A stretch of DNA of 64,000 nucleotides from Roseomonas gilardii (GTDB lineage: Bacteria; Pseudomonadota; Alphaproteobacteria; Acetobacterales; Acetobacteraceae). How positions within the stretch are numbered: the first letter of the stretch is position 1; every line of letters starts with the position of its first letter. The position numbers and the translations under genes are program-made. The notes beneath the pieces were generated by a model. The model saw nothing but the letters and a program-made list of their open reading frames with translations, was not told the origin of the DNA and ran no database searches. The stretch spans positions 1 through 64,000 of the forward strand of contig NZ_CP015584.1 in assembly GCF_001941945.1 (NCBI RefSeq), in the 5' to 3' direction. This document shows positions 1 through 64,000 of the stretch, in pieces.

Positions 1-171
1 CAGGGAAGGCTCCTGCTTCAGCAGGTTGTCCACCGCGCGCATCACGTCGCGATGGTTCTTCCCGAAGAAGGCGGCGATGTCGCGGGTGCTGGTGCGAACC
101 TCACCGTTTCGCACGAAGACGACCGGCTGCATGGCCGCGTCGGTGTCGGGTTGTTCGTCGGTATCGGCCAT
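1..171 (-). CDS. rha: Rha-family phage regulatory protein, N-terminal part (cut by window edge)
   Basis: Only the first 57 codons lie in the window, starting at the ATG at 171 and running off the left edge. The segment VVFVRNGEVRTSTRDIAAFF followed by GKNHRDVMRAVDNL matches the conserved start of Rha proteins, phage regulators typically combined with an antirepressor domain. A second, complete Rha protein lies at 23780-24565 with a matching N-terminal stretch (DSRDVASFFGREHKNVLRDI). The promoter region is covered by GTGCAC dyads, so expression is probably controlled by the prophage repressor. Family assignment is good; the C-terminal domain is unseen. Confidence 0.75.
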   Translation of the reverse strand, partial: MADTDEQPDTDAAMQPVVFVRNGEVRTSTRDIAAFFGKNHRDVMRAVDNLLKQEPSL

Positions 172-208
172 CTGGCCTGGGCTCCATCAGCGGGTGATGG
201 AGGCATGA

Positions 209-229
209 TGGTGCACACGACATGCACTG
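209..229. promoter_or_regulatory. GTGCAC operator, imperfect dyad
   Basis: Reading leftward the site is AGTGCAT-N5-GTGCACC, the same half-site and 5-bp spacing as the perfect dyad at 237-261. It lies where the -10 region of the leftward Rha-like promoter is expected. Its role as a repressor site is inferred. Confidence 0.5.
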
Positions 230-236
230 TCCAGAG

Positions 237-261
237 AAAAGTGCACGTCAAGTGCACTTTT
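237..261. promoter_or_regulatory. GTGCAC operator, perfect 10-bp inverted repeat
   Basis: AAAAGTGCAC and GTGCACTTTT form a perfect inverted repeat around a 5-bp spacer. On the minus strand TTGACG, a good -35 hexamer, sits in the spacer, so a bound repressor would cover the promoter of the leftward Rha-like gene. A 7-of-8 version with the same spacing occurs between the CI-like and Cro-like genes at 2193-2213. Confidence 0.65.
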
Positions 262-299
262 AGTTCAGGGGGTCTGCACCCATTGCCGGACGGGCAGCC

Positions 300-329
300 A
301 AAAAAATACCCCGCCGGAGCGGGCGGGGT
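300..329 (-). terminator. Rho-independent terminator, leftward
   Basis: CCCCGCC (309-315) pairs with GGCGGGG (322-328) over a 6-nt loop and is extended by an A-T pair. On the minus strand it is followed by TATTTTTTT. No leftward gene lies immediately upstream, so it probably stops antisense readthrough from the P63C region into the Rha promoter. Confidence 0.65.
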
Positions 330-354
330 GGGGGTGCATCCGACGTCAGCTTGC

Positions 355-397
355 TTGACCAAGCAGAATTGTTTCGCATATGCTTGGTGCACCAAGC
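355..397 (+). promoter_or_regulatory. Promoter and palindromic operator of the P63C gene
   Basis: TTGACC at 355-360 and TATGCT at 379-384 are separated by 18 bp, a good sigma70-type promoter. The 16-bp perfect palindrome GCTTGGTGCACCAAGC (382-397) overlaps the -10 and expected start point. Its core TGGTGCACCA recurs at 2144-2153, next to the start of the CI-like gene, suggesting shared control. Confidence 0.55.
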
Positions 398-413
398 TGG
401 AGGTGGATGCACC

Positions 414-1436
414 ATGGATGACAATGCCCGGAAGAAGGGTGGGGAGAACCGAGCACGGTTTCTCTCGCCGGAGGATAGAGCGGCAATTGCAAGGGCTGGT
501 GCGCAGGCACGGCTTTTGAAAGCTGACCCAAGTCGAGCTTCGCTTCCCCGTGCGGTTTGCGGGGCCGATGACCAGCCTCTGATCATCGGTGATGTGGCCG
601 TTCCGGCTTACGTGCTTGAAGATGAGAGACGCATCATTGCCTTAGTCGGCATTCTGGATGCCGCAGGGATCGCGCGGGGCGGTTCAATGATTAAAGGGAT
701 GAACAGGCTTGAACTGTTCGTCACTCGCGCGCGGATAAGGCCTTTCGTAACGGATGAAGTCTTCGAAAAAGTCCGCAGCCCTATCGTGTTTCTTACTCCA
801 CAGGGAACCCGAGCTTACGGCTACGAAACTGACGTTCTGATTGATATTTGCGAAGCCGTCGTCGCGGCTGCTGCGGCTCAGGTGTTACAGCCGCAGCAGC
901 GGAACATCGCCAGGCAGTGCAATATGCTGCTTCGCGGCTTGACGCGCGTTGGTCTGGCAGCACTGGTTGATGAGGCTACAGGCTATCAGAAAGTCCGACA
1001 GCGTGATGGCCTCCGGAAGATCCTTGAGGCATTCGTCGCCAAGGAGCTGCTCCCGTGGACCAAACGTTTCCCTGACACCTATTATGAAGAAATCTATCGT
1101 CTCTGGGGTTGGAAACGAGATTGGTCCGACCGGAAACATCCGGGTTATCTGGGGCATCTCACGAACCAGCTTGTCTACGATCGTCTGCCTGATGGTGTGA
1201 ACGCGGAACTGAAGGTCCGAAACCCTGTGAACGAAGAAACAGGACGCCGACGCTGGAAGAACCACCAGTTTTTGACGCCCGATCTCGGACATCCTGTGCT
1301 GTCGGCTCATATGGCCCAGGTGGTGGCTCTGCTGAAGGTAGCTCGCTCCAAAGATGATTTCTGGGGGATGTTCCGTAGACTGTTCCCCGATGCGCAAGGA
1401 GAACTCGACATCGACGGTGCCCCGAAAGAGGCATGA
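414..1436 (+). CDS. P63C domain-containing phage protein
   Basis: The 340-aa product contains the P63C-type region in its second half: RGLTRVGLAALVDEATGYQK, then a stretch on AFVAKELLPWTKRFP and IYRLWGW, then TNQLVYDRL and a late HPVLSAHMAQVVALLK. P63C proteins are found in phages and mobile elements and have no established biochemical role that I know of. The ATG at 414 is preceded by GGAGGTGG at a good distance; an in-frame TTG at 351 lies upstream of the promoter and is unlikely. The gene stands alone between two operator sets, so it is probably one of the few genes expressed or tightly repressed in the lysogen. Confidence 0.75.
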   Translation: MDDNARKKGGENRARFLSPEDRAAIARAGAQARLLKADPSRASLPRAVCGADDQPLIIGDVAVPAYVLEDERRIIALVGILDAAGIARGGSMIKGMNRLELFVTRARIRPFVTDEVFEKVRSPIVFLTPQGTRAYGYETDVLIDICEAVVAAAAAQVLQPQQRNIARQCNMLLRGLTRVGLAALVDEATGYQKVRQRDGLRKILEAFVAKELLPWTKRFPDTYYEEIYRLWGWKRDWSDRKHPGYLGHLTNQLVYDRLPDGVNAELKVRNPVNEETGRRRWKNHQFLTPDLGHPVLSAHMAQVVALLKVARSKDDFWGMFRRLFPDAQGELDIDGAPKEA

Positions 1437-1454
1437 TGATCGCCTTCTGAAGCG

Positions 1455-1484
1455 CCTCCCTGGCCTGGCTTGCGGCCGGGGAGG
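1455..1484. terminator. Hairpin between convergent genes
   Basis: CCTCCCTGGCC (1455-1465) pairs with GGCCGGGGAGG (1474-1484), 11 bp with one G-U wobble and an 8-nt loop. It sits between the converging P63C gene and the small leftward gene. There is no strong T tract, so terminator function is only likely. Confidence 0.4.
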
Positions 1485-1494
1485 TGGGTGAGGC

Positions 1495-1731
1495 TCAACG
1501 CGACAGCCGCTCCAGCAGGTCCTGCCGCTCCTCGTCGGTGAGCATTCCGGCGTCACCTGCCAGCCAGCGCAGGAAGCGGAGCGCGAACCGTCGCCGCTCG
1601 GGGCTGAGGCCAAGCCACAGCCGTTGCAGTTCATCATCATCGCCCGGACCGGGCTGAAAAGGGGGAGGTGTCTCGTCAGCGTCCATAGGAACCATCTCCG
1701 CGCATGAGACGATTTTAGGCTTTTGTTCCAC
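1495..1731 (-). CDS. Hypothetical small protein near the repressor
   Basis: A 78-aa reading frame in the same direction as the CI-like gene, starting at GTG 1731 or possibly ATG 1695 or 1686. The C-terminal half (LSPERRRFALRFLRWLAGDA, then LTDEERQDLLERL) looks like a compact helical domain; the N-terminus is proline-rich. No family is recognised. It is probably cotranscribed with the repressor, and the start is uncertain. Confidence 0.45.
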   Translation of the reverse strand: MEQKPKIVSCAEMVPMDADETPPPFQPGPGDDDELQRLWLGLSPERRRFALRFLRWLAGDAGMLTDEERQDLLERLSR

Positions 1732-1814
1732 TAATGTTCCGCGCTAACCTACCTGGACTAGCGGTGCGAATCGAAAGGTAGCGTGGGAGTTGTGGATGGG
1801 TACGACGAAGAGCT

Positions 1815-2135
1815 TTAGGCCTGATGGATGTCCGCCGCCTCGCGATCCTCCGGTGCGGGTGACTTTAGGATGTTCTCGGCCACCCAATGGGGGAGGCCCG
1901 ATGGGTCCCCAAGGAAGACCCAGTCCATATCAACGCCCCTGATCCGGCAGAAACGGTACATCTCATACTGCTTGGGGTAGGCGTCACCTCGTAGCCAATT
2001 CCCCAAGTGGTTCTTCGGAATACCCATGTCCTCTGCCGCCTGAACCTGCTTGAGACCCAGGGCCTTGATGAGCTGACGTAACCGGAAGCCGCAGGCTCGG
2101 CGGTGGTCGCTCTCAGACAAGATAGCGATTTCCAT
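1815..2135 (-). CDS. XRE-family CI-like repressor
   Basis: The 106-aa product has an N-terminal helix-turn-helix at about residues 18-55 (RQLIKALGLKQVQAAEDMG then IPKNHLGNWLRGDAYP), as in lambda-type repressors. It lacks the C-terminal LexA-like peptidase domain, so it is a short repressor like P2 C or many alphaproteobacterial prophage regulators. The ATG at 2135 places it divergent from the Cro-like gene with GTGCAC sites between them. It most likely maintains lysogeny. An in-frame upstream ATG at 2240 would run through the operators and into the Cro gene and is rejected. Confidence 0.8.
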   Translation of the reverse strand: MEIAILSESDHRRACGFRLRQLIKALGLKQVQAAEDMGIPKNHLGNWLRGDAYPKQYEMYRFCRIRGVDMDWVFLGDPSGLPHWVAENILKSPAPEDREAADIHQA

Positions 2136-2143
2136 GGGCCGGA

Positions 2144-2153
2144 TGGTGCACCA
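2144..2153. promoter_or_regulatory. Palindromic GTGCAC operator beside the CI-like gene
   Basis: TGGTGCACCA is a perfect 10-bp palindrome lying 9-18 bases upstream of the CI-like start codon. The same ten bases form the centre of the palindrome at 382-397. It could serve autoregulation of the repressor. Confidence 0.5.
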
Positions 2154-2192
2154 GACCTTTTTCGCTGTCGGTGCAGGAGATCGCTTGCCAAG

Positions 2193-2213
2193 AAGTGCAT
2201 GTGTGGTGCACTT
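2193..2213. promoter_or_regulatory. GTGCAC operator between CI-like and Cro-like genes
   Basis: AAGTGCAT-N5-GTGCACTT matches the perfect dyad at 237-261 in 7 of 8 arm positions with the same 5-bp spacing. It ends 8 bases before the Cro-like start codon and is the natural place for repressor/Cro competition. Confidence 0.6.
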
Positions 2214-2221
2214 TACGGCCC

Positions 2222-2434
2222 ATGGACAAACCCGACCCATTGGCGGACGCGATCAGCGCCGCCGGAGGCGCCGCTAAGCTGGCCAAGGCGGTCGGCGTCG
2301 TTCCGAGCGCGATCAGCAACTGGCGCCGCCGCAACATTGTGCCAGCCGACAAGGCCCTCCTCATAGAGGCGAAGTTCGGCATCAGCGCCAGGGCGCTGGC
2401 CCATCACATCTTCCCCGCGCAGGCCACCCCATGA
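2222..2434 (+). CDS. Cro/YdaS-like transcriptional regulator
   Basis: The 70-aa protein is a single helix-turn-helix domain: DAISAAGGAAKLAKAVGVVP followed by SAISNWRRRNIVPADKALLI. This is the pattern of Cro-like/YdaS proteins, whose genes sit divergently from phage repressors. No Shine-Dalgarno is visible before the ATG, and the operator lies directly upstream. Its stop overlaps the next start (ATGA), so it heads the rightward early operon. Confidence 0.8.
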   Translation: MDKPDPLADAISAAGGAAKLAKAVGVVPSAISNWRRRNIVPADKALLIEAKFGISARALAHHIFPAQATP

Positions 2435-2688
2435 CCCGCCCCGCCTTCGACACGGGCCTGGAAGAGGGCATCGCGCGGGTACGCGGTGCGCCACGGCCGC
2501 TGTTTCTGCAGCCTGATGTCAGTGCCGGCACTGCCTGGGACCCATTCCGCCCGGCGGACCCTGTGCCGTGCGAGCGCCCGAAAACGAAGAAGGGCCGCCC
2601 TGCCAGGCAGCCCGTTCTTCCTGATGTCTCCAATTCGCTTGGTGGTTCGGTGTCTCGCCATGGCCCGAACAGAACCACGAAGGAATGA
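2431..2688 (+). CDS. Hypothetical early phage protein
   Basis: An 85-aa, proline- and arginine-rich product with no recognised domain, coupled to the Cro-like gene by an ATGA overlap. In homologous phage regions this slot often holds a poorly conserved early protein. Support is the coupling and position only. Confidence 0.45.
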   Translation: MTRPAFDTGLEEGIARVRGAPRPLFLQPDVSAGTAWDPFRPADPVPCERPKTKKGRPARQPVLPDVSNSLGGSVSRHGPNRTTKE

Positions 2689-2695
2689 CACAGCG

Positions 2696-2998
2696 ATGTC
2701 TTTCTCTGACGCGAAGCCGAGCATTCTCGACACGGTGCACGACGCCGTGGAGCAGGAGCTGCGGTATCTCCGCTCTCAGGGTTTCCCCCTCAAGGCCGGC
2801 TTCGATGCCGTGGCCCGCAAGATGGGCGTCACCGCTCGCCGCATCCGCCAGATCCACGAGCGCCGCATCACCGACGACGTGATCTCGGCCCGCGAGTGGC
2901 TGGCCGCCGTCGAACTCAACACCCAGCGCCGCCGGGCTCGCATCGCCGCCGCCCGCGCGCTTCTCGAACAGGAAGCACTGCATGATGTGGCTCCGTAG
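2696..2998 (+). CDS. Small HTH-like early protein
   Basis: A 100-aa helical protein. Residues about 30-55 (AGFDAVARKMGVTARRIRQI) look like a helix-turn-helix, and the C-terminus is an arginine/alanine-rich helix. The ATG at 2696 has AAGGA upstream. It is probably DNA-binding; its target is unknown. Confidence 0.6.
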   Translation: MSFSDAKPSILDTVHDAVEQELRYLRSQGFPLKAGFDAVARKMGVTARRIRQIHERRITDDVISAREWLAAVELNTQRRRARIAAARALLEQEALHDVAP

Positions 2999-3107
2999 GC
3001 GCGCGGCCAAGACCTGCTTCTGGCTCGCCGATCGCTTCACAGACCTCGGCTATTTCTTCTCGCGCCCTATCCGAGAGATGGCCGAGCGGCTGGAGGGGCG
3101 GCGCTGA
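2982..3107 (+). CDS. 41-aa basic/aromatic mini-protein
   Basis: Starting at the tandem ATG ATG at 2982/2985, the frame reads MMWLRRRAAKTCFWLADRF and continues TDLGYFFSRPIREMAERLEG to a TGA at 3105-3107. It overlaps the end of the preceding gene and its stop overlaps the next start (TGATG), so it fits the translational coupling of this operon. An amphipathic, possibly membrane-associated peptide; no family recognised. Confidence 0.4.
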   Translation: MMWLRRRAAKTCFWLADRFTDLGYFFSRPIREMAERLEGRR

Positions 3108-3469
3108 TGGCCCGAGCCCGCAACCCCAACCACGACGCCATCCTGGACGCCCGAAGCCAGGGCGCGACATTCCGCGAGATGGAGCGCATGGGCCTCGGCA
3201 GCCTCAAGACCGTCCAGAGCATCGTGCAGCGCGCCAGAGGCAAGGGCGATATTCGGGCGGCTCTTCTGCCGTCGGCCGTGCGCCACGCCCAGATGGCCCG
3301 ATCCGTTCCGCCGAACCGCGCTGAGATCCAGCGCCGCAATGGCCCTGCCGTCTCCGCTGCGCTGCGTTTCTTGGCCGGCCTGTCCGAAGAGGACCGGGAA
3401 TCCTACCGCCTGCTGCGCCGCAAGCGGTTCAGCCAGCAGGAAGCCATGCTGATGGTGGGAGCACGCTGA
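3107..3469 (+). CDS. HTH-repeat DNA-binding protein (short paralog)
   Basis: A 120-aa protein whose first half (DAILDARSQGATFREMERMG, then a helix ending VQRARGKGDIRAALLP) aligns by eye with residues about 53-104 of the next protein, including the spacing of hydrophobic residues and the final GD-R-LP. I read these as related helix-turn-helix modules. It is coupled at both ends by TGATG overlaps. Possibly a phage early transcription factor; the function is not known. Confidence 0.55.
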   Translation: MARARNPNHDAILDARSQGATFREMERMGLGSLKTVQSIVQRARGKGDIRAALLPSAVRHAQMARSVPPNRAEIQRRNGPAVSAALRFLAGLSEEDRESYRLLRRKRFSQQEAMLMVGAR

Positions 3470-4146
3470 TGCCCGCACCCAATCCCCGCATCATCGAGAT
3501 GGTCAAGCAGGGCCTCACCACCGACGCTATCTGCGCCGAGCTGGGAATGCGTCCCCGTGGGCTGGAGCATCACATCACGCTCGCCCGCAAGATGGGCCTC
3601 CTTCCGCCGTCCAAGTTCGACCCGCGCCGCGTCGATCGCGAGGCTATCCTGAACGCATGGTTTGCCGGCATGTCCCGCCGGCAGATCGTCCGTGCCGGGA
3701 TCGTCGGCAAGGCCCGCACGGTCGAGCGCGTCATCGAGACGGCGCGCAACCAGGGCGACCCGCGCGCCGTGTTCCGGGAGCGCCTGCCGTCAGTCGCCGT
3801 CACCGAGGCGACGGTCCAGAAACTGCGTGCCGAGGGCCTGTCGCTCAACAAGATCGCCGCCGCAGTTGGCTGCCACCCCAGCACCGTCAAGAAGCTGCTG
3901 GAGGGCACCGTCACCACGCCCGAGCCCGTGGAGCCTGAGCCGGCACCCTACACGCCCCCTCCCATCCGCCGCCGCGTCTCGGCGCTGATGGAGGACCAGC
4001 GGATGCCCGAGCTGCACCGCGCCCGGAAGCCCGCCTCGCCAGGCATCTGCGAGCGCATCCCCGATCCGGCGGCTCAGGCCCGCGCGGTCAACCGCTCGCC
4101 GGCCGTGCTGTCCACACGCTGGGCCGATGGGTGGGAGGGCGTGTGA
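3469..4146 (+). CDS. Multi-HTH DNA-binding protein
   Basis: The 225-aa product has three successive helix-turn-helix-like units: residues about 5-45 (EMVKQGLTTDAICAELGMRP), 55-100 (AILNAWFAGMSRRQIVRAGI) and 105-145 (VQKLRAEGLSLNKIAAAVGC). A proline-rich linker and a basic C-terminal tail follow. The layout suggests recognition of an extended or repeated DNA site. It is translationally coupled to both neighbours. The middle unit is closest to the preceding gene, consistent with duplication. Confidence 0.6.
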   Translation: MPAPNPRIIEMVKQGLTTDAICAELGMRPRGLEHHITLARKMGLLPPSKFDPRRVDREAILNAWFAGMSRRQIVRAGIVGKARTVERVIETARNQGDPRAVFRERLPSVAVTEATVQKLRAEGLSLNKIAAAVGCHPSTVKKLLEGTVTTPEPVEPEPAPYTPPPIRRRVSALMEDQRMPELHRARKPASPGICERIPDPAAQARAVNRSPAVLSTRWADGWEGV

Positions 4147-4571
4147 TGCTGGTCCAGCAGGATATCCCCGTGGCCGACGAGATCGACCGCCTGGCGCCGA
4201 AGAAGCGGCGCGGCAACCCGGAGCGACTGGTCCAGCGCGCGCTGATCGACTGGATGCGCCTCGCCATCCCAGGCTGCATCGTCGCCGCGTCCGTCAACGA
4301 GGCCCCGGCCGCCAGCGCCAATCCCTACAGCCGTGCCCGGTTCCATCAGGCCCGCAAGGCCGCTGGCGTTCTCCCCGGCATGCCGGATCTGACCGTCTGC
4401 CTGCCCGGCGGCCGCGTCGCGTTCGTCGAAGTCAAGGCTGCCAAGGGCCGCGTCTCCGACGCCCAGCACGAGATCCACGCCCGCCTGCGCGGCCTGGGCC
4501 ATCTCGTGGTGGTCGCCCGCTCCATCGACGACGCAGCAGCGGCCTTCCGCCTCGCCGGCGTCATCGCCTGA
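4146..4571 (+). CDS. VRR-NUC domain nuclease
   Basis: The 141-aa protein is a stand-alone VRR-NUC-type nuclease of the PD-(D/E)xK superfamily. The catalytic pattern is visible as GMPDLTV (D) followed by VAFVEVKAAKGRVSDAQHE (ExK), after an N-terminal E and Q in PERLVQRALIDW. Such small phage nucleases act on Holliday junctions or flaps during recombination and replication. The ATG at 4146 overlaps the previous stop, and the gene lies in the early operon before the primase. Family is sure; substrate is not. Confidence 0.85.
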   Translation: MLVQQDIPVADEIDRLAPKKRRGNPERLVQRALIDWMRLAIPGCIVAASVNEAPAASANPYSRARFHQARKAAGVLPGMPDLTVCLPGGRVAFVEVKAAKGRVSDAQHEIHARLRGLGHLVVVARSIDDAAAAFRLAGVIA

Positions 4572-4639
4572 AAACAACAGCGCCCGCTCCGGTAGCCGCC
4601 GGAACGAGCGCCACGCCAACCAAGGATGATCTAGATCCA

Positions 4640-4846
4640 ATGACAGGCACCGTGATCATAAGCATGGCTGACCGACGCGCAAGCATTGCTTTGGCCGAAT
4701 TCGAGTCTGCAAGGCAGGCCCTCCTCCGGGCTTGGCGCGCCGCCTGCACCGCCGGTCAGGTCTCGCCCCAGGTCGCCATTGAGGAGACGGCCGGGACCGC
4801 CCTCGCCATGCAGCAGATCGCCGCCCTGATGGGGGATCGGGCATGA
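4640..4846 (+). CDS. Hypothetical small helical protein
   Basis: A 68-aa alanine-rich helical product from ATG 4640 (an internal ATG at 4664 is also possible). AAGGA lies 13 bases upstream. Its stop overlaps the next start (ATGA). No domain recognised. The 68 bp before it contain an imperfect GGCGCTCGTTCCGG-type hairpin without a T tract. Confidence 0.45.
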   Translation: MTGTVIISMADRRASIALAEFESARQALLRAWRAACTAGQVSPQVAIEETAGTALAMQQIAALMGDRA

Positions 4847-5160
4847 GCGCGCCCGGCATCGAGATCGTGGAATGGAAGGCCATGCGGCGGAACTCGCTGC
4901 TCGGCTTCGCCACGGTACGGCTCCGGATGGGGCTCATCATCGCCGACATCACCATCCATTCCTCCAACGGCAAGCGGTGGGCGTCTCTGCCGTCCAGGCC
5001 GATGGTCGACCGTGATGGCAACGCCATGAGGGACCGTGCGACCGGCAAAATCCGGTACTCGCCCATCCTCAACTGGAGCGATCGGGATACCGCAGATCGC
5101 TTCTCGGCCGCGGTCATCACAGCCCTTGAGGCCGCCCATCCCCAGGATCTGAAGGAATGA
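4843..5160 (+). CDS. SpoVG-like conserved phage protein
   Basis: 105 aa. The pattern IEIVEWKAMRRNSLLGFATV, then LRMGLIIADITIH, KRWASLPSRPM and a C-terminal FSAAVITALE resembles SpoVG-type proteins and the short SpoVG-like proteins common in proteobacterial prophages upstream of primases. SpoVG proteins bind nucleic acid; the role here is unknown. Overlaps both neighbours by 4 bases. Confidence 0.5.
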   Translation: MSAPGIEIVEWKAMRRNSLLGFATVRLRMGLIIADITIHSSNGKRWASLPSRPMVDRDGNAMRDRATGKIRYSPILNWSDRDTADRFSAAVITALEAAHPQDLKE

Positions 5161-7976
5161 TGCCTCATCCCATGGAAGGGCGCCGCAGCTTCGACCTGAC
5201 GTTCGGGACCTCCTCGACCCAGACCACACCCTGGACCGATCGGCGGCGCTTGAGCTGGGAAGACCTGGCCGACCTCCTGACGACACACCAGTTCGGGCGA
5301 AAGGACGGGGCATGTGTCGTCCCGGCCGTCTTCTCGGGCGATAGCCGGCTGAAAGAGGAAGCGCGAAAGATCGACGTTGCCTTCCTCGACAGCGACACGG
5401 GCTACACACTGGACGAGATCCGAAAGGCGGTCACAAGGAATGGGTGGGCCGCAGCTATCGCCTCCACCCATTCCCACATGACCACCCGGACCCGAGTTAG
5501 CCGCGCCAACTGGGAGAAGTTCTGCGCCCAGCAGGAAGGCGATGTGGACGGCGACAGCCTCGCCTTTGCCTACCTCACAGAAGCGAAGGGATACCTCCCG
5601 CACGTCGCGGAAGGCGCCTACCTGGACGCCGAGCGGCCCGGCGAGGTCACCCCGAAGGACGCTGGTCGCTTCGTGTTCTTCGAGCATAGCCCCTGCCCGA
5701 AGTTCCGGGTCGCCATCCCGCTCGCCAAGCCATGGGTTGCCTCGGAATATCAGGACCACAAGGCAGCTCGGGCGGCCTGGAAGGAGCGGGTGGAGGCGCT
5801 GGCTTCGGCGCTCAACCTCATCCACGACCAGTCCTGCACCGACACGTCCCGCCTGTTCTACCTGCCGCGCCGCCCGCGCAATGGTGCCGAGCCCGAGACC
5901 GAGGTCATCCAGGGCGATCCCTGCGACATCTTCGCCCTGCCGGCCCCGCCCGTGGATGGCTTGTTCGGCGCCGCAGCCGCAAAGCAGAAGAAGCAGGACA
6001 ACGAAGCGCGGGAGTTCCAGGACGAGGAAACCGGCGAGGTCGTTGACCTGGCAGCCTGGGCCAAGGAGTTCGGGAGCCGGTTCGAGATCGTCAAAGCTCT
6101 CAAAGCCCGCAAGCCTGGCGTCTTCACCGGCCTGGTGGTGAGCGACAAGCACCACATCATCTGCGCCAACGAAGGCGAGCACACCAATGCCGGCACCGAT
6201 GCGGCCACCTTCATCATGGATGCAAGCCGCAGCGAGAGCCGGGGCTTCGTCTATCACTGCCGGCATGGGCACTGCACCGCGGCAGATGGCATCACCTGCC
6301 GTGACCGCTTGTTCTTCGTCCACCGGATGCTGGAGCAGAGGTGGATCGGCGTCGAGGACCTGACCGCACCAGAGTTCCTAACGGATGCCCCGAAGGCCAA
6401 GGCTGAGAAGGCCGGCAAGAAGCAGAAGCCGGAAGCCGAGACGGACTGGCCGGATCCGATCGATTTCCTGGCCGATGCGGAACTGACGGGCGCGCCGGAA
6501 CTGCTCCCGGAGCACCTTCCCGACACCATCTACCGCTTCTCCATCGACACGGCACAGCGGATGGGCGTGGATCCGGCCGCCGTGGCGATCGGCGCGCTGG
6601 TCAGTTGCGCCTCGGTCGTGACCGATGACTGGCGCCTCCAGGTGAAGCGCCGTGACACGAGCTGGACCGAGAGCCCCCGTCTATGGGGGGCCATCGTCGG
6701 CGACCCCTCCATCAAGAAGACCCCCGTCATCGCCGCATGCACAAAGCCCGTGGAGCGGATGGAGGGCGAGGCGCGAAAGGCTCACTCCGAAGCGCTGGCC
6801 AAGTTCAAAGTCGCCGAGAAGGAATGGAAGGCCGACAAGGGCGAGGAATGCGACCGCCCCGTCATGCCCAGGGGGATCCGCTATCTGGTCGAGGGCGCCA
6901 CGATGGAAGCCCTCTCCGAAGTCCTCCGCGATGACGAGGAAGCACGCTTCAAGGCTCCGGCGAAGAAGATCCTGGTGCGCCAGGACGAGATGAGCGAGTG
7001 GGTCGCGAGCTTTGATCGGTACGGGTCCGGCAAAGGCGGCGCCGATCGTGGTGGCTGGCTTCGCCTCTACAATGGCGGACGGTTCAGCGTCGATCGCGTG
7101 ATGCGCGGCAGCTTCGCCATCCCCAACTGGTCCGCATGCTTCATCGGCGGCATCCAGCCGGGCCCGATCCAGAAAATGGCGCAGGACGCCACGGATGACG
7201 GTCTCCTCCAGCGGTTCTGTTACTGTGTCCCGGGCCGGGAGGAGCCAGAGCAGGACCGTGCCCCGGATAGGGCTGTGGCCGATGCATATAACGACCTCCT
7301 CCACACCCTTTCCGCGCTCACTCCCAGCCTGAACCAGTTCGGCGACCGTGAGCGGCCGGTCGTCATGGACGAGGGCGCCCATCGGATCCGCGAAAGCGTC
7401 TTTGAACTGGCATCCGCCCTGGCATCCATGCCGGACACACCGGCCAGGCTGAAGGCCGCCTATGGCAAATGGCCCGGCCTGTTCGCCCGTCTCTGCCTGA
7501 TCTTCCACCTGATCGAGCGCGCGGTCCAGGGTCCGCAGGGACCGTCCGTACAGGTGCTTCGGGAAGAGACCGCAGCAAAGGCGGCGGCATATCTCCGTGA
7601 CGTGCTCCTGCCCCATCTGCTGCGAGCAGACGCCCTGATGTATGCGACTGCACAGACAGGACACGCGCGCTGGATTGCCGGGCTCATTTTGGCTCGTGGA
7701 AAGCCGGTCGTCACTCTCCGGGATGTCGTGCAAGCCTATCGGCCGCTGCGAGCTCCAGAGCACCGCAGGCAACTCCTGGAGGTGATGAGTAGCCTGGAGG
7801 CGATGGCATGGATCCGCGATCCGGATGCCGAGCCAGGGCGCATACCCACCCGCTGGATGGTCAATCCGGCCGTGCTGACAACCTTTGCGGCGCGGGCTGA
7901 AGAAGAGCGCGCCCGACGCGCGGAGGCCGTCGAAGCCATCCGGGAACTGATCGCCCGGAAGCTGGGGCGGGCATGA
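5157..7976 (+). CDS. Primase/DUF3987 (YfjI-type) replication protein
   Basis: 939 aa in two parts. Residues about 30-270 resemble an archaeo-eukaryotic-type primase: VAFLDSDTG supplies an acidic pair, and KFRVAIPLAKPW and SCTDTSRLFYLPRRP are typical. Residues about 440-880 match DUF3987, a degenerate helicase/ATPase domain, with a P-loop-like GDPSIKKT (lysine where the usual glycine stands) and an acidic LVRQDEMSEW. Between them is a Cys/His-containing stretch (YHCRHGHC). It is the likely replication initiator or primase-helicase and lies directly upstream of an iteron block. The ATG at 5157 overlaps the previous stop; a second ATG follows at once. Confidence 0.75.
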   Translation: MMPHPMEGRRSFDLTFGTSSTQTTPWTDRRRLSWEDLADLLTTHQFGRKDGACVVPAVFSGDSRLKEEARKIDVAFLDSDTGYTLDEIRKAVTRNGWAAAIASTHSHMTTRTRVSRANWEKFCAQQEGDVDGDSLAFAYLTEAKGYLPHVAEGAYLDAERPGEVTPKDAGRFVFFEHSPCPKFRVAIPLAKPWVASEYQDHKAARAAWKERVEALASALNLIHDQSCTDTSRLFYLPRRPRNGAEPETEVIQGDPCDIFALPAPPVDGLFGAAAAKQKKQDNEAREFQDEETGEVVDLAAWAKEFGSRFEIVKALKARKPGVFTGLVVSDKHHIICANEGEHTNAGTDAATFIMDASRSESRGFVYHCRHGHCTAADGITCRDRLFFVHRMLEQRWIGVEDLTAPEFLTDAPKAKAEKAGKKQKPEAETDWPDPIDFLADAELTGAPELLPEHLPDTIYRFSIDTAQRMGVDPAAVAIGALVSCASVVTDDWRLQVKRRDTSWTESPRLWGAIVGDPSIKKTPVIAACTKPVERMEGEARKAHSEALAKFKVAEKEWKADKGEECDRPVMPRGIRYLVEGATMEALSEVLRDDEEARFKAPAKKILVRQDEMSEWVASFDRYGSGKGGADRGGWLRLYNGGRFSVDRVMRGSFAIPNWSACFIGGIQPGPIQKMAQDATDDGLLQRFCYCVPGREEPEQDRAPDRAVADAYNDLLHTLSALTPSLNQFGDRERPVVMDEGAHRIRESVFELASALASMPDTPARLKAAYGKWPGLFARLCLIFHLIERAVQGPQGPSVQVLREETAAKAAAYLRDVLLPHLLRADALMYATAQTGHARWIAGLILARGKPVVTLRDVVQAYRPLRAPEHRRQLLEVMSSLEAMAWIRDPDAEPGRIPTRWMVNPAVLTTFAARAEEERARRAEAVEAIRELIARKLGRA

Positions 7977-8241
7977 TGTTGCCAATGTTGCCACCCCCCC
8001 TGCCAACATTGGCAACATTTTCGAGCCCCGAATTGGGCCATTTTGACCTTTCCGGCCCTCTGAGCAGGCCGGAATTGGCCAGAGGAGGGCTCGTTTTGCC
8101 GTTTTCGGGCGCGATCCGGCGTCCGATTTCCCGAAATGTTGCCAATGTTGCTTGTGCGCACGAGTGCATCTGCAAATCCATCCATCCTCCTCTGAAGGCG
8201 CACACGTATCCTCGCGCGCGCGTAAGCAACATCGGCAACAT
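7976..8241. repeat. Four copies of a 16-bp iteron, candidate replication origin or operator array
   Basis: The motif ATGTTGCCAATGTTGC, itself a direct repeat of ATGTTGC, occurs at 7976-7991 (+), 8003-8018 (-), 8136-8151 (+) and 8226-8241 (-, one mismatch CG for CA). The copies form two inverted pairs spanning 266 bp immediately after the primase gene. Replication genes next to iterons are classic for phage and plasmid origins; an operator array is the alternative. The region 7977-8329 has no convincing gene. Confidence 0.65.
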
Positions 8242-8329
8242 CACGCTGGGAGAGGGGGAAAAGGCTGCGCGCCGCCCCGATCACGGCGCTTCCACCCAGT
8301 CCTCATCCCGTTCCCCCTGGAGCACACCC

Positions 8330-8599
8330 ATGTCTGACACCCGCGATAACAGCGGCGCTCTTTTCCGTGAGCGCGACCGCAAGTCCGACCGCGCCCCCGA
8401 GTACACCGGCAAGGCCATGATCGGCGGCAAGGAGTACCGCGTCGCCGCCTGGATCAAGGAAGGCCGATCCGGGCAGAAGTTCTTCTCGCTGGCATTCGAG
8501 GAGCCCCGGCAGCAGCAGGGACAGCCCCAGCAGCCCGCCTCCAAGCCGGCCACCCGTCAGGCTCCTGCGGCCGACCTCGACGAAGATCTGCCCTTCTGA
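8330..8599 (+). CDS. Small phage protein with SSB-like C-terminal tip
   Basis: 89 aa from ATG 8330. The folded part (NSGALFRERDRKSDRAPEYT, GKAMIGGKEYRVAAWIKEG, FFSLAFEEP) is a short beta-rich domain seen in many phage and plasmid hypothetical proteins. A glutamine/proline-rich linker follows and the chain ends in DLDEDLPF. That acidic, proline-phenylalanine ending is the hallmark tip by which SSB recruits repair and replication proteins. Upstream in-frame codons back to 7973 translate the iteron block and are rejected as coding. Confidence 0.65.
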   Translation: MSDTRDNSGALFRERDRKSDRAPEYTGKAMIGGKEYRVAAWIKEGRSGQKFFSLAFEEPRQQQGQPQQPASKPATRQAPAADLDEDLPF

Positions 8600-8823
8600 T
8601 GCCCGCCCCCCGCTTCGCCCGCCCCAGCCGCGGCAAGGCCCCCGTGGACATCCTGGAGCGCCACTTCCGCACCGAGGCCGTCCGGGCACTGCTCGCCGCC
8701 GGGCATGTCCCGGTCCGCACCTCCACCGGCTGGATCGTGGGCACGGGTGCCGCACAGCGCGTCTGCTCCGACGCCGTGCTCCGGGCGGCCCGCAAGCCGG
8801 TGCAGGAGGAGATGCCGGAATGA
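8599..8823 (+). CDS. Hypothetical protein
   Basis: A 74-aa basic product (FRTEAVRALLAAGHVPVRTS then GWIVGTG) with no recognised domain. It is coupled by TGATG to the SSB-tailed gene and by ATGA to the next gene, which supports real translation. Confidence 0.5.
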   Translation: MPAPRFARPSRGKAPVDILERHFRTEAVRALLAAGHVPVRTSTGWIVGTGAAQRVCSDAVLRAARKPVQEEMPE

Positions 8824-9035
8824 GCCAGCCGACCCCCGAGGCCATCCGCCTCCTGGTTCGCCGGGGAGCCATGCTCACCCAGCACCACCATCGCGGCCAG
8901 CTCTATGCCGTCGGCCTCAACCTCGATGGCGACGTCACCATCGTCCAGCGCGACGCCTGGCTCGCCGCCATGCCCGACTGGCCGCTCAACGAGGCCATCG
9001 CTGCCACCCCCACCCTCCGGAGCGAGCGGCGATGA
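8820..9035 (+). CDS. Hypothetical protein
   Basis: A 71-aa product (RLLVRRGAMLTQHHHRGQLY then VTIVQRDAWLAAMPDW) overlapping both neighbours by four bases. No family recognised; probably a small accessory replication-region protein. Confidence 0.5.
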   Translation: MSQPTPEAIRLLVRRGAMLTQHHHRGQLYAVGLNLDGDVTIVQRDAWLAAMPDWPLNEAIAATPTLRSERR

Positions 9036-9673
9036 AGGTCGAACTCCTGGGCCACTACGGGAGCGACTTGTTGGTCGCGAATTGCGCCCGGACCTCCTTC
9101 GACCGGCAGCACGAGGCCTTCACCGAGGGCGACGCACGGCTGATCCGGTTCCTGGCGCGGGAGGGGCACAACAGCCCCTTCTTCCACCCGCAGGCCACAC
9201 TCCGCATCTCCGCGGCCATCCCGATCGCCCGGCAGCTTCTCCGGCATCAGGTCGGGCTCGCCGTGTCCGAGGTGTCCCGGCGCTACGTCCGCTCCAGCCC
9301 GGAGTTCGAGGCCCTGGTCTGGCGGCACTCCAACCCGGACGTGAAGCAGGGCAGCGCCGGTCCCATGAGCGCCGATGAGCAGGCCGACTGGACCGCCATC
9401 TACGACCAGCACTGCCGCAACGCCGTGCGGGCCTATGAGGCCATGCTGGAGGCTGGCGTGGCCCCTGAGCAAGCCCGCTTCATCCTGCCGCAGGGGATGC
9501 TGACCACATGGACGTGGACGGGCTCCCTGTTCGCCTTCGCCCGTGTCTGCCGGGAGCGGCTGGCCCCGGATGCGCAGTCCGAGGTCCGCGACGTCGCCCG
9601 CGCCATCGCCCGGATCATGAGCGGGTGTTTCCACCATAGCTGGGCGGCCCTCGTGCCGCAGGAGGCCGCATGA
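9032..9673 (+). CDS. thyX: Flavin-dependent thymidylate synthase ThyX
   Basis: 213 aa, near the usual ThyX length. The signature region at residues 71-84 reads RHQVGLAVSEVSRR, the phage-type variant of the ThyX motif RHRxxSxNxxSxR, and TSFDRQHEAFTEGDARLIRF and FILPQGMLTTWTWTGSL are also conserved. ThyX methylates dUMP using methylene-tetrahydrofolate, FAD and NAD(P)H, supplying dTMP for phage DNA synthesis. It sits in the replication operon, with the ATG at 9032 overlapping the previous stop and its own stop overlapping the next start. Confidence 0.92.
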   Translation: MKVELLGHYGSDLLVANCARTSFDRQHEAFTEGDARLIRFLAREGHNSPFFHPQATLRISAAIPIARQLLRHQVGLAVSEVSRRYVRSSPEFEALVWRHSNPDVKQGSAGPMSADEQADWTAIYDQHCRNAVRAYEAMLEAGVAPEQARFILPQGMLTTWTWTGSLFAFARVCRERLAPDAQSEVRDVARAIARIMSGCFHHSWAALVPQEAA

Positions 9674-9858
9674 TCCAGATGACCGTGGTCTATCCCAACG
9701 GCTGCGCCATCGTGCGCCGCTATCCGTCCCAGGAGGCCGCAGACGCCGCCGTGCGGGCTCACGGGGTGCGAGGTGCCGCCGCGACCGTCGAGCCGCTGGC
9801 GGTGCCTCCTGCGCCCGTCTCGGGGCATGTCGGGGGAGGGGACGCCCATGCCCGCTGA
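9670..9858 (+). CDS. Hypothetical protein
   Basis: 62 aa, beginning MIQMTVVYPNGCAIVRRYPS with a short beta/alpha element and an alanine/proline-rich tail. Coupled to thyX by ATGA and overlapping the next gene by 11 bases. No family recognised. Confidence 0.45.
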   Translation: MIQMTVVYPNGCAIVRRYPSQEAADAAVRAHGVRGAAATVEPLAVPPAPVSGHVGGGDAHAR

Positions 9859-10114
9859 CATCGACTGCCGGGATCCCGTAGTGGCCCAAGTCCGCGCCGA
9901 CCTGCTGCGCCGCTCCGAACTCGGCATCGCCAAGTACGGCACCACCCTGGAAGGCCTCTCCCTGCGCCAGGCACTCCAGCACGCCTACGAGGAGACCCTG
10001 GACCGGGCCAACTACCTCTGCGCCGCCATCCGCAGGCTGGATGCGAGGGAGCGGTTGGCTACCCGCGACACGTGGGACGATGCGCCCTCCGGTTGGGCTG
10101 GGAGGGGTGCGTGA
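9848..10114 (+). CDS. Possible MazG/nucleotide pyrophosphohydrolase-like protein
   Basis: 88 aa. The segment RSELGIAKYGTTLEGLSLRQ followed by ALQHAYEETLDRANYLCAAI resembles small phage proteins with a MazG-like helical core (EE followed by a spaced D). A role in nucleotide metabolism beside thyX would make sense, but the acidic motif is incomplete, so this stays tentative. Confidence 0.5.
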   Translation: MPADIDCRDPVVAQVRADLLRRSELGIAKYGTTLEGLSLRQALQHAYEETLDRANYLCAAIRRLDARERLATRDTWDDAPSGWAGRGA

Positions 10115-10626
10115 TGGACGGCAGCTACCAGATCCCGCCGGCGAGCGGCGTCTATGTGATGAGCATGGCAGAGCGGGACCGCCTGCTGCAGCAGGAGTTC
10201 CAGTCCGAGATCATGTCAGGACATTCTCGCGTCACCCGTCCGTCCGGTGAGCCGGTCCATGCCGGGCAGGGCGAGACGGATGGCTGGCATCCACGGCAGG
10301 CTTCGGCCATGCGCAGGCTGGTCCGGCTATGGCAGAAGAGCTTGCCGGAGCGCGTCCAGCCCCAGGGATACCCGTCCCAGGTTTGCCAGCCGTACTCGCC
10401 AAAAGGCGAGGACTGTCGAACGCAGCGGGAGGTCGATGAGGCCCTGTCTGCGTACTCGGAATACAAGTCAGCGATGGACTGTGTGGAGCATCATTGCTCC
10501 AAGCGCCATGCCGATGTCCTTCGGATGACAGTCCAAGGCGAGCCGACGCGACTTGGGACCGAACACTTGGTTCGTGAAGCTCTGTGGAAGTTGTCAGACT
10601 TGTGGGCAAAACCAAGAAATCCGTAG
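10114..10626 (+). CDS. Hypothetical phage protein
   Basis: 170 aa, starting at the TGATG overlap. The C-terminal half carries SAYSEYKSAMDCVEHHCSKR and a predicted helix near VREALWKLSDLW. The position, after replication genes and before packaging genes, is where late-gene regulators often lie, but I cannot assign this one. Confidence 0.5.
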   Translation: MDGSYQIPPASGVYVMSMAERDRLLQQEFQSEIMSGHSRVTRPSGEPVHAGQGETDGWHPRQASAMRRLVRLWQKSLPERVQPQGYPSQVCQPYSPKGEDCRTQREVDEALSAYSEYKSAMDCVEHHCSKRHADVLRMTVQGEPTRLGTEHLVREALWKLSDLWAKPRNP

Positions 10627-10721
10627 GGAAATCAGTGGATTTGCGCTATATTGTGCGGCGTCCGAAGAGGCCTTGGAACCTCTGTCGGACGCCTAACCAA
10701 CGAATGCCTTGGAGCAATCGA

Positions 10722-11222
10722 ATGGCTGATGAGTTGAGTATGCTCTTCCTCGAAGGGGATCAAGAGCACGATACCCGGACATCGCCGCAGTCCAGCATGA
10801 GCGCCCCAATGATCCGGGTATCGGCCTACAAGCGGAAGGAGCGAAACCCCTACCGGAGTTCAGGAAAGCTTTCTCCCGATCTGCCGGCCTGGGTTTATGT
10901 GGCTTGCACCAAACGTGGCAAGGTGAAGATCGGGATGTCAAACAACCCCGAGCGTCGGGTCATGTCGCTCAAGGCCTCATTGATGTTTGTCAGGCCCGTT
11001 ACTTTCATCGCATCCAGAGATGTCGAGAGCCGTGCCCTGGATATCATGGGCCGTCTAACTGGGCAGAGTGAGTGGGTGCATGGGACGGTAGAGCAGGCCA
11101 TTGAGGCTGTGAATACAGCCTGGGATGCCGTCTCTCGGTACAAGTGGACCGATCCGGCCCTCACCGAAGTCCAGGCAAGAAAATATCGGATAGCCCTTGC
11201 AATGGAGCTTCGGAACGGGTAA
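10722..11222 (+). CDS. GIY-YIG/T5orf172-like protein
   Basis: 166 aa from ATG 10722, preceded by GGAG at 7 bases. The core LPAWVYVACTKRGKVKIGMS followed by NNPERRVMSLKAS matches the T5orf172/MUG113 branch of the GIY-YIG fold, in which V-Y...KIG-S..P..R is diagnostic. Such proteins are often nuclease-like or DNA-binding in phages. Its own RBS and a 95-base gap upstream suggest separate regulation. Confidence 0.65.
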   Translation: MADELSMLFLEGDQEHDTRTSPQSSMSAPMIRVSAYKRKERNPYRSSGKLSPDLPAWVYVACTKRGKVKIGMSNNPERRVMSLKASLMFVRPVTFIASRDVESRALDIMGRLTGQSEWVHGTVEQAIEAVNTAWDAVSRYKWTDPALTEVQARKYRIALAMELRNG

Positions 11223-11246
11223 GTACCGGGCGACCTTATTGCGTCC

Positions 11247-11281
11247 GAAGCGCCCCGGAGGCTACGGCCTGCCGGGGCTTC
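11247..11281 (+). other. Stable hairpin upstream of the HNH gene
   Basis: GAAGCGCCCCGG and CCGGGGCTTC form a strong stem with a small bulge and a GC-rich loop, 19 bases before the HNH start codon. Only a weak T-rich tail follows (CGTCGTTCTG). It may attenuate transcription between the early and late modules. Confidence 0.35.
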
Positions 11282-11299
11282 GTCGTTCTGGGGGTGTGG

Positions 11300-11650
11300 A
11301 TGGCCAAGCTGACCAACCTGCCGCCGCGCCTCGCGCCGATCGACACGCGGACCTCCCTGCCTCCGGCCAAGCAGACCGATGCCCACTACCACAGCCCTGA
11401 GCACAGGGCGTGGGCGGCAGAGGGCGCCAGACTTGCTGGCGGGGTCTGTCAGGAATGCGGCCGCAGCGGTGTCCGTCTTTTCGCGGACCACATCCACGAA
11501 CTGCGGGACGGCGGCGCCCCCTTCGATCCGGCCAACAGGCTGATGAGGTGCGGTGCCTGCCACAGTCGCAAGACAGCGGCCGTCAGGGCGGCGCGGATGA
11601 AGGAGCGCTACGCCCAGCGCCCCCGGCGCGAGACCGCCCCAGGCGGCTGA
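11300..11650 (+). CDS. HNH endonuclease (packaging-associated)
   Basis: 116 aa. The zinc-knuckle pair CQECGR and CGACHSRK flanks the catalytic segment LFADHIHELRDGGAPFDPAN (the D-H of the HNH core with the later N and H). HNH proteins immediately before the terminase genes, like HK97 gp74, take part in cos cleavage with the terminase, which the position supports here. ATG 11300 is chosen over upstream codons that would overlap the previous gene. Confidence 0.85.
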   Translation: MAKLTNLPPRLAPIDTRTSLPPAKQTDAHYHSPEHRAWAAEGARLAGGVCQECGRSGVRLFADHIHELRDGGAPFDPANRLMRCGACHSRKTAAVRAARMKERYAQRPRRETAPGG

Positions 11651-11878
11651 CCGACCCGGCCACCCCCGACGGTGCCCGGGAGGTATGCGCCAAGCGCATC
11701 AAGAACCGAAATCCGACGGCGAGGCACGCGCCCGACGCATAACCAGTCTCGCCGACCCCACCCCGGGGGGGGATCGAAAGTCCAGACCTCGAAATGGGGC
11801 CTGGACCGCATCGGGGTCACCCAGAGAATTCGGCCCCCTGGCCCATTGATTTAATTCAGTCAATCAAACGAGGTTCCC
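11651..11878. other. Non-coding gap before terminase, candidate cos region
   Basis: No credible gene. It contains a CCCC run followed by eight G near 11761-11772 and an AT-rich inverted repeat TTGATT...AATCAA near 11846-11866. In HK97-type phages the cohesive-end site lies just upstream of the small terminase gene; here that is an inference from position only. Confidence 0.3.
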
Positions 11879-12175
11879 ATGCCGCGCGGCGGGTCCCGGC
11901 CAGGCGCCGGGCGCAAAAAGGGCAGCAAAGACAAGGCGAACCAGCTCGCCCCATACCTGCCGGTGATCAACGGGCTCACCTCCCTGGAATTCATGCAGGC
12001 GGTCTACCAGTCGCCGGACGCGCCGCTGGCGGCCCGGATGGAGGCGGCCAAGGCCGCGTTGCCGTTCGAGCACGCCAAGCTGGCGCCGAAACCCCACCCG
12101 AAGGGGGATGACGACGGCATGACGCCCGATGAGGCCAGCTGGGAAGAGGATCTAGCCGAAGCCCGGCCGAACTGA
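11879..12175 (+). CDS. Terminase small subunit-like protein
   Basis: 98 aa. The N-terminus MPRGGSRPGAGRKKGSKDK is the glycine/arginine-rich start typical of small terminase subunits and related packaging proteins. The C-terminus is acidic. It lies immediately before the large subunit with a TGATG overlap. It recognises phage DNA for packaging by family analogy. Confidence 0.65.
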   Translation: MPRGGSRPGAGRKKGSKDKANQLAPYLPVINGLTSLEFMQAVYQSPDAPLAARMEAAKAALPFEHAKLAPKPHPKGDDDGMTPDEASWEEDLAEARPN

Positions 12176-13854
12176 TGGGCTGGGACCTCGCCTGTCCCGA
12201 TTGGGAAGCGCGTATCCGCGCTGGCCGCAGCCTGGTGCCGCCCCTGCCGCTGGACGATGTGGCGGCCGACCGCGCGGTGAAGGTGTTCAACCGGCTCCGG
12301 CTGGCTGACGTGCCGGGCAACCCCCGGCTGGCTGACGCGGCGGGGGACTGGTTTCGCGATATCGTCCGGGCGCTGTTCGGCTCCTGGGACGAAGCCACCA
12401 AGACCCGGCACATCCGCGAGATTTTCGCGCTGGTGCCGAAGAAGAACTCGAAGACCAGCTATGGCGCCGGGCTGATGCTGACGGCGCTGATCCTGAACCA
12501 GCGGCCGAAGGGCAAGTTCCTGCTGGTGGCGCCGACGCAGGATGTCACCGAGCTGGCTTTCGACCAGTGCCGCGGCATGATCGACCTGGACGCCTACCTG
12601 ACCAAGCGTTTCCACGTTCAGACGCACCTGAAGAAGATCACCGACCGCACCAACGGCGCCACGCTGGAGGTGATGAGCTTCGACCCGAACGTCCTGACCG
12701 GGCAGAAGCCGACCGGGTTCCTGGTGGACGAAGTTCACGTCGTGTCGAAGTCGGCCAAGGCGCCCAGCGCCATCGGCCAGCTCCGCGGCGGCATGATCGC
12801 GCAGCCGGAGGCCTTCGGGCTCTTCATCACCACGCAGTCGGAGCAGGCCCCGGTGGGCGTGTTCCGGGCCGAGCTGAACCGGGCGCGGGCCATCCGCGAC
12901 GGGCGCGCCACCGGGCCGGTGCTGCCGGTCCTGTACGAGTTCCCGGACGATATCGCGTCCGACCAGACGAAATGGCGCGACCCCACCAACTGGCGGATGG
13001 TCGCCCCGAACGCCGGCCGGTCCATCACGGTGGACCGCTTGGTGCAGGAATTCGACACGGCGCAGCAGCTCGGGGCCGAGGAGGTCCAGCGCTGGGCGTC
13101 GCAGCATCTGAACATCGAGATCGGCCTTGGCCTGCGCTCCGACCGGTGGGCGGGCGCCGACCTATGGCAAAGCGCCGCCGAAGAGGTGTCCGGCCCCGAA
13201 GACCTGCTGGAGCGCTGCGACGTGATCGTGGCGGGGCTGGACGGTGGCGGCGCGGACGACCTCTTCGCCCTGGCGTTGATCGGCCGCGAGCACGAGACGC
13301 GCCGTTGGCTGATGTGGGGCAAGTGCTGGGCGCATCGGATCGTGCTGGAGCGGCGCAAGCAGCTGGCCACCACCCTGCAGGACTTCGCCCATACCGGCGA
13401 GCTGACCTTCGTGGATGAGCCGGGGCCGGAAGTGGAAGAGGCCGCCGACCTGATCGCCCGGGTGGACGAGGCCGGCCTGCTCGGCGGCGTCGGCCTGGAC
13501 CCGATGGGTATCGGCGAGGTGGTGGACGCGCTGGCGGAACGGGGCATCGAGGGCACCGACCGGGTGAAGGGCGTGCCGCAGGGCTGGAAGCTGTCCGCGG
13601 CGATCAAGACGCTGGAGCGGAAACTGGCCAACGGCACCTTCGCCCATGCCGGGCAGCCGATCATGGCCTGGAACGTGGGGAACGCGAAGGTCGAGGCCCG
13701 GGGCAACGCGGTGGCGATCGACAAGGCCGCCGCCGGATCCGCGAAGATCGACCTGCTGGCCGCGACGCTGAACGCCGCGGTGCTGATGTCGCTGAACCCC
13801 GAGGCCAGCGGCGGCCCATCGGTCTACGAGACCCGCGACATGCTGGTGATCTGA
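12175..13854 (+). CDS. Terminase large subunit
   Basis: 559 aa, HK97-like (Terminase_1 type). The ATPase has a P-loop of the form PKKNSKTS at residues 88-95, normal for this family, and a Walker B FLVDEVHVV at 182-190. The nuclease half contains IVAGLDGGGADDLFALALIG and a later GVGLDPMGIGEVVDAL supplying acidic residues. It translocates DNA into the prohead and cuts it. Confidence 0.93.
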   Translation: MGWDLACPDWEARIRAGRSLVPPLPLDDVAADRAVKVFNRLRLADVPGNPRLADAAGDWFRDIVRALFGSWDEATKTRHIREIFALVPKKNSKTSYGAGLMLTALILNQRPKGKFLLVAPTQDVTELAFDQCRGMIDLDAYLTKRFHVQTHLKKITDRTNGATLEVMSFDPNVLTGQKPTGFLVDEVHVVSKSAKAPSAIGQLRGGMIAQPEAFGLFITTQSEQAPVGVFRAELNRARAIRDGRATGPVLPVLYEFPDDIASDQTKWRDPTNWRMVAPNAGRSITVDRLVQEFDTAQQLGAEEVQRWASQHLNIEIGLGLRSDRWAGADLWQSAAEEVSGPEDLLERCDVIVAGLDGGGADDLFALALIGREHETRRWLMWGKCWAHRIVLERRKQLATTLQDFAHTGELTFVDEPGPEVEEAADLIARVDEAGLLGGVGLDPMGIGEVVDALAERGIEGTDRVKGVPQGWKLSAAIKTLERKLANGTFAHAGQPIMAWNVGNAKVEARGNAVAIDKAAAGSAKIDLLAATLNAAVLMSLNPEASGGPSVYETRDMLVI

Positions 13855-13861
13855 GGGGGCG

Positions 13862-15145
13862 ATGGGAATACTCGACTTCTTCCGCCGCGCCCCCGAGGCG
13901 CAGCCCGCCTCATCCTCGCCCCTGGCGGAAGCCGAGGCGTTCTGGGGCTACTCGCTGGACGATCCGCGCCTGCTGGAGTTCATGCGTTCCGGCGCCGAGA
14001 CCCTCTCCGGGGCGGTGGTGACGCCGGAGAAGGCGCTGCAGAACACGGCTGTCTTCCGCTGCGTCGATCTGATCACCTCCACGGTCGGCTCCTTGCCGCT
14101 CTACATGAAGCGGGAATATCCGGACGGGCGGGTCGAACTCGCGACCAACCATCCCCTGTATGACCTGCTGCTGCACGAGCCGAACAACTTCCAGTCGCCC
14201 TTCGACTTCAAGACCTACATGCAGCGCAACATGCTGGTGGAGGGCGATGCCTTCGCTCTGATCATCCGCTCCCGGGGCCAGATCATTCGGCTGGTTCCGC
14301 TGGAGCCCGGCCGGGTCACCTGGCGGCAGAACGCGGACTGGTCGATCACCTACACCTATCAGCGCAAATCCGGTGGGCAGGTCGATTACGGGCAAGGCGA
14401 CATCCTGCACCTGCGGGGCCTGACGCATGACGGCATCGGCGGCATGTCGCGCACCCGCATGGCCAAGGAGGCGATCGGCCTGGCCATGTCGGCGGAGCGT
14501 GCGGCGGCCCGGCTGTTCCGCAACGGCATGCTGGCCGGCGGCTTCCTGAGCCATCCGAAGACGCTCAGCGACCCCGCCGTGGCCCGCCTGAAGGTCGGCC
14601 TGGATGCGCTGGCCGGCGCAGATCAGGCCGGCCGGTGGGTGGTGGGCGAGGAAGGGCTCGATCTGAAGCCGTTCCCCACCACCGCGGCGAATGCACAGAT
14701 GGCCGAGCTGCGGAACCAGCAGATCGAGGAAGTGGCGCGGGCCTTCGGGGTGCCGCGCCCGCTCCTCATGATGGACGACACGAGCTGGGGCTCGGGCATC
14801 GAGCAGCTCGGCATCCTCTTCGTCCGCTTCGGGCTGCGGACCTGGTTCTCGGCCTGGGAAGAGGCCATCGGTCGGGCCTGCCTGACGCTGGAAGAGCGCA
14901 AGTCGGGCCTCAAGGCGGATTTCGACGAGCAGGAGCTGCTGCGCGGCTCCATGAAGGACCAGGGCGAGTTCTTCGCAAAGGCCCTCGGCGCTGGCGGCGG
15001 TCGAGGCTGGATGTCCCAGAACGAGGTTCGCATCGTCACAGGCCTTGGTCGCAGCGCCGATCCGGATGCCGACAGCCTGAAGAACCCCATGACCCAGAAG
15101 GCCGGCGCGCCCGGCAACATCAGTGGAGGGACCAGCGATGCATGA
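13862..15145 (+). CDS. HK97-family portal protein
   Basis: 427 aa. Conserved pieces include AVFRCVDLITSTVGSLPLYM, HPLYDLLLHEPNNFQSPFDF and GVPRPLLMMDDTSWGSGIEQ, all typical of HK97 portals. It forms the dodecameric DNA gate of the head and the docking point for the terminase. Seven bases separate it from the terminase gene and its end overlaps the protease gene by 8 bases. Confidence 0.93.
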   Translation: MGILDFFRRAPEAQPASSSPLAEAEAFWGYSLDDPRLLEFMRSGAETLSGAVVTPEKALQNTAVFRCVDLITSTVGSLPLYMKREYPDGRVELATNHPLYDLLLHEPNNFQSPFDFKTYMQRNMLVEGDAFALIIRSRGQIIRLVPLEPGRVTWRQNADWSITYTYQRKSGGQVDYGQGDILHLRGLTHDGIGGMSRTRMAKEAIGLAMSAERAAARLFRNGMLAGGFLSHPKTLSDPAVARLKVGLDALAGADQAGRWVVGEEGLDLKPFPTTAANAQMAELRNQQIEEVARAFGVPRPLLMMDDTSWGSGIEQLGILFVRFGLRTWFSAWEEAIGRACLTLEERKSGLKADFDEQELLRGSMKDQGEFFAKALGAGGGRGWMSQNEVRIVTGLGRSADPDADSLKNPMTQKAGAPGNISGGTSDA

Positions 15146-16019
15146 TCGCTCCCTGCGCGTCCTGGCCCGGGCCCGCCCCGGCCGGATCGACGCGCGCAAG
15201 CCCGGCGACGTGACGGCACCGCCGCAGCCGGGCGCCTTCGACCGCTGGAACGCGGGCATCCGCGCCGCCGGCGAGGTCGGGGAGAACGTGATCACGATGT
15301 ATGACGTGATCGGCGAGGACTACTGGAGCGGCGGCGGCGTCACCGCCAAGCGGGTGGCCGCCGCGCTGCGCTCGATCGGTGCCCGGGATGTGGAGGTCCA
15401 CATCAACTCCCCGGGCGGCGACATGTTCGAGGGCATCTCGATCTACAACATGCTGCGGGAGCACCCTGGCAAGATCACCGTCAAGGTGCTCGGCCTGGCC
15501 GCCTCCGCCGCCTCCGTCATCGCCATGGCGGGGGATGAGGTGCAGATCGGCGCCGCCTCCTTCCTCATGATCCACAACTGCTGGGTCGTGGCCGTCGGCA
15601 ACCGCTTCGACATGCGCGAAACGGCCGACTGGCTGGAGCCCTTCGACGCCGCCATGGCCGATGTCTACTCCGCTCGCACCGGCCAGGAAAAGGCGCAGGT
15701 CGAGGAGTGGATGGGGGCCAACAAGGGCGATGGCACCTACTTCTCCGGCTCCCAGGCGGTGGATCTCGGCTTCGCCGACGCCCTCCTGTCCTCCGACGAC
15801 GTGACCGAAAGCGCCGAAGCGCGAGCCGAGGGCAAGTCGAAGAGCGCCCTTCTGAAGGTCGAGCTTGGGCTTTGCGCCAGCATGTCGCGCACCCAGGCGC
15901 GCTCCCTCATCACCGAGATCAAGGGCAAGCCGGACGCTGCCCTGAACGCCAAGCCGGACGCTGGCGACCTGAGCTGGATCGGCGCGGCTGCCGATCTGAC
16001 CAACCTCCTCCGTTCCTGA
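15138..16019 (+). CDS. ClpP-like head maturation protease
   Basis: 293 aa. It shows the S14-type layout: EVHINSPGGDMFEGISIYNM, then the catalytic serine in GLAASAASVIAMAGDEV, the histidine in FLMIHNCWVVAVGN, and an acidic residue in AAMADVYSARTGQ. It cleaves scaffold/delta domains during capsid maturation. ATG 15138 is preceded by GGAGG at 8 bases. The C-terminal ~80 residues are probably scaffold-like. Confidence 0.9.
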   Translation: MHDRSLRVLARARPGRIDARKPGDVTAPPQPGAFDRWNAGIRAAGEVGENVITMYDVIGEDYWSGGGVTAKRVAAALRSIGARDVEVHINSPGGDMFEGISIYNMLREHPGKITVKVLGLAASAASVIAMAGDEVQIGAASFLMIHNCWVVAVGNRFDMRETADWLEPFDAAMADVYSARTGQEKAQVEEWMGANKGDGTYFSGSQAVDLGFADALLSSDDVTESAEARAEGKSKSALLKVELGLCASMSRTQARSLITEIKGKPDAALNAKPDAGDLSWIGAAADLTNLLRS

Positions 16020-16029
16020 GAGCAAACCC

Positions 16030-17337
16030 ATGCACATGAACCGGGCCGCCCTGCTGGCGGCAACCACCGCGCTCGGCTCCAGCCTGGCGACCCCGCCCCG
16101 TGCCGTCTTCGCGCGCCCGCGCGCCGATGCCGGGGGCGACCCGAGCAAGATCCTGGCCGACCTGCAGAAGGCCTTCTCCGAATTCAAGGCAGAGAACGAC
16201 GCGCGCCTGAAGGGCAAGGCCGATGTGGTCACCGACGAGAAGGTGGAGCGCATCAACGCCGATGTCGGCAAGCTGCAGGCGGCCATCGACGACCTGAACA
16301 CCCGCCTCGCCGCGGCGCAGGCCGGCGCCGGCACTCAGGAGCCGGTCTCCCCGGAGGACCGGGCCTACGCCTCCGACTTCAGGGAGTGGTTCAAGAGCGG
16401 CGACAAGGAGAGCGGCATCCGCGCCGCGCAGCGCACCGGCATCCGCGCCGCGATGTCGGCCGGCTCCTCGGCGGATGGTGGCTATGTCGCCCCGGTGGAG
16501 TGGGACCGCCAGATCACCGGCAAGCTGAAGATCATCTCGCCGTTCCGGCAGTACGCCACGGTGCAGTCCATCACCGGGCAGGGCTACACCCACCTGTACA
16601 GCGACCGTGCGGTGGGCTCCGGCTGGGTCGGCGAGACCGCCGCGCGGCCGGCCACCTCCACGCCGCAGCTGGCGTCCCTGGAGTTCCGCACCGGGCAGAT
16701 CTACGCCTTCCCCTTCGCCACCCAGGACATTCTCGACGATGCCCTGATCAACATCGAGGAGTGGCTGGGGGGCGAGGTCGAGACCGAGTTCGCCCGCCAG
16801 GAGGGCATCGCCTTCGCCGGCGGCGATGGCGTGAACAAGCCCTACGGCATCCTGACCTATGTGACCGGCGGCACCAACGCTGCCCGTCACCCCTGGGGCG
16901 CCATCCCGACCGTGAACACGGGCGATGCCGCCAAGATCACGCTCGATGGCTTCATCGACCTGATCTACAACCTGCCGGCCGCCTTCCAGTCCAATGCGAA
17001 GCTGTTCATGAACCGCCAGTCGGTCGCGACGGCCCGCAAGATCAAGGATGCCGCCGGCGGCTACCTGTGGCAGCCCTCGGTCGAGGCGGGACAGCCCTCG
17101 ACCATCCTCGGCGCGCCGATCGTGGACCTGCCGGACATGGCCAATGTGGCCGCCAACGCCATCGTGGCGCTCTACGGCGACATGGCCGCGACCTATGTCG
17201 TGGTGGATCGGATCGGCATCCGCGTGCTGCGCGATGCGATCAGCAATAAACCTTATGTTGGGTTCTATACGACCAAACGAGTTGGCGGGGGCGTCAAGAA
17301 CCCCGAGCCGATGCGCGCCCTCAAGGTCGCCGCCTGA
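16030..17337 (+). CDS. HK97-fold major capsid protein
   Basis: 435 aa. Residues about 35-105 form a charged coiled-coil delta domain removed on maturation, followed by the coat domain (SAGSSADGGYVAPVEWDRQI, FAFATQ-type FPFATQDILDDALINIEEWL, GDGVNKPYGILTY). The C-terminal stretch encoded at 17244-17280 is AT-rich (14 of 37 bases G or C) and uses codons unlike the rest of the gene, although the protein sequence there is the conserved end of the fold. Confidence 0.93.
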   Translation: MHMNRAALLAATTALGSSLATPPRAVFARPRADAGGDPSKILADLQKAFSEFKAENDARLKGKADVVTDEKVERINADVGKLQAAIDDLNTRLAAAQAGAGTQEPVSPEDRAYASDFREWFKSGDKESGIRAAQRTGIRAAMSAGSSADGGYVAPVEWDRQITGKLKIISPFRQYATVQSITGQGYTHLYSDRAVGSGWVGETAARPATSTPQLASLEFRTGQIYAFPFATQDILDDALINIEEWLGGEVETEFARQEGIAFAGGDGVNKPYGILTYVTGGTNAARHPWGAIPTVNTGDAAKITLDGFIDLIYNLPAAFQSNAKLFMNRQSVATARKIKDAAGGYLWQPSVEAGQPSTILGAPIVDLPDMANVAANAIVALYGDMAATYVVVDRIGIRVLRDAISNKPYVGFYTTKRVGGGVKNPEPMRALKVAA

Positions 17338-17402
17338 TCCACCGGCGCCGGCCAGCGCCGGCGCCGCCCCCTGTCTCCCACCTGAGAGGAAAGGAGGCCG
17401 TC

Positions 17403-17666
17403 ATGGCCGCCAGGAAGACCGACGACACCCAGGTCGCCGAGGAAGAGGTGAAGACCGCCGCCGCGGAGAACGCCATGTCGCAGCCCGAAGGCACCGAGGA
17501 GGGCGATCCCGCCGAGGCCACCACGACCGTCGCCACCAGCGGCGCCACCGTGGAGCCTGCCGTGGTGGAAGCCCTGCCGATGGAGCATCCGGCGGTGGAC
17601 AGCGAACCCCGCAAGGGCCTGCCGCCCGAGAGCTCGCGCATCGACTTCAACGACCCGAGCTACTGA
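17403..17666 (+). CDS. Small acidic head-region protein
   Basis: 87 aa, rich in Glu, Ala, Thr and Pro and predicted unstructured (AEEEVKTAAAENAMSQPEGT). The AGGAAAGGAGG-like RBS before the ATG is strong. Proteins like this between capsid and connector genes are usual in alphaproteobacterial HK97-type phages; function unknown. Confidence 0.6.
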   Translation: MAARKTDDTQVAEEEVKTAAAENAMSQPEGTEEGDPAEATTTVATSGATVEPAVVEALPMEHPAVDSEPRKGLPPESSRIDFNDPSY

Positions 17667-17675
17667 GGCTCGGGC

Positions 17676-18284
17676 ATGCTGACCGTCGTCACTCCCGCCA
17701 CCACCACGCGCCTCACGACGATCGCCGCGGCGCGTGACCACCTGATGGTGGGCGACGACGTGTCGGACATCCTCCTGGGCGACTGGATCGACCAGGCTTC
17801 GGCCTCCATCGTGGAGTTCTGCGGCCGTCCCTTCGCCCGGGAGAGCGTCCGCGAGACGTTCCGGGGCGTCTGCGGCTACGCCATCATGCTGTCGCGCTTT
17901 CCCGTCGTCGGGACGCCGGCGGTGGTGATGGACGGCACAACCCTGGCCGCCTCCGACCTGGAGTGGGATGCGGAGGCCGGCCTGCTCTACCGCCTGCGCG
18001 GTCTGGACCGCTTCGCCTGGGGCTGCCGCGTGGCAGCCGTCACCTACACGGCCGGCTGGCTGCTGCCAGGGCAGGAAGGCCGGGATCTACCGGCGAACAT
18101 CGAGCAGGCGTGCCTGACCATGATCGCCGCCCGCTACGGGGCCCGGGGCCGCGACCCGATGCTGCGCTCCGAAAGCACCGAGGGCGTTGGCTCCGCCTCC
18201 TGGATCGCCACGGCCGACATGGGCGCGCTGCCGCCCCAGGCCGCCGATCTGCTCACCCGCTATGTCCGCGTCTCGGGGTTCTGA
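17676..18284 (+). CDS. Head-tail connector (gp6-like) protein
   Basis: 202 aa. The N-terminal half (AARDHLMVGDDVSDILLGDW then IDQASASIVEFCGRPF) matches phage gp6-like connectors, and the C-terminal IEQACLTMIAARYGARGRDP is the usual terminal helix. It joins the portal ring to the neck. Confidence 0.8.
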   Translation: MLTVVTPATTTRLTTIAAARDHLMVGDDVSDILLGDWIDQASASIVEFCGRPFARESVRETFRGVCGYAIMLSRFPVVGTPAVVMDGTTLAASDLEWDAEAGLLYRLRGLDRFAWGCRVAAVTYTAGWLLPGQEGRDLPANIEQACLTMIAARYGARGRDPMLRSESTEGVGSASWIATADMGALPPQAADLLTRYVRVSGF

Positions 18285-18287
18285 TCC

Positions 18288-18623
18288 ATGTCCCAGGCTC
18301 TCCAGACCCGCCGGCGCATGATCCGCAGCCGGGGGCGCAGCATGGTGCTGACGCGCCAGGCCAAGGGCGCGACGCCGGCTGTTTCCGTCACCCTGACGGG
18401 CTTCCCGCGCACCTATCGCCCCGAGGAAATCCAGGGCGGCGTGCAGGCCAACGACCAGCAGGTCGAGATCCTGAACGACGAGATCGCCGCCGCAGGCTGG
18501 CCGGTGCCGCCGGGCAATCCGGATCGGCTGGTGATCGATGGCCGCACCTCCACCGTGAAGGGCGCCCGGCCGATCTATGACGGCCCCGCCCTGATCGGGT
18601 GGAGCATCTGGGTGAGCGGCTGA
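18288..18623 (+). CDS. Head-closure/head-tail joining protein
   Basis: 111 aa beginning with a basic stretch (RRRMIRSRGRSMVLTRQ), then a beta-rich domain ending DRLVIDGRTSTVKGARPIYD and GWSIWVSG. Size, order and fold pattern fit the small neck proteins (HK97 gp7/SPP1 gp16 type). Its stop overlaps the next start. Confidence 0.65.
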   Translation: MSQALQTRRRMIRSRGRSMVLTRQAKGATPAVSVTLTGFPRTYRPEEIQGGVQANDQQVEILNDEIAAAGWPVPPGNPDRLVIDGRTSTVKGARPIYDGPALIGWSIWVSG

Positions 18624-19030
18624 TGTCTTCACCTGAGGTCTACCAGGACGCCCGCACGCTGATCGCCGACGGCGCCGCGCAGATCGGCCTGCCGGTCGCT
18701 TGGCCGAACGCGGCGTTCGATGTGCCAGAGCCCCCCGCCCCCTTCCTCGCGGTCGAGGTGATGGGCGACGGCGCCGAGCCCTACGAGCTGGGCGGCGGGG
18801 TCTGGGTCGAGGACGGCACGATCGAGGTCGCCGTGGTGGTGCCGACCGGCACCGGCATCGAGCAGGGCCTCACGCTGCGCAAGGCGGTCGCCGGATGGTT
18901 CCGCGGCCTGCCGGCCCGTGAGGTCACCTATGACCGTTTCATCCTCGACGCGGGCGCGATGGATGAGGACGGCAACTGGTTCAGGCTGCCTTTGAGAATT
19001 TCCTACCGGTTCCAATCGATCAGTCTCTGA
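18623..19030 (+). CDS. Tail terminator/completion protein (DUF4128-like)
   Basis: 135 aa: VYQDARTLIADGAAQIGLPV, then PFLAVEVMGDG, a central GTIEVAVVVPTGTGIEQGLT and a final WFRLPLRISYRF. This alpha/beta plan and the position between head-closure and tail tube fit the tail terminator family. TGATG coupling to the preceding gene. Confidence 0.7.
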   Translation: MSSPEVYQDARTLIADGAAQIGLPVAWPNAAFDVPEPPAPFLAVEVMGDGAEPYELGGGVWVEDGTIEVAVVVPTGTGIEQGLTLRKAVAGWFRGLPAREVTYDRFILDAGAMDEDGNWFRLPLRISYRFQSISL

Positions 19031-19040
19031 GGAGGGCCTG

Positions 19041-19250
19041 ATGGCCGATCGCACGTACATCATCCGCGATGAGCGCGGGAAAGAGATCGAGCGCCAGACC
19101 TGGGACGAGCGCCTTGCGCCGGTCCTTCAGGCCGGCCAGAGCGCTGAGCCAGTGCTGACCAAGGAGGAGGTAAAAGCGGCGGATGCTGCTGAGAAAGCCG
19201 CCGCCAAGGAAGATGCCATCGCGCAAAAGGCCGCCGAGAAGGCTGAGTGA
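19041..19250 (+). CDS. Hypothetical small tail-region protein
   Basis: 69 aa; an N-terminal beta element (TYIIRDERGKEIERQTWDER) followed by a highly charged alanine/lysine/glutamate helix. A terminator follows directly. Unrecognised, but its place in the late operon and good RBS (GAGGAGGG) support it. Confidence 0.5.
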   Translation: MADRTYIIRDERGKEIERQTWDERLAPVLQAGQSAEPVLTKEEVKAADAAEKAAAKEDAIAQKAAEKAE

Positions 19251-19288
19251 TCGCCGGGGCCGCGTCGGCCCATTCGTCGTGAACATCA

Positions 19289-19312
19289 AGGGTCGCCTCG
19301 GCGGCCCTTTTT
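19289..19312 (+). terminator. Rho-independent terminator before the tail tube gene
   Basis: AGGGTCGCC (19289-19297) pairs with GGCGGCCCT (19300-19308) with one wobble, followed by TTTTT. The next start codon (GTG 19328) is only 16 bases further, so the late transcript must read through or restart here. Confidence 0.6.
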
Positions 19313-19327
19313 CTATGGAGGACCGAC

Positions 19328-20284
19328 GTGACCGCTACGTCCGGATATACCGCTGGCGTCGAAAGCAACCTCGTCCAACTTGCATACGTGCAAGAGACGG
19401 CTTGGGGTGTGACGCCTACTGCAAAATTGCAGAACATCCGCTTCACGGGCGAGAGCCTGCGCGGCCAGAAGAGCCGCCAGCGCCCGAGCGAGATCAACAC
19501 CAACCGCGTGGCCTCGGCCGCCGTGACCACCGACGAGACGGCCTCGGGCGGCATCGACTTCGCGCTGAGCTACGGCACCTATGACGACCTGCTGGCCGGC
19601 CTGCTCGGTGGCGAGTGGGTGCCGGGCACCGGCAACGCGGTGCTGACCAACGGGCTGGTCTTCAAGAGCTTCACCTTCGAGAAGCGCTTCGGCTCGGCCC
19701 TGTTCCTGCAGTATCCCGGCTCCTTCATCTCGGGCGGCACGCTGAACATCGCGCGCGGCCAGTTCCTGTCAGGCTCGCTGAACGTGCTGGCGAAGCAGGA
19801 GCTGAAGGCCATCACCTCCGCGTCCACCGGCGGCACCTACACCGCTGCCACGACCGGCCGCGTCATGGACCCGGTGGGCGGCGTGCGCGACGTGCAGATG
19901 GACGGTGCGGCGGTCCAGGCGGTCTGCAACAGCATCACCCTGAACATCAGCAACGACGGCGCCGCGGCGGATTTCGGCCTGGGCTCGGCGGCGGCGCAGG
20001 GCATGCGGATGGGCAACTTCCTGGTCGGTGGCTCGGCGGAGTTCTACTTCCGCGACTTCACCCTCTACGACCGGTTCAAGTCCGAGGCGCAGGGCAACTT
20101 CTCCTTCCGCACGCTCGATGCGGCCGGCAACGCCTACAAGTTCGAGCTGCCCGCCTCCGCCCTGATGAACCCCACGGTCAATGCCGGCGGCCCTGGCCAG
20201 CCGGTCCTTGCACGTTACGATTTGGAGGGAAATCCCAACGCTTCTGGCGTCGCCCTGCAAATCACGCGGACGCCGATCGTCTGA
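19328..20284 (+). CDS. Major tail tube protein
   Basis: 318 aa starting at GTG, with GGAGG just upstream. The opening (VQLAYVQETAWGVTPTAKLQ then IRFTGESLRGQKSRQRPSEI) and the repeated beta-strand patterns match phage tail tube proteins with two related halves. The ends of the gene (around 19350-19430 and 20205-20270) are visibly AT-richer than the middle. Confidence 0.8.
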   Translation: MTATSGYTAGVESNLVQLAYVQETAWGVTPTAKLQNIRFTGESLRGQKSRQRPSEINTNRVASAAVTTDETASGGIDFALSYGTYDDLLAGLLGGEWVPGTGNAVLTNGLVFKSFTFEKRFGSALFLQYPGSFISGGTLNIARGQFLSGSLNVLAKQELKAITSASTGGTYTAATTGRVMDPVGGVRDVQMDGAAVQAVCNSITLNISNDGAAADFGLGSAAAQGMRMGNFLVGGSAEFYFRDFTLYDRFKSEAQGNFSFRTLDAAGNAYKFELPASALMNPTVNAGGPGQPVLARYDLEGNPNASGVALQITRTPIV

Positions 20285-20396
20285 TCGCGGTCCGGCGCCG
20301 CGGCGCTGGGCTGTGTAGGGGCCGGCTTGTTCTGCGGGGAGCAAAGCCGGCCCCGCTTCCCGCATCCCCGTATCCTTCCCGCAGAGGAGGCCAGAC

Positions 20397-20852
20397 ATGG
20401 CCCGCATCTCCACCCTGACCGCCGTCGAGCCCTCCGAGAAGGGCGACTGGATCGCCCCCGGCGGCGATGCCGATGACATCGAGGTCCAGACCGTCGGCTT
20501 CACCGACGCCTATACCGACGCGCAGGCGCGCAAGCACCGCCGCTTGGCGCAGGCCTATGGCGGCGACGTCTCGGCCGTGCCGGTGGCGCTGCTGCGCAAG
20601 GCGAACCTGGAGTGCCTGCTCCAGCACAGCGTGTTCGGGCTGCGCAACCTGCAGGGCGACGACGGCACCGACATCCCCTTCGAGACCGTGAAGCGGATGG
20701 CCTTCGAGCCGCAGTACCGGCCGATCGCCGATGCCATGTTCGCCGCGGCCCGCCTCGCCACCGCCCGGCGCAAGGCCGATATCGAGGACGCGGAGGGAAA
20801 CTCCGTGCCGCCCTCCGATACCATTTCGAATGGAGCGCCTACGCCGAGCTGA
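20397..20852 (+). CDS. Tail assembly chaperone (G-like, unshifted product)
   Basis: 151 aa, in the slot of lambda G. Features include EPSEKGDWIAPGGDADDIEV and a helical centre (LLRKANLECLLQHSVFGLRN). The reading frame holds the heptamer GGGAAAC at 20795-20801 in the phase needed for -1 frameshifting. The last 16 residues after that site are probably a tail made only when no shift occurs. Confidence 0.75.
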   Translation: MARISTLTAVEPSEKGDWIAPGGDADDIEVQTVGFTDAYTDAQARKHRRLAQAYGGDVSAVPVALLRKANLECLLQHSVFGLRNLQGDDGTDIPFETVKRMAFEPQYRPIADAMFAAARLATARRKADIEDAEGNSVPPSDTISNGAPTPS

Positions 20853-21154
20853 TCGAGGAGACGGAGGAAGAGGAGCGGCCCGACAAGCCGGAGGTGGAGG
20901 ACTGGCTCGCCTGGGTGTGGCGGGCCTGGCACGCGCTCCACGACGAGCGGTCGCATACCCTGGTGGGCATCTCGGTGCCCCTGGGCGCGATGATCCTGAA
21001 GCCCAGGCCTGGGCGCATCCCCTGGTCCGCCGTCGATCGCTGGTGCCGCCGGCACCGCTATTGCCGGTCGCAGCAGGATTTCCTGCATCGGATGGTCCGA
21101 GCGATGGACCAGGAATTCCTGGCCTGGTGGGCCTCGAAGGAGGGCAAGGGTTGA
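20397..21154 (+). CDS. Tail assembly chaperone, -1 frameshift fusion (GT-like)
   Basis: Reading frame 0 through AAC at 20799-20801 and then slipping one base gives CTC at 20801 and continues LRAALRYHFEWSAYAELIEE, an acidic stretch, and DWLAWVWRAWHALHDERSHT, to a TGA at 21152-21154. The fusion would be 252 aa. The downstream part has no start codon or RBS of its own and contains GRIPWSAVDRWCRRH, typical of T-like extensions. Lambda-type phages make G and GT in this way to load the tape measure protein. Confidence 0.8.
20795..20801 (+). other. -1 ribosomal frameshift slippery heptamer
   Basis: G GGA AAC in frame 0 (third base of GAG, then GGA, AAC) is a textbook X XXY YYZ heptamer. Slippage allows GGG and AAA pairing and enters the -1 frame, which is open to 21154. 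The position between G-like and T-like parts is exactly that seen in long-tailed phages. Confidence 0.85.
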
Positions 21155-21831
21155 GCGGTTCCGCGTTTCGGCAGGCGGCCAGCGTGTTCGTGGCGCGCCA
21201 CCTGTCCGCAGCTGCCCGTTCCCGCATCCTGGCCGATGTGGCGATCCGTGGCCGGGAGCAGCTGATCCGGGAAGGCCGGGCCAGCCGCTCCTTCACGACC
21301 ACGGTTGACGGCCGGAAAGGTGCCGCGGAAAGCTCCGTCCAGCCCGAGGGAACCATCGTCTACCGCTTCCAACTGCTGGGCGAGGCCGCGCTCTTCGCCA
21401 TGGGCTACCTCCGGGGCCGCTCGCCGGTGAAGAGCGGACGCTTTCGGGAGGGCTTCGTCTACGCGGTGGGCGAGCGCGGTTCGAAGCGTGGTGGCGCACA
21501 AGCCGAGCTCTATACCACCGGACGGATCATCCGTCCCGACAGCTTCGATCCGCAGAAAGTCGATGCCGATGTCGGCGAGATCCTGATCTTCAACCGGCAG
21601 CCTTACAGCCGGAAGGTGGACGTGCAGCTGGTCGGCAATCGTCGGCTACGCTTCAGCGTGCCGCCCGACATGTTCGATGATGCCGCCGCAGCGGTGCAGC
21701 GACGGTTTCCGACCCTCAGCGCCAGGCGCATCTACCAGATCCGTTTCCCTGGACAATGGGTCCGAAAGCGCGGCCAGGGCGCTGGCCGGGCCGTGGAAAG
21801 TCCTGCGCTGGTGATCAGCGTGAGGGGTTAG
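21151..21831 (+). CDS. Tail-region protein, unassigned
   Basis: 226 aa from a TTG at 21151 that overlaps the chaperone stop (TTGA) with GGAGG at 7 bases; no ATG fits. The centre (ALFAMGYLRGRSPVKSGRFR then EGFVYAVGERG) and RQPYSRKVDV resemble minor head/tail completion proteins of the gp10/neck type, but the match is weak. It ends 12 bases before the converging accessory island. Confidence 0.55.
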   Translation: MSGSAFRQAASVFVARHLSAAARSRILADVAIRGREQLIREGRASRSFTTTVDGRKGAAESSVQPEGTIVYRFQLLGEAALFAMGYLRGRSPVKSGRFREGFVYAVGERGSKRGGAQAELYTTGRIIRPDSFDPQKVDADVGEILIFNRQPYSRKVDVQLVGNRRLRFSVPPDMFDDAAAAVQRRFPTLSARRIYQIRFPGQWVRKRGQGAGRAVESPALVISVRG

Positions 21832-21842
21832 GGCTTTTACAT

Positions 21843-22421
21843 CTAGAAGACTGAGGCATTTCCAGCTTTCCGCAACCGTTCGCATTTATCGAAATTGCTG
21901 AATACAAACTGCAAGCGCAGGTAAGATTTACTCTGATCGAGAGCGGCAACGTTTAGAAGAACTTCCGTCACTCCATTCTTAATTGGAGCGCCGCTTGGTT
22001 TACCCCATGCTGCCTGGAAAATGCGTTCATTTTGTCTTATTGACATCACCCACTCTTCATCATTTTTCCAGAGCGCGCCGGTTTTTAGAAAATCATTGAG
22101 CCCAGATTTCCCATAGGTTGCTTCGAGTTGTTCACGAACTTCCTGAAAAGCACTTCTAACCGAGCGCCCGTATCGGTCATTCGAGTGAGTGATGCCTGCC
22201 GCAGACAGACGACAGACGCCGGTTTCCTGCGTGATCTGAACATGGAACAGCTCAAACTCAGGGTGCTTGCGCGGCGGAACGATCCGCAGCCAACCGGGGC
22301 GTACTTCTTCTTCTATTTTGATCGCCGAGCGCGGTGTTCCTTCGCTAATACCAAAGGGCTGTGAGTGCGCGCTGACACACGAGAGAACCAGAAGTAAGGC
22401 GGACACAGCCAAGCGTTGCAT
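21843..22421 (-). CDS. Exported moron protein with signal peptide
   Basis: 192 aa. Residues 1-21 (MQRLAVSALLLVLSCVSAHS) are a clear Sec signal peptide. The mature part has conserved-looking elements (PFGISEGTP, LRIVPPRKHPEFELFHVQIT, YGKSGLNDFLKTGALWKNDE) and two cysteines. The gene runs against the late operon and is AT-richer than its neighbours, so it is probably a lysogenic-conversion gene acting in the periplasm. ATG 22421 has GGAGG at 6 bases. Function unknown. Confidence 0.65.
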   Translation of the reverse strand: MQRLAVSALLLVLSCVSAHSQPFGISEGTPRSAIKIEEEVRPGWLRIVPPRKHPEFELFHVQITQETGVCRLSAAGITHSNDRYGRSVRSAFQEVREQLEATYGKSGLNDFLKTGALWKNDEEWVMSIRQNERIFQAAWGKPSGAPIKNGVTEVLLNVAALDQSKSYLRLQFVFSNFDKCERLRKAGNASVF

Positions 22422-22479
22422 CAAGAACCTCCATCCCGACCCCGCAACGTTAGCGGTTCGCGGAATGGTTGTGGAGGGG

Positions 22480-22587
22480 TTACCTGGAGTGCTGCGCCTG
22501 CCGCCGGGTCAGCCAGTAGGCCCCGGCGCCGATGGCCAGGAACAGCGCCGGGACGCCGAAGACGGCGTAGAGTTCGAGAGGGGTCAC
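22480..22587 (-). CDS. 35-aa single-span membrane protein
   Basis: From GTG 22587, overlapping the stop of the previous gene (GTGA), the product is MTPLELYAVFGVPALFLAIG followed by AGAYWLTRRQAQHSR: one membrane span and a short basic tail. Too small for family assignment; the overlap and hydrophobic pattern support it. Confidence 0.45.
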   Translation of the reverse strand: MTPLELYAVFGVPALFLAIGAGAYWLTRRQAQHSR

Positions 22588-22871
22588 CGGTTGCCGGTGG
22601 GCGCCGGGATGATCGCGGGCGGACCGGAGATCTGCTGCGGGCGGGGCTTGACCCGGTAGTGCCCGGAGGGACGGCGAGGGGTATGATCCGGCCTGGACTT
22701 CTTCCACTCCGTGAACCGCTCTGCCTCTTCGGCTTCCTTGATACGGGACGTCAAGGAGGCGGACAGGAGGTCGAACTTGGTGGTCTGCTTGCGCTGTGTC
22801 CAGAGGGCAGCGAAGCCCAGGATCACCGCAGCCAGTGGGCCGAAGACAGCGAAGAAGAGCAATCCGGTCAT
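22584..22871 (-). CDS. Small membrane protein with coiled cytoplasmic tail
   Basis: 95 aa from ATG 22871. Residues 2-22 (TGLLFFAVFGPLAAVILGFA) form a membrane span; the rest is charged, with a helix (FDLLSASLTSRIKEAEEAER) and a proline-rich end. It overlaps both the upstream 93-aa gene (ATGA) and the downstream 35-aa gene. Confidence 0.5.
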   Translation of the reverse strand: MTGLLFFAVFGPLAAVILGFAALWTQRKQTTKFDLLSASLTSRIKEAEEAERFTEWKKSRPDHTPRRPSGHYRVKPRPQQISGPPAIIPAPTGNR

Positions 22872-23149
22872 CGAAGTCGTCCTAAAACCCTCCTGGCCGC
22901 CCAATGTAGGCCGCAGCCTATCGCTATCCAAGCTAGAAAGCCGAGAGCGGTTGCGACGACCACCGGGATAGCCCTGGGCATCCCTTCAGGGTGAACAAGG
23001 TAGCTGGCCACCGGAGCGATCACGCCGACCGAGAAGGCGGCCGTCGAACCTCGATCAAGGGCTGCCGCGACCAGCTTGGCTTGCTCATTGTAGACCAGTT
23101 TGGCCTGGGCAAGATCTTCCTTGAGTTCGGCAGAGGATTTTGTTGGCAC
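22868..23149 (-). CDS. Two-span small membrane protein
   Basis: 93 aa from GTG 23149. An N-terminal amphipathic helix (KEDLAQAKLVYNEQAKLVAA) precedes two hydrophobic segments (TAAFSVGVIAPVASYLVHP and IPVVVATALGFLAWIAIGCG) and a basic end. First of three overlapping leftward membrane genes. Holin-like size, but far from the lysis cassette and reversed, so exclusion or lysogen function is more likely. Confidence 0.5.
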   Translation of the reverse strand: MPTKSSAELKEDLAQAKLVYNEQAKLVAAALDRGSTAAFSVGVIAPVASYLVHPEGMPRAIPVVVATALGFLAWIAIGCGLHWAARRVLGRLR

Positions 23150-23165
23150 GGAACTGCGTGACTAA

Positions 23166-23405
23166 TCAGTCGTCTAGCTTGATCCCAGCATCTTTGACCC
23201 GTGCTTCCAGTCGATCCATTCGATGGATCATTTCGGTCAGCATCACTCGGAGTGGTTCGGCGCTTGGTTGGGGTTCGAGGGATGCTTCGAGACGAGCAAT
23301 GACCTCCGCGTTGAAGGACCGATTGGCCTCGAAGGCCGCAGCCTCCAACGCCTCCTTGAGCGCACTAGGCATTCGAATGCGTGTCTGCGGGTCGTCTCTG
23401 GCCAT
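23166..23405 (-). CDS. Arc-family ribbon-helix-helix repressor (leftward)
   Basis: 79 aa. The RHH domain is DPQTRIRMPSALKEALEAAA then FEANRSFNAEVIARLEASLE, the Arc/Mnt pattern with the RIRMP strand. The C-terminal helix (MIHRMDRLEARVKDAG) may oligomerise. It heads the leftward membrane-protein operon and is divergent from a second Arc-type gene. Confidence 0.75.
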   Translation of the reverse strand: MARDDPQTRIRMPSALKEALEAAAFEANRSFNAEVIARLEASLEPQPSAEPLRVMLTEMIHRMDRLEARVKDAGIKLDD

Positions 23406-23429
23406 GCCTCACACTGGCACAGATTATCC

Positions 23430-23471
23430 TTGACCGAAACGGCACGGATAGGCACAATATGTTCCGGAACA
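23430..23471 (+). promoter_or_regulatory. Promoter and palindromic operator of the rightward Arc gene
   Basis: TTGACC (23430-23435), 17 bp, then CACAAT (23453-23458) is a plausible sigma70 promoter. The perfect 12-bp palindrome TGTTCCGGAACA follows at 23460-23471, with another TTGTTCCG copy at 23475-23482. This is the expected arrangement for autorepression by RHH proteins. Confidence 0.55.
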
Positions 23472-23498
23472 CATTGTTCCGATGTGAGGCAAGAGGAT

Positions 23499-23699
23499 AT
23501 GCAAGTTCGAGAGTACCCCATGTTCCGGGTCCGTCTACCGCCGGATCTGGCCGAAGCCCTCAAACGGCAAGCCGAGCGCAATCGGCGCAGCGTGTCGCGC
23601 GAGGTTGAGATGTGTGTGGTGGCTGAACTTGAGCGCCATGCGCCTTCCCGCCCCGAGACGGGCGGAACACCGGCGGCAGGGGTGGCTTCGCAGGCGTAA
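23499..23699 (+). CDS. Arc-family ribbon-helix-helix repressor (rightward)
   Basis: 66 aa from ATG 23499 (an ATG at 23520 is possible). YPMFRVRLPPDLAEALKRQA then ERNRRSVSREVEMCVVAELE is a canonical Arc domain. It probably binds the TGTTCC sites in its own promoter and controls the rha cassette downstream or the leftward operon. Confidence 0.75.
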   Translation: MQVREYPMFRVRLPPDLAEALKRQAERNRRSVSREVEMCVVAELERHAPSRPETGGTPAAGVASQA

Positions 23700-23779
23700 C
23701 CCCGCCGCCGGTTCCATATCGCCCGATCCGCCCTGGCAGGCGGGGTAGGGCACCACCCAAGCTGACGGAAACAGCTCAA

Positions 23780-24565
23780 GTGATCGAACAGAACATAGTG
23801 CAGCCGACCGTCGATGGCCAGAAGAAGACGGCTCTGGAACCCAAGGTGACGGTCAAAGACGGTCGCATCTGGGCCGATAGCCGCGATGTGGCTTCGTTCT
23901 TCGGGCGCGAGCACAAGAATGTCCTCCGCGACATTCGGGGATTGCATTGCTCCCCGGAATTCCATCGGCTCAATTTTGCGCCGTTCAAAATCAATGACTT
24001 AACCGGAGAAAGCACCTCCCACTACGAGATGACGAAGAGCGGCTTCGCCTTCCTCGTCATGGGCTTTACCGGCCGGGAAGCGGGCAGGTTCAAAGAGGCC
24101 TACATCGCCCGGTTCGACGAGATGGAGGCCGAGCTTCGGGATCGCGGGCCGGCCGATATCGCGGCCATGCTGAACGACCCCATGGCGCTCCGCAGCATGC
24201 TCATCGGCTACAGCGAGCGTGTCATGACCCTTGAGGCGCAGGTCGCGGCGGACAAGCCGAAGACGGTCTTCTACGACCGCTTCGCCAATGCCGATGGCCT
24301 GTACGGCATCCAGAATGCCAGCCGGGCTCTCGGCTTGCCGCCCAACAAGCTCTCGTCTCTGCTGAAGCAGGGCTACCTATTCTACCAGGGCGGGAACCTC
24401 GTCGCGAAGGCGGTGTACCGGGAACAGGGCCTGTTCGAGATGAAGAACAGCCTGGACGATCAGGGCAAGACCCGTTTCCAGACCTTCGTCACTCCGAAGG
24501 GGCTTCTGTATTTTGCGCGGAAGTTCGGCCTCACTGTGCAGCCGAAGGCGGAGGAACTGAACTGA
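23780..24565 (+). CDS. rha: Rha-type antirepressor with KilAC-like C-terminus
   Basis: 261 aa from GTG 23780. Residues about 15-110 are the Rha domain (DSRDVASFFGREHKNVLRDI, YEMTKSGFAFLVMGFTGREA). Residues about 155-255 match the phage antirepressor KilAC/ANT domain (NADGLYGIQNASRALGLPPN, LFEMKNSLDDQGKTRFQTFV). Proteins of this build inactivate repressors or interfere with host functions; phi80 Rha is the named precedent. Its setting inside the tail operon is unusual. Confidence 0.8.
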   Translation: MIEQNIVQPTVDGQKKTALEPKVTVKDGRIWADSRDVASFFGREHKNVLRDIRGLHCSPEFHRLNFAPFKINDLTGESTSHYEMTKSGFAFLVMGFTGREAGRFKEAYIARFDEMEAELRDRGPADIAAMLNDPMALRSMLIGYSERVMTLEAQVAADKPKTVFYDRFANADGLYGIQNASRALGLPPNKLSSLLKQGYLFYQGGNLVAKAVYREQGLFEMKNSLDDQGKTRFQTFVTPKGLLYFARKFGLTVQPKAEELN

Positions 24566-25140
24566 TGTCAAACACTCCGGATACCATCGTTGCGGGCGTC
24601 GATTTTGAGCGGATGGACACCGAGCATCTGGTGCTGTTCGCTAACGCGCTTCTGACTACGGCGTGCCAGTTTGCACTGAAACAGGACGTGATGCCGGCTC
24701 TAAGGTGCTGGGAAGCCGCCAGGAAGGCACTCTCGTTTGCTGGCATTGATCTGGAAATTTCACCGCTTACCGCTGCCGTACATTACTACATCATGTCAGT
24801 GGGATTGGATGTCCCACTCGAAGACGGCGAGATTGCCGTGTATCACCCATTCTTTGCGCAAAATGTTGGCGCTCTCGTCCCCGGCGCGACCATCGTGAAT
24901 ATCCCCAACCATCCGGAGGGCAAGTGTGATTTCCTGCTTGATTGCGGCGGCCATCTAAGGCCCGTCGAGATCAAGAGAGGGGACTTCGACTGGAAGGCTA
25001 AGCGCCAGCTTCGGGGGTACATGGATTTCTACGGGGCGGATCATGGGTACGCCGCTGCCCCGCGCCTCAAGTGCAAGCTCGACGCCGACATGACGTTCCT
25101 CCATCTGGACCTGTCATCTCCGACGGGGGAGGCACACTGA
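24565..25140 (+). CDS. Possible PD-(D/E)xK nuclease-like protein
   Basis: 191 aa, coupled to rha by TGATG. The C-terminal third reads GKCDFLLDCGGHLRPVEIKR: an aspartate in a beta hairpin followed by E-x-K, the catalytic pattern of restriction-endonuclease-fold enzymes, then WKAKRQLRGYMDFYGADHGY as the usual following helix and strand. The N-terminal half is helical and unrecognised. AT-richer than flanking tail genes. The nuclease call rests on motif spacing only. Confidence 0.5.
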   Translation: MSNTPDTIVAGVDFERMDTEHLVLFANALLTTACQFALKQDVMPALRCWEAARKALSFAGIDLEISPLTAAVHYYIMSVGLDVPLEDGEIAVYHPFFAQNVGALVPGATIVNIPNHPEGKCDFLLDCGGHLRPVEIKRGDFDWKAKRQLRGYMDFYGADHGYAAAPRLKCKLDADMTFLHLDLSSPTGEAH

Positions 25141-25352
25141 TGTCTCTCCACGAAGCCGTGGCGCGAATGGACGACCCGGCGGCGCCGCGCATCGCCACTT
25201 ACGGTGAGCGGCACTTCCTGCGCGCGGTCTGGTCCGTGGCGGGGACCGACGTGACGGTCCGGACCTGCATCACCCTGGGGATTGATCCCGAGGTGGTGGA
25301 CAGCATCGCGGCCATGTCCGTGATGAAGCCCGCAGGGGTCCAGATCCACTAG
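25140..25352 (+). CDS. Hypothetical 70-aa protein
   Basis: MSLHEAVARMDDPAAPRIAT, then a C-terminal RTCITLGIDPEVVDSIAAMS. Coupled to the nuclease-like gene by TGATG and closed by a terminator, so it ends the accessory cassette. It could alternatively be an original tail gene, since its GC content is like the tail module. Not recognised. Confidence 0.45.
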   Translation: MSLHEAVARMDDPAAPRIATYGERHFLRAVWSVAGTDVTVRTCITLGIDPEVVDSIAAMSVMKPAGVQIH

Positions 25353-25380
25353 CGATCTGAACCGACCATCGACGACGACC

Positions 25381-25407
25381 AAGGGCACCCCACCGGGTGC
25401 CCTTTTC
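25381..25407 (+). terminator. Rho-independent terminator before the tape measure gene
   Basis: AAGGGCACCC (25381-25390), loop CACC, then GGGTGCCCTT with a TTTTC tail; a perfect stem. The next start codon is 22 bases downstream (ATG 25429). Confidence 0.8.
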
Positions 25408-25428
25408 ATTTCTGGAGGGGGATGATCC

Positions 25429-28400
25429 ATGGCCACTGTCTCCCAGGTGACCGAAGCCGCCTTCACCGGCCGCTTCGAGGACCAGATGACCGCCGGCGCC
25501 AACGCTGCGGCCAAGGCCATCTCGGGGCTCGGCGCGGCAGTCGAGGCCACCGAGGAGAGGGTCACCCGGGCGGAGCGGAGCGCGAAGTCCTGGGTCAACT
25601 CGCTTGATCCGATCACGCAGGCTGAGAACCGGGCCGCCAAGGCAAAGCGCGACGCCGCGGCGGCACAGAAGGCCCTGGGCGAGGAATTGCAGGCCGGCGG
25701 CGAGCGTGCGCAGCAGGCGCAGCGGGCGCTGGATACCCTGACCGCCAAGGTGCAGCAGGCCGAAACGCGCCTGACCGCCCTCAAGACGGCTGCCGCCGAC
25801 ACGTCCAACGGCATGTCCACCATCGTGGACCACAGCCGCACGCTGGCCACGGCGAACGACAACACCGCGACCAGCGCCAACCGGCTGGCTTCGCAGGTGC
25901 AGAACGCCTCCTACCAGATCGGCGACTTTGCCGTGCAGGTGGCCTCCGGGCAGTCTGCCGTGACCGCCCTGGCGCAGCAGTTGCCCCAGCTTCTCGGTGG
26001 CTTCGGCATGGTCGGCGCGCTAGCGGGCGCGGCTGTCGCCATCGGTGCGGTGATCTACCGCCTGGTGGACAGCAACAAGACCCTGGCTGAGACGCTGAGC
26101 GACGTCGGCGACGCCATGGCCGCACTGGACAAGGCCTCGTCTGCCCGCACAGCAAACCTCGAAAGCGAGGCGCAGAAGGTCCAGGCGCTGACCGAGTATT
26201 ACGGCCGGCTGACCCAGGCACAGCTTGCCGGGGAGCAATACGACCTTTCGAAGCGGCGGGAGGAGCTGAACAAGAGCCAGAAGAGCCTCTTTACGGAACT
26301 CACTGGAAGCTACTCGCTGGAGACTGGTCTCAGCCCCTTGGCGGCGAACCCTCAACTCGCCCTCATGAGCGATGCAGATCAGGCGCGTCTTAGCGCCGTG
26401 AATGAGGCGCTAGGAACCCTCAAGGAGACCGGCAACCAGACGCGCGAGGCCGTCTCTGGCGTCATCGGTGAACTGCTGAATTACGCCAACCAGTCTGAAA
26501 CGACGCGTTCCGCGATCATGCAAACGGTTGAGGCTCTGCGAGCTAAGATCGACCAGATCGTGGCGCTCGGCGAGAAGAACGACACCCTGACCCGGGCCGA
26601 GGATGCCGCCGCGGCGGCGGCCAAGACGGCGGGCGAGGCGGTAGCGGGCTTCGGGCGGCAGGCGAGTGGCGCCACCGGCCAGACGGACGGCCTCTCCAGC
26701 TCGGTCGGTCGCCTGCGGGCCAACCTGGAGACGCTGCGCAAGGCCTCGGCTGATGCTGCATCCGCCCCAGCCGAGATGCTCGACAAAGCCCGCGCCTATT
26801 ACGAGGTGGTGGCCAAGGGGGACAACCAGGCTGCGGCGGTCTTCAAGAAGCAGCAGGACCGCGCCTCGCAGCTGGATGATGTCGTGCAGCGGCAGGCCGA
26901 TCGGGTGGAGGCCGCGCGCAAGGCCGAGCTTACCGCTCAGGCGGAACTGATGGCGAAGGAGCAGGGCCGGCAGGTTGGCGTCGCTGATCTGGGAAAGATC
27001 GAGGAAACGCTGGCCAATGAGCGCCAGGCGAACCTCACAAAGTTCCGCCAGCAGTATCAGGAGGCCTTCGAGTATCAGGACAAGGCCGATACTCAGACCC
27101 TGAAGAACGAGCGCGATAAGCAGGCTGCCACGCGGGCCACCGCGCAAGCGCGCAGGGATGCTGCCGCCGCGGCGAAGGCTGAACGCGAGGAACTGGCTGC
27201 GAGCCTGCGTGTCTACAGCGAGCTGCGCCTCGATGGATCTAGCAAGCTACTCCTGGGCAGCGACGCCGATGCAACCGCGCTGAAGGCGATCCGGCAGGCC
27301 ATCAAGGGCAGCGAGTTGGACCCGGCGGTCCAAAAGGCGGCTCAGAAAAAAGCCGATGACGAATACGACCAAGCGGTGAAGGAGCAGCAGCGCGAGAGCA
27401 AGCGCATCACCGACGACATCGTGGACTATTCGGCCGACCGCTTTGCCGACCTGTTCAGCGAGAACAGCCGGGGTTGGAAGGGGATGCTCGACACCTTCGA
27501 GCAGACCGCCAAGTCCACCATGGCGAGGATCGCGGCGCAGCTCATCTTGCAGCCGATCATCGCGCCGATCGTCAGCGGCGTGATGGGCACCGCCAACGAT
27601 AACAGCTTCCTGTCCGGCAGCGCCTCTGGCACGAGCAGCCTGATCGCCAGCGCGGGTGGCGGCATCGGCGGAACGGCCTCGCAGGTGGCGGGGTTGAGCG
27701 GCAGCATCAGCAAGCTGTCCGACGCCGCCAGCGGCATCGGCAAGCTGTTCGGCGGCAACGGCGGGTTCCAGACCGGCTATGCCGGCATCGACAAGTACCT
27801 GAACTACAACCTGACCAACACCGGCACGGCCGGCGAGACCGCTTTCGCGCAGGCTGCGGGCATCCGCGCGCCAGGCCTCAGCGTCGGCCAGGCCGCCGGC
27901 GCGGGCCTGGGCATCGCCGGCGGCGCCTACGGCATCTACCAGGGCATCCAGACCGGCGGCGCCAAGGGTGTGGCGCAGGGCATCTCGGGCGCGGCGGGCG
28001 TGGCTGGGGGCACTGCGACCCTGGCGACCGGGCTTGGCGCGGCCTCCGGCGCCATCGCGGCCGTCGGCGCGGTGGCGCCCTACGTCGCCGTCGCCGCGCT
28101 GATCGCGAGTTATTTCCTCTCTGGGCAGAAGCCGTCCGACAAGACCGGCACCTCGACCCTGAATTTCCTGACCGGAGAGCAGGACGAGGGCGGCCTGTCC
28201 GGCGCCCGCTACGACCAAGGGAACCGGAACGAGGCGGCCTCCATCGCGGCTTCCGGCTGGCAGATCCAGGACACCTACAAGGACCTGATGGGGCTGAGCC
28301 AGAACGTCCCGCTGGCCTACCAGATCAGCGTCGGCAACCGAGACGGCATCGGCCTGCGCATCGGCGACACCACCCAGACCTTCGAGCGCACCGACGAGGG

Positions 28401-29661
28401 CTCGCAGGAGCTGGCCAAGGCCCTGACGAAGGCCATCATTGATGCCGGCGCCTCGATCGCCTCGCAGGACGTGAAGAATGTCGTGGCCGCCTCGGGCGAC
28501 GACATCGACACGATCACCGCGAACCTGGAGTGGTACAAGAACACCTATCAGGCGGCGATCAAGGACGCGTCCGGCAAGACCAGCGAGTTCCAGCAGGCCC
28601 TGGATGCGCTGACGACGCAGTTCGATCCGATGATCGGCAAGGCGGCCTCGCTCGGCCTGGAAACGGAGAAGCTGACCGACGCGCTGGACAAGGCCCGGCA
28701 GGCGGTGATCGACAACCGCCAGGCCCAGCTCCTCGCGCTGGAGGACAGCTTCGACCAGCGAAACGCCGCCGCCACCGGCCAGTCCAACAGCGCCGCCTAC
28801 CAGATGGCGCAGTTCAACATGGCCGCCGAGCAGGCCGCGCAGGATCTCTACACGCAACTGCGCCTGGTGCAGGGGCTGACGGACGAGGAAGCGGTGCCGT
28901 TCCAGCAGCGCCTCGGCTCCACGCAGGCGTTGGAACGGGAGGCCCTGCAACGGCAACTCGCCGCGGCACAGGCGTCCAACGACAACGCGCTGTGGGACCG
29001 GATCGGTTCGGCCCGCGCCGACACGACGGCTGAGGATGCCCTGTGGGACTACAACCGCAAGGCGACGCAGGAATGGTTTGCCGCCACCACCGACGGCATG
29101 ACCGACCTGACCCTCCTGGCCCGGACCCAGGCCGAGGAGCGGCTGGCGATCGAGCGGAGCTATGCCGAGAAGGCCGAGGCGCTGCGGCAGGAGAGCCTGC
29201 AGGCCGAGCTTTCCGCCATGCAGACGCTGGCCAGCCAGAGCCAGGTGCTGACCGGATGGCTGAACGAGAGCGCGCTGAACAGCGAGACGCTCTCGCCCGA
29301 GGCGCGGCTGAGCGAGGCGCAGCGGCAGTTCGAGGCGGCGCGCAGCGCGGCGCTCTCAGCCGGGCCCGGCGAGGCGGACCTGTCCGCCGTCACCTCGGCG
29401 GCGAGCAGCCTGATCTCGGCGGGGCTGGCGGTGAACGCCTCCTCGCCCATGCAGGCGGCGCTGGAGGGATGGGTACGGCAGAGCGTGACCAGCCTGGGCG
29501 CGCAGCTCGACCTGCCGGCCTTCTCGGACGACATCACCTCGGCCGTGGCGCGCCTCCAGGCGGCCAGCGTGGCAGCGACCAATGACGTGAAGGTCTCGGT
29601 GGATGCCCTGGCGGCCGAGTTCCGGCTGTGGCGCCAGCAGATGCGCGCGGCGGCGGCATGA
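25429..29661 (+). CDS. Tail tape measure protein
   Basis: 1410 aa, by far the largest late gene. The N-terminal ~600 residues are alanine/glutamine-rich heptads (AAKAISGLGAAVEATEERVT). Residues about 805-900 contain glycine/alanine-rich hydrophobic segments suited to membrane insertion, and the C-terminus returns to coiled coil. Such proteins set tail length at about 0.15 nm per residue, predicting a tail near 210 nm. GGAGG lies upstream of ATG 25429. Confidence 0.88.
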   Translation: MATVSQVTEAAFTGRFEDQMTAGANAAAKAISGLGAAVEATEERVTRAERSAKSWVNSLDPITQAENRAAKAKRDAAAAQKALGEELQAGGERAQQAQRALDTLTAKVQQAETRLTALKTAAADTSNGMSTIVDHSRTLATANDNTATSANRLASQVQNASYQIGDFAVQVASGQSAVTALAQQLPQLLGGFGMVGALAGAAVAIGAVIYRLVDSNKTLAETLSDVGDAMAALDKASSARTANLESEAQKVQALTEYYGRLTQAQLAGEQYDLSKRREELNKSQKSLFTELTGSYSLETGLSPLAANPQLALMSDADQARLSAVNEALGTLKETGNQTREAVSGVIGELLNYANQSETTRSAIMQTVEALRAKIDQIVALGEKNDTLTRAEDAAAAAAKTAGEAVAGFGRQASGATGQTDGLSSSVGRLRANLETLRKASADAASAPAEMLDKARAYYEVVAKGDNQAAAVFKKQQDRASQLDDVVQRQADRVEAARKAELTAQAELMAKEQGRQVGVADLGKIEETLANERQANLTKFRQQYQEAFEYQDKADTQTLKNERDKQAATRATAQARRDAAAAAKAEREELAASLRVYSELRLDGSSKLLLGSDADATALKAIRQAIKGSELDPAVQKAAQKKADDEYDQAVKEQQRESKRITDDIVDYSADRFADLFSENSRGWKGMLDTFEQTAKSTMARIAAQLILQPIIAPIVSGVMGTANDNSFLSGSASGTSSLIASAGGGIGGTASQVAGLSGSISKLSDAASGIGKLFGGNGGFQTGYAGIDKYLNYNLTNTGTAGETAFAQAAGIRAPGLSVGQAAGAGLGIAGGAYGIYQGIQTGGAKGVAQGISGAAGVAGGTATLATGLGAASGAIAAVGAVAPYVAVAALIASYFLSGQKPSDKTGTSTLNFLTGEQDEGGLSGARYDQGNRNEAASIAASGWQIQDTYKDLMGLSQNVPLAYQISVGNRDGIGLRIGDTTQTFERTDEGSQELAKALTKAIIDAGASIASQDVKNVVAASGDDIDTITANLEWYKNTYQAAIKDASGKTSEFQQALDALTTQFDPMIGKAASLGLETEKLTDALDKARQAVIDNRQAQLLALEDSFDQRNAAATGQSNSAAYQMAQFNMAAEQAAQDLYTQLRLVQGLTDEEAVPFQQRLGSTQALEREALQRQLAAAQASNDNALWDRIGSARADTTAEDALWDYNRKATQEWFAATTDGMTDLTLLARTQAEERLAIERSYAEKAEALRQESLQAELSAMQTLASQSQVLTGWLNESALNSETLSPEARLSEAQRQFEAARSAALSAGPGEADLSAVTSAASSLISAGLAVNASSPMQAALEGWVRQSVTSLGAQLDLPAFSDDITSAVARLQAASVAATNDVKVSVDALAAEFRLWRQQMRAAAA

Positions 29662-31283
29662 GCGGCCTCCTCGCGCTGAACGGTCCGGCGGAGTTCCTGC
29701 TGGAGCTGCGCTCGGCGGCCACTGGGGCCGCGGTCGATCCGCCGCCGTGGGGCATGGCCGGTGGCCTGCCGCTGGCCGCGCGACCGGAGGAGATGCCGGT
29801 GCCGGAGGCCAACTCCGCCCTGCTGCGCCTCTCGCGCTGGGGCTGGATCGGCGAGCCCGGCGACACCGCCGCGCCGAACACCGCCTATCCGGCCCGGCTG
29901 ACGGCGCCGCCCTCGCTGAGCTGGGCGCTGCCGATCCTGCCGGAGAACGACCGCCGCGGCACCGCCACGGCCGGGACGGTGACGCTGGACAATGCCGATG
30001 GCGGCCTCTCCATCATCGGCGGCGACTGGAGCATGGCCGGCCGCACGGCGCTGCTGCGGCGCGGGCCCTATCGCTCGCCGCTGCGGGCGGACAGCGCGGC
30101 CTTCGCCACGGTGGCGGCGCTGCGGGTCGGCTCGGCGGCGATGGGCACAGACAGCCTGACGGTGGAGTTGATCAGCGCCGCGGCGGATCTCGCCGTGCCG
30201 GTCTGCGGCACCTACGCGGGCACCGGGGGCGCCGAGGGGGATGCCACCCTCAAGGGCCAGAACCGGCCGCTGCTGCTGGGCATCGGGCGCAACATCGAGC
30301 CGGTGCTCGTGCTGGCTGCGAAGCTGCTCTACCAGGTCTCGGCCCAGGCGCTCTATGCGGTGACCCAGGTGCGCGACAAGGGCGCGGTGCTGACCATCGG
30401 CAGCAACTACGCCACGGCGGCGGACCTGCTGGCGGCCACGGTCGGCGCCGGCACGGTCGCCACCTGCCTCGCGGCCGGGATGATCCGGCTCGGCTCCACG
30501 CCGCAGGGGCCGCTGACGCTGGATGCCCAGAGTGCGGCGGACAGCAACCATGGCGGCATCGCCCTGGCGCTGCTGCGCGGGCCCGGCGGGCTGGCGGAGG
30601 ACCGGCTGGTGGCCTCGGCCTTCACGGCGCTGCCGGCCGGGCCGGCGGGGTTCCTGTTCCCGGACGGAACCGTGGCCGATGCGCTGAACCGGGTGCTGGC
30701 GAGCTGCGCCGGCTGGTGGGGCACGGACCGGCAGGGGCGGCTGACCGCCGGGCGCCTGGCGGTGCCGGAGCAGACGCAGCCGGCCTTCCGGCTGGAGCGC
30801 TGGATGCTGGACGAGGCGGCGGACCGCACCGGCCGGGCCATCCAGGAGGTGGCGGGCTCGGTGCCGCGCTACGGCGCCCGGGTGAAATACGGGATGCTGG
30901 CCCGGACCCAGGCGGCCTCCGAGGTGGTGGCCTCGGCCCCGGCCTACGGCGATGCCGCGGCGATGGACTACCTGGCCAAGGGCTACAAGGTCGGCGCCTC
31001 CATCCAGCCTGCGATCCAGAGCCAGTTCCCGACCGCCACCAGCCCCGAGCCGCTGGACAGTGGCTGGGCGAACGAGGCCGATGCCGCCGCGCAGGCGGCC
31101 TATCTGGTGGCGCTGCACGGGGTGCGGCGGCGCTTCTGGCAGGTGCCGGTCGGCCAGTGGGGGCATCAGCTGGCGCTCGGCATGGCGGTCGGCGCCGACC
31201 ATCCGCTGCTCGCGAACAGGACCTGGATCGTCCAGGCCCTGGAGGGCGAGGGGGATCTGCTGGAGGCCACGCTGTGGGGATGA
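29658..31283 (+). CDS. Tail tip/baseplate hub-like protein
   Basis: 541 aa from the ATGA overlap at 29658. It combines a beta-rich start (LLALNGPAEFLLELRSAATG), a middle part like tail-hub proteins (AGWWGTDRQGRLTAGRLAVP) and a C-terminal domain ending TWIVQALEGEGDLLEATLWG. Position right after the tape measure supports a tail-tip role; no exact family fixed. Confidence 0.6.
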   Translation: MSGLLALNGPAEFLLELRSAATGAAVDPPPWGMAGGLPLAARPEEMPVPEANSALLRLSRWGWIGEPGDTAAPNTAYPARLTAPPSLSWALPILPENDRRGTATAGTVTLDNADGGLSIIGGDWSMAGRTALLRRGPYRSPLRADSAAFATVAALRVGSAAMGTDSLTVELISAAADLAVPVCGTYAGTGGAEGDATLKGQNRPLLLGIGRNIEPVLVLAAKLLYQVSAQALYAVTQVRDKGAVLTIGSNYATAADLLAATVGAGTVATCLAAGMIRLGSTPQGPLTLDAQSAADSNHGGIALALLRGPGGLAEDRLVASAFTALPAGPAGFLFPDGTVADALNRVLASCAGWWGTDRQGRLTAGRLAVPEQTQPAFRLERWMLDEAADRTGRAIQEVAGSVPRYGARVKYGMLARTQAASEVVASAPAYGDAAAMDYLAKGYKVGASIQPAIQSQFPTATSPEPLDSGWANEADAAAQAAYLVALHGVRRRFWQVPVGQWGHQLALGMAVGADHPLLANRTWIVQALEGEGDLLEATLWG

Positions 31284-31287
31284 ACCG

Positions 31288-32487
31288 ATGCCCGTGCTGA
31301 TCGCGCGCGAGAACCTGCTGGAGGCGAGCGGGGCGGCGCTGGTGGCGGACAGTGCCCTGAGCGGCCTCGGCGTCTTCAACCTGCTGACCCCGCGCCTGGG
31401 CGAGGTCTGGCGCACCGGGGGCATCGCCGAGGCGGTGCGCACCACGCCGGTCAGCACCAACAGCAACAGCGGCGCCGTGATGGGCGCCAACACCACCCGC
31501 ACCGGCACCACGGCGGGCTTCGACGGCACCGCGGGGCGGGCGGTGCTCTACAGCAACTCGGCTACCACCAATGCCTATGTGGCGAAGACCGTCGCGGTGA
31601 AGGGCGGCCGGCGCTACTCGGTGCAGGTCAACATCCGGCGCGCCAGCGGCGCCAGCACGACCGGGGCCGCCATCCAGGTCCAGGGCGCCGGCACGGTCCG
31701 CACCCTGAACATGACCGCCTTGGCGCAGGGCACCGCCTGGCAGCTGCTGGAACTCCAGTTCACCGCCGAGCAGAGCGGCACGGCCACGATCTTCTTCGCG
31801 GTCAACACCGGCGCGCTGGATTACGCCCTCGACGGCGCCACGCTCTACGAGCTGGTGACCGGCACGGCGGGGAGCCAGACCACCCTGCTGGCGGCCGACC
31901 TGGGCTCGGCCAAGGCGGTCAACCACCTGGTGCTGGCGGCGCCGCGCGACGGGCTGCTGCCGATGGATGGCGCCACTGTCCGGCTCTGCGCCTCCAACCT
32001 CTGGCCCTACGGCACCGAGGTGCTGGACACCGGCATGCAGGCGCTGGCCATGCCGCGCGGCTACTGGGCCTGGCTGCCGGCCAGCGCGGTCACGGCGCGG
32101 TACTGGTGGGTCCAGTTCAACGCCCCGGCGGCGCAGGCCTACCTGCAGTTCGGCCGGCTCTGGTTGGGCAACGGGCTGCTGCCGCTGAAAGGCGCCGCGC
32201 CGGATGGCTACGACCCGGCAGCCAGCGATGATGCCGCCTCCCGCCCCCGCCGGACCGCCAAGTTCCAGATCCAGGCGCTCTCCGAAACCGAGGCCGATGC
32301 CTTGGAGGCGCTGGGGCTGGCCGTGGGCACCCAGCAGCAGGTGCTGGCCATCCCGCGCACCGAGCGCGCTGGCCTGACGGCCGTGCTGGGGCGCTTCACC
32401 ACGATCCCATCGCCGGCGCCGCGCCAGGCCTGGGACAGCCGCGGCCGCCTCTACACCGCCGACATCGCCCTGCAGGAGGACCGCTGA
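31288..32487 (+). CDS. Tail tip protein with carbohydrate-binding-like domain
   Basis: 399 aa. Residues about 60-185 form a beta-sandwich of the galactose-binding/CBM kind (YVAKTVAVKGGRRYSVQVNI, WQLLELQFTAEQSGTATIFF). The C-terminal half resembles tail proteins that follow the hub. Probably surface-exposed and involved in adsorption. Confidence 0.55.
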   Translation: MPVLIARENLLEASGAALVADSALSGLGVFNLLTPRLGEVWRTGGIAEAVRTTPVSTNSNSGAVMGANTTRTGTTAGFDGTAGRAVLYSNSATTNAYVAKTVAVKGGRRYSVQVNIRRASGASTTGAAIQVQGAGTVRTLNMTALAQGTAWQLLELQFTAEQSGTATIFFAVNTGALDYALDGATLYELVTGTAGSQTTLLAADLGSAKAVNHLVLAAPRDGLLPMDGATVRLCASNLWPYGTEVLDTGMQALAMPRGYWAWLPASAVTARYWWVQFNAPAAQAYLQFGRLWLGNGLLPLKGAAPDGYDPAASDDAASRPRRTAKFQIQALSETEADALEALGLAVGTQQQVLAIPRTERAGLTAVLGRFTTIPSPAPRQAWDSRGRLYTADIALQEDR

Positions 32488-32488
32488 G

Positions 32489-33256
32489 ATGGTCGCCATC
32501 GTGACCGCCGACATGGTGCTGGTGGAGAGTTATTCCGGCGGCACCGGGGCGCTGGAGGTGGGCTCCACGGTCGCGGGCTTCCTGGCACCCGGTAGCCAGA
32601 TCGCCTCCGGGGCCCGGGCCGTGTGGCGCTGCACCTCGGCCGACCACTCGCAGTGGGAGGAGTTCGTCGGCACCTATTCCGCGGGCTCCCCCAACACCGT
32701 CAGCCGCGACGCGCTGCTGCTGCGCTCGGACAGCGGCTCGGGCTTCATCAACTGGACCTCGGGCCAGAAGAAACTGCTCTTCCCGGTTATCCCCTCGCGC
32801 TACCTGCCGCTGCTCGACACCGATGGTCGCGTGCCGCTGGCAAACATGCCGCTGACGGTGAACCTGCAGGCCGCCGACTGGAACGGCAACTTCGGGCTCA
32901 GCACCACCGCTGCCGAGTTTGTAGCCATCGGCGCCCCATCGGGTGCCCGCCTGCTGGAGATCGAGGCATCGGCCCGGCTGGAGAGCGGCAGCACCACGGC
33001 CTGCACCGCGACGATGCTAGCCCGCGTTTACGATGCGGCTGACGCCGCCGTAGTCGCGGAATACACGCTAGGCCAGGCCACGCTGCACGCCAGCAACGCG
33101 CACTACGTGACATTCAGCGGCCGGGCCGAGCATGTCTTTGCTTCCCCCATTCCACAGCAGCAAATCGTCCGCTGGCTAGCCATGATCGACCAGCCTGTAT
33201 CTCCGATCAGCATCTACCAGTTGCGCGGCAAGATCCGCGCGCACCTCCAAGCTTGA
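32489..33256 (+). CDS. Tail fibre/tip protein
   Basis: 255 aa. The N-terminal part (MVAIVTADMVLVESYSGGTG, WRCTSADHSQWEEFVGTYSA, VSRDALLLRSDSGSGFINWT) is seen in alphaproteobacterial phage tail-tip proteins. The C-terminal ~130 residues are a beta-rich fibre-like domain. Confidence 0.55.
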   Translation: MVAIVTADMVLVESYSGGTGALEVGSTVAGFLAPGSQIASGARAVWRCTSADHSQWEEFVGTYSAGSPNTVSRDALLLRSDSGSGFINWTSGQKKLLFPVIPSRYLPLLDTDGRVPLANMPLTVNLQAADWNGNFGLSTTAAEFVAIGAPSGARLLEIEASARLESGSTTACTATMLARVYDAADAAVVAEYTLGQATLHASNAHYVTFSGRAEHVFASPIPQQQIVRWLAMIDQPVSPISIYQLRGKIRAHLQA

Positions 33257-33265
33257 GGAGTGGCT

Positions 33266-33703
33266 ATGCCAACCGCTGCTTACGCCAATGCAGACAGCAC
33301 CGATGTGGCGCTGACGCGAGATGACGGGACCGTGGTTGCCGTGAAGCCGGACGACCCACGGCTGGAGGGCGTCGAGATCGCGCCCTACGCGCCTGACCCC
33401 GTGCCCGTGCCGCAGGAGGTGACCCGCGCCCAGGCGCGCGTCGCCATGGCGGGCCAGATCCTGCCCGATGGCCGCTCGCTGCTGAAGGCCACGAAGGCGC
33501 TGATCGCTGGCCGGCTGGAGGCGGTGGAGAGCCTGCCGGACAGCGACCCGGCCAGCATCGCCGCCGAGCAGCTGAACGAGTGGTGGGAGAGTGCCGCCAC
33601 CTACCGCCGCGACCATCCCGCCATGGCTGAGGTCGCCGGGCAGTTCGGCCTGAGCGATGCCCAGGTGGACGCGTTGTTCCGCACCGCCGCCGCGGTGAGC
33701 TGA
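33266..33703 (+). CDS. Hypothetical tail-associated protein
   Basis: 145 aa. It starts with short beta elements (DVALTRDDGTVVAVKPDDPR) and continues as a helical region (TRAQARVAMAGQILPDGRSL). ATG 33266 has AGGAG at 5 bases. Possibly a tail-fibre assembly factor by position; unproven. Confidence 0.5.
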   Translation: MPTAAYANADSTDVALTRDDGTVVAVKPDDPRLEGVEIAPYAPDPVPVPQEVTRAQARVAMAGQILPDGRSLLKATKALIAGRLEAVESLPDSDPASIAAEQLNEWWESAATYRRDHPAMAEVAGQFGLSDAQVDALFRTAAAVS

Positions 33704-33830
33704 TCCCCCGGCCGCGGGCAGCGGCCACTCCTCGCAACCACCCCTGACACATCCCCCGAGCGTGCCCTCAGCGACGGTCCAGCAGGATCGCCGCCGATCC
33801 CTGTTGCGCGCTCGCCATCGGAGAACAGCC

Positions 33831-35210
33831 ATGGCCAGATTGAGTGGTCTCGCCGCCTACCGTGCCCAGCAGCGTGCCCGTGCCGTCGGCGCGGGGCTGG
33901 TGGGGAAACTCCCCCTCGGCGCCCGCGTCGCGTTCCTGGGCGACAGCATCTTCGCCTACTCCCTGGCCACTTCCGCCGACGCAGCCAATCCGTTCATCGC
34001 GGCCCGGATGCAGGGCGAGATGATCCAGGCATTGGCGCTGGACCCGCGGATCAATATCGACGCCTGGCAGGATACGTCCCGCGCGACGGGCGTCCAGGGC
34101 AGCAACCAGGGCGTGGTCGGCAATACCACGGCGCAGGCTCTGGCTCGGGTGCCGGATGTCGTAGCGCTCAAGCCTGCCGCCTGCATCGTGTGCATCGGCA
34201 CCAACAACACGGTGTTCGATGCCGCCGCGCTGGCGGACGTTGCGGAGATCGTGCGGCTTCTTCAGGTGGCCAGCATCCGCGTCATCCTCTGCACGATCCG
34301 CCCTTGGAACACCGCGCGCCCAAGCTCCGGCGATACCCAGGCGAGACGGGACAGCTTCGGCAGCTTCAACGCTGGCATCCGTGCCCTCGCCGCGGCAAGG
34401 GGCTGCATCCTGTGCGACCTCGCCGCTGCCCTGGGGGCACCGGGAGATTTCGTTTACGCGCCCAGCGGCAACTTCTACGACGATCTGCACCTGAACAGCT
34501 ATGGCGCCACGCGAGGTGCCCGCGCGATGGTTGAGGCTATCGCGAAGACGGTGCAGCCGGGGAATGTCTTTACCCGCGACTTCTGGAGCGGCGGCAACCT
34601 TCTTCCGAACCCGAACTTCACAGGTTCGGCCGCGAACGGCGAAACGGGACTGAGCGGCGTCGTGCCATCCGGTGTCCGCGCCTTCAGGCCGGTTGGTGGG
34701 CATGTCAGCACCGCAGTGACTAGCCTCGTGGCGAACACCGAGACGGGCGGGCAGAGCCTAAAGGTCACCGTCACCCCAAGCGGCACGAACGAGTACGAGG
34801 TTTTCCGGCTCAACCGCAGCCCGGGGGCGATCTCCGTCCCGGACCTGGGATCGAAGTGGGTGATGATGTGGGCTGAGGTGGAACTGGACGACTGGCCTTT
34901 CTGGAACGGCCCGCTGATCGGGCTGAACATCCAGAGCACGGGCGGCACGACCGACCTCCTGAAGAACTACATTGCCGGCTTCCAATCGCGTGGCTTCACT
35001 GCGCAGGATGTGAACTATCCGCTCGCGGGACGGCGCTTCATCAGCACCATGCGGGAGATCACGCGGGCGGATGCCACCGCGGTCGTGCCCAAGATCGACA
35101 TCGGCTTCTGCCCCTCTGGGGCGACCGGCACAGGCACGCTCACCGTTCACCGCTGGTGGGCGGGTGTGGTGGATGACCCCCGCCCGCTGTGGAACGTGGC
35201 GGTCGCCTGA
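33831..35210 (+). CDS. SGNH/GDSL hydrolase tail protein
   Basis: 459 aa. Residues 31-250 are an SGNH hydrolase: block I VAFLGDSIFAYS (Ser at 38), block II glycine in GVVGNTT, block III CIGTNN (GTND-like, with Asn), block V YDDLHLN (Asp and His of the triad). The C-terminal 200 residues form a beta-rich binding domain. As the last tail gene it probably deacetylates or de-esterifies host surface polysaccharide during adsorption. ATG 33831 has GGAG upstream. Confidence 0.75.
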   Translation: MARLSGLAAYRAQQRARAVGAGLVGKLPLGARVAFLGDSIFAYSLATSADAANPFIAARMQGEMIQALALDPRINIDAWQDTSRATGVQGSNQGVVGNTTAQALARVPDVVALKPAACIVCIGTNNTVFDAAALADVAEIVRLLQVASIRVILCTIRPWNTARPSSGDTQARRDSFGSFNAGIRALAAARGCILCDLAAALGAPGDFVYAPSGNFYDDLHLNSYGATRGARAMVEAIAKTVQPGNVFTRDFWSGGNLLPNPNFTGSAANGETGLSGVVPSGVRAFRPVGGHVSTAVTSLVANTETGGQSLKVTVTPSGTNEYEVFRLNRSPGAISVPDLGSKWVMMWAEVELDDWPFWNGPLIGLNIQSTGGTTDLLKNYIAGFQSRGFTAQDVNYPLAGRRFISTMREITRADATAVVPKIDIGFCPSGATGTGTLTVHRWWAGVVDDPRPLWNVAVA

Positions 35211-35614
35211 TGCCCGCCGCCTCCGAGAGCCAGGGGAGGGCGGCCTGGGGCGTGCGCGACCTGCTGCCCTGGTGGCCGGTCGCGGTCGGCACGGTCTCGG
35301 TGATCGTGTGGGCGGTGACGGCCTGGAACCAGACGAACCAGGTGCTGATCCGGATGACGGAGGTGCAATCCAACATCGCCAGCATCCAGGCCAACATCGC
35401 CACGCTGCCGCAGCTCACGGCCAACGTCACCTACCTGAACCAGCGCATCACGGCGCTGGAGAAATCGCAGGAGACGCAGGACGAGAGGATCGGTCGCGTC
35501 GGGGACGCCCTCGGCGCGATCCGGAACGACGTGAACGACGTTCGCGGCGAGGTCCGCGCCATCACCCGGGCATCCCAGGTGCCGCTCCCGGCGCCGGGGA
35601 GGGCACCCCGATGA
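35210..35614 (+). CDS. Inner-membrane spanin candidate (Rz-like)
   Basis: 134 aa: an N-terminal membrane span at about 24-43 (LPWWPVAVGTVSVIVWAVTA) followed by a periplasmic coiled coil (VLIRMTEVQSNIASIQANIA, RITALEKSQETQDERIGRVG). Followed with an ATGA overlap by a proline-rich lipoprotein gene, it fits the i-spanin of a Rz/Rz1 pair that fuses the membranes at lysis. Confidence 0.65.
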   Translation: MPAASESQGRAAWGVRDLLPWWPVAVGTVSVIVWAVTAWNQTNQVLIRMTEVQSNIASIQANIATLPQLTANVTYLNQRITALEKSQETQDERIGRVGDALGAIRNDVNDVRGEVRAITRASQVPLPAPGRAPR

Positions 35615-35880
35615 TCCGCGCGGCGCTGCTCCTGATAGCCCTGGCTGGCTGCGCGGAGGCGCCGGAGCCGGTGACCGTCGCCTCCCGTCCGGAGGTGCCG
35701 GCGAGGCTGCGGTCCTGCCCGGCGGGTGCGGCCGCGCCTGCGCCGCCACGCGCCCCCCGGACGCCTGAGCAACTGGCGGCCTGGGGCATCGCCGCGGAGC
35801 GGGCCCGGGCCAGGACCGAGGTGGCCCGGATGGAGTGCGAGCGAAGGCTGCGCGAGCTGGCCGCATACGCCCGCGATTGA
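35611..35880 (+). CDS. Outer-membrane lipoprotein spanin candidate (Rz1-like)
   Basis: 89 aa with a lipobox LAGC at residues 12-15 after a short hydrophobic signal (MIRAALLLIALAGC), then a proline-rich stretch (PAGAAAPAPPRAPRTP) and a helix. Small, proline-rich lipoproteins overlapping an i-spanin gene are the mark of o-spanins. Confidence 0.65.
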   Translation: MIRAALLLIALAGCAEAPEPVTVASRPEVPARLRSCPAGAAAPAPPRAPRTPEQLAAWGIAAERARARTEVARMECERRLRELAAYARD

Positions 35881-35922
35881 ACCCGCCGCCGGTCGGTCAC
35901 CGGCATCCCAAGGAGACACCCT

Positions 35923-36300
35923 ATGGACTGGACTGCCATCGGCGATGCCGTGGTGGCGAACATCGTCATGCCCGTCCTGCTGGCGGTCATCGGCGTGATC
36001 GGCGCTTGGCTGGTGACCAAGGTGCCCGGCCCGCTGCGAGACTTCCTCCAGAGCGGGACGCACCAGCGCGACATGGAGCTCCTGCTGGGCGTGATCGCCC
36101 GCGGGGCAAAGGCCGCGCTCCTGGCCGGCATGACGGACCGGTCGGCCGTGACGGCTGCGGTCGGCTACGCAGCCAAGAGCATCCCGGAAACCCTGGAAAA
36201 GCTCGGCCCCAGCACCCAGACGCTGGAGACCATGGCGGCGGCCGCGGTGACGGACGCGCTGACCAAGGCGAAGGCGGCCCTGCCGGCGGCGGGCCAATGA
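35923..36300 (+). CDS. Holin candidate (superfamily 6/LLH-like)
   Basis: 125 aa. One N-terminal membrane span (IVMPVLLAVIGVIGAWLVTK) is followed by an amphipathic helical domain (MELLLGVIARGAKAALLAGM, SIPETLEKLGPSTQTLETM), as in single-span LLH-type holins. Located between the spanins and the endolysin. Confidence 0.6.
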   Translation: MDWTAIGDAVVANIVMPVLLAVIGVIGAWLVTKVPGPLRDFLQSGTHQRDMELLLGVIARGAKAALLAGMTDRSAVTAAVGYAAKSIPETLEKLGPSTQTLETMAAAAVTDALTKAKAALPAAGQ

Positions 36301-36399
36301 CCCACCCGCGCATCCGCCCAGTCCAGCGGGGGTGGCCGTCGGAGGGCTGAGGTAGGTCCGATCGGACGACGGGACACTCGAAAACCACTCTGAAGCACC

Positions 36400-36461
36400 C
36401 TCAAAGGAAATCGGAAAAAATGGCGGAAATCTGCCGTTTTTTGCCGATTTTGGCCTTTGAG
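36400..36461. repeat. 62-bp imperfect inverted repeat
   Basis: The outer arms CTCAAAGG (36400-36407) and CCTTTGAG (36454-36461) are perfect; inside, AAATCGG pairs with CCGATTT, AAAAA with TTTTT and CGG with CCG. The region is AT-rich for this genome and lies between holin and endolysin genes. It could be a terminator or protein site. Confidence 0.5.
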
Positions 36462-36473
36462 GAAATCACCCCC

Positions 36474-36506
36474 AGGGCGCCCTCCGACCGGATGGCGCCC
36501 TTTCTT
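36474..36506 (+). terminator. Rho-independent terminator before the endolysin gene
   Basis: AGGGCGCC (36474-36481) pairs with GGCGCCCT (36494-36501) over a 12-nt loop and is followed by TTTCTT. The endolysin ATG is 16 bases further. Confidence 0.7.
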
Positions 36507-36521
36507 GTATCCGGAGCCCCC

Positions 36522-37181
36522 ATGAGCGAGACGACCGCGCGCACCCGCGTGACGGCGAAGCTGCTGCGCGCCGTGGGCGCGCCGGCCGCCGCTGCGACCC
36601 TCTATGCCCCGATCCTGGATGCCGCATGTCTGGTGCCGGGCGATCCGGTGGCCAGCATCACCAGCCGGACCGGCGTGGCCATGCTGGTGGCCCAGCTCGC
36701 GCACGAGAGCGGCGGGTTCACCCAGATGACCGAGAACCTGAATTACCGGGTCGAGGCGTTGCTGGACAACCGACGCTTCACGGCGGCCCAGGCTCGCGCG
36801 CTGGGGCGGAACGACGCCACCGGCCAGAAGGCCGACCAGCCGGCCATCGCCGAGATCATGTACGGCGGCCGGATGGGCAACGGGCCTCCCGGCTCTGGTG
36901 ACGGCTGGCGGTTCCGCGGCGGCGGGCCACTCCAACTCACTGGCCGATCCAACTACGTCGCCTGGGGCAAGACCCTGGACCTGACCGCCGAGCAGACGGC
37001 TGATCTGGTCCGCACGCCGGAAGGAGGGATCGCCGCGGCGCTCTGGTTCTGGCGCGCGAACGGCTGCCTCGGTCCGGCCTATCGAGGCGACGTGTCCAGC
37101 GTCACGCGGATCGTCAACGGCGGATACAATGGACTGGCGGACCGGCTGGCGCGGTATCAGGCGGCGATTGCGGCGGTCTGA
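36522..37181 (+). CDS. GH19-type endolysin
   Basis: 219 aa. The family-19 chitinase-like lysozyme core is clear: MLVAQLAHESGGFTQMTENL (catalytic Glu in HES), GDGWRFRGGGPLQLTGRSNY and VTRIVNGGYNGLADRLARY. It cleaves peptidoglycan at lysis. There is no signal peptide, so it depends on the holin. Last gene of the prophage; ATG 36522 has GGAG upstream. Confidence 0.88.
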   Translation: MSETTARTRVTAKLLRAVGAPAAAATLYAPILDAACLVPGDPVASITSRTGVAMLVAQLAHESGGFTQMTENLNYRVEALLDNRRFTAAQARALGRNDATGQKADQPAIAEIMYGGRMGNGPPGSGDGWRFRGGGPLQLTGRSNYVAWGKTLDLTAEQTADLVRTPEGGIAAALWFWRANGCLGPAYRGDVSSVTRIVNGGYNGLADRLARYQAAIAAV

Positions 37182-37268
37182 TAGGGCGGGTCTTCGGCTC
37201 CGGGCGGTTATGACGAGAACAAACCACGAAATAAACCGCCGGATTTTTCCGTACACCTCCGCAGTTTG
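37182..37268. other. Prophage-host boundary region
   Basis: Gene content changes from phage (endolysin) to host metabolism (allE-like) within these 87 bases, which are AT-rich (AACAAACCACGAAATAAACC). The attachment site probably lies here, or overlaps the 3' end of the host gene, but no matching left end is in the window and no tRNA is present. Confidence 0.4.
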
Positions 37269-38057
37269 TCACCTAAGTATTTGAATGCAATCTCTGTTCA
37301 CGTTTTTATAGAGCAGATAGGCGCTTTCCCCCCAGCCGGTCGCATAGAATTGCTGCGGCACATAGGGGCCCATCCAGACGAAGTCGCCTGCCCAGCACTC
37401 GTGCCATTCGCGTCCGAGCAGATAGAGACCCTGCCCTTCCAGCATGTAGAGGCCGTGCTCCATCACATGGGTTTCGACGAAGGGGAAATACGTGCCGGGC
37501 GCGAAGGAGAGGATGTTCACCTCCATGTCCATCGCCATGTCCGCCTCGCCCAGTAGGGTCTGCCAGGCACGCCCCTCGGTGTGCTTGTACAGGCGCGGCA
37601 CTTCCTCACGCCGCCCGCTGAAGGCGGATCGGGGAGCGATGCCGGGCGCGGGTTCATAGGTCTTCCGCAGCCAGATGGCGCGCGCCGATCCTGCCTGCGC
37701 ATTGAAGGTGAAAGGCGTGCCGGCGGGAACATAGGCAAAGCCACCGGCCGAGAGCCGCCAGGTCTCTTCGCCCACCGCCACCTTCACGGTGCCATCGAGC
37801 ACATAGAGGAACTGCTGCAACCCGTCGTCACGGACGCCGCTCGTGCCGCCGCCTTCCTCCATCTCCAGCAGGGCCTGGGTGAAGCCCGCGCCCATGGCCG
37901 GACTGGTCTGGACACGAATCCTGCACCCGGCGATCCCGGGCATGCGGCTTTCCAGGATGCCTTCGGGCGGCATCACCGCATAATGCGGTGTCACCATGGT
38001 GCGGTTGCTGCCGTAAATGCCCGGCGGCAGGATGCCAGGGCGCGCGGGCGGGTTCAT
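37269..38057 (-). CDS. allE: (S)-ureidoglycine aminohydrolase
   Basis: 262 aa, a double-cupin protein. Recognisable pieces are PGIYGSNRTMVTPHYAVMPP, SGVRDDGLQQFLYVLDGTVK and YFPFVETHVMEHGLYMLEGQ followed by WAGDFVWMGPYVPQQFYATG. The enzyme is Mn-dependent and releases ammonia from (S)-ureidoglycine in purine/allantoin breakdown. Its 3' end borders the prophage, and upstream it diverges from a GcvA-type LysR gene. Confidence 0.85.
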   Translation of the reverse strand: MNPPARPGILPPGIYGSNRTMVTPHYAVMPPEGILESRMPGIAGCRIRVQTSPAMGAGFTQALLEMEEGGGTSGVRDDGLQQFLYVLDGTVKVAVGEETWRLSAGGFAYVPAGTPFTFNAQAGSARAIWLRKTYEPAPGIAPRSAFSGRREEVPRLYKHTEGRAWQTLLGEADMAMDMEVNILSFAPGTYFPFVETHVMEHGLYMLEGQGLYLLGREWHECWAGDFVWMGPYVPQQFYATGWGESAYLLYKNVNRDCIQILR

Positions 38058-38154
38058 GGGGTGTCTCTCCGAAGAAGCCGGGTGATCTGCCCATGCCTGA
38101 AAGACCGAGGCAAACCAGTTGTTCTCCGTGCCAGGAGAAGGTTTTCTATGCCTC

Positions 38155-39069
38155 ATGCGCCGCCAGCTCCCTCCCCTCAACGCCATCCGCGCCTTCGAGG
38201 CCGCCGCCCGCCTCGGCGGCTTCGCCGCGGCGGGCGTGGAACTCGGCGTGACGCCCGGCGCCGTCAGCCAGCAGGTCCAGTTGCTGGAGGCCCGGCTGTC
38301 CCGGCAGCTCTTCGATCGCGGACCACGCTCCCTGCGCCTGACACAGGATGGAAGGGCCCTGCTGCCGGTGCTGACCGAGGCGCTGGACGGAATGGAGGCG
38401 GGCATCCTGCGCGCCCTGGTTCCCCGTCCGCGCGTGGAGGTCTCGGTCTTCGCCCAGACCTCCTTCGCGCTCGGCTGGATGTTGCCGCGGCTGCCGAGGT
38501 TCCAGCGCGAGCAGCCCGAGGTGGAACTGCGCCTTTCCACCGGCATCGATGCGCCGGACCTGCGCGGCGGGCCGGATGCGGTGGTGCTGCATGGCCGTGG
38601 CCCCTGGCCGGACCTCGCCACGCACCTCCTGTTCCCCGACCGGCTGGTGCCGGTCTGCTCGCCCGGCTGGCTCGCCGCCCATGGCGCGCCGGAGCCACGC
38701 CGCCTGGCCGGTGAGACGCTGCTCGTCTCCGACACGGCGCCGGAGGACTGGGAGGAGTGGTTCGCCCATGCCGGCCTGCGCGGCCTCGCGCCGGAGCGGC
38801 CGCTCCGCTTCGGCTCCTCGCTGTTGCCGCCCCAGGCAGCGCTGCACGGTCTGGGCGTGGCACTCGCCGACCAGTCGCTGGTCGCGGCGGAACTCGATGC
38901 CGGGCGGCTGATCAATCCTGCTCCGGCCCTGCCACCCCTGGTGCGCGGCACCGGCTGGCACCTGGCCCACCTGCCAGCCCGCCGGCGGGAGGCACCGCTG
39001 GTTGCCCTGCGCGACTGGCTGTTGCGGGAGGCGCGTGTGCCAGCCTTCGGGATGGCCCAGTGCGGCTGA
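38155..39069 (+). CDS. LysR-family regulator, GcvA type
   Basis: 304 aa. The N-terminal HTH is LPPLNAIRAFEAAARLGGFA then VELGVTPGAVSQQVQLLEAR, the GcvA-like signature; the rest is a periplasmic-binding-like effector domain. It is divergent from allE with 97 bases between, so it may regulate purine catabolism, but the ligand is unknown. ATG 38155 is preferred because GcvA-type proteins begin M-R-R-x-L-P-P-L. Confidence 0.8.
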   Translation: MRRQLPPLNAIRAFEAAARLGGFAAAGVELGVTPGAVSQQVQLLEARLSRQLFDRGPRSLRLTQDGRALLPVLTEALDGMEAGILRALVPRPRVEVSVFAQTSFALGWMLPRLPRFQREQPEVELRLSTGIDAPDLRGGPDAVVLHGRGPWPDLATHLLFPDRLVPVCSPGWLAAHGAPEPRRLAGETLLVSDTAPEDWEEWFAHAGLRGLAPERPLRFGSSLLPPQAALHGLGVALADQSLVAAELDAGRLINPAPALPPLVRGTGWHLAHLPARRREAPLVALRDWLLREARVPAFGMAQCG

Positions 39070-39178
39070 GCCCGGGGGCCTTCGCCATCGTCATCTTCGG
39101 CTGGTTCACGCCATGCGGATCACGGCGGATGCCTCCGCGGCGGGGGAGGGCGCGTTCCGGGCCGTTCCGGCGCCCTGG

Positions 39179-40579
39179 CTAGCCCTCTGCCTCCGTCCTG
39201 TCGTCCCGGAGGTGGCGGTCGATCCGGATCTCCAGCTTCTTCATGCGGTGCCAGAAGCTGCGCTCGCTGATGCCCAGGCGCTCGGCCGCGCGCGCCTGCA
39301 CGCCCCCCGATTGCCGCAGCGCCTCCAGCATCATCTCGCGCTCCAGCCGCGACAGCTCGGCATCCAGATCCCCCGGCAGCCGCGTCGAGGCACCGGACGG
39401 CATCCGGGCATCGAAGAGATAGCGCGGCAGGTCCGGGAGGTCGATGATCCCCGTCCGCGCCACGATCACCGCCCGCTCCACGCAGTTCTGTAGCTCCCGC
39501 ACATTGCCCGGCCAGTCATAGCTCTCCATGGCCGCCAGCGCCGCCGGGCTGAAGCCGGAGATGCGCTTGCCCATCGAGGCAGCGTGCTGCTGCAGGAAAC
39601 GCTGTGCGAGCAGCGGTACGTCGCCGGTCCTCTGGTTCAGGGGCGGCACGGTGATCGGGAAGACGTTCAGGCGGTAGAACAGATCCTCGCGGAACTGGCC
39701 GGCCTCCACCGCGCGCCGCAGGTCGCGATGCGTCGCGGCGACGATGCGCACATCCACCTTGACGGTCCGCGTGCTGCCGACCGGCTCGAAGCACTGCTCC
39801 TGGATCGCGCGCAGCAGCTTCGCCTGGATGGCGAGCGGCATGTCGCCGATCTCGTCCAGGAACAGCGTGCCCTGATGCGCCATGGTGAAGCGTCCGTCGC
39901 GGTTGGCGATGGCGCCGGTGAAGGCGCCCTTCACATGGCCGAACAGCTCGCTTTCCAGCAGCGTTTCGGGAATCGCGGCGCAGTTCACCGCGACGAAGCC
40001 GCGCTTGCGCCGGTCGCTGTTGTAGTGGACGGCGCGGGCGAAGAGCTCCTTGCCCGTTCCGCTCGGCCCCTGCAGCAGCACCGTGGCACGGCTCTCGCAG
40101 ACCTCCGCGACCTGCTGCAGCGCCTCCTGGAAGATCGGGCTGTGGCCGACCAGGTTGGAGAAGTCGTGACGCCCCTCCAGCTCCTGCCGCAGGCGCTGGT
40201 TCTCGCTCTCCACCTGCTGCACATGCAGGGCGCGCTGGATGGTGGTCACCACATCGTCGAGGTCGAAGGGCTTGGCGACGTAATCGAAGGCGCCCTCCTT
40301 CACCAGCTCCACCGCGTCGCGCACGCTGGCATAGGCCGTCATCACCACGACCGGCAGGCCGGGATGCCCGGCCCGCAGGCGCCGCAGCAGCTCCTGCCCC
40401 GAAAGCCCGGGCATCCGCAGGTCCGTCAGCACGAGATCCACGCGCTGCGTGGCCACATGCCCGAGGGCCGCGTCGGCGGAGCAGACGAAAGCGGTCTCGA
40501 AGCCCCGCCCTTCGAGCCCGACGGCCAGCACCTCCGCCAGCCTTGCCTCGTCGTCAACGATCAGGATGGAGGAAGCCAT
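39179..40579 (-). CDS. Sigma54-dependent response regulator (NtrC family)
   Basis: 466 aa. Receiver domain 1-120 with phospho-acceptor Asp in LVLTDLRMPG and Lys in VAKPF; AAA+ domain about 140-375 with Walker A GPSGTGKE, the sigma54-contacting GAFTGA loop and Walker B LFLDEIGDM; C-terminal Fis-type HTH (ALRQSGGVQARAAERLGISE). It activates sigma54 promoters. Last gene of a six-gene overlapping operon; it overlaps the kinase gene by 26 bases. Two sigma54 promoters in the divergon at 46.3-46.6 kb are its likely targets. Confidence 0.93.
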   Translation of the reverse strand: MASSILIVDDEARLAEVLAVGLEGRGFETAFVCSADAALGHVATQRVDLVLTDLRMPGLSGQELLRRLRAGHPGLPVVVMTAYASVRDAVELVKEGAFDYVAKPFDLDDVVTTIQRALHVQQVESENQRLRQELEGRHDFSNLVGHSPIFQEALQQVAEVCESRATVLLQGPSGTGKELFARAVHYNSDRRKRGFVAVNCAAIPETLLESELFGHVKGAFTGAIANRDGRFTMAHQGTLFLDEIGDMPLAIQAKLLRAIQEQCFEPVGSTRTVKVDVRIVAATHRDLRRAVEAGQFREDLFYRLNVFPITVPPLNQRTGDVPLLAQRFLQQHAASMGKRISGFSPAALAAMESYDWPGNVRELQNCVERAVIVARTGIIDLPDLPRYLFDARMPSGASTRLPGDLDAELSRLEREMMLEALRQSGGVQARAAERLGISERSFWHRMKKLEIRIDRHLRDDRTEAEG

Positions 40580-42419
40580 CACCTTTCTCCTCGGCGAGAG
40601 GGAAATGGAAGACGAAGCGGGCTCCGCCGCCGATCCGGTTCTCAGCCTCGATGCGGCCGCCATGCCTCTCCACGACGGCGCGCACGCGGGCCAGGCCCAG
40701 GCCGGTGCCCTGCAGCTTGCTGGTCACGAAGGGATCGAAGAGCCGGTCCACGATCTCCAGAGCGATGCCCTTGCCCGTGTCCTCCACGCTCGCCAGCACG
40801 GTTGTGGCCTCCCGCGACACGCGGATAGTGATCTCTCCCCCTTCCGGCATCGCCTCCATGGCGTTGATCAGCACGTTCAGGAACGCTTGATGCAGCAGTT
40901 CGGCATCTCCGGCGATCCTGACCGGGAGGGAGGGCTTCAGGATCGCGCAGGTGATGCCCCGGCGGCTCATCTCCGCCTCGGCGAAATCAGCCACGCCGGC
41001 GATCACGTCGTCCGCCAGGTCCAGCACCTGCAGCCGGAGGGCACGCGGCCGCGCGTAGTCGATCAGGTCCTGGACGAGATGATCGATACGCTTCACCTCG
41101 TCCAGCACGAAGTCCAGCAGCCGCGCGGTCCCGGGCGAAAGCTCCTCGCGGCCCCGGATCACCTGGCTGGATGTCTTGATGATGCCCAGCGGGTTGCGGA
41201 TCTCGTGAGCGATGGTGGTGGCGGCCTCGCCGAGTGTGGCGAGCGTCTCCCGCCGCCGCATCTCCGCCTCCATGCTGCGCAGCCGCTCCAGCTGCTCCGT
41301 CATGGCGTTGAAGCCGCCGGTCAGCTCCGCGAGCTCGCCGTCCCCGCTTTCCCGGACACGGGTCGCGTAGTTGCCGCTCGCCACCTGCCGCAGGCCGGCC
41401 GTCAGGTCCCTGACCGGGCGGGAGATCCGCGCGGACACGAAGAGCGCCACCACGAAGGAGAGCAGGCCGGAGCAGAGCGACAGGGCGAGGAAGAGTTGCA
41501 GCAGGCCCAGATTCGACAGGACCGGCGTGTTGCTGGCAAGGCGGGCGGCGATGATCCCGACGAGCGCGCCCTGACGGTCGCGCAGCGCGGCAAAGCCGGT
41601 GGCCAGCCGGTCGTCCGGCAGCGCCAGGGCGGAAACGCTTTGCTCGCCGGCCTCCAGGCGGGCGAGGACCTCTGGCGGGACGGTGAAGCCGGGATGACCC
41701 TCCCGTTTCGAGAAGCTGAGCGCCGGCGTGCCCTTGGCGCCGAAATAGCTGACCTGCAGCGAGGAGATCGCCTGCGCGGCGGCGATCAGGCGATCATTCA
41801 CCTTGTCCGCCACGAAGGCGACATAGGGCCGCCCCTCGAAAAGGAAGCGATGGGCGGAGCCGAGCAGCAGGACCGGCGTGCCGCCTGCCATGGTCATGTA
41901 GAATCCGGCCTCGTCCTGCCGGGGCAGCCAGCCGGCGTCGCTGGACAGGCCTTGGCTCAGCACCACATGGCCCGCCGGGTCATACAGGGCGACCAGGTCA
42001 TAGCCCGTGGAGATCAGGAGATCGGCGGAGAAGCTGGCGAGGCCGCCCTCCAGCGTCTGGGCATGGGTCAGGCTGTTGGCGAAAAGGGCGGTGGCCAGCC
42101 GTGCCTCCTCCTCCGCCTCCAGCAGCTGCCTCACGATGAGCCGCGCGGTGTCGTTCAGCCAACGTTCCCGGCTGCGCTCGAAGCGCGAGGAGATCATCTC
42201 CGCCGCGACATAGCTCGCCAGCAGCACGGGAATGACGCTCACCAGCATGAAGGCGAAGGTCAGCTGCCAGCGCAGCCTGACCTTTGGGAAAACCGAATCC
42301 CGCAGCCGGGCCCAGGAGCGCGGCGACAGGCCCTCTCCGCGGTCCCTCGGCTTCCAGGTGGGCGGCACCTCGCCGGCGGGCCTTCGCCCAGCCCCGGCCT
42401 CACCCCCGGACGGCGTCAT
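40554..42419 (-). CDS. Membrane histidine kinase paired with the sigma54 regulator
   Basis: 621 aa: a cytoplasmic proline-rich start, membrane spans at about 50-72 (TFAFMLVSVIPVLLASYVAA) and 283-310 (LFLALSLCSGLLSFVVALFV), a periplasmic sensor region between, HAMP, then H-box TTIAHEIRNPLGIIKTSS and the N, G1 and G2 boxes (NVLINAMEAMPEGG, DTGKGI, GTGLGLARVR). It overlaps the acyltransferase gene by 20 bases and the regulator gene by 26. Confidence 0.9.
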   Translation of the reverse strand: MTPSGGEAGAGRRPAGEVPPTWKPRDRGEGLSPRSWARLRDSVFPKVRLRWQLTFAFMLVSVIPVLLASYVAAEMISSRFERSRERWLNDTARLIVRQLLEAEEEARLATALFANSLTHAQTLEGGLASFSADLLISTGYDLVALYDPAGHVVLSQGLSSDAGWLPRQDEAGFYMTMAGGTPVLLLGSAHRFLFEGRPYVAFVADKVNDRLIAAAQAISSLQVSYFGAKGTPALSFSKREGHPGFTVPPEVLARLEAGEQSVSALALPDDRLATGFAALRDRQGALVGIIAARLASNTPVLSNLGLLQLFLALSLCSGLLSFVVALFVSARISRPVRDLTAGLRQVASGNYATRVRESGDGELAELTGGFNAMTEQLERLRSMEAEMRRRETLATLGEAATTIAHEIRNPLGIIKTSSQVIRGREELSPGTARLLDFVLDEVKRIDHLVQDLIDYARPRALRLQVLDLADDVIAGVADFAEAEMSRRGITCAILKPSLPVRIAGDAELLHQAFLNVLINAMEAMPEGGEITIRVSREATTVLASVEDTGKGIALEIVDRLFDPFVTSKLQGTGLGLARVRAVVERHGGRIEAENRIGGGARFVFHFPLAEEKGDGFLHPDR

Positions 42420-43617
42420 GCCTGCCCATATCGCGCAGGTCGGGGTCCCAGCGATCGAAGGCCAGATAGGGTGCGGCGAGGCGCAGCGCCCGGTTCAGCA
42501 CAGGATTTCGGTGTCGGACGAAGATGGCGGAGGGCTCCAGACGGCTTCCGAAACGCAATTTGGAGGCATAGGCGGTCTGGCCGGATTGCAGCAGATGGCG
42601 TCCTGTTTCCAGAGCGAAGCGGACATTCTCCGCCCAGCTCACGGCATAGAGATTATGTTGCCGTGCCAGGGGGTAGGCCATGCCCAGGAACTTGTCGATG
42701 ACGCGGTCCTGTTCCAGCAGCAGCAGGTTGAAGGCCGCCAGCTCCCCGCCCACCCAGTAGAGCACGAAGCGCACCCGGCCCGGCAGGGCCTCGGCCACGG
42801 CGCGGAAATAGTCCCGGGGGAGTTCCTCGAAGGAGCCGTAATGCACGCCACTCTGCTGCCGGGTGGATTCATAGAGCCCCTCGATCGCCGCGGCGAGTTC
42901 CCCCGGATGCTCCCTGTGCTCGATGCGCACCGCCCCGGCGCCGCGCAGCTTCCGCCGCAGGTCCTTGCGCGTGCCAGCGGACAGAGAGGCGAGATAGGCC
43001 TCCATTCCACCCATGCCTGCCCTCACGCCCAGATCCAGCACGGCGACCGGCAGGCTGGCGATGCGCCGGAACCCGGCGGGCTCCAGCACCGGCTCCAGCC
43101 GTGCGGCATCCCCGGCATCGAGATCCTTGAAGGCCAGGAGCGGGGCGCGCGCCGCCCGGGCCTCCGTCTCCAGCGCCCTGAGCAGGGCCCGCAGCGCCGC
43201 AGCCTCCCGTTCCGCCGTCAGTCCGGGCCGCAGGGCGAGGTGGCAGCGCTCCGTGAAGGGGGAGCCCACCGCCAGCAGCCTCATCTCCGCCACCGGGCGA
43301 AGCAGCCGGGACAGGCCGCGCCCCAGCCGCCCGGAACCCTCCTGCAACGGTGTGTCGAGGCGGTAGGACATGCGGAACAGCGGCACGGCCGCGACCAGCC
43401 CCCGCCCGTCCCGGACAGCCGCCGCGCCGATCCGCAACTCCGGCAATGCCCCGGCCTCGCAGGCGGCGTGGTAGGCCCAGTCCTCCGCCTCGCCGGGCAG
43501 GCAGGCCTCCCAGGCCTCGCGCGGCAGGGCACGGATGCCGGGAAGGATTCCGGCCCACAGCCTGGCATCCGCACCGGGCTCCATGGCCTCGGGCGACAGG
43601 CCTCCCTCAGACAGCAT
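42400..43617 (-). CDS. GNAT/FemAB-like acyltransferase
   Basis: 405 aa. The C-terminal half has the Acetyltransf_6 (BioF2-like) pattern: LASLSAGTRKDLRRKLRGAG, SFEELPRDYFRAVAEALPGR, then VGGELAAFNLLLLEQDRVID. These enzymes transfer acyl or aminoacyl groups to amines. It overlaps both the hydrolase and kinase genes, so it belongs to the operon. Start chosen at ATG 43617; upstream codons at 43635/43638 are possible. Confidence 0.7.
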   Translation of the reverse strand: MLSEGGLSPEAMEPGADARLWAGILPGIRALPREAWEACLPGEAEDWAYHAACEAGALPELRIGAAAVRDGRGLVAAVPLFRMSYRLDTPLQEGSGRLGRGLSRLLRPVAEMRLLAVGSPFTERCHLALRPGLTAEREAAALRALLRALETEARAARAPLLAFKDLDAGDAARLEPVLEPAGFRRIASLPVAVLDLGVRAGMGGMEAYLASLSAGTRKDLRRKLRGAGAVRIEHREHPGELAAAIEGLYESTRQQSGVHYGSFEELPRDYFRAVAEALPGRVRFVLYWVGGELAAFNLLLLEQDRVIDKFLGMAYPLARQHNLYAVSWAENVRFALETGRHLLQSGQTAYASKLRFGSRLEPSAIFVRHRNPVLNRALRLAAPYLAFDRWDPDLRDMGRHDAVRG

Positions 43618-44485
43618 CGCGCAGGCCGCCCGCATCATTGTCGGCGGCCATTTCCGGCGCCACGGACAGCGGCGCCAGATCACGGTCGCCGAACTGGCGG
43701 ACGAAATCGGCCACCCGCCGGTTCACGACCTGGCGCTGCCGGTCCACCGTGATGATGTGGTAGCTGTCCTCCAGTACCAGCGTCTCCACCCGGCCGCCGA
43801 GATGGCGCTGGAAGTGGAAGGCGTTGCGCAGGCTCGCCACGTCGTCCTCGCGCGCATGGATCAGCAGCGTATCCTGGCGGATCTCCGGCAAGGTGCCGCG
43901 CATGTCCGCGACCAGACGCCACATCTCCCGGATCGCCAGGGCCGGCGTCGCCTCCAACCCGGCATCGAGGTTGCCTGGCGTGGTCAGGGACTTCTGGACC
44001 CAGCGGCGGATGCGGGGATCCTTGATGCCGAAGGGCTCCTGTTCCCGGAAGCGGTAGCGGCGGCCGAAGGGCAGATGCACCAGCCCGCGCAGGAGAAAGC
44101 TGAAACGCGGCATCGCCCAGCCGTCATAGCGCAGGGTCGGAGCCAGCAGGACCAGCCCCTGGACCCGCTCCGGCTCCTCCCGCGCCAGTCGGGCAGCCAG
44201 CACGGCCCCCATGGACAGGCCGCCGACGATCACCGTGTCGCAGCTTTCGCTCAGCCGGGTCAGCGCGGCCTCGGCGCTGGCATACCAGTCGCGCCAGCCG
44301 GTGCCAGCCAGTTGCTCTTCCGTACCGCAGTGGCCGGCGAGCTGGCAGCAGAGCACATGGGCGCCGGTCCCGTAGAGGCTCCGGCCAAGATGCACCATCT
44401 CGGCCGGGGTGCCGCCCAGCCCATGGATCAGCAGCACACCGGTCCTGGTCCGGCCCCGGAGGAAGCAACTGCGGTCAACGATCAT
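43607..44485 (-). CDS. Alpha/beta hydrolase (esterase/lipase-like)
   Basis: 292 aa. GVLLIHGLGGTPAEMVHLGR forms the oxyanion strand, IVGGLSMGAVLAARLAREEP the nucleophile elbow (G-L-S-M-G), LLIHAREDDVAS the acid and LVLEDSYHIITVD the histidine. It resembles carboxylesterases/monoacylglycerol lipases. ATG 44485 overlaps the stop of the arginase-fold gene (ATGA). Confidence 0.8.
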   Translation of the reverse strand: MIVDRSCFLRGRTRTGVLLIHGLGGTPAEMVHLGRSLYGTGAHVLCCQLAGHCGTEEQLAGTGWRDWYASAEAALTRLSESCDTVIVGGLSMGAVLAARLAREEPERVQGLVLLAPTLRYDGWAMPRFSFLLRGLVHLPFGRRYRFREQEPFGIKDPRIRRWVQKSLTTPGNLDAGLEATPALAIREMWRLVADMRGTLPEIRQDTLLIHAREDDVASLRNAFHFQRHLGGRVETLVLEDSYHIITVDRQRQVVNRRVADFVRQFGDRDLAPLSVAPEMAADNDAGGLRDAV

Positions 44486-45510
44486 GCGGAAAGGCCTCGG
44501 GCGGCGGGGAGCTGTTCGGAAGGAAGGGGGAGGGGAGGGGTCGTTCCGGGCAGGGCGCCGAAGCCCTCCAGGATGCGGCGGTTGCTGCGGTCGTTGACGG
44601 CAAGCGCGGCCGCGGAAGGCTCCGGCACGACGGCCCGGTCGGTGGCGGAAAGCAGCCAGCGGAAGGGGTCGCGGAAACGTGGCTGCGAGTAGTCGCCGCA
44701 GACATCCATCCCCAGAATGCCGCGCCGGCGGCCGAGCCGTTGCACCGCGCCCAGGATCGCCGACAGCGCCATGCCGCCCTGTTCCCAGTTGGTCAGCGCC
44801 TCGTCGGGGCCCAGCACGTCCTTGTCCAGCGAAACCCAGAGCGGGCGGTCGGGCAGCCGCGCATCCAGCGCTTCCAGGAAGCCGTCCCAGGAGGCATCGG
44901 CCAGGGAATCCCAGGCGATGCGGCCACCGCCGGCACGGCAGCCCGGCACCACGAAGGGGCGTCCCCAGTAGCGGCTCTCCGAACCCTGCCAGGCATGTAC
45001 TTCCAGCCGCCCTTCGCGCAGGGCGCGGAGATTGGCACCCTTCCATTGTGGCCGGACCAGATCGTCCCCCGCCGGGCCGATGGTCACCACCTGCGCCACC
45101 TGTGGCAGTTCCAATGCCCGGTTGACCCAGGCGCCACAGTTCACCGTGGCCGGGAAGCGCACCCAGTCCGGGTGGTTGTCGAAATGCAGCAGCGTCACCT
45201 CCTCGCGCAGCCGGGCGAGGAAGAGCGTGGCGAGGTGATGGAAGTCGCCGGAGCCATAGAAGGCGATGGTGCCGGGGGCATTCTCCGCCCCCACCGCCTC
45301 GTGCAGCCTTTCCCGCAACCGCTCCAGGGGCTTTCGGGCGGCGACGATGCGCAGCCGGGGAGCCAAGTCGCGTGCCTCGATGCGAAGCGCGCGCCCGTCG
45401 TGCAACAGCCCGGCGAGTACAGGCTGGGCCGTCAGGGAGTCATCCAGGTCCAGCACCAGCACGGGCGGGCGTGCCGTCGCACTCCCGGTGCCGGTCCGCT
45501 CAAGCCCCAT
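44482..45510 (-). CDS. Arginase-fold (ureohydrolase-like) protein
   Basis: 342 aa. Metal-ligand motifs of the ureohydrolase fold are present in variant form: GSGDFHH, LLHFDNHPDWVRF (D-x-H-x-D) and LWVSLDKDVLGPDEALTN (S-x-D-x-D). The rest diverges from arginases and agmatinases, so the substrate may be a different guanidino or amide compound. Starts 10 bases after the HAD gene. Spacing of ligands suggests it is active. Confidence 0.65.
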   Translation of the reverse strand: MGLERTGTGSATARPPVLVLDLDDSLTAQPVLAGLLHDGRALRIEARDLAPRLRIVAARKPLERLRERLHEAVGAENAPGTIAFYGSGDFHHLATLFLARLREEVTLLHFDNHPDWVRFPATVNCGAWVNRALELPQVAQVVTIGPAGDDLVRPQWKGANLRALREGRLEVHAWQGSESRYWGRPFVVPGCRAGGGRIAWDSLADASWDGFLEALDARLPDRPLWVSLDKDVLGPDEALTNWEQGGMALSAILGAVQRLGRRRGILGMDVCGDYSQPRFRDPFRWLLSATDRAVVPEPSAAALAVNDRSNRRILEGFGALPGTTPPLPLPSEQLPAARGLSA

Positions 45511-45520
45511 CGAAAGGGCC

Positions 45521-46255
45521 TCAGGCAAGGCTACGCTCCCGCCAGGCGCGCGGGCCGCTCGCGGGGACACCCAGCTGGGCCTCCGGACCCCGGGGGCGGT
45601 GCGACCGACTCTCCAGCCATGCGACAAAGCGGGGGAGCAGTTCGGAGAAGTCGTGGAAGGGCTGGTGCGCGATGCCCTCGGCCTCGCAATGGGCGATCAG
45701 GCGGCTCTTGGCGAAGACGAACTCGGCTTCCCCGGCGGCGCAGAAATCGGAACGCCCATCGCCGATCAACAGCCCCGGCACGACGGCGGGGCCGGTGAAG
45801 CGGGCGCATTTGCAATGACCGGACGCGGCCCGGCATTCGGCGCGGGCATGAGGAAAGCGCAGCGCCCATTGTTCCGCGCCCACCTGCTCCAACCGGTTGG
45901 CCAGGACAGGGATATCGCCCAGGCCGGCACGGCGCAGCACGCCCGACACCACGCGGTCGAGCCCATCGGAAAGGACCGTCACCGGCAGGCCCCGCTTCCG
46001 GCAGAAGGCAATGAAATCCGGAACACCCGGATCGATCCGCAGGGTGGCGATGAAGCCGTCGAGGGCCTCCGGCGTCAGGCGCAGCAGCGCCACCTGCTGC
46101 CGCAGGCATTCGCGCGAGCCGATCGCGCCGCGCAGCCAATCGGCCTCGACATCCAGCCAGGCCGGATCGGCAAAGCGTTCCAGGAGGAGGTCGGTCGTAT
46201 CCCGAAGGGAGATCGTGCCGTCGAAATCGATATGGACCTGGAACTCTGCGGACAC
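45521..46255 (-). CDS. MtnX-like HAD-IB phosphatase
   Basis: 244 aa from GTG 46255. HAD motif I VHIDFDGTIS, motif II VTVLSDGLD and motif IV LLIGDGRSDFCAA are intact, and DTTDLLLERFADPAWLDVEA is typical of MtnX-like phosphatases. No other methionine-salvage gene is near, so a different small phosphomonoester is likely. First gene of the leftward operon; a perfect sigma54 promoter ends 37 bases upstream. Confidence 0.8.
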   Translation of the reverse strand: MSAEFQVHIDFDGTISLRDTTDLLLERFADPAWLDVEADWLRGAIGSRECLRQQVALLRLTPEALDGFIATLRIDPGVPDFIAFCRKRGLPVTVLSDGLDRVVSGVLRRAGLGDIPVLANRLEQVGAEQWALRFPHARAECRAASGHCKCARFTGPAVVPGLLIGDGRSDFCAAGEAEFVFAKSRLIAHCEAEGIAHQPFHDFSELLPRFVAWLESRSHRPRGPEAQLGVPASGPRAWRERSLA

Positions 46256-46292
46256 CGTGCTGGCCTCATCAAGGGCGGGTAGTGCCGCCAGC

Positions 46293-46307
46293 GCAAGGCG
46301 CGTGCCA
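46293..46307 (-). promoter_or_regulatory. Sigma54 promoter of the leftward operon
   Basis: On the minus strand the sequence TGGCACGCGCCTTGC matches the sigma54 consensus TGGCACG-N4-TTGC at every fixed position, with GG and GC 10 bases apart. Transcription would start near 46281, leaving a short leader of about 26 bases with an AGG before GTG 46255. Confidence 0.85.
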
Positions 46308-46381
46308 CAGGATGTCCGGAGGGGAAACCGGCCCCCGGCCTATGTAAACCAGGGGGAGAGCAGCCTGCCCAGCCAAGCTGA

Positions 46382-46402
46382 AAGCTACAAAATTTGTAGC
46401 TT
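46382..46402. promoter_or_regulatory. 21-bp perfect palindrome, candidate enhancer site
   Basis: AAGCTACAAA and TTTGTAGCTT flank a single A. The palindrome stands out as AT-rich in a GC-rich region and lies about 110 bases from the leftward and 175 from the rightward sigma54 start points, the range usual for NtrC-type upstream activator sequences. Binding by the regulator at 39179-40579 is inferred. Confidence 0.65.
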
Positions 46403-46541
46403 CCTTCGCGATGCGAGGGGCCAGCACTTGGCCAGCCATGCCCTTCCACCAATGCGGAACTTCTATAGCTCACCGATAAAAATAAGCTGAATCAAATCAT
46501 TGCCTGGCGAAGTGAATTCCGTTGCAGCCGTGCGGCAGGGG

Positions 46542-46557
46542 TGGAACGGCGCCTGCA
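46542..46557 (+). promoter_or_regulatory. Sigma54 promoter of the rightward operon
   Basis: TGGAACG-GCGC-CTGCA matches the sigma54 consensus TGGCACG-N4-TTGCA except one base in each element; the invariant GG and GC are 10 bases apart. Start would be near 46568, 83 bases before the aminotransferase ATG. Confidence 0.65.
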
Positions 46558-46650
46558 ATAGCCTCCCCACCGGCCTGCCGGTCCCGCGCCCCCGGTGGCA
46601 TGGCGACCTGGGGGCGCGGCAGATCGGTATCCGTTGAGACACGAGACATC

Positions 46651-47994
46651 ATGACCCTCCGCTACCAGAACCCGGAACGCAGCCGGACCAGCGCCGACCT
46701 CTTCGACAAGGCCAGCGAAGTGATCCCAGGGGGCGTCAACAGCACCGCCCGCGCCACTTGGTCGGGCTGGGACCCTTATCCGCTTTTCATCTCGCACGGC
46801 ACCGGCGCGCGTCTGACCGATGTCGATGGCAACGAGTACATCGACTACCTGCTCGGCCTCGGCCCGATGCTTCTCGGCCACCGGCCGCCGCGTGTGACCC
46901 AGGCGGTGGTGGACTGCATCCAGGAACGCGGCACGGTCTTCGCCCTCCCGGCGGCGGAGGAAACGGATCTCGCCCGCAAGATCATCGCCGCCATCCCGAG
47001 CGTCGAACAGGTCCGCCTCTGCAACACGGGGACGGAGGCCGTCCTCTACACCGTGCGCCTCGCCCGCGCCTTCACCGGCCGGCGCAAGGTGATCCGCTTC
47101 GAGGGCATGTATCACGGCTTCTCCGACGGTGTTTACTGGAGCAAGCACCCGGATCTGGGCCGCGCCGGCCCCGACGCCGCGCCTCGCCCGGTGCCGCAGG
47201 GCCCCGGCATGCCGGCGGGCATCGACCAGTCGCTGATCATCCTCCCCTGGAACGATATCGCCGCGCTGCGCGAGGTGCTGGAGCGCGAGGGCGACGACAT
47301 CGCCGCCGTGCTCACCGAGCCGGTGATGTGCAACACCGGCTGCATCCTGCCCGAGCCCGGCTATCTGGAAGCGATGCGCGACCTGACGCGCAAGCACGGC
47401 GTGCTGCTGATCTTCGACGAGGTCATCACCGGCTTCCGCATCGGCCTCGCCGGCGCGCAGGGGCATTACGGCATCACACCGGACCTGTCGGTCTTCGCCA
47501 AGGGTCTCGGCGGTGGCTTCCCGGTCGCCGCCATGGGCGGACGGCGCGACATCATGGCGCTGGTGGCCGAGGGCCGCGTCTCCATCGCCGGCACCTACAA
47601 CGCCAATGCCATCGCGGTGGCGGCGGCGAACGCGGCGCTGGACGAACTGGCTCAGCCCGGCATGTACGAGCGCCTCTACCGCGTCTCCGACCGGCTGCGC
47701 GAAGGGCTGCAGCGCCTCGTGCACGACCTGCGCGCTCCTGCGCATGTCGTGGGCCTCGGCCCGGTCTTCCAGCTCTGGTTCTCACGCGAGCCGATCCGCA
47801 ACTACCGCGACGCGGCACGCCATGCCGACCACGGCGCCTTCCGCCACTGGTGGGAAGGGATGCTGGAGCGCGGCGTGCTGTTCCACCCCGGCGCCTATGA
47901 GAACCTCTTCGTCTCCTTCGCCCATACGGAGGATGACGTGGACCGCACGCTGGAGGCCGCCGAGGCCACGCTGCGCGAGATGCTGGTGGCCTGA
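46651..47994 (+). CDS. Class III (glutamate-1-semialdehyde aminotransferase-like) PLP enzyme
   Basis: 447 aa. ERSRTSADLFDKASEVIPGG and VNSTARATWSGWDPYPLFIS are the GSA-aminotransferase-like start; phosphate-binding LCNTGTEAV, IFDEVITGFRIG and the PLP lysine in SVFAKGLGGGFPVAAMGG follow. The rest differs from HemL, and the context is not tetrapyrrole synthesis, so the substrate is likely another amino compound. ATG 46651 heads the rightward operon. Confidence 0.85.
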   Translation: MTLRYQNPERSRTSADLFDKASEVIPGGVNSTARATWSGWDPYPLFISHGTGARLTDVDGNEYIDYLLGLGPMLLGHRPPRVTQAVVDCIQERGTVFALPAAEETDLARKIIAAIPSVEQVRLCNTGTEAVLYTVRLARAFTGRRKVIRFEGMYHGFSDGVYWSKHPDLGRAGPDAAPRPVPQGPGMPAGIDQSLIILPWNDIAALREVLEREGDDIAAVLTEPVMCNTGCILPEPGYLEAMRDLTRKHGVLLIFDEVITGFRIGLAGAQGHYGITPDLSVFAKGLGGGFPVAAMGGRRDIMALVAEGRVSIAGTYNANAIAVAAANAALDELAQPGMYERLYRVSDRLREGLQRLVHDLRAPAHVVGLGPVFQLWFSREPIRNYRDAARHADHGAFRHWWEGMLERGVLFHPGAYENLFVSFAHTEDDVDRTLEAAEATLREMLVA

Positions 47995-48071
47995 ATGACG
48001 ACACGGGTGGCGGTGCGGCGACGCCTCGCCGCCCGTGGCATGGCGCGCCGCGCAGCCGGCACGGAGTTCCC

Positions 48072-48422
48072 ATGTCCACGATGATCCTGACGTTCTGGAT
48101 GCTCAACATCCTGCTCGACACGGGCGGGCAACTGGCCTTCAAGGCGGCCGCCCGCACCGGCGGCGAGGGCATGGCGCGCTGGCGGGCGATGGCGGCGCGG
48201 CCCTGGCTGTGGTTCGGCCTCGGCTGCTACGTGGCCGAATTCGTGGTCTGGCTCGCCTTCCTGTCCCTGGTGCCGCTGTCGGATGGGGTACTGCTGGGTT
48301 CGGTGAACATCATCGCCATCATGATCGCTGGTCGCTTCCTGTTCGGCGAGGCGCTGACCCGGCTGCGCGTGGCGGGCATCCTGCTCGTCGCCTTCGGGGT
48401 GGCCGTGGTGGGGATCGGCTGA
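48072..48422 (+). CDS. SMR/EamA-type small transporter (ArnE/F-like), first of pair
   Basis: 116 aa with four membrane spans (ILTFWMLNILLDTGGQLAFK, WLWFGLGCYVAEFVVWLAFL, VPLSDGVLLGSVNIIAIMIA, VAGILLVAFGVAVVGIG). The size and the ..GQLAFK-A pattern match ArnE/ArnF-like subunits, which flip undecaprenyl-linked aminosugars as heterodimers. Its stop overlaps the start of its paralog. Confidence 0.75.
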   Translation: MSTMILTFWMLNILLDTGGQLAFKAAARTGGEGMARWRAMAARPWLWFGLGCYVAEFVVWLAFLSLVPLSDGVLLGSVNIIAIMIAGRFLFGEALTRLRVAGILLVAFGVAVVGIG

Positions 48423-48883
48423 TGCGGCGCTTCTACCTGTTGGGCTTCCTGCTGCTGCTCTCCTTCGACGCGCTGGCGCAGATCAGCTTCAAATACGCCG
48501 CCAACGGCGCATTGCCGGTGACGGCCGACCTCGCCTGGCTGGGCCGGGTCCTGGCACAGCCGTGGGTCTATGTCGCGCTGTGCGGCTATCTCGGTGCCTT
48601 CTTCACCTGGATGGCCCTGCTCCGGCACGCGCCGATCGGCCCTGCCTTCGCCGCCTCGCATCTGGAGGTGCTGCTCGTGATGGTGCTTGCCGTGCCGCTT
48701 TTCGGCGAGCATCTGGGCTGGGCGCAGCTCCTGGGCGGTGCGGCGATCCTGGCCGGGATCGTCTGCCTGGCCCTGAGCGAGACAGAGGAGCCCGGAGCCG
48801 AGGTCCCGGCTGCCCTCCCATCTGCGCCGCAGCGGGGCGGCGTGCCAGCCGGGGCGCCGCTTCCCGGCACCTTCCCGGGGTGA
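48422..48883 (+). CDS. SMR/EamA-type small transporter (ArnE/F-like), second of pair
   Basis: 153 aa: four spans in residues 1-118 (FLLLLSFDALAQISFKYAAN matches the first span of the paralog) plus a proline-rich cytoplasmic tail of about 35 residues. TGATG coupling to the partner and GTGA coupling to the aminotransferase suggest an obligate heterodimer within one transcript. Confidence 0.75.
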   Translation: MRRFYLLGFLLLLSFDALAQISFKYAANGALPVTADLAWLGRVLAQPWVYVALCGYLGAFFTWMALLRHAPIGPAFAASHLEVLLVMVLAVPLFGEHLGWAQLLGGAAILAGIVCLALSETEEPGAEVPAALPSAPQRGGVPAGAPLPGTFPG

Positions 48884-50130
48884 GTCCCGCCGCTCCCGGG
48901 GTGCCGCGGCGTTCCCGCTGGCGCGAATTGCCGCCGACCGCTGGCCTGCCACTCCTCTGGCGCGATCTGCTCCCGGGCGGCGGGGCGGACGGGCTGGAGG
49001 CGGCGCTGGCGGATTTCCTCGGCGTGGAGGAGGTTCTGCTCACCTGCTCCGGCACCGCGGCGCTGATGGTGGCGCTGCGCTGCCTGATGGCGCGGAGCAG
49101 CCGGCGACGCGTGGCAGTGCCGGGCTTCACCTGCCCGCTGGTGGCTATCGCCATCCATGCCCTGGGGCTGGAGGTCTGCCCCTGCGACACGCTCCCCGGC
49201 ACGGCGGAGCTGGACCCGGACAGCCTCGCGCCGCTCTGCGACGACAGGCTGTTGGCGATGCTGCCCACCCATCTTGCCGGACGGGTGGCGGTCCTGGACA
49301 CGGTGCTGGCTCTGGCCGAGGGGTGCGGCGCCTGGGTGATCGAGGACGCCGCCCAGGCGCTGGGTGCGCGGGCAGGGGGCGTGCCGGTCGGGCTCCGGGG
49401 GCATATCGGTTTCTACAGTCTGGCTGCCGGCAAGGGTCTGACGCTCTACGAAGGCGGCGTGCTGGTCAGCCGCGATCCGGCGCTGCGCCAGGGGTTGCGG
49501 GACGCCGCCGATGCCATGCTGCGCCCCGGCCGATGGATGGAGGCGCGGCGGAGCCTGGAATTGCTCGGCTACGGGCTGCTCTACAACCCGCTGGGCCTGA
49601 CCCTGGCCTATGGCCGGGGCCTGCGCCGAGCGCTGCGTGCCGGCGACGCGGAAACGGCGCTCGGCGACCGCTTTCCGCTGGAGGTGCCGCTGCACCGCGT
49701 CGGGTCCTGGCGCCAAGCGGTGGGGCGTCGTGCCCTGACGCGGCTGCCGGGCTTCCTGGAGGCAACCCGAAAGCAGGGGCAGGGCTTCGCCGCACGTCTC
49801 GCCGCAGTGCCCGGCCTGCGCGTGCTCAGGGATCGCCCGGGGGAACAGGGCACCTGGCCCGTCCTGGTGCTGGTGTTCGACCGTGCCCGGGATGCCGAGG
49901 CCGTGCTTTCCCGGCTCTGGGGAGAGGGGCTGGGCGTCAGCCGCCTCTTCGCGCGCGCCCTGCCGGACTACGCCTATCTCCGTGGCATCGTCCCGGACCA
50001 CTCCTGTCCGCAGGCGCGCGACTTCGGGGCGCGTAGCCTCAGCATCGGCAACAGCCTCTTCCTGCGTCCCGAGGAGCAGGATCGCATCCTCTTGGTGCTG
50101 CGGGACGTGCTGCAACCCGGCCTCGCCTGA
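48880..50130 (+). CDS. DegT/DnrJ/EryC1-family aminotransferase (ArnB-like)
   Basis: 416 aa from GTG 48880. EVLLTCSGTAALMVALRCLM binds PLP phosphate, WVIEDAAQALGAR is the acidic PLP-ring contact and FYSLAAGKGLTLYEGGVLVS holds the Schiff-base lysine. The family aminates keto-sugars, as ArnB does for Ara4N, though some members act on other substrates. Together with the ArnE/F-like pair it points to an amino-modified lipid-linked product. Confidence 0.8.
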   Translation: MSPAAPGVPRRSRWRELPPTAGLPLLWRDLLPGGGADGLEAALADFLGVEEVLLTCSGTAALMVALRCLMARSSRRRVAVPGFTCPLVAIAIHALGLEVCPCDTLPGTAELDPDSLAPLCDDRLLAMLPTHLAGRVAVLDTVLALAEGCGAWVIEDAAQALGARAGGVPVGLRGHIGFYSLAAGKGLTLYEGGVLVSRDPALRQGLRDAADAMLRPGRWMEARRSLELLGYGLLYNPLGLTLAYGRGLRRALRAGDAETALGDRFPLEVPLHRVGSWRQAVGRRALTRLPGFLEATRKQGQGFAARLAAVPGLRVLRDRPGEQGTWPVLVLVFDRARDAEAVLSRLWGEGLGVSRLFARALPDYAYLRGIVPDHSCPQARDFGARSLSIGNSLFLRPEEQDRILLVLRDVLQPGLA

Positions 50131-50210
50131 CGCCCGTTTCTGTCATGGCGCCACGAGGCCGGGGGAAAACGGCCGCAGGGACGTTCCGCTCCATCTCCCC
50201 CGGTCGGCGT

Positions 50211-51077
50211 TCAGGCGAGGAGCAGCCAGGCCAGGCTGCCAACCCCCGCGAGCAGGCAGTAATAGGCGAAGGGATTCAGCGCCCAGGCCTCGTGCTCGCG
50301 GAAGTAGCGCATCAGGAAGGCCGTGCTGAGCCAAGCGGTGACACCCGCGACGGCGGCCGCCAGGACCGAGAGGCCGAAGGTGCCGGGCGGGATGGCCGCG
50401 TGCAGCAGCTTCGGCACTTCCAGCACGGTTGCGCCCAGAATGATTGGCGTGGCGATCAGGAAGCTGAACCGGGCGGCGCCTTCATGGGAGATGCCGCGCA
50501 GCAGGCCGCCGACGATGGTGGCGCCGCTGCGGGAGATGCCGGGGATCAGGGCCCCACACTGCCACACCCCCACCACCAGGGCGTCCATCGGTGTGAGCGA
50601 GGACATGGAACGCGGCGCGGTGGCCCGTCCGCGCAGCCTTTCGCCGAACAGCAGCAACAGGCCATTCACCGCCAGGAAGACCGCGGCGGCCACCGGGGAA
50701 CCGAACAGGCCCCGCAGCCAGTGCTCCAGCGCGAAGCCGACGATCACGGCGGGAATGGTCGCGATGACGATGAGCAGGAGCAGGCGCCGGTTGTCCTGCA
50801 CCTCGACGGCCTGCCCCGTTCCCAGAACGCCCCGGAGGAGGGCCAGCCAGTCGCGCCAGAAGTAGAGCAGCAGCGCCAGCGCGGTGCCGACATGCAGCAT
50901 GACCAGGAAGGGCAGGAATTCCGGGGCGCGCTGGTCCAGGTTCCAGTGCAGCAGGGCCGGAAGCAGAACGGCATGGCCGAGGCTGCTGACGGGGAACAGT
51001 TCCGTCGCGCCTTGCAGGATCGCGATGAGGATGGCCTGGAGAGTGGTCAAGAAGGGCTTGCTCCTGCTGTCCGCCAT
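50211..51077 (-). CDS. uppP: Undecaprenyl-diphosphate phosphatase
   Basis: 288 aa with about eight membrane spans. The two signature regions are ILQGATELFPVSSLGHAVLL and CGALIPGISRSGATIVGGLL. It recycles undecaprenyl diphosphate to the monophosphate carrier for peptidoglycan and envelope glycan synthesis. It converges on the DegT gene. ATG 51077 begins MADSRSKPFLTT. Confidence 0.93.
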   Translation of the reverse strand: MADSRSKPFLTTLQAILIAILQGATELFPVSSLGHAVLLPALLHWNLDQRAPEFLPFLVMLHVGTALALLLYFWRDWLALLRGVLGTGQAVEVQDNRRLLLLIVIATIPAVIVGFALEHWLRGLFGSPVAAAVFLAVNGLLLLFGERLRGRATAPRSMSSLTPMDALVVGVWQCGALIPGISRSGATIVGGLLRGISHEGAARFSFLIATPIILGATVLEVPKLLHAAIPPGTFGLSVLAAAVAGVTAWLSTAFLMRYFREHEAWALNPFAYYCLLAGVGSLAWLLLA

Positions 51078-51634
51078 TCGGGCCCGCCGGGTGCGGGGCA
51101 GGTCCGGATGCCGGCGTTGATGTGAGGCCGGGAGGGCAGGGGGTGGAGGGCTTCGAGGCCGGCACATGCCGGCCGACGGATGACGCGCCGACGTTGCCGC
51201 TGCCGCCAGGGCTGCGGGCCCCGGAAAGGCGCCCCGTCCCTCCGGGGCGGCGGGTGGCGCCTGCCTCAGTCCGGCGCGGGGTCCAGCCTCCCGTCCCTGT
51301 GGCGGCGCGCGGCCGTGACGCCCGTATCGGGGTTTGAACGGGACATCGTCGGCGCCTCTGCGGCCAGGAAGGGCCCGCACCATGGGGGCGAGCACATTGC
51401 CACGCCCTCGCCGGGTAATGTGCTTTTCCCAATGAAGCAGGGGCCGGGCCCACATTCCGTCCGCCGATTGCCGGAAAGCCGCGGAGGTCTCCGGCGGCGA
51501 CCTTGCCGCATGGCCGGGACGCGCGCCGGTCCGGGCGGCCGGAACGCCGCTTCCCAGGTGCCGGCCCGGCTGATAGGCCAGGGCCGGTGCCCCAGCCGGG
51601 CGCGTTGCCGTTGCTTCCTGCCGGACCTCCGCCC
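51078..51634. other. Intergenic region, divergent uppP and antiporter
   Basis: 557 bases with no credible gene; open frames here are GC-driven shadows. I see no clear promoter hexamers or strong hairpins, though both flanking genes must start here. Confidence 0.4.
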
Positions 51635-53764
51635 GTGAATCTCATCGCGACGATCCTTTCCCTGGGCAGCGGCCTCCTGGCGGTGATCGTCCTGGTGCAG
51701 GTCATGGCGGCCCGCACGAACCTGCCGGAGGCCACGGTCCTTTCGCTGGCTGGCATCGCCCTGGGCAGCCTGCTTCCCCTCGCGGCGGCCATGCTGCCCG
51801 GCCCGGTGCGGGAGGGCCTGTCGCTGCTCGTCAGCCCCAGCTTGCCGGCGGAAGCCTATCTCTGGGTCTTCCTGCCGCCGCTCCTGTTCCAGTCCGCGCT
51901 GTCCATCGAGTTCCGCGAGATGCTGCCGGACCTGGGGCCGATCCTGCTGCTGGCCGTGGTGGCGGTCTTCGTGGCCACGGCGGTCACCGGCTTCGCCATG
52001 GCGGCGGTCACGGCGCAGGGGCTGACGGTCTGCCTGCTGCTTGGCGCGATCATCGCCACCACCGATCCCGCCGCCGTCATCGCCGTGTTCCGCGAGGTCG
52101 GGGCGCCGGGGCGGCTCATGCGCCTGGTCTCCGGGGAAAGCCTGCTCAACGATGCGGCCGCCATCGCCATCATGGGCGTCCTGCTGGCGATGTTGAGCGG
52201 CGACGCGGCGGAGGCCTCGCCCATCGCCGGGCTGCGGGAACTGGCTCTCTCCCTGGGGGGCGGGGCGATCTGCGGCATCGTCGCCGGCCGGATCACCGCG
52301 GCGCTGCTCCCCGCCCTCGGCGGCCTCGCCCTGGCGGAGGCTGCTCTCACTTTGGCGCTGCCCTATCCCCTCTATCTGCTGGCCGACCGGGGGATCGGGG
52401 TCTCCGGGGTCGTGGCCGTCGTGGCGGCGGGCCTGGTGATCAACGCGCTGGGCCGCACGCGGCTTTCGCCCCGGAACTGGACACATCTGCAGCTCATCTG
52501 GGAACAGATCGCCATGCTGGCCGGGGCGATGATCTTTCTGCTCGCCACGCTGCAAGCCCGCCATCTGCTGGGTGGGATGGAGGTGCACGACCTGCTGCTG
52601 CTTCTCGTCCTCGTCGTGGCGGCCCTGGGGGCGCGGCTGGCGGTGCTCTTCGGCCTGCTGCCGCTGCTGGGCTGGCTGCGCCTCGGGGCACCGGTGAGCA
52701 CGGCCTACAAGCTGGTGATCGCCTGGGGCGGCCTGCGCGGGGCAGTGACGGTCGTGCTGGCGCTGGGCCTGGCGGAGAATCCCGTCCTGCCGCCAGACCA
52801 GCGGCTCTTCGTCGCCCGCTTCGCCACCGCCTTCGTACTCTTCAGCCTGCTGGTGAATGGCACCACTCTGCGCTGGGCCATCCGCGTGCTGGGCCTCGAC
52901 CGCCTTTCCCCGCAGAACCAGGCCCTTCAGTGGCAGGCGGTGCACCTGGCGACGACGGAGGTCCTGGGGCGCATGGCCGAGACCGCCAGGACCTTCCACC
53001 TGCCGGAGGAAATCGCCCGTCAGGCGGCGTCGGAATACCGCACCGGCATGGAGGCCGGACTGGCGCAGGAGGATTTCGACCTGGCCCTGCCCGAGCGCGA
53101 CCGCCTGATCATCGGCCTGGTCACGCTGGCCACGCGCGAGCGCAGCCTGATCCCGCTGTTCGGCAGCGGTGTCATCTCCATACGCAACCTCGATACCATG
53201 ATGCGCAACACCGGCGACATGATCGATGCCGCGCGCCGGGACGGGCGCCTGGGCTACAACCGCGCCGCGCAGAGGATTCTGGAATCGGATTGGACCATGC
53301 CGATCCTGGAATGGCTCGACCGGCATCTTGGCCTCCGCCGCCCGCTGGAGAATGCGCTTTCCGACCGGTTCGAGCTCCTGCTCTGCCGGCGCGCGGTGCT
53401 GGAGCAACTCCGCCGCTACAATCAGGCCTCCATCGGCCCGCTGTTGAGCGGCCGCATGACCGTGCTGCTGGACAGCGTCCTCGCGGGGCGGATCGAGCGG
53501 CTCGACCAGGCCGTGGACCAGATGCGGGCCCGCTTTCCCGAGATCACCGCGACGCTGGAGAAGCGGCTGCTGCTTCTCCAGGGCCTGCGCGACGGAGCCA
53601 GGGTGATCGACCGCATACGGGATGAAAGCCTGATCTCGCCGGAGGTCGCGGACCGGATCCAGCGCACCATGCGCGCCTCCTGGCGCATCGCCCTGACACG
53701 GCCGCCGCACCGCCGCGGCGGCCAGGAACGCCCGCAGGACGGGGCGCCAGATACCGCGCCCTGA
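51635..53764 (+). CDS. CPA1-family Na+/H+ antiporter
   Basis: 709 aa. Residues 1-410 carry about 12 spans with the family motifs LPPLLFQSALSIEFREMLPD, GAIIATTDPAAVIAVFREVG, SGESLLNDAAAIAIMGVLLA and IAWGGLRGAVTVVLALGLAE. The C-terminal ~290 residues are a soluble, helical regulatory tail. It exchanges protons for sodium or potassium. Start taken as GTG 51635; codons upstream encode no plausible leader. Confidence 0.88.
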   Translation: MNLIATILSLGSGLLAVIVLVQVMAARTNLPEATVLSLAGIALGSLLPLAAAMLPGPVREGLSLLVSPSLPAEAYLWVFLPPLLFQSALSIEFREMLPDLGPILLLAVVAVFVATAVTGFAMAAVTAQGLTVCLLLGAIIATTDPAAVIAVFREVGAPGRLMRLVSGESLLNDAAAIAIMGVLLAMLSGDAAEASPIAGLRELALSLGGGAICGIVAGRITAALLPALGGLALAEAALTLALPYPLYLLADRGIGVSGVVAVVAAGLVINALGRTRLSPRNWTHLQLIWEQIAMLAGAMIFLLATLQARHLLGGMEVHDLLLLLVLVVAALGARLAVLFGLLPLLGWLRLGAPVSTAYKLVIAWGGLRGAVTVVLALGLAENPVLPPDQRLFVARFATAFVLFSLLVNGTTLRWAIRVLGLDRLSPQNQALQWQAVHLATTEVLGRMAETARTFHLPEEIARQAASEYRTGMEAGLAQEDFDLALPERDRLIIGLVTLATRERSLIPLFGSGVISIRNLDTMMRNTGDMIDAARRDGRLGYNRAAQRILESDWTMPILEWLDRHLGLRRPLENALSDRFELLLCRRAVLEQLRRYNQASIGPLLSGRMTVLLDSVLAGRIERLDQAVDQMRARFPEITATLEKRLLLLQGLRDGARVIDRIRDESLISPEVADRIQRTMRASWRIALTRPPHRRGGQERPQDGAPDTAP

Positions 53765-53941
53765 GAGCGGCGGATCGGCGGCATGGGTGGCAGGCGAGCG
53801 GAGCGGCGAGGACAACGGCCCCGGGTTACGATCAGGGCCGTCCGGAACGATGCCCCCACGCCTTGCCCCACCCGCCCATCCTGTGGCCATGTCCGGCAGG
53901 ACAGCTTCCCCTTTTCCCGAACCCGGACCGCAGCGAGCACC

Positions 53942-54985
53942 ATGACTGGACCGAGACCCCTCCCCACGGCCGCACCGGATGACGCGGCCACACCGGACGG
54001 GGACCTGGCGGCGGAGCCCGCGAAACGATCTGCCACGGCGGCGCCGATCCCTCCGGATATCGCCCCGGCCACCGCCCCGCGCGGCAGTGTCCCGGCCATT
54101 CCGGCGCCACAGGACAACGTGCTCGGCGGCATCCTGCTGCTGCTCTGCGCGGTCACCCTCTTCTCCTGCTCCGATGCCGTCTCCAAGCTGCTTCGCACCA
54201 CCTTGCCGGCCGGCGAGATCGTCTGGATCCGCTATCTCGTCTTCGTGGCGATGACGCTCGTGCTGCTGGGCCGGAACCGCTTCCGCGGCCTGCACGCGCG
54301 GCGGCCCGGGCTGCAGCTGCTGCGCGGGCTCTGCATCCTCACCTCCTCCGTCCTCTTCGTGATCGGCCTTGGCTACCTTCCGCTCGCCGAGGCCACCGCC
54401 ATCAACTACGTGGCGCCGACCTTCATCACCCTGCTGTCCATCCCGGTGCTGGGGGAGGTGGTCGGGTTTCGCCGGTGGATCGCGCTGCTGGTGGGCTTCA
54501 CCGGCGTGCTGATCGTGGTGCAGCCCGGCGGCGGCACCTTTCAGTGGGCGGCCGTCCTGCCGCTGCTCACCGCCGCCGCCTGGGCGGGCGGAGTGGTGAT
54601 CACCCGCCGCATCGGCGTGGCCGACCATCCCGCCACGACCATGTTCTGGACGGCCTGCACGGGCTTCGTGGCGCTGACCCTCTTCCTGCCCTTCGACTTC
54701 CGCACGCCGACGGGCTGGGAGTTCGGCCTCGGCCTGCTGCATGGCGTGCTGGGCTCGGCGGGGCAGATGCTCGTGGTGCAGGCCTACCGCCAGGCGCCCG
54801 CCTCGGTGCTGGCTCCCTTCTCCTATGGCCAGATCGTCACCTCCGCGCTCGTCGGCTATGCCGTCTTCGGTGCCTTTCCGGGGCAGGCCATGCTCCTGGG
54901 CTCGGGCGTGATCATCGCGAGCGGCCTCTACACCGCGCATCGCGAAAGGCTGCGGGCACGGGAACGGCGGGGGGAGGCCGGCTGA
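53942..54985 (+). CDS. EamA/DMT-family transporter
   Basis: 347 aa: a ~55-residue Pro/Ala-rich cytoplasmic start, then ten spans in two EamA repeats (GGILLLLCAVTLFSCSDAVS, ATAINYVAPTFITLLSIPVL, ASVLAPFSYGQIVTSALVGY). Probably a metabolite exporter; substrate unknown. Confidence 0.85.
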   Translation: MTGPRPLPTAAPDDAATPDGDLAAEPAKRSATAAPIPPDIAPATAPRGSVPAIPAPQDNVLGGILLLLCAVTLFSCSDAVSKLLRTTLPAGEIVWIRYLVFVAMTLVLLGRNRFRGLHARRPGLQLLRGLCILTSSVLFVIGLGYLPLAEATAINYVAPTFITLLSIPVLGEVVGFRRWIALLVGFTGVLIVVQPGGGTFQWAAVLPLLTAAAWAGGVVITRRIGVADHPATTMFWTACTGFVALTLFLPFDFRTPTGWEFGLGLLHGVLGSAGQMLVVQAYRQAPASVLAPFSYGQIVTSALVGYAVFGAFPGQAMLLGSGVIIASGLYTAHRERLRARERRGEAG

Positions 54986-55085
54986 AGGCCGGTGGCCCGG
55001 GCCTTCCGGGGCCGTTCGCCTGGCTTCGCGGAACCTGTCCGGCTGCGGATGACGGTCCGGCCCGGGCAAAACCCATTGGGCCAGG

Positions 55086-56492
55086 ATGCCCCCGCCAACC
55101 CGGAAAGGCCCTGCGGCGTTTGGCCAGGGCCCGTCCGAGGATGCCGACCGCATGGCCCCTGCCGCCGACCCGCCGCCTCCCAGCGGCACGCCCCCGCGCA
55201 TCCGCTACGGGCTGGACGGGCTGAACTTCTTCCTGGCCGATGTCCGGGACGGTCTGGGTCCCTACCTGGCGATCTATCTCCTCGCTGTGCGGGGGCCGGA
55301 GCATGGCTGGAACGAGGCCACCATCGGCCTCGTCATCACCATCGCGGGCGTGGCCGGCCTGCTGGCCCAGACACCCGCCGGGGCGCTGATCGACCGCAGC
55401 CGGCACAAGCGCGCCATCGTCATTGCCGCAGCCCTGGCCGTGACGCTGAGCTGTCTCGCGCTACCCTTCATCACCAGCTTCCATGCCGTGGCCGCGACGC
55501 AGTCCCTGGCCGGCATCGCGGGGGCGATCTTCCCGCCGGCCCTGGCGGCCATCACCCTGGGCGTCGTGGGGCCGAAGGCCTTCTCTCGCCGAATCGGACG
55601 GAACGAGGCCTTCAACCATGCGGGCAACGCCGTCTCGGCGGCGCTCGCGGCGGCAAGCGCCGTGTACTTCGGCCCGGTGGTCGTGTTCTGGATCATGGCC
55701 GGGCTCGCGGTACTCAGCATCGGCGCCATGCTGCTGATCCCCGCCCGGGCGATCGACGACGACCTGGCACGCGGTCTGGAGCAAGGACCTGAACACGGAC
55801 CTGAACACGGGGGCACCGCCGGCCGGCCGGATGGCGAGGAACCGTCCGGCTGGCGCGTCCTGCTGGCATGCCGGCCACTTCTCGTCTTCGCGGCGCTGAT
55901 GGCCTGCTTCCATCTGGCGAATGCCGCCATGCTCCCCTCGGTCGGGCAGTTGCTGACCAGGGTGGTGGGACAGGACTACGCCACCTCGCTGATCGCGGGC
56001 TGCATCGTGGCGGCGCAATGCGTGATGGTGCCGGTCGCCATGCTGGCGGGCGCGAAGGCGGATGCCTGGGGCCGCAAGCCCCTCTTCCTCGTCGCCTTCG
56101 GCGTGCTGGCCTTGCGCGGGCTGCTCTACACCTTCTCGGACAGCCCCTACTGGCTGCTGGGGGTACAGCTCCTCGACGGGGTCGGAGCGGGCATCTTCGG
56201 CGCGCTCTTTCCGGTGGTCGTGGCGGATCTGACGCGCGGCACCGGGCGCTTCAATGTCAGCCAGGGCGCCATCGCCACGGCCCAGGGCCTGGGGGCCGCG
56301 GCAAGCGCCAGCCTGGCCGGTGGCATCATCGTCGGCTTCGGCTACGCGGCGGCTTTCCTTTCCCTGGGTGCCATCGCGGCGGCGGGCTTCCTGGGCTATC
56401 TCTTCCTGATGCCGGAGACACGTGGGAACGCGGCCCGCTCCGACCCGCTGGAGCCCCGCGACGGCCGGGGCGCCCCGCTCCCGGTGGCATAG
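55086..56492 (+). CDS. Major facilitator superfamily transporter
   Basis: 468 aa with twelve spans; GLLAQTPAGALIDRSRHKRA is the MFS loop 2-3 signature and ADAWGRKPLFLVAFGVLALR its C-terminal counterpart. The central loop contains a 12-base tandem duplication (GPEHGPEHGG). Start at ATG 55086; ATG 55152 is equally possible. Confidence 0.85.
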   Translation: MPPPTRKGPAAFGQGPSEDADRMAPAADPPPPSGTPPRIRYGLDGLNFFLADVRDGLGPYLAIYLLAVRGPEHGWNEATIGLVITIAGVAGLLAQTPAGALIDRSRHKRAIVIAAALAVTLSCLALPFITSFHAVAATQSLAGIAGAIFPPALAAITLGVVGPKAFSRRIGRNEAFNHAGNAVSAALAAASAVYFGPVVVFWIMAGLAVLSIGAMLLIPARAIDDDLARGLEQGPEHGPEHGGTAGRPDGEEPSGWRVLLACRPLLVFAALMACFHLANAAMLPSVGQLLTRVVGQDYATSLIAGCIVAAQCVMVPVAMLAGAKADAWGRKPLFLVAFGVLALRGLLYTFSDSPYWLLGVQLLDGVGAGIFGALFPVVVADLTRGTGRFNVSQGAIATAQGLGAAASASLAGGIIVGFGYAAAFLSLGAIAAAGFLGYLFLMPETRGNAARSDPLEPRDGRGAPLPVA

Positions 56493-56514
56493 GACACGGG
56501 TGGCGGATGCCGGA

Positions 56515-57774
56515 ATGACGAGCGTGCTGGCCGCTCCGGCGGCGATCTGGCTGGTCGCGGGCCTGGCGACGGCCGGTGTCATCATCCGGCCCTTCCGCTG
56601 GCCGGAAGCGGTCTGGGCCGTCGCCGGGGCCGTTCTCCTGGTCGCCCTCGGCCTGTTGCCCTGGCGGGAGGCCTGGACCGGGATACGGCGCGGCACGGAT
56701 GTCTACCTGTTCCTGATCGGCATGATGCTGCTGGCCGAGGTCGGACGGCGCGGCCATCTCTTCGACTGGCTGGCCCGCCTCGCGGTGCGGATGGCGCGTG
56801 GCTCCGCGCGCCGTCTCTTCGGGCTGGTCTATGCCGTCGGCGTGCTGGTCACGGTGTTCCTGAGCAACGACGCAACCGCCGTGGTGCTGACGCCCGCCGT
56901 CTATGCCGCGGCCCGCGTCGCGCGTGCCGATCCCATGCCCTACCTCTTCGCCTGCGCCCTTGTCGCCAACGCGGCGTCCTTCGTGTTGCCCATCTCCAAC
57001 CCGGCGAACCTCGTGGTCTATGGCGCCGCGATGCCGTCCCTGCCGGAATGGCTTCGCCTTTTCACGCTGCCATCCATCCTGTCCATCGCCGCGACCTTCC
57101 TGGTGCTGCGCGCGACCCAGCGGCACCGGCTGGCGGCGCCGATCGCGCAGGAGGTTCCGGTCACACCCCTGCCGCGGGAGGGCGTCGTGGCGGGCATCGG
57201 CATCGTTGCGACCGTGGCCGCGATGCTGACGGCCTCGGCGGGCGGGTGGGATCTGGGCCTGCCGACCTTCCTGGCCGGGCTCGGCACCGCGCTGCTGGTG
57301 ATGCTCGTGGCGCGACAGCGGCCCGGAGCGATCCTGGCCGGGGTCTCCTGGAGCGTGCTGCTGCTGGTCGCGGGCCTCTTCGTCCTGGTCCAGGGGCTGG
57401 AGGCGGCGGGCACCGTCGGCGAACTGGCCGGCCAGTTCGGGCGCGTCGCCTCGGCGGAGCTGGAAGCCTGGGGGGCCGGGGCCGGCGTTGCCCTGCTATC
57501 CAATCTCGTCAACAACCTGCCGATGGGCCTGCTGGCCGGCGCGGTGGTGCAGGCGGCCGGTTCGCCGCCGGACACCGTGGGAGCCATCCTGATCGGAGTG
57601 GACCTCGGCCCCAACCTGTCCGTCACTGGCTCGCTTGCGACGCTGCTCTGGCTTGTCGCGATCCGCCGCGAGGGCCAGGACGTCAGCGCCTGGAGCTTCC
57701 TCAAGCTCGGCGCCCTGGTCATGCCGCCGGCGCTGCTGCTCTCCCTCGCGGCGCTGATTCACCGGCCCTTCTAG
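56515..57774 (+). CDS. ArsB/ion-transporter superfamily permease
   Basis: 419 aa, about eleven spans. VYLFLIGMMLLAEVGRRGHL, FLSNDATAVVLTPAVYAAAR and ALLSNLVNNLPMGLLAGAVV are typical of ArsB-type permeases, including the two S-N-x..N re-entrant signatures. No ars regulator or reductase is adjacent, so arsenite is only one possible substrate. Confidence 0.8.
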   Translation: MTSVLAAPAAIWLVAGLATAGVIIRPFRWPEAVWAVAGAVLLVALGLLPWREAWTGIRRGTDVYLFLIGMMLLAEVGRRGHLFDWLARLAVRMARGSARRLFGLVYAVGVLVTVFLSNDATAVVLTPAVYAAARVARADPMPYLFACALVANAASFVLPISNPANLVVYGAAMPSLPEWLRLFTLPSILSIAATFLVLRATQRHRLAAPIAQEVPVTPLPREGVVAGIGIVATVAAMLTASAGGWDLGLPTFLAGLGTALLVMLVARQRPGAILAGVSWSVLLLVAGLFVLVQGLEAAGTVGELAGQFGRVASAELEAWGAGAGVALLSNLVNNLPMGLLAGAVVQAAGSPPDTVGAILIGVDLGPNLSVTGSLATLLWLVAIRREGQDVSAWSFLKLGALVMPPALLLSLAALIHRPF

Positions 57775-57793
57775 GGCGCGGGGGAGCCGGCCT

Positions 57794-58006
57794 TCAGCGT
57801 CCCGCGCTGAGGCAATCCCGGTGCGCCTGGGCGCCGGCGACGAAGGCGTCGAACTGGTCCTTCGCCGCGTAGTTCGCCTCTGTCTGCCGGGCCTGTTCCG
57901 CGCAGAAGGCCGCCCTGTCGCCCGGACTGGCCGGGGTGCTCGCCGTGCGGAAGCCATCGGAGCATCCCGCGAGCGAGCACAGGATCAGCGGATAGAGCCA
58001 ACGCAT
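57794..58006 (-). CDS. Small lipoprotein
   Basis: 70 aa with a lipobox LAGC (residues 12-15) after MRWLYPLILCS, then a mature part with two further cysteines (AAFCAEQARQTEANYAAKDQ, HRDCLSAG). Probably membrane-anchored; no family known to me. Confidence 0.6.
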   Translation of the reverse strand: MRWLYPLILCSLAGCSDGFRTASTPASPGDRAAFCAEQARQTEANYAAKDQFDAFVAGAQAHRDCLSAGR

Positions 58007-58459
58007 GAAGGAACCTCGGAAACACGGAGCATGGATTACTGCCGTCCCATGGGGTGGTTCACAAGATCCCCCGGGGCTCCATCCCTCATGTGCCGGGCGC
58101 GGGGCCGGTTACGGTCGCGAACGGGACGGGATCGGTGCGACCGCCGGGAGAGGCGGAGCTGACCGATCGTGTCATGGCAGAAACTCCTGCAACTCGCGGC
58201 AGGTATCATGGCGTTCCCGGCAGGAGGATTTCATCCCGGTCGTACCATTGGTATAGGCGGCCTTCATGCCTTCCAGATCTCCCCGTAGCCCTGCCTGCGC
58301 CCGAGCTGCGCCCTTCACCGGGGGGTGGAGGGCATCGGGGGGACGCCGGACAGCCTGCGTGGTCGTCCGGGCCAGGGCCATCGGCGATGGCCGGTCCGCT
58401 CGACCCTCCGGACAGGCCAGCCGCCCGGTGGATAAGGCGCCGGTGGAGTCCCGATCGCC
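58007..58459. other. Intergenic region before the hybrid kinase
   Basis: 453 bases without a convincing gene. GGTATAGG near 58250 could be part of a -10 element, but no matching -35 is clear. Confidence 0.35.
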
Positions 58460-61400
58460 GTGACCGACCAGAACGAGAAGCGGCCCTGGACCGAGGCCGA
58501 ACGGCTCGCGGCCCTGGACAGCTACGCCATTCTCGACACGCCGCCGGAGCAGGATTTCGACGACCTCGTCCGTCTGGCCGCCGAGTTGCTCGAAGCACCC
58601 ATGGCCGCGGTGAACCTGATCGCGGAGAGCAGGCAGTGGTTCAAGGCCGAGGTTGGCCTCGGCGTGCGGGAGATGCCGCTCGACGATTCGATCTGCTCCC
58701 GGATGCTGCTCCAGCGCGGCGAGCTGATCGTCCCGGACCTGCTGGAGGACCCCCGCTTCAGCTGCAACCCGCTGGTCAATGCGGGGTCCGGGCTGCGGTT
58801 CTACGCGGGCGAGCTGCTGCAGACTCCGGACGGGCTACCCCTGGGCACGCTGTGCGTCCTCGACACGAAGCCCCGGCCGGAGGGCCTGACGGCCCGGCAG
58901 CGCTTCGTTCTGAAGACGCTGGCCCGGCAGGTGATGAGCCAGCTCACCCTGCGGCTGAGCCTGGCGCGGCAGGCCCGGTCCGAGGCGCTGCGGCGGCAGG
59001 TCCTGGACAGCGCCAACGACTTCGCCATCATCAGCACGGATCTGGCGGGCCGGGTCAGCGGCTGGAACGCCGGGGCGGCGAACATCCTGGGCTGGACGGA
59101 GGCCGAGATTCTCGGCCGGCCGGCGGATGTGATCTTCGTGCCGGAGGATCGGGCGGCCGGCCTCCCGGAAGTCGAGATGGAGCGGGCGGCCCGGAACGGC
59201 CGGGCCGCCGACGAACGCTGGCACCGGCGCAAGGATGGCTCCCGCTTCTGGGCTTCCGGCGAGACGATGCCGCTGCGGGACGAGCGGGGAGCCCATACCG
59301 GCTACCTCAAGCTGCTGCGGGACCGGACCGAGCAGCACTTCGCGGGCCAAGCGCTGGAAGCGGTCAACGAGCGCTTCCGACTGGCGCAGCGGGCGACCCG
59401 CGACGCGATCTGGGACTGGAGCCTCACGGACAACAGCGTGCTCTGGAACGAGGCGCTGGAAGATGCCTATGGCTGGACCCCTGGGCAGGTGGAGCCGACC
59501 GGCGACTGGTGGATCGCCCAGATCCATCCCGAGGACCGGGCGCGGGTGGACCACAGCATCCATGCGGTGATCGCCGGAGCCGGCACGGGCTGGACGGAGG
59601 AGTACCGTTTCCGCCGGGCCGATGGCAGCTACGCGGATGTGCTGGACCGCGGCTACGTCATCCGCGATGCGGCGGGACGTCCAATCCGCATGATCGGCGC
59701 CCTGCTCGACCTGAGCGAGCGCCGCCGGGCCGATGCCGCCCTGCGGGACCGGGAGAACCGGCTGCGGCTGGCCACGGCGGGGGCCCGGATCGGCACCTTC
59801 GACTATTGGGTGCAGACGGAGGAGCTGACCTGGGACGACCGCTGCCGCGCGCTGTTCGGCCTGCCGCCCGGGGTTCCGGTGAGCTACGAGGGCACCTTCC
59901 TGGCAGGGCTGCATCCGGAGGACAGGACGCGGGCGGACGCGGCGGTGCGGCAGTCCCTGGACCCGGCGGGGTCGGGCCGTTTCGCCGCCGAATATCGCAC
60001 CGTCGGGCTGCAGGACGGGATCGAGCGCTGGGTCTCGGCCCAGGGCGAGACGCATTTCGAGGATGGCCGGCCGGTGCGGCTGATCGGAACCGTGCTCGAC
60101 ATCACCGACCGCAAGAAGGCCGAGGAGGCCCTGCGCGAAAGGGAGACCCGTTACCGCACCCTGTTCAACTCGATGGACGACGGCTTCTGCATCATCGAGT
60201 TCTTCGACGGGCCGCACGGACCGTTGAGCGACTACGTCCATGTCGAGGCCAATCCCGGCTATGAGCGGCATACCGGCATCCCGGACATCGTCGGCAAGAC
60301 GATCCGCGGCTTCGCGTCCGATGAGGCGGATGGCTGGGTCGAGCTCTACGGCGAGGTGCTCCGCACCGGCCAGCCGATCCGCTTCGAGCGCTATTTCGCT
60401 GCGGCAGGGCGCCATATCGACGTCTCGGCCGCCCGGATCGAGCCAGCGAGCCGGCGGCAGGTGTCGGTGCTGTTCCGCGACGTGACGGCGCGGCGGGAGG
60501 CGGAGGCTGCCCTGCGTGCCAGCGAGGCACTGGCGCGGGAGAACATCCAGCGCGTCCAGCTCGCGCTCGCGGCCGGGGCCATCGTGGGCACCTGGTTCTG
60601 GGACCTGCCGACCGACCGCTTCACGGTGGACGAGGCCTTCGCCCGCAGCTTCGGCCTCGATCCCGCGCTCGGACGCGTCGGCCTCAGCCTTGAACAGGTG
60701 GTCGCGAATGTCCATCCCGACGATAAGGCTGGCCTCATCGCCGCCATCAGCGAGGTCGTCGCCCGCGGCGGTGCCTATGCTCACCAGTACCGGGTGCGGC
60801 GCACCGACGGGAAGTACTACTGGATCGAGGCGAACGGCCGCGTCGATCATGCGCCCGATGGTACGCCCCTGAGCTTTCCCGGCGTGCTGGTCGACGTACA
60901 GGAGCGGCGCGCCCTGGAGGCCGAGCGCGACCGCGCCACCGCCGAGCTCCGCGCCCTGACCGAGACGCTGGAACAGCGCATCGCCGAGCGCACGGCCGAC
61001 CTGCTGCTCGCGGAGGAGCAACTGCGCCAGAGCCAGAAGATGGAAGCCGTCGGTCAACTCACGGGTGGCATCGCCCATGACTTCAACAATCTGCTGACCG
61101 GCATCATCGGCTCGCTGGAACTGCTGGGCACGCGCATCGCCCAGGGGCGTTACAAGGATGTCGAGCGCTATGTCGGCGCCGCCCAGGGGGCGGCCAGGCG
61201 CGCTGCCGCCCTGACCCATCGCCTCCTGGCCTTCTCGCGCCGCCAGACCCTCGACCCCAAGCCGACCGACGCGAACCGCCTGGTAGCGGGGATGGAGGAG
61301 CTGGTCCGCCGCACCGTCGGTCCCTCGGTCGAGCTGGAGGTGGTCGGGGCAGCCGGGCTGTGGCCGACGCTGGTCGATCCCAACCAGCTGGAGAACGCGC

Positions 61401-62170
61401 TGCTGAACCTGTGCATCAACGCGCGGGATGCCATGCCCCATGGCGGCCGGCTGACCATCGAGACAGCCAATCGCTGGATCGACGAGCGCACCGCCCGCGA
61501 ACGCGACATCGCGCCCGGCCAGTACATCTCGCTCTGCGTCTCCGACACGGGCACGGGCATGCCGCCGGACGTGATCGCCAAGGCCTTCGATCCGTTCTTC
61601 ACCACCAAGCCGTTGGGGCAGGGCACGGGGCTGGGCCTTTCGATGATCTATGGCTTCGCCCGGCAGTCGGGCGGGCAGACGCGCATTTATTCGGAGGTCG
61701 GGCGGGGCACGACGGTGTGCCTGTACCTGCCGCGGCACCAGGGCGAGGCCGAGGCGGCCGAGGCCATGCCCGTGCCGGTGGAGGCACCCCGGGCCGAGTG
61801 CGGGGAGACGGTCCTGGTGGTGGACGACGATCCCACCGTGCGGATGCTGGTGATGGAGGTGCTGGAGGAGCAGGGCTACGCTGCCATCGAGGCGGGCGAC
61901 GGTGCCTCGGGCCTCCGGGTGCTGCAATCCGACACCCGCATCGACCTGCTGGTGACCGATGTCGGGCTGCCGGGCGGCATGAACGGGCGGCAGATGGCCG
62001 ATGCGGCCCGGGTCGGGCGGCCGGCGCTGAAGGTGCTGTTCATCACCGGCTATGCCGAGAACGCCGTGGTGGGCGATGGGCACCTGGAGCCGGGCATGCA
62101 TGTCCTGACCAAGCCCTTCGCCATGGATGCCCTGGCCAACCGCATCAGGGAACTGATCGCCGCGGGATAG
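58460..62170 (+). CDS. Soluble hybrid histidine kinase (GAF, multiple PAS, REC)
   Basis: 1236 aa, no membrane spans. Order: GAF about 20-175 (ERLAALDSYAILDTPPEQDF), five PAS-like units from about 180 to 825 (QVLDSANDFAIISTDLAGRV begins the first), a coiled linker, HisKA with H-box GGIAHDFNNLLTGIIGSLEL, ATPase domain with NLCINARDAMPHGGRL and GQGTGLGLSMIYGFARQSGG, and a C-terminal receiver (VLVVDDDPTVRMLVMEVLEE, LLVTDVGLPGG, LTKPF). A cytoplasmic redox, light or ligand sensor; the signal is unknown. GTG start at 58460. Confidence 0.88.
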   Translation: MTDQNEKRPWTEAERLAALDSYAILDTPPEQDFDDLVRLAAELLEAPMAAVNLIAESRQWFKAEVGLGVREMPLDDSICSRMLLQRGELIVPDLLEDPRFSCNPLVNAGSGLRFYAGELLQTPDGLPLGTLCVLDTKPRPEGLTARQRFVLKTLARQVMSQLTLRLSLARQARSEALRRQVLDSANDFAIISTDLAGRVSGWNAGAANILGWTEAEILGRPADVIFVPEDRAAGLPEVEMERAARNGRAADERWHRRKDGSRFWASGETMPLRDERGAHTGYLKLLRDRTEQHFAGQALEAVNERFRLAQRATRDAIWDWSLTDNSVLWNEALEDAYGWTPGQVEPTGDWWIAQIHPEDRARVDHSIHAVIAGAGTGWTEEYRFRRADGSYADVLDRGYVIRDAAGRPIRMIGALLDLSERRRADAALRDRENRLRLATAGARIGTFDYWVQTEELTWDDRCRALFGLPPGVPVSYEGTFLAGLHPEDRTRADAAVRQSLDPAGSGRFAAEYRTVGLQDGIERWVSAQGETHFEDGRPVRLIGTVLDITDRKKAEEALRERETRYRTLFNSMDDGFCIIEFFDGPHGPLSDYVHVEANPGYERHTGIPDIVGKTIRGFASDEADGWVELYGEVLRTGQPIRFERYFAAAGRHIDVSAARIEPASRRQVSVLFRDVTARREAEAALRASEALARENIQRVQLALAAGAIVGTWFWDLPTDRFTVDEAFARSFGLDPALGRVGLSLEQVVANVHPDDKAGLIAAISEVVARGGAYAHQYRVRRTDGKYYWIEANGRVDHAPDGTPLSFPGVLVDVQERRALEAERDRATAELRALTETLEQRIAERTADLLLAEEQLRQSQKMEAVGQLTGGIAHDFNNLLTGIIGSLELLGTRIAQGRYKDVERYVGAAQGAARRAAALTHRLLAFSRRQTLDPKPTDANRLVAGMEELVRRTVGPSVELEVVGAAGLWPTLVDPNQLENALLNLCINARDAMPHGGRLTIETANRWIDERTARERDIAPGQYISLCVSDTGTGMPPDVIAKAFDPFFTTKPLGQGTGLGLSMIYGFARQSGGQTRIYSEVGRGTTVCLYLPRHQGEAEAAEAMPVPVEAPRAECGETVLVVDDDPTVRMLVMEVLEEQGYAAIEAGDGASGLRVLQSDTRIDLLVTDVGLPGGMNGRQMADAARVGRPALKVLFITGYAENAVVGDGHLEPGMHVLTKPFAMDALANRIRELIAAG

Positions 62171-62603
62171 GCCGCTCCCGCCACGACAACGGATAGTGGA
62201 CCGGCGCTCCGGTCCGCTCCCGGCAACCGGAGTCGGTGGCGGGACCGCCCGCGCGAGGGCCTGTGCAGCCGGGCGCCGGCATCCATCCATTGGTGCGGTA
62301 AGCGGCATTCCGCATCCCCCGCCGCCCCCGGGGCTTGAGGCCTGGTGCCGCATCGCGTTACGCTCCCCGGTGCCGTCATTCCAGTATGTTCCTGGCATCG
62401 CGGCCGGGTGTTCCACCGGGCCATGGGCTGTCGCACCTTGCCCCAGGGGGTATGCCGTGCGGCCTTCCTGGGTTCCGTGGCAGCCGGGCAGGGCAATGGT
62501 GTTCGCCCGCGCTGGCCGGGAGCGCACCGCGCGGGGGCATGATGGCGGGGCATCTGATCGTACGGCGCATGTCCGGTCCGGACGATCCAGCGAAGGGCTG
62601 ATC
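62171..62603. other. Intergenic region before the tpa-like gene
   Basis: 433 bases with no supported gene. No clear sigma54 or sigma70 promoter could be picked out by eye. Confidence 0.35.
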
Positions 62604-63986
62604 ATGAACTACGTTCCGAAGACCAACGACATCGCCGGGCTGATCGAGGCCGACCGCGCCCATGTCTGGCACCACCTCTCCCAGCACAAGGCCTACGAGA
62701 CCGTCGATCCGCAGCTGATGGTCGAGGGCCGCGGCATGCGCGTGTGGGATGCCAAGGGCAAGGAGTACCTGGACGCCACCTCCGGCGGGGTCTGGACGGT
62801 CAATGTCGGCTATGGCCGTGAGTCCATCGCCGATGTGGTGCGCGACCAACTGGTGAAGCTGAACTACTTCGCCGGCGCCAAGGGCAGCGCGCCGGGCGCG
62901 GCCTTCGCGAAGCGGCTGATCGAGAAGATGCCGGGCCTGAGCCGCGTCTACTACTCGAACTCCGGTTCCGAGGCGAACGAGAAGGTCTTCAAGATGGTGC
63001 GCCAGATCGCCGCGCGCCATCACGGCGGCCGGAAGTGGAAGATCCTCTACCGCGAGCGCGACTACCACGGCACCACCTTTGGCGCCCTGGCCGCCTGCGG
63101 CCAGCCACAGCGCAATGCCGATTACGGCCCCTTCCCCGAGGGCTTCGTGGAGGTGCCGCACTGCCTGGAATACCGCAGCCAGTACCCGGATGCCGAGGAT
63201 TACGGCATCGCTGCCGCCAACGCGATCGAGGAGGTCATCCTGCGCGAGGGGCCGGACACGATCGGCGCCATCTGCCTGGAACCCATCACCGCGGGCGGCG
63301 GCGTCATCACCCCGCCGGCGAGCTACTGGCCGCGCGTGCAGGAGATCTGCCGCAAGTACAACATCCTCCTGCACATCGACGAGGTGGTCTGCGGCCTGGG
63401 CCGGACGGGGGTCTGGTTCGGCTATCAGCAGTATGGCGTGCAGCCGGATTTCGTGACCATGGCGAAGGGCCTGGCCTCGGGCTACGCGGCGATCTCCTGC
63501 ACGGTGACGACCGAGGCGGTCTTCGACCTCTTCAAGGACAACGCCGCCGACCCGATGAGCTATTTCCGCGACATTTCCACCTTCGGCGGCTGCCTCGCCG
63601 GCCCTGCGGCGGCACTGGAGAACATGCGGATCATCGAGGATGAGGGCCTGCTGGAGAACACCACCAGCATGGGCCAGCGCCTGCGCGACAACCTGCTGGC
63701 CCTGATGGAACGCCATGCGGTGATCGGCGATGTGCGCGGCTGCGGCCTGTTCTACGGCGCGGAGCTGGTGGCGGACCGGAAGACAAAGGAGCCGCTGGCC
63801 GAGGCGAAGGTCCAGGCCGTGGTGGCGAAGTGCATGGAGGCCGGCGTCATCATCGGCGCCACCAACCGCTCCCTGCCGGGACTGAACAACACCCTGACCC
63901 TCAGCCCCGCCCTGATCGCGACGGAGAAGGACATCGATCGCATCACCGACGCGATCGACCAGGCGCTGACCGCCGTGGCTGCCTAG
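62604..63986 (+). CDS. tpa: Taurine:pyruvate aminotransferase
   Basis: 460 aa, class III aminotransferase. ADRAHVWHHLSQHKAYETVD, SGGVWTVNVGYGRESIADVV, YYSNSGSEANEKVFKMVRQI and the PLP lysine in FVTMAKGLASGYAAISCTVT are as in Tpa of marine and soil alphaproteobacteria. It makes sulfoacetaldehyde and alanine from taurine and pyruvate. The usual partner gene xsc would be expected beyond the right edge. ATG 62604. Confidence 0.8.
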   Translation: MNYVPKTNDIAGLIEADRAHVWHHLSQHKAYETVDPQLMVEGRGMRVWDAKGKEYLDATSGGVWTVNVGYGRESIADVVRDQLVKLNYFAGAKGSAPGAAFAKRLIEKMPGLSRVYYSNSGSEANEKVFKMVRQIAARHHGGRKWKILYRERDYHGTTFGALAACGQPQRNADYGPFPEGFVEVPHCLEYRSQYPDAEDYGIAAANAIEEVILREGPDTIGAICLEPITAGGGVITPPASYWPRVQEICRKYNILLHIDEVVCGLGRTGVWFGYQQYGVQPDFVTMAKGLASGYAAISCTVTTEAVFDLFKDNAADPMSYFRDISTFGGCLAGPAAALENMRIIEDEGLLENTTSMGQRLRDNLLALMERHAVIGDVRGCGLFYGAELVADRKTKEPLAEAKVQAVVAKCMEAGVIIGATNRSLPGLNNTLTLSPALIATEKDIDRITDAIDQALTAVAA

Positions 63987-64000
63987 AGCGGACCCCGGTC

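Follow-up and report, generated by a model that had tools for sequence, protein, structure and literature searches.

Gene Content and Layout of the Locus

The Roseomonas gilardii locus comprises ten genes within a stretch of 64,000 nucleotides, hereafter the window. Six genes run leftward (39179–46255) and four rightward (46651–50130), diverging from one intergenic region, and all ten genes of the locus outlined in the original prediction for this DNA were found. The left arm runs from a HAD phosphatase through a ureohydrolase-like protein, an alpha/beta hydrolase, a GNAT protein, and a histidine kinase to an NtrC-type regulator. The right arm consists of a class III aminotransferase, two small EamA transporters, and a DegT aminotransferase. 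Neighboring genes in both arms overlap or are separated by a 10-base gap, the exception being 77 bases 3′ of the class III aminotransferase. The rpoN gene is present elsewhere in the R. gilardii genome. The genes were assigned as follows.

39179–40579, minus strand: NtrC-type response regulator (REC, sigma54-activating AAA+ with GAFTGA, Fis-type HTH; Pfam, NCBIfam, alignment A3)
40554–42419, minus strand: sensor histidine kinase (HAMP, HisKA, HATPase_c; Pfam, alignment, structure model)
42400–43683, minus strand: GNAT/FemAB-like acyltransferase (Acetyltransf_6; Pfam)
43607–44485, minus strand: alpha/beta hydrolase (Hydrolase_4; Pfam; start deduced from the translation)
44482–45510, minus strand: ureohydrolase (arginase/agmatinase-fold) protein (Pfam, alignment, fold search; start deduced from the translation)
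45521–46255, minus strand: MtnX-like HAD-IB phosphatase, first gene of the left operon, GTG start (Pfam, NCBIfam)
46651–47994, plus strand: class III aminotransferase, glutamate-1-semialdehyde-aminomutase-like, first gene of the right operon (Pfam, NCBIfam)
48072–48422, plus strand: small EamA transporter subunit, distantly related to ArnE (Pfam, NCBIfam)
48422–48883, plus strand: small EamA transporter subunit, distantly related to ArnF (Pfam, NCBIfam)
48880–50130, plus strand: DegT/DnrJ/EryC1 aminotransferase (Pfam; start taken as the in-frame GTG at 48880, which overlaps the stop of the preceding gene)

On the 3′ side of the right operon, an ORF at 50211–51455 on the minus strand resembles an undecaprenyl-diphosphate phosphatase, judged from its translation rather than from a family scan. 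In Roseomonas mucosa, the counterpart past the right operon, again on the opposite strand, carries the annotation undecaprenyl-diphosphate phosphatase. Past the 3′ end of the regulator, the window holds ORFs (37269–39069) that we take to be cupin-like and LysR-like, while the neighbor on that side in the R. mucosa plasmid AP031463 is fumC; the flank of the cluster therefore differs.

Regulator and Kinase

Activators of the NtrC type act from upstream binding sites: through the GAFTGA motif, they use ATP hydrolysis to open sigma54 polymerase. The leftward operon had been predicted to encode such an activator together with its kinase, and both proteins are present with their key residues conserved. 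The regulator carries the phosphoacceptor Asp, the AAA+ domain with GAFTGA, and the Fis-type HTH of NtrC-family enhancer-binding response regulators. Across the 33 rows of alignment A3, D53 is invariant, the HTH is conserved, and GAFTGA occurs in all but one row (GAFSGA, locus L015); the regulator of genome G628 has GSFTGA in its place. The phosphorylated histidine of the kinase, H405, is invariant in 20 rows. The N-terminal region of the kinase is probably extracytoplasmic, judging from the sequence, and outside the kinase core the structure model was too weak to name a sensor domain. In genome G011, the histidine kinase matches in three overlapping, frameshift-like pieces (L071:2654–4504, minus strand) beside an open regulator, which is either a real lesion or the product of assembly errors.

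Four named regulators were considered and rejected as identities for this protein: ZraR (418.9 bits against the NCBIfam NF007689 cut-off of 760), AtoC (497.2 against 714, NF008469), NtrC or NR-I (444.4 against 558.6, TIGR01818), and the PEP-CTERM response regulator PrsR (414.6 against 502.6, TIGR02915).

Sigma54 Sites and Palindrome in the Intergenic Region

Three features were located between the two arms.

46293–46307, minus strand: predicted leftward sigma54 (−24/−12) promoter of the six-gene operon, TGGCACGCGCCTTGC (pattern match, conservation)
46382–46402, no strand: 21-bp perfect palindrome (10+1+10), probable shared operator (enhancer) of the NtrC-type regulator (pattern, genome search, conservation)
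46542–46556, plus strand: predicted rightward sigma54 promoter of the four-gene operon, TGGAACGGCGCCTGC(A) (pattern match, conservation)

Both promoter candidates have the GG at −24 and the GC at −12, 10 bases apart, in a sequence near TGGCACG-N4-TTGC. The left site, described as perfect in the original prediction, has 0 mismatches to this pattern. For the right site, described there as near-perfect, the intact GG and GC with their 10-base spacing stood, and the wording proved generous, as 2 of the 11 fixed positions deviate. No sigma70 promoters or intrinsic terminators were found in 45900–46900.

In a genome this rich in GC, matches to the sigma54 consensus do not by themselves clearly exceed chance. 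With up to 3 mismatches allowed, the window contains 247 occurrences of the pattern against 262 expected; the genome holds 11 perfect copies, and at up to 1 mismatch it holds 136 against 108 for a reversed control. Motif statistics alone were consequently rejected as evidence, and conservation was tested. The score of the left site was reached by 0 of 300 dinucleotide shuffles of a 430-bp stretch that covers the HAD start and the sequence upstream of it.

The palindrome, by comparison, matches once in the window against 0.00 expected and in one place in the 5.41 Mb genome at up to 3 mismatches, and its score was likewise reached by none of the 300 shuffles of the same 430 bp. It lies between the two sigma54 sites, 10+1+10 with no mismatch, with 98 bp between its center and the −12 element of the left promoter and 163 bp between its center and that of the right promoter, distances within enhancer range; both its perfection and its position had been claimed in advance and are borne out. 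Among 397 genomes of the family, a palindrome with at most 1 mismatch occurs in two (G000, G011), both carriers of the cluster. At 2 mismatches, 7 genomes match against 22 for the reversed control: of the five genomes added, one is a carrier (G003), and the carrier G018 gives no match, so this level is noise.

The single genomic copy and the search of 397 genomes suggest that the regulator probably has one target in this genome, namely this locus. A regulator with a wider regulon, of which the locus would be one target of several, is unlikely to our minds: variant operators (CTCCAAA..TTTGGAG) are seen in relatives, so distant sites could escape a 3-mismatch search, yet no second palindrome exists in the genome at that level.

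Conservation in Related Clusters

A scan with the ureohydrolase-like protein yielded 51 loci. Clusters in which the HAD gene and the GSAM-like aminotransferase gene are divergent formed a set of 12: the window, three genomes of its genus or family, and eight named records from Roseomonas, Humitalea, Rubritepida, Azospirillum, Niveispirillum, and Oleisolibacter. Two pairs are identical, which leaves 10 distinct sequences. Loss of the GG/GC dinucleotides or of the palindrome in orthologous loci would have spoken against the original prediction, by its own terms. The GG-N10-GC of both promoters is kept in all 12 loci, and the palindrome occurs with at most 2 mismatches to the degenerate consensus AGCTmCAAAnTTTGkAGCT in 11 of them; the palindrome of the Rubritepida MAG is degenerate, with 4 mismatches.

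Bosea, Mesorhizobium, Azorhizobium, and others mostly carry a single-operon version of the cluster, in the order HAD, a different class III aminotransferase, ureohydrolase, EamA, hydrolase, GNAT, usually a further EamA, kinase, and regulator. Here the sigma54 site starts 33–88 bases upstream of the HAD match, and the same or a variant operator, where found, is centered 74–104 bases above the −12 element. Upstream of HAD at L007:8168–8181 and in several Bosea loci, a second CTCCAA..TTGGAG-like site or half-site lies about 15–20 bp nearer the promoter, as if tandem dimers might bind. In a Bosea MAG (L014, 4769–6390, minus strand), ketosynthase and acyl carrier protein (ACP) genes diverge from the HAD operon and have their own leftward sigma54-like site (6374) and operator-like sequence (6547); two-way control thus appears to recur there.

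Operator-to-promoter distances fall at 64, 73–76, 85–89, 94–98, 104–109, and 119, roughly 11 bp apart (R 0.57); significance is only moderate, with p 0.0025 at this period and p 0.018 over all periods tried. The test took one value per lineage, picked by hand, and for this reason the periodicity is suggestive only; it suggests putative binding to the same face of the DNA.

Co-Occurrence of the Regulator and the Sites

The presence of the regulator was compared with that of the sites in a table of 47 clusters (46 loci and the window), where a site was counted if a sigma54 match upstream of the phosphatase gene had both GG and GC and agreed with the consensus at 9 or more of 12 bases. Such a site is present in 34 of 34 clusters with an NtrC-type regulator and in 0 of 7 clusters without one in the fetched flank. 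In those seven, the best match, if any, is receiver-type at no more than 56 bits, and no GAF[TS]GA motif occurs; two of them, L051 and L053, lie near contig ends. Six clusters are undecided because the contig ends before the usual place of the regulator: L028, L040, and L049 have sites, and L032, L033, and L036 have none. These six, and L069 as well, were counted on neither side. Left out of the table were L001–L004, which repeat the window or near relatives (the intergenic sequences of L002 and L004 are identical to those of L006 and L015). L005, L037, L052, and L054–L056 gave no match to the phosphatase gene, and L074, a further R. mucosa copy, was excluded from the counts. A Fisher test of regulator against site gave 4.4e-8 uncorrected for relatedness, which overstates the strength because relatives are not independent samples; the direction of the association is uniform throughout.

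The operator was found with at most 5 mismatches, 60–130 bp from the −12 element, in 31 of the 34 regulator-bearing clusters; L029, L030, and L045 match it poorly, at 6 mismatches. For L014, L019, L020, and L034, the best operator-like match in the 430 bp searched lies at a distance of 308–343 bp, and a second match that is weaker or equally good lies at about 95 bp. The regulator-bearing L038 and L041 have weak sigma54 sites (9 of 12), whose scores were reached by 22 and 32 of 300 shuffles.

Loci fetched afterwards, and unused in forming the idea, comprised three with the regulator and eight without. The three (G628, Aureimonas AU20, and Azospirillum B510), with regulators 54–65% identical, all have an operator as well as two sigma54 sites, one on the HAD side and one facing it on the side of the aminotransferase; Aureimonas AU20 has one operator-like sequence per promoter (4 and 5 mismatches). 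The eight are plasmid clusters from three Agrobacterium, two Rhizobium, a Sinorhizobium, a Phyllobacterium, and a Xanthomonas, in which absence of the regulator was judged by tblastn and by the lack of GAF[TS]GA in six frames. An upstream sigma54 site together with the operator is absent from all eight, and the Xanthomonas cluster has a 9-of-12 sigma54 match just inside the gene. In seven of the eight, the annotation places a different response regulator, together with a kinase or an ATP-binding protein, beside the HAD gene. Among other loci without the NtrC-type regulator, the nearby response regulator is OmpR-type by Pfam in L042, L050, and L051, and none was seen near L026, L035, or L053.

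Two genomes contain two copies of the cluster each, Boseaceae BT-24-1 (L022 and L033) and Xanthobacter aminoxidans (L046 and L036). L022 and L046 have the NtrC-type regulator and the sites; L033 and L036 have no sites, and their contigs end before the regulator position. On plasmids of Rhizobium, Agrobacterium, Sinorhizobium, and Phyllobacterium (L072, L076–L079, L081, L082), a related set of enzymes is accompanied by another two-component system, and in some of them by a desaturase, cyclopropane synthase, or MipA.

These patterns bear on two other readings of the intergenic region. The palindrome could be the operator of another factor or a structural element, with the local NtrC-type regulator acting elsewhere, since AT-rich palindromes this long generally suit several regulator families. 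Yet the palindrome and the sigma54 site are jointly absent from clusters that keep the enzymes without the NtrC-type regulator, the distance from palindrome to promoter is in enhancer range, and neither Rfam at E up to 0.5 nor a search for terminators gave a match in the region, so that we regard this reading as highly improbable. It is also very unlikely that the leftward promoter alone depends on sigma54 and that the rightward match is fortuitous or a relic. The right site in the window does depart from the pattern at 2 positions, and none of the 12 divergent loci has the first T of TTGC there; nevertheless, GG-N10-GC is kept in all 12 of these loci as well as in G628, Aureimonas, and B510 despite diverged surroundings, and in Aureimonas each promoter has its own operator-like sequence.

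We are accordingly left with a confident, sequence-based reading of the intergenic region as a two-way, self-activating NtrC/sigma54 switch that would be run by the local two-component pair. The membrane histidine kinase would sense a signal and phosphorylate its NtrC-type partner, which would oligomerize on the palindrome and, by looping, open sigma54 polymerase at both divergent promoters. The predicted leftward output is HAD–ureohydrolase–hydrolase–GNAT–kinase–regulator and the rightward output aminotransferase–EamA–EamA–DegT. With the kinase and regulator genes closing the left operon, activation would feed back on itself and be self-reinforcing. The analysis establishes the sites, their conservation, and their co-occurrence with the regulator; binding, RpoN dependence, and autoactivation are predictions. 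By anatomy, with two divergent sites, a palindrome between them, and the regulator gene in one arm, the locus has the makings of a self-activating divergent sigma54 regulon. That the whole locus may be one regulon is suggested by this anatomy and the single genomic palindrome, and the original reading of one self-activating, signal-controlled regulon gains support from the conserved sites and from the co-occurrence of regulator and sites. For the ten genes, such a switch would imply a pair of transcription starts under a single operator and a single regulator.

Enzymes and Possible Product

The ureohydrolase-like protein passes the Pfam Arginase family (30.3 bits against a cut-off of 22), and a profile search with it returned ureohydrolases. 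The residues D110, H112, D114, D228, and D230, which form the DxHxD and DKD motifs, are invariant in the 27 rows of alignment A1. Its structure model has a pLDDT of 90.5, and the 50 Foldseek matches listed are ureohydrolases, at 10–19% identity and a TM of about 0.5; phmmer found no match in the PDB. Fold and metal-ligand Asp/His motifs, common to arginase, agmatinase, and guanidinase, place it in the Ureohydrolase superfamily, with the low identity just given to the matches listed. The class III aminotransferase passes the broader subfamily NF000818 (461.5 against 398 bits) and was rejected as HemL, at 439.3 bits against the TIGR00713 equivalog cut-off of 527.3; the aminotransferase of Bosea-type clusters is only 22–26% identical to it. 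The EamA pair was rejected as the ArnE/ArnF flippase, at 28.5 and 31.1 bits against NCBIfam cut-offs of 92 and 99. The DegT aminotransferase resembles sugar aminotransferases in NCBIfam.

Among related clusters, some contain genes for an acyl carrier protein and a ketosynthase, some a fatty acid desaturase, and some a cyclopropane-fatty-acid synthase; MipA is found in some, and MacB/TolC/HlyD-type exporters in others. On this gene content, the ten genes could tentatively be read as making, and moving across the membrane, an amine-bearing fatty-acyl compound (acylated amine or amino-lipid). This is the weakest step of our interpretation, and its acyl part comes from the relatives only, since none of the ten genes encodes an ACP or ketosynthase.

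A different product, an Arn-like aminosugar modification of an envelope glycolipid, is suggested by the distant likeness of the EamA pair to ArnE/ArnF, by the kinship of DegT to sugar aminotransferases, and by the phosphatase annotated next door in R. mucosa with its similar ORF in the window. We find it doubtful: Pfam assigns none of the ten proteins to a glycosyltransferase or sugar-nucleotide family, the ArnE/F scores are far below their cut-offs, DegT was not detected in Bosea-type clusters, and relatives have ACP, ketosynthase, desaturase, or cyclopropane synthase. As to the acylated amine or amino-lipid, no description of the cluster or its product was found in the open-access PMC literature, and the target pathway is apparently undescribed. 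The conserved, testable switch would offer a handle to turn on this pathway.

Distribution and Possible Exchange of the Control Module

The ureohydrolase-like gene is present in 5 of 120 relatives (one match weak) and in 3 of 387 genomes sampled from the class, the window's own included; two further sets of 7 and 6 genomes added none. It was found in 49 plasmid records, and gene neighborhoods were read in 11 of the 49. The Roseomonas plasmid records with the cluster (10 among the matches listed, and R. gilardii) are replicons of 0.36–0.44 Mb. The cluster occurs on large plasmids in human-associated R. mucosa, and a related form on plasmids of plant-associated Azospirillum, Rhizobium, and Agrobacterium.

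It is conceivable, at somewhat less than even chances, that these clusters represent a patchy, often plasmid-borne pathway for acylated-amine export in Alpha-, Beta-, and Gammaproteobacteria with an interchangeable control module, either an NtrC/sigma54 two-component system with palindrome and promoters or another two-component system. Regulator and cis-sites would be swapped together while the enzymes stay. Such exchange between clusters with the same enzymes would be a natural experiment in regulatory rewiring.

Comparison with Known Systems

The regulatory design is already known, and the controlled pathway is the undescribed part. In the PrsK/PrsR systems of exosortase/PEP-CTERM loci, GNAT/FemAB and alpha/beta hydrolase genes presumably also adjoin the gene for a two-component sigma54 regulator, as here; no exosortase was matched among the ten proteins in the Pfam and NCBIfam families listed.

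In ZraSR/zraP of E. coli and Salmonella, divergent sigma54 promoters flank a spacer to which the regulator binds, with autoregulation (PMC4987338, PMC8249747). The R. gilardii locus resembles this system in its NtrC-type regulator, its sensor kinase, and its divergent sigma54 promoters, which here are predicted from sequence. Since the regulator is below the cut-offs for ZraR, AtoC, NtrC, and PrsR, it would share the mode of action of ZraR but not its identity. The putative single-target regulon parallels the one high-affinity target found for E. coli ZraR by SELEX, although ChIP-seq reported 25 more (PMC8249747). The divergent target of ZraSR is one gene for a periplasmic zinc-binding chaperone, whereas here enzyme and transporter genes occur in both arms and the kinase and regulator close a six-gene operon. 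For Myxococcus xanthus, PMC7910581 reports that sigma54 and the enhancer-binding protein Nla28 directly drive natural-product genes, and that 74 of 83 putative promoters are intragenic. In R. gilardii, the predicted promoters are intergenic, and the activator gene lies inside the cluster.
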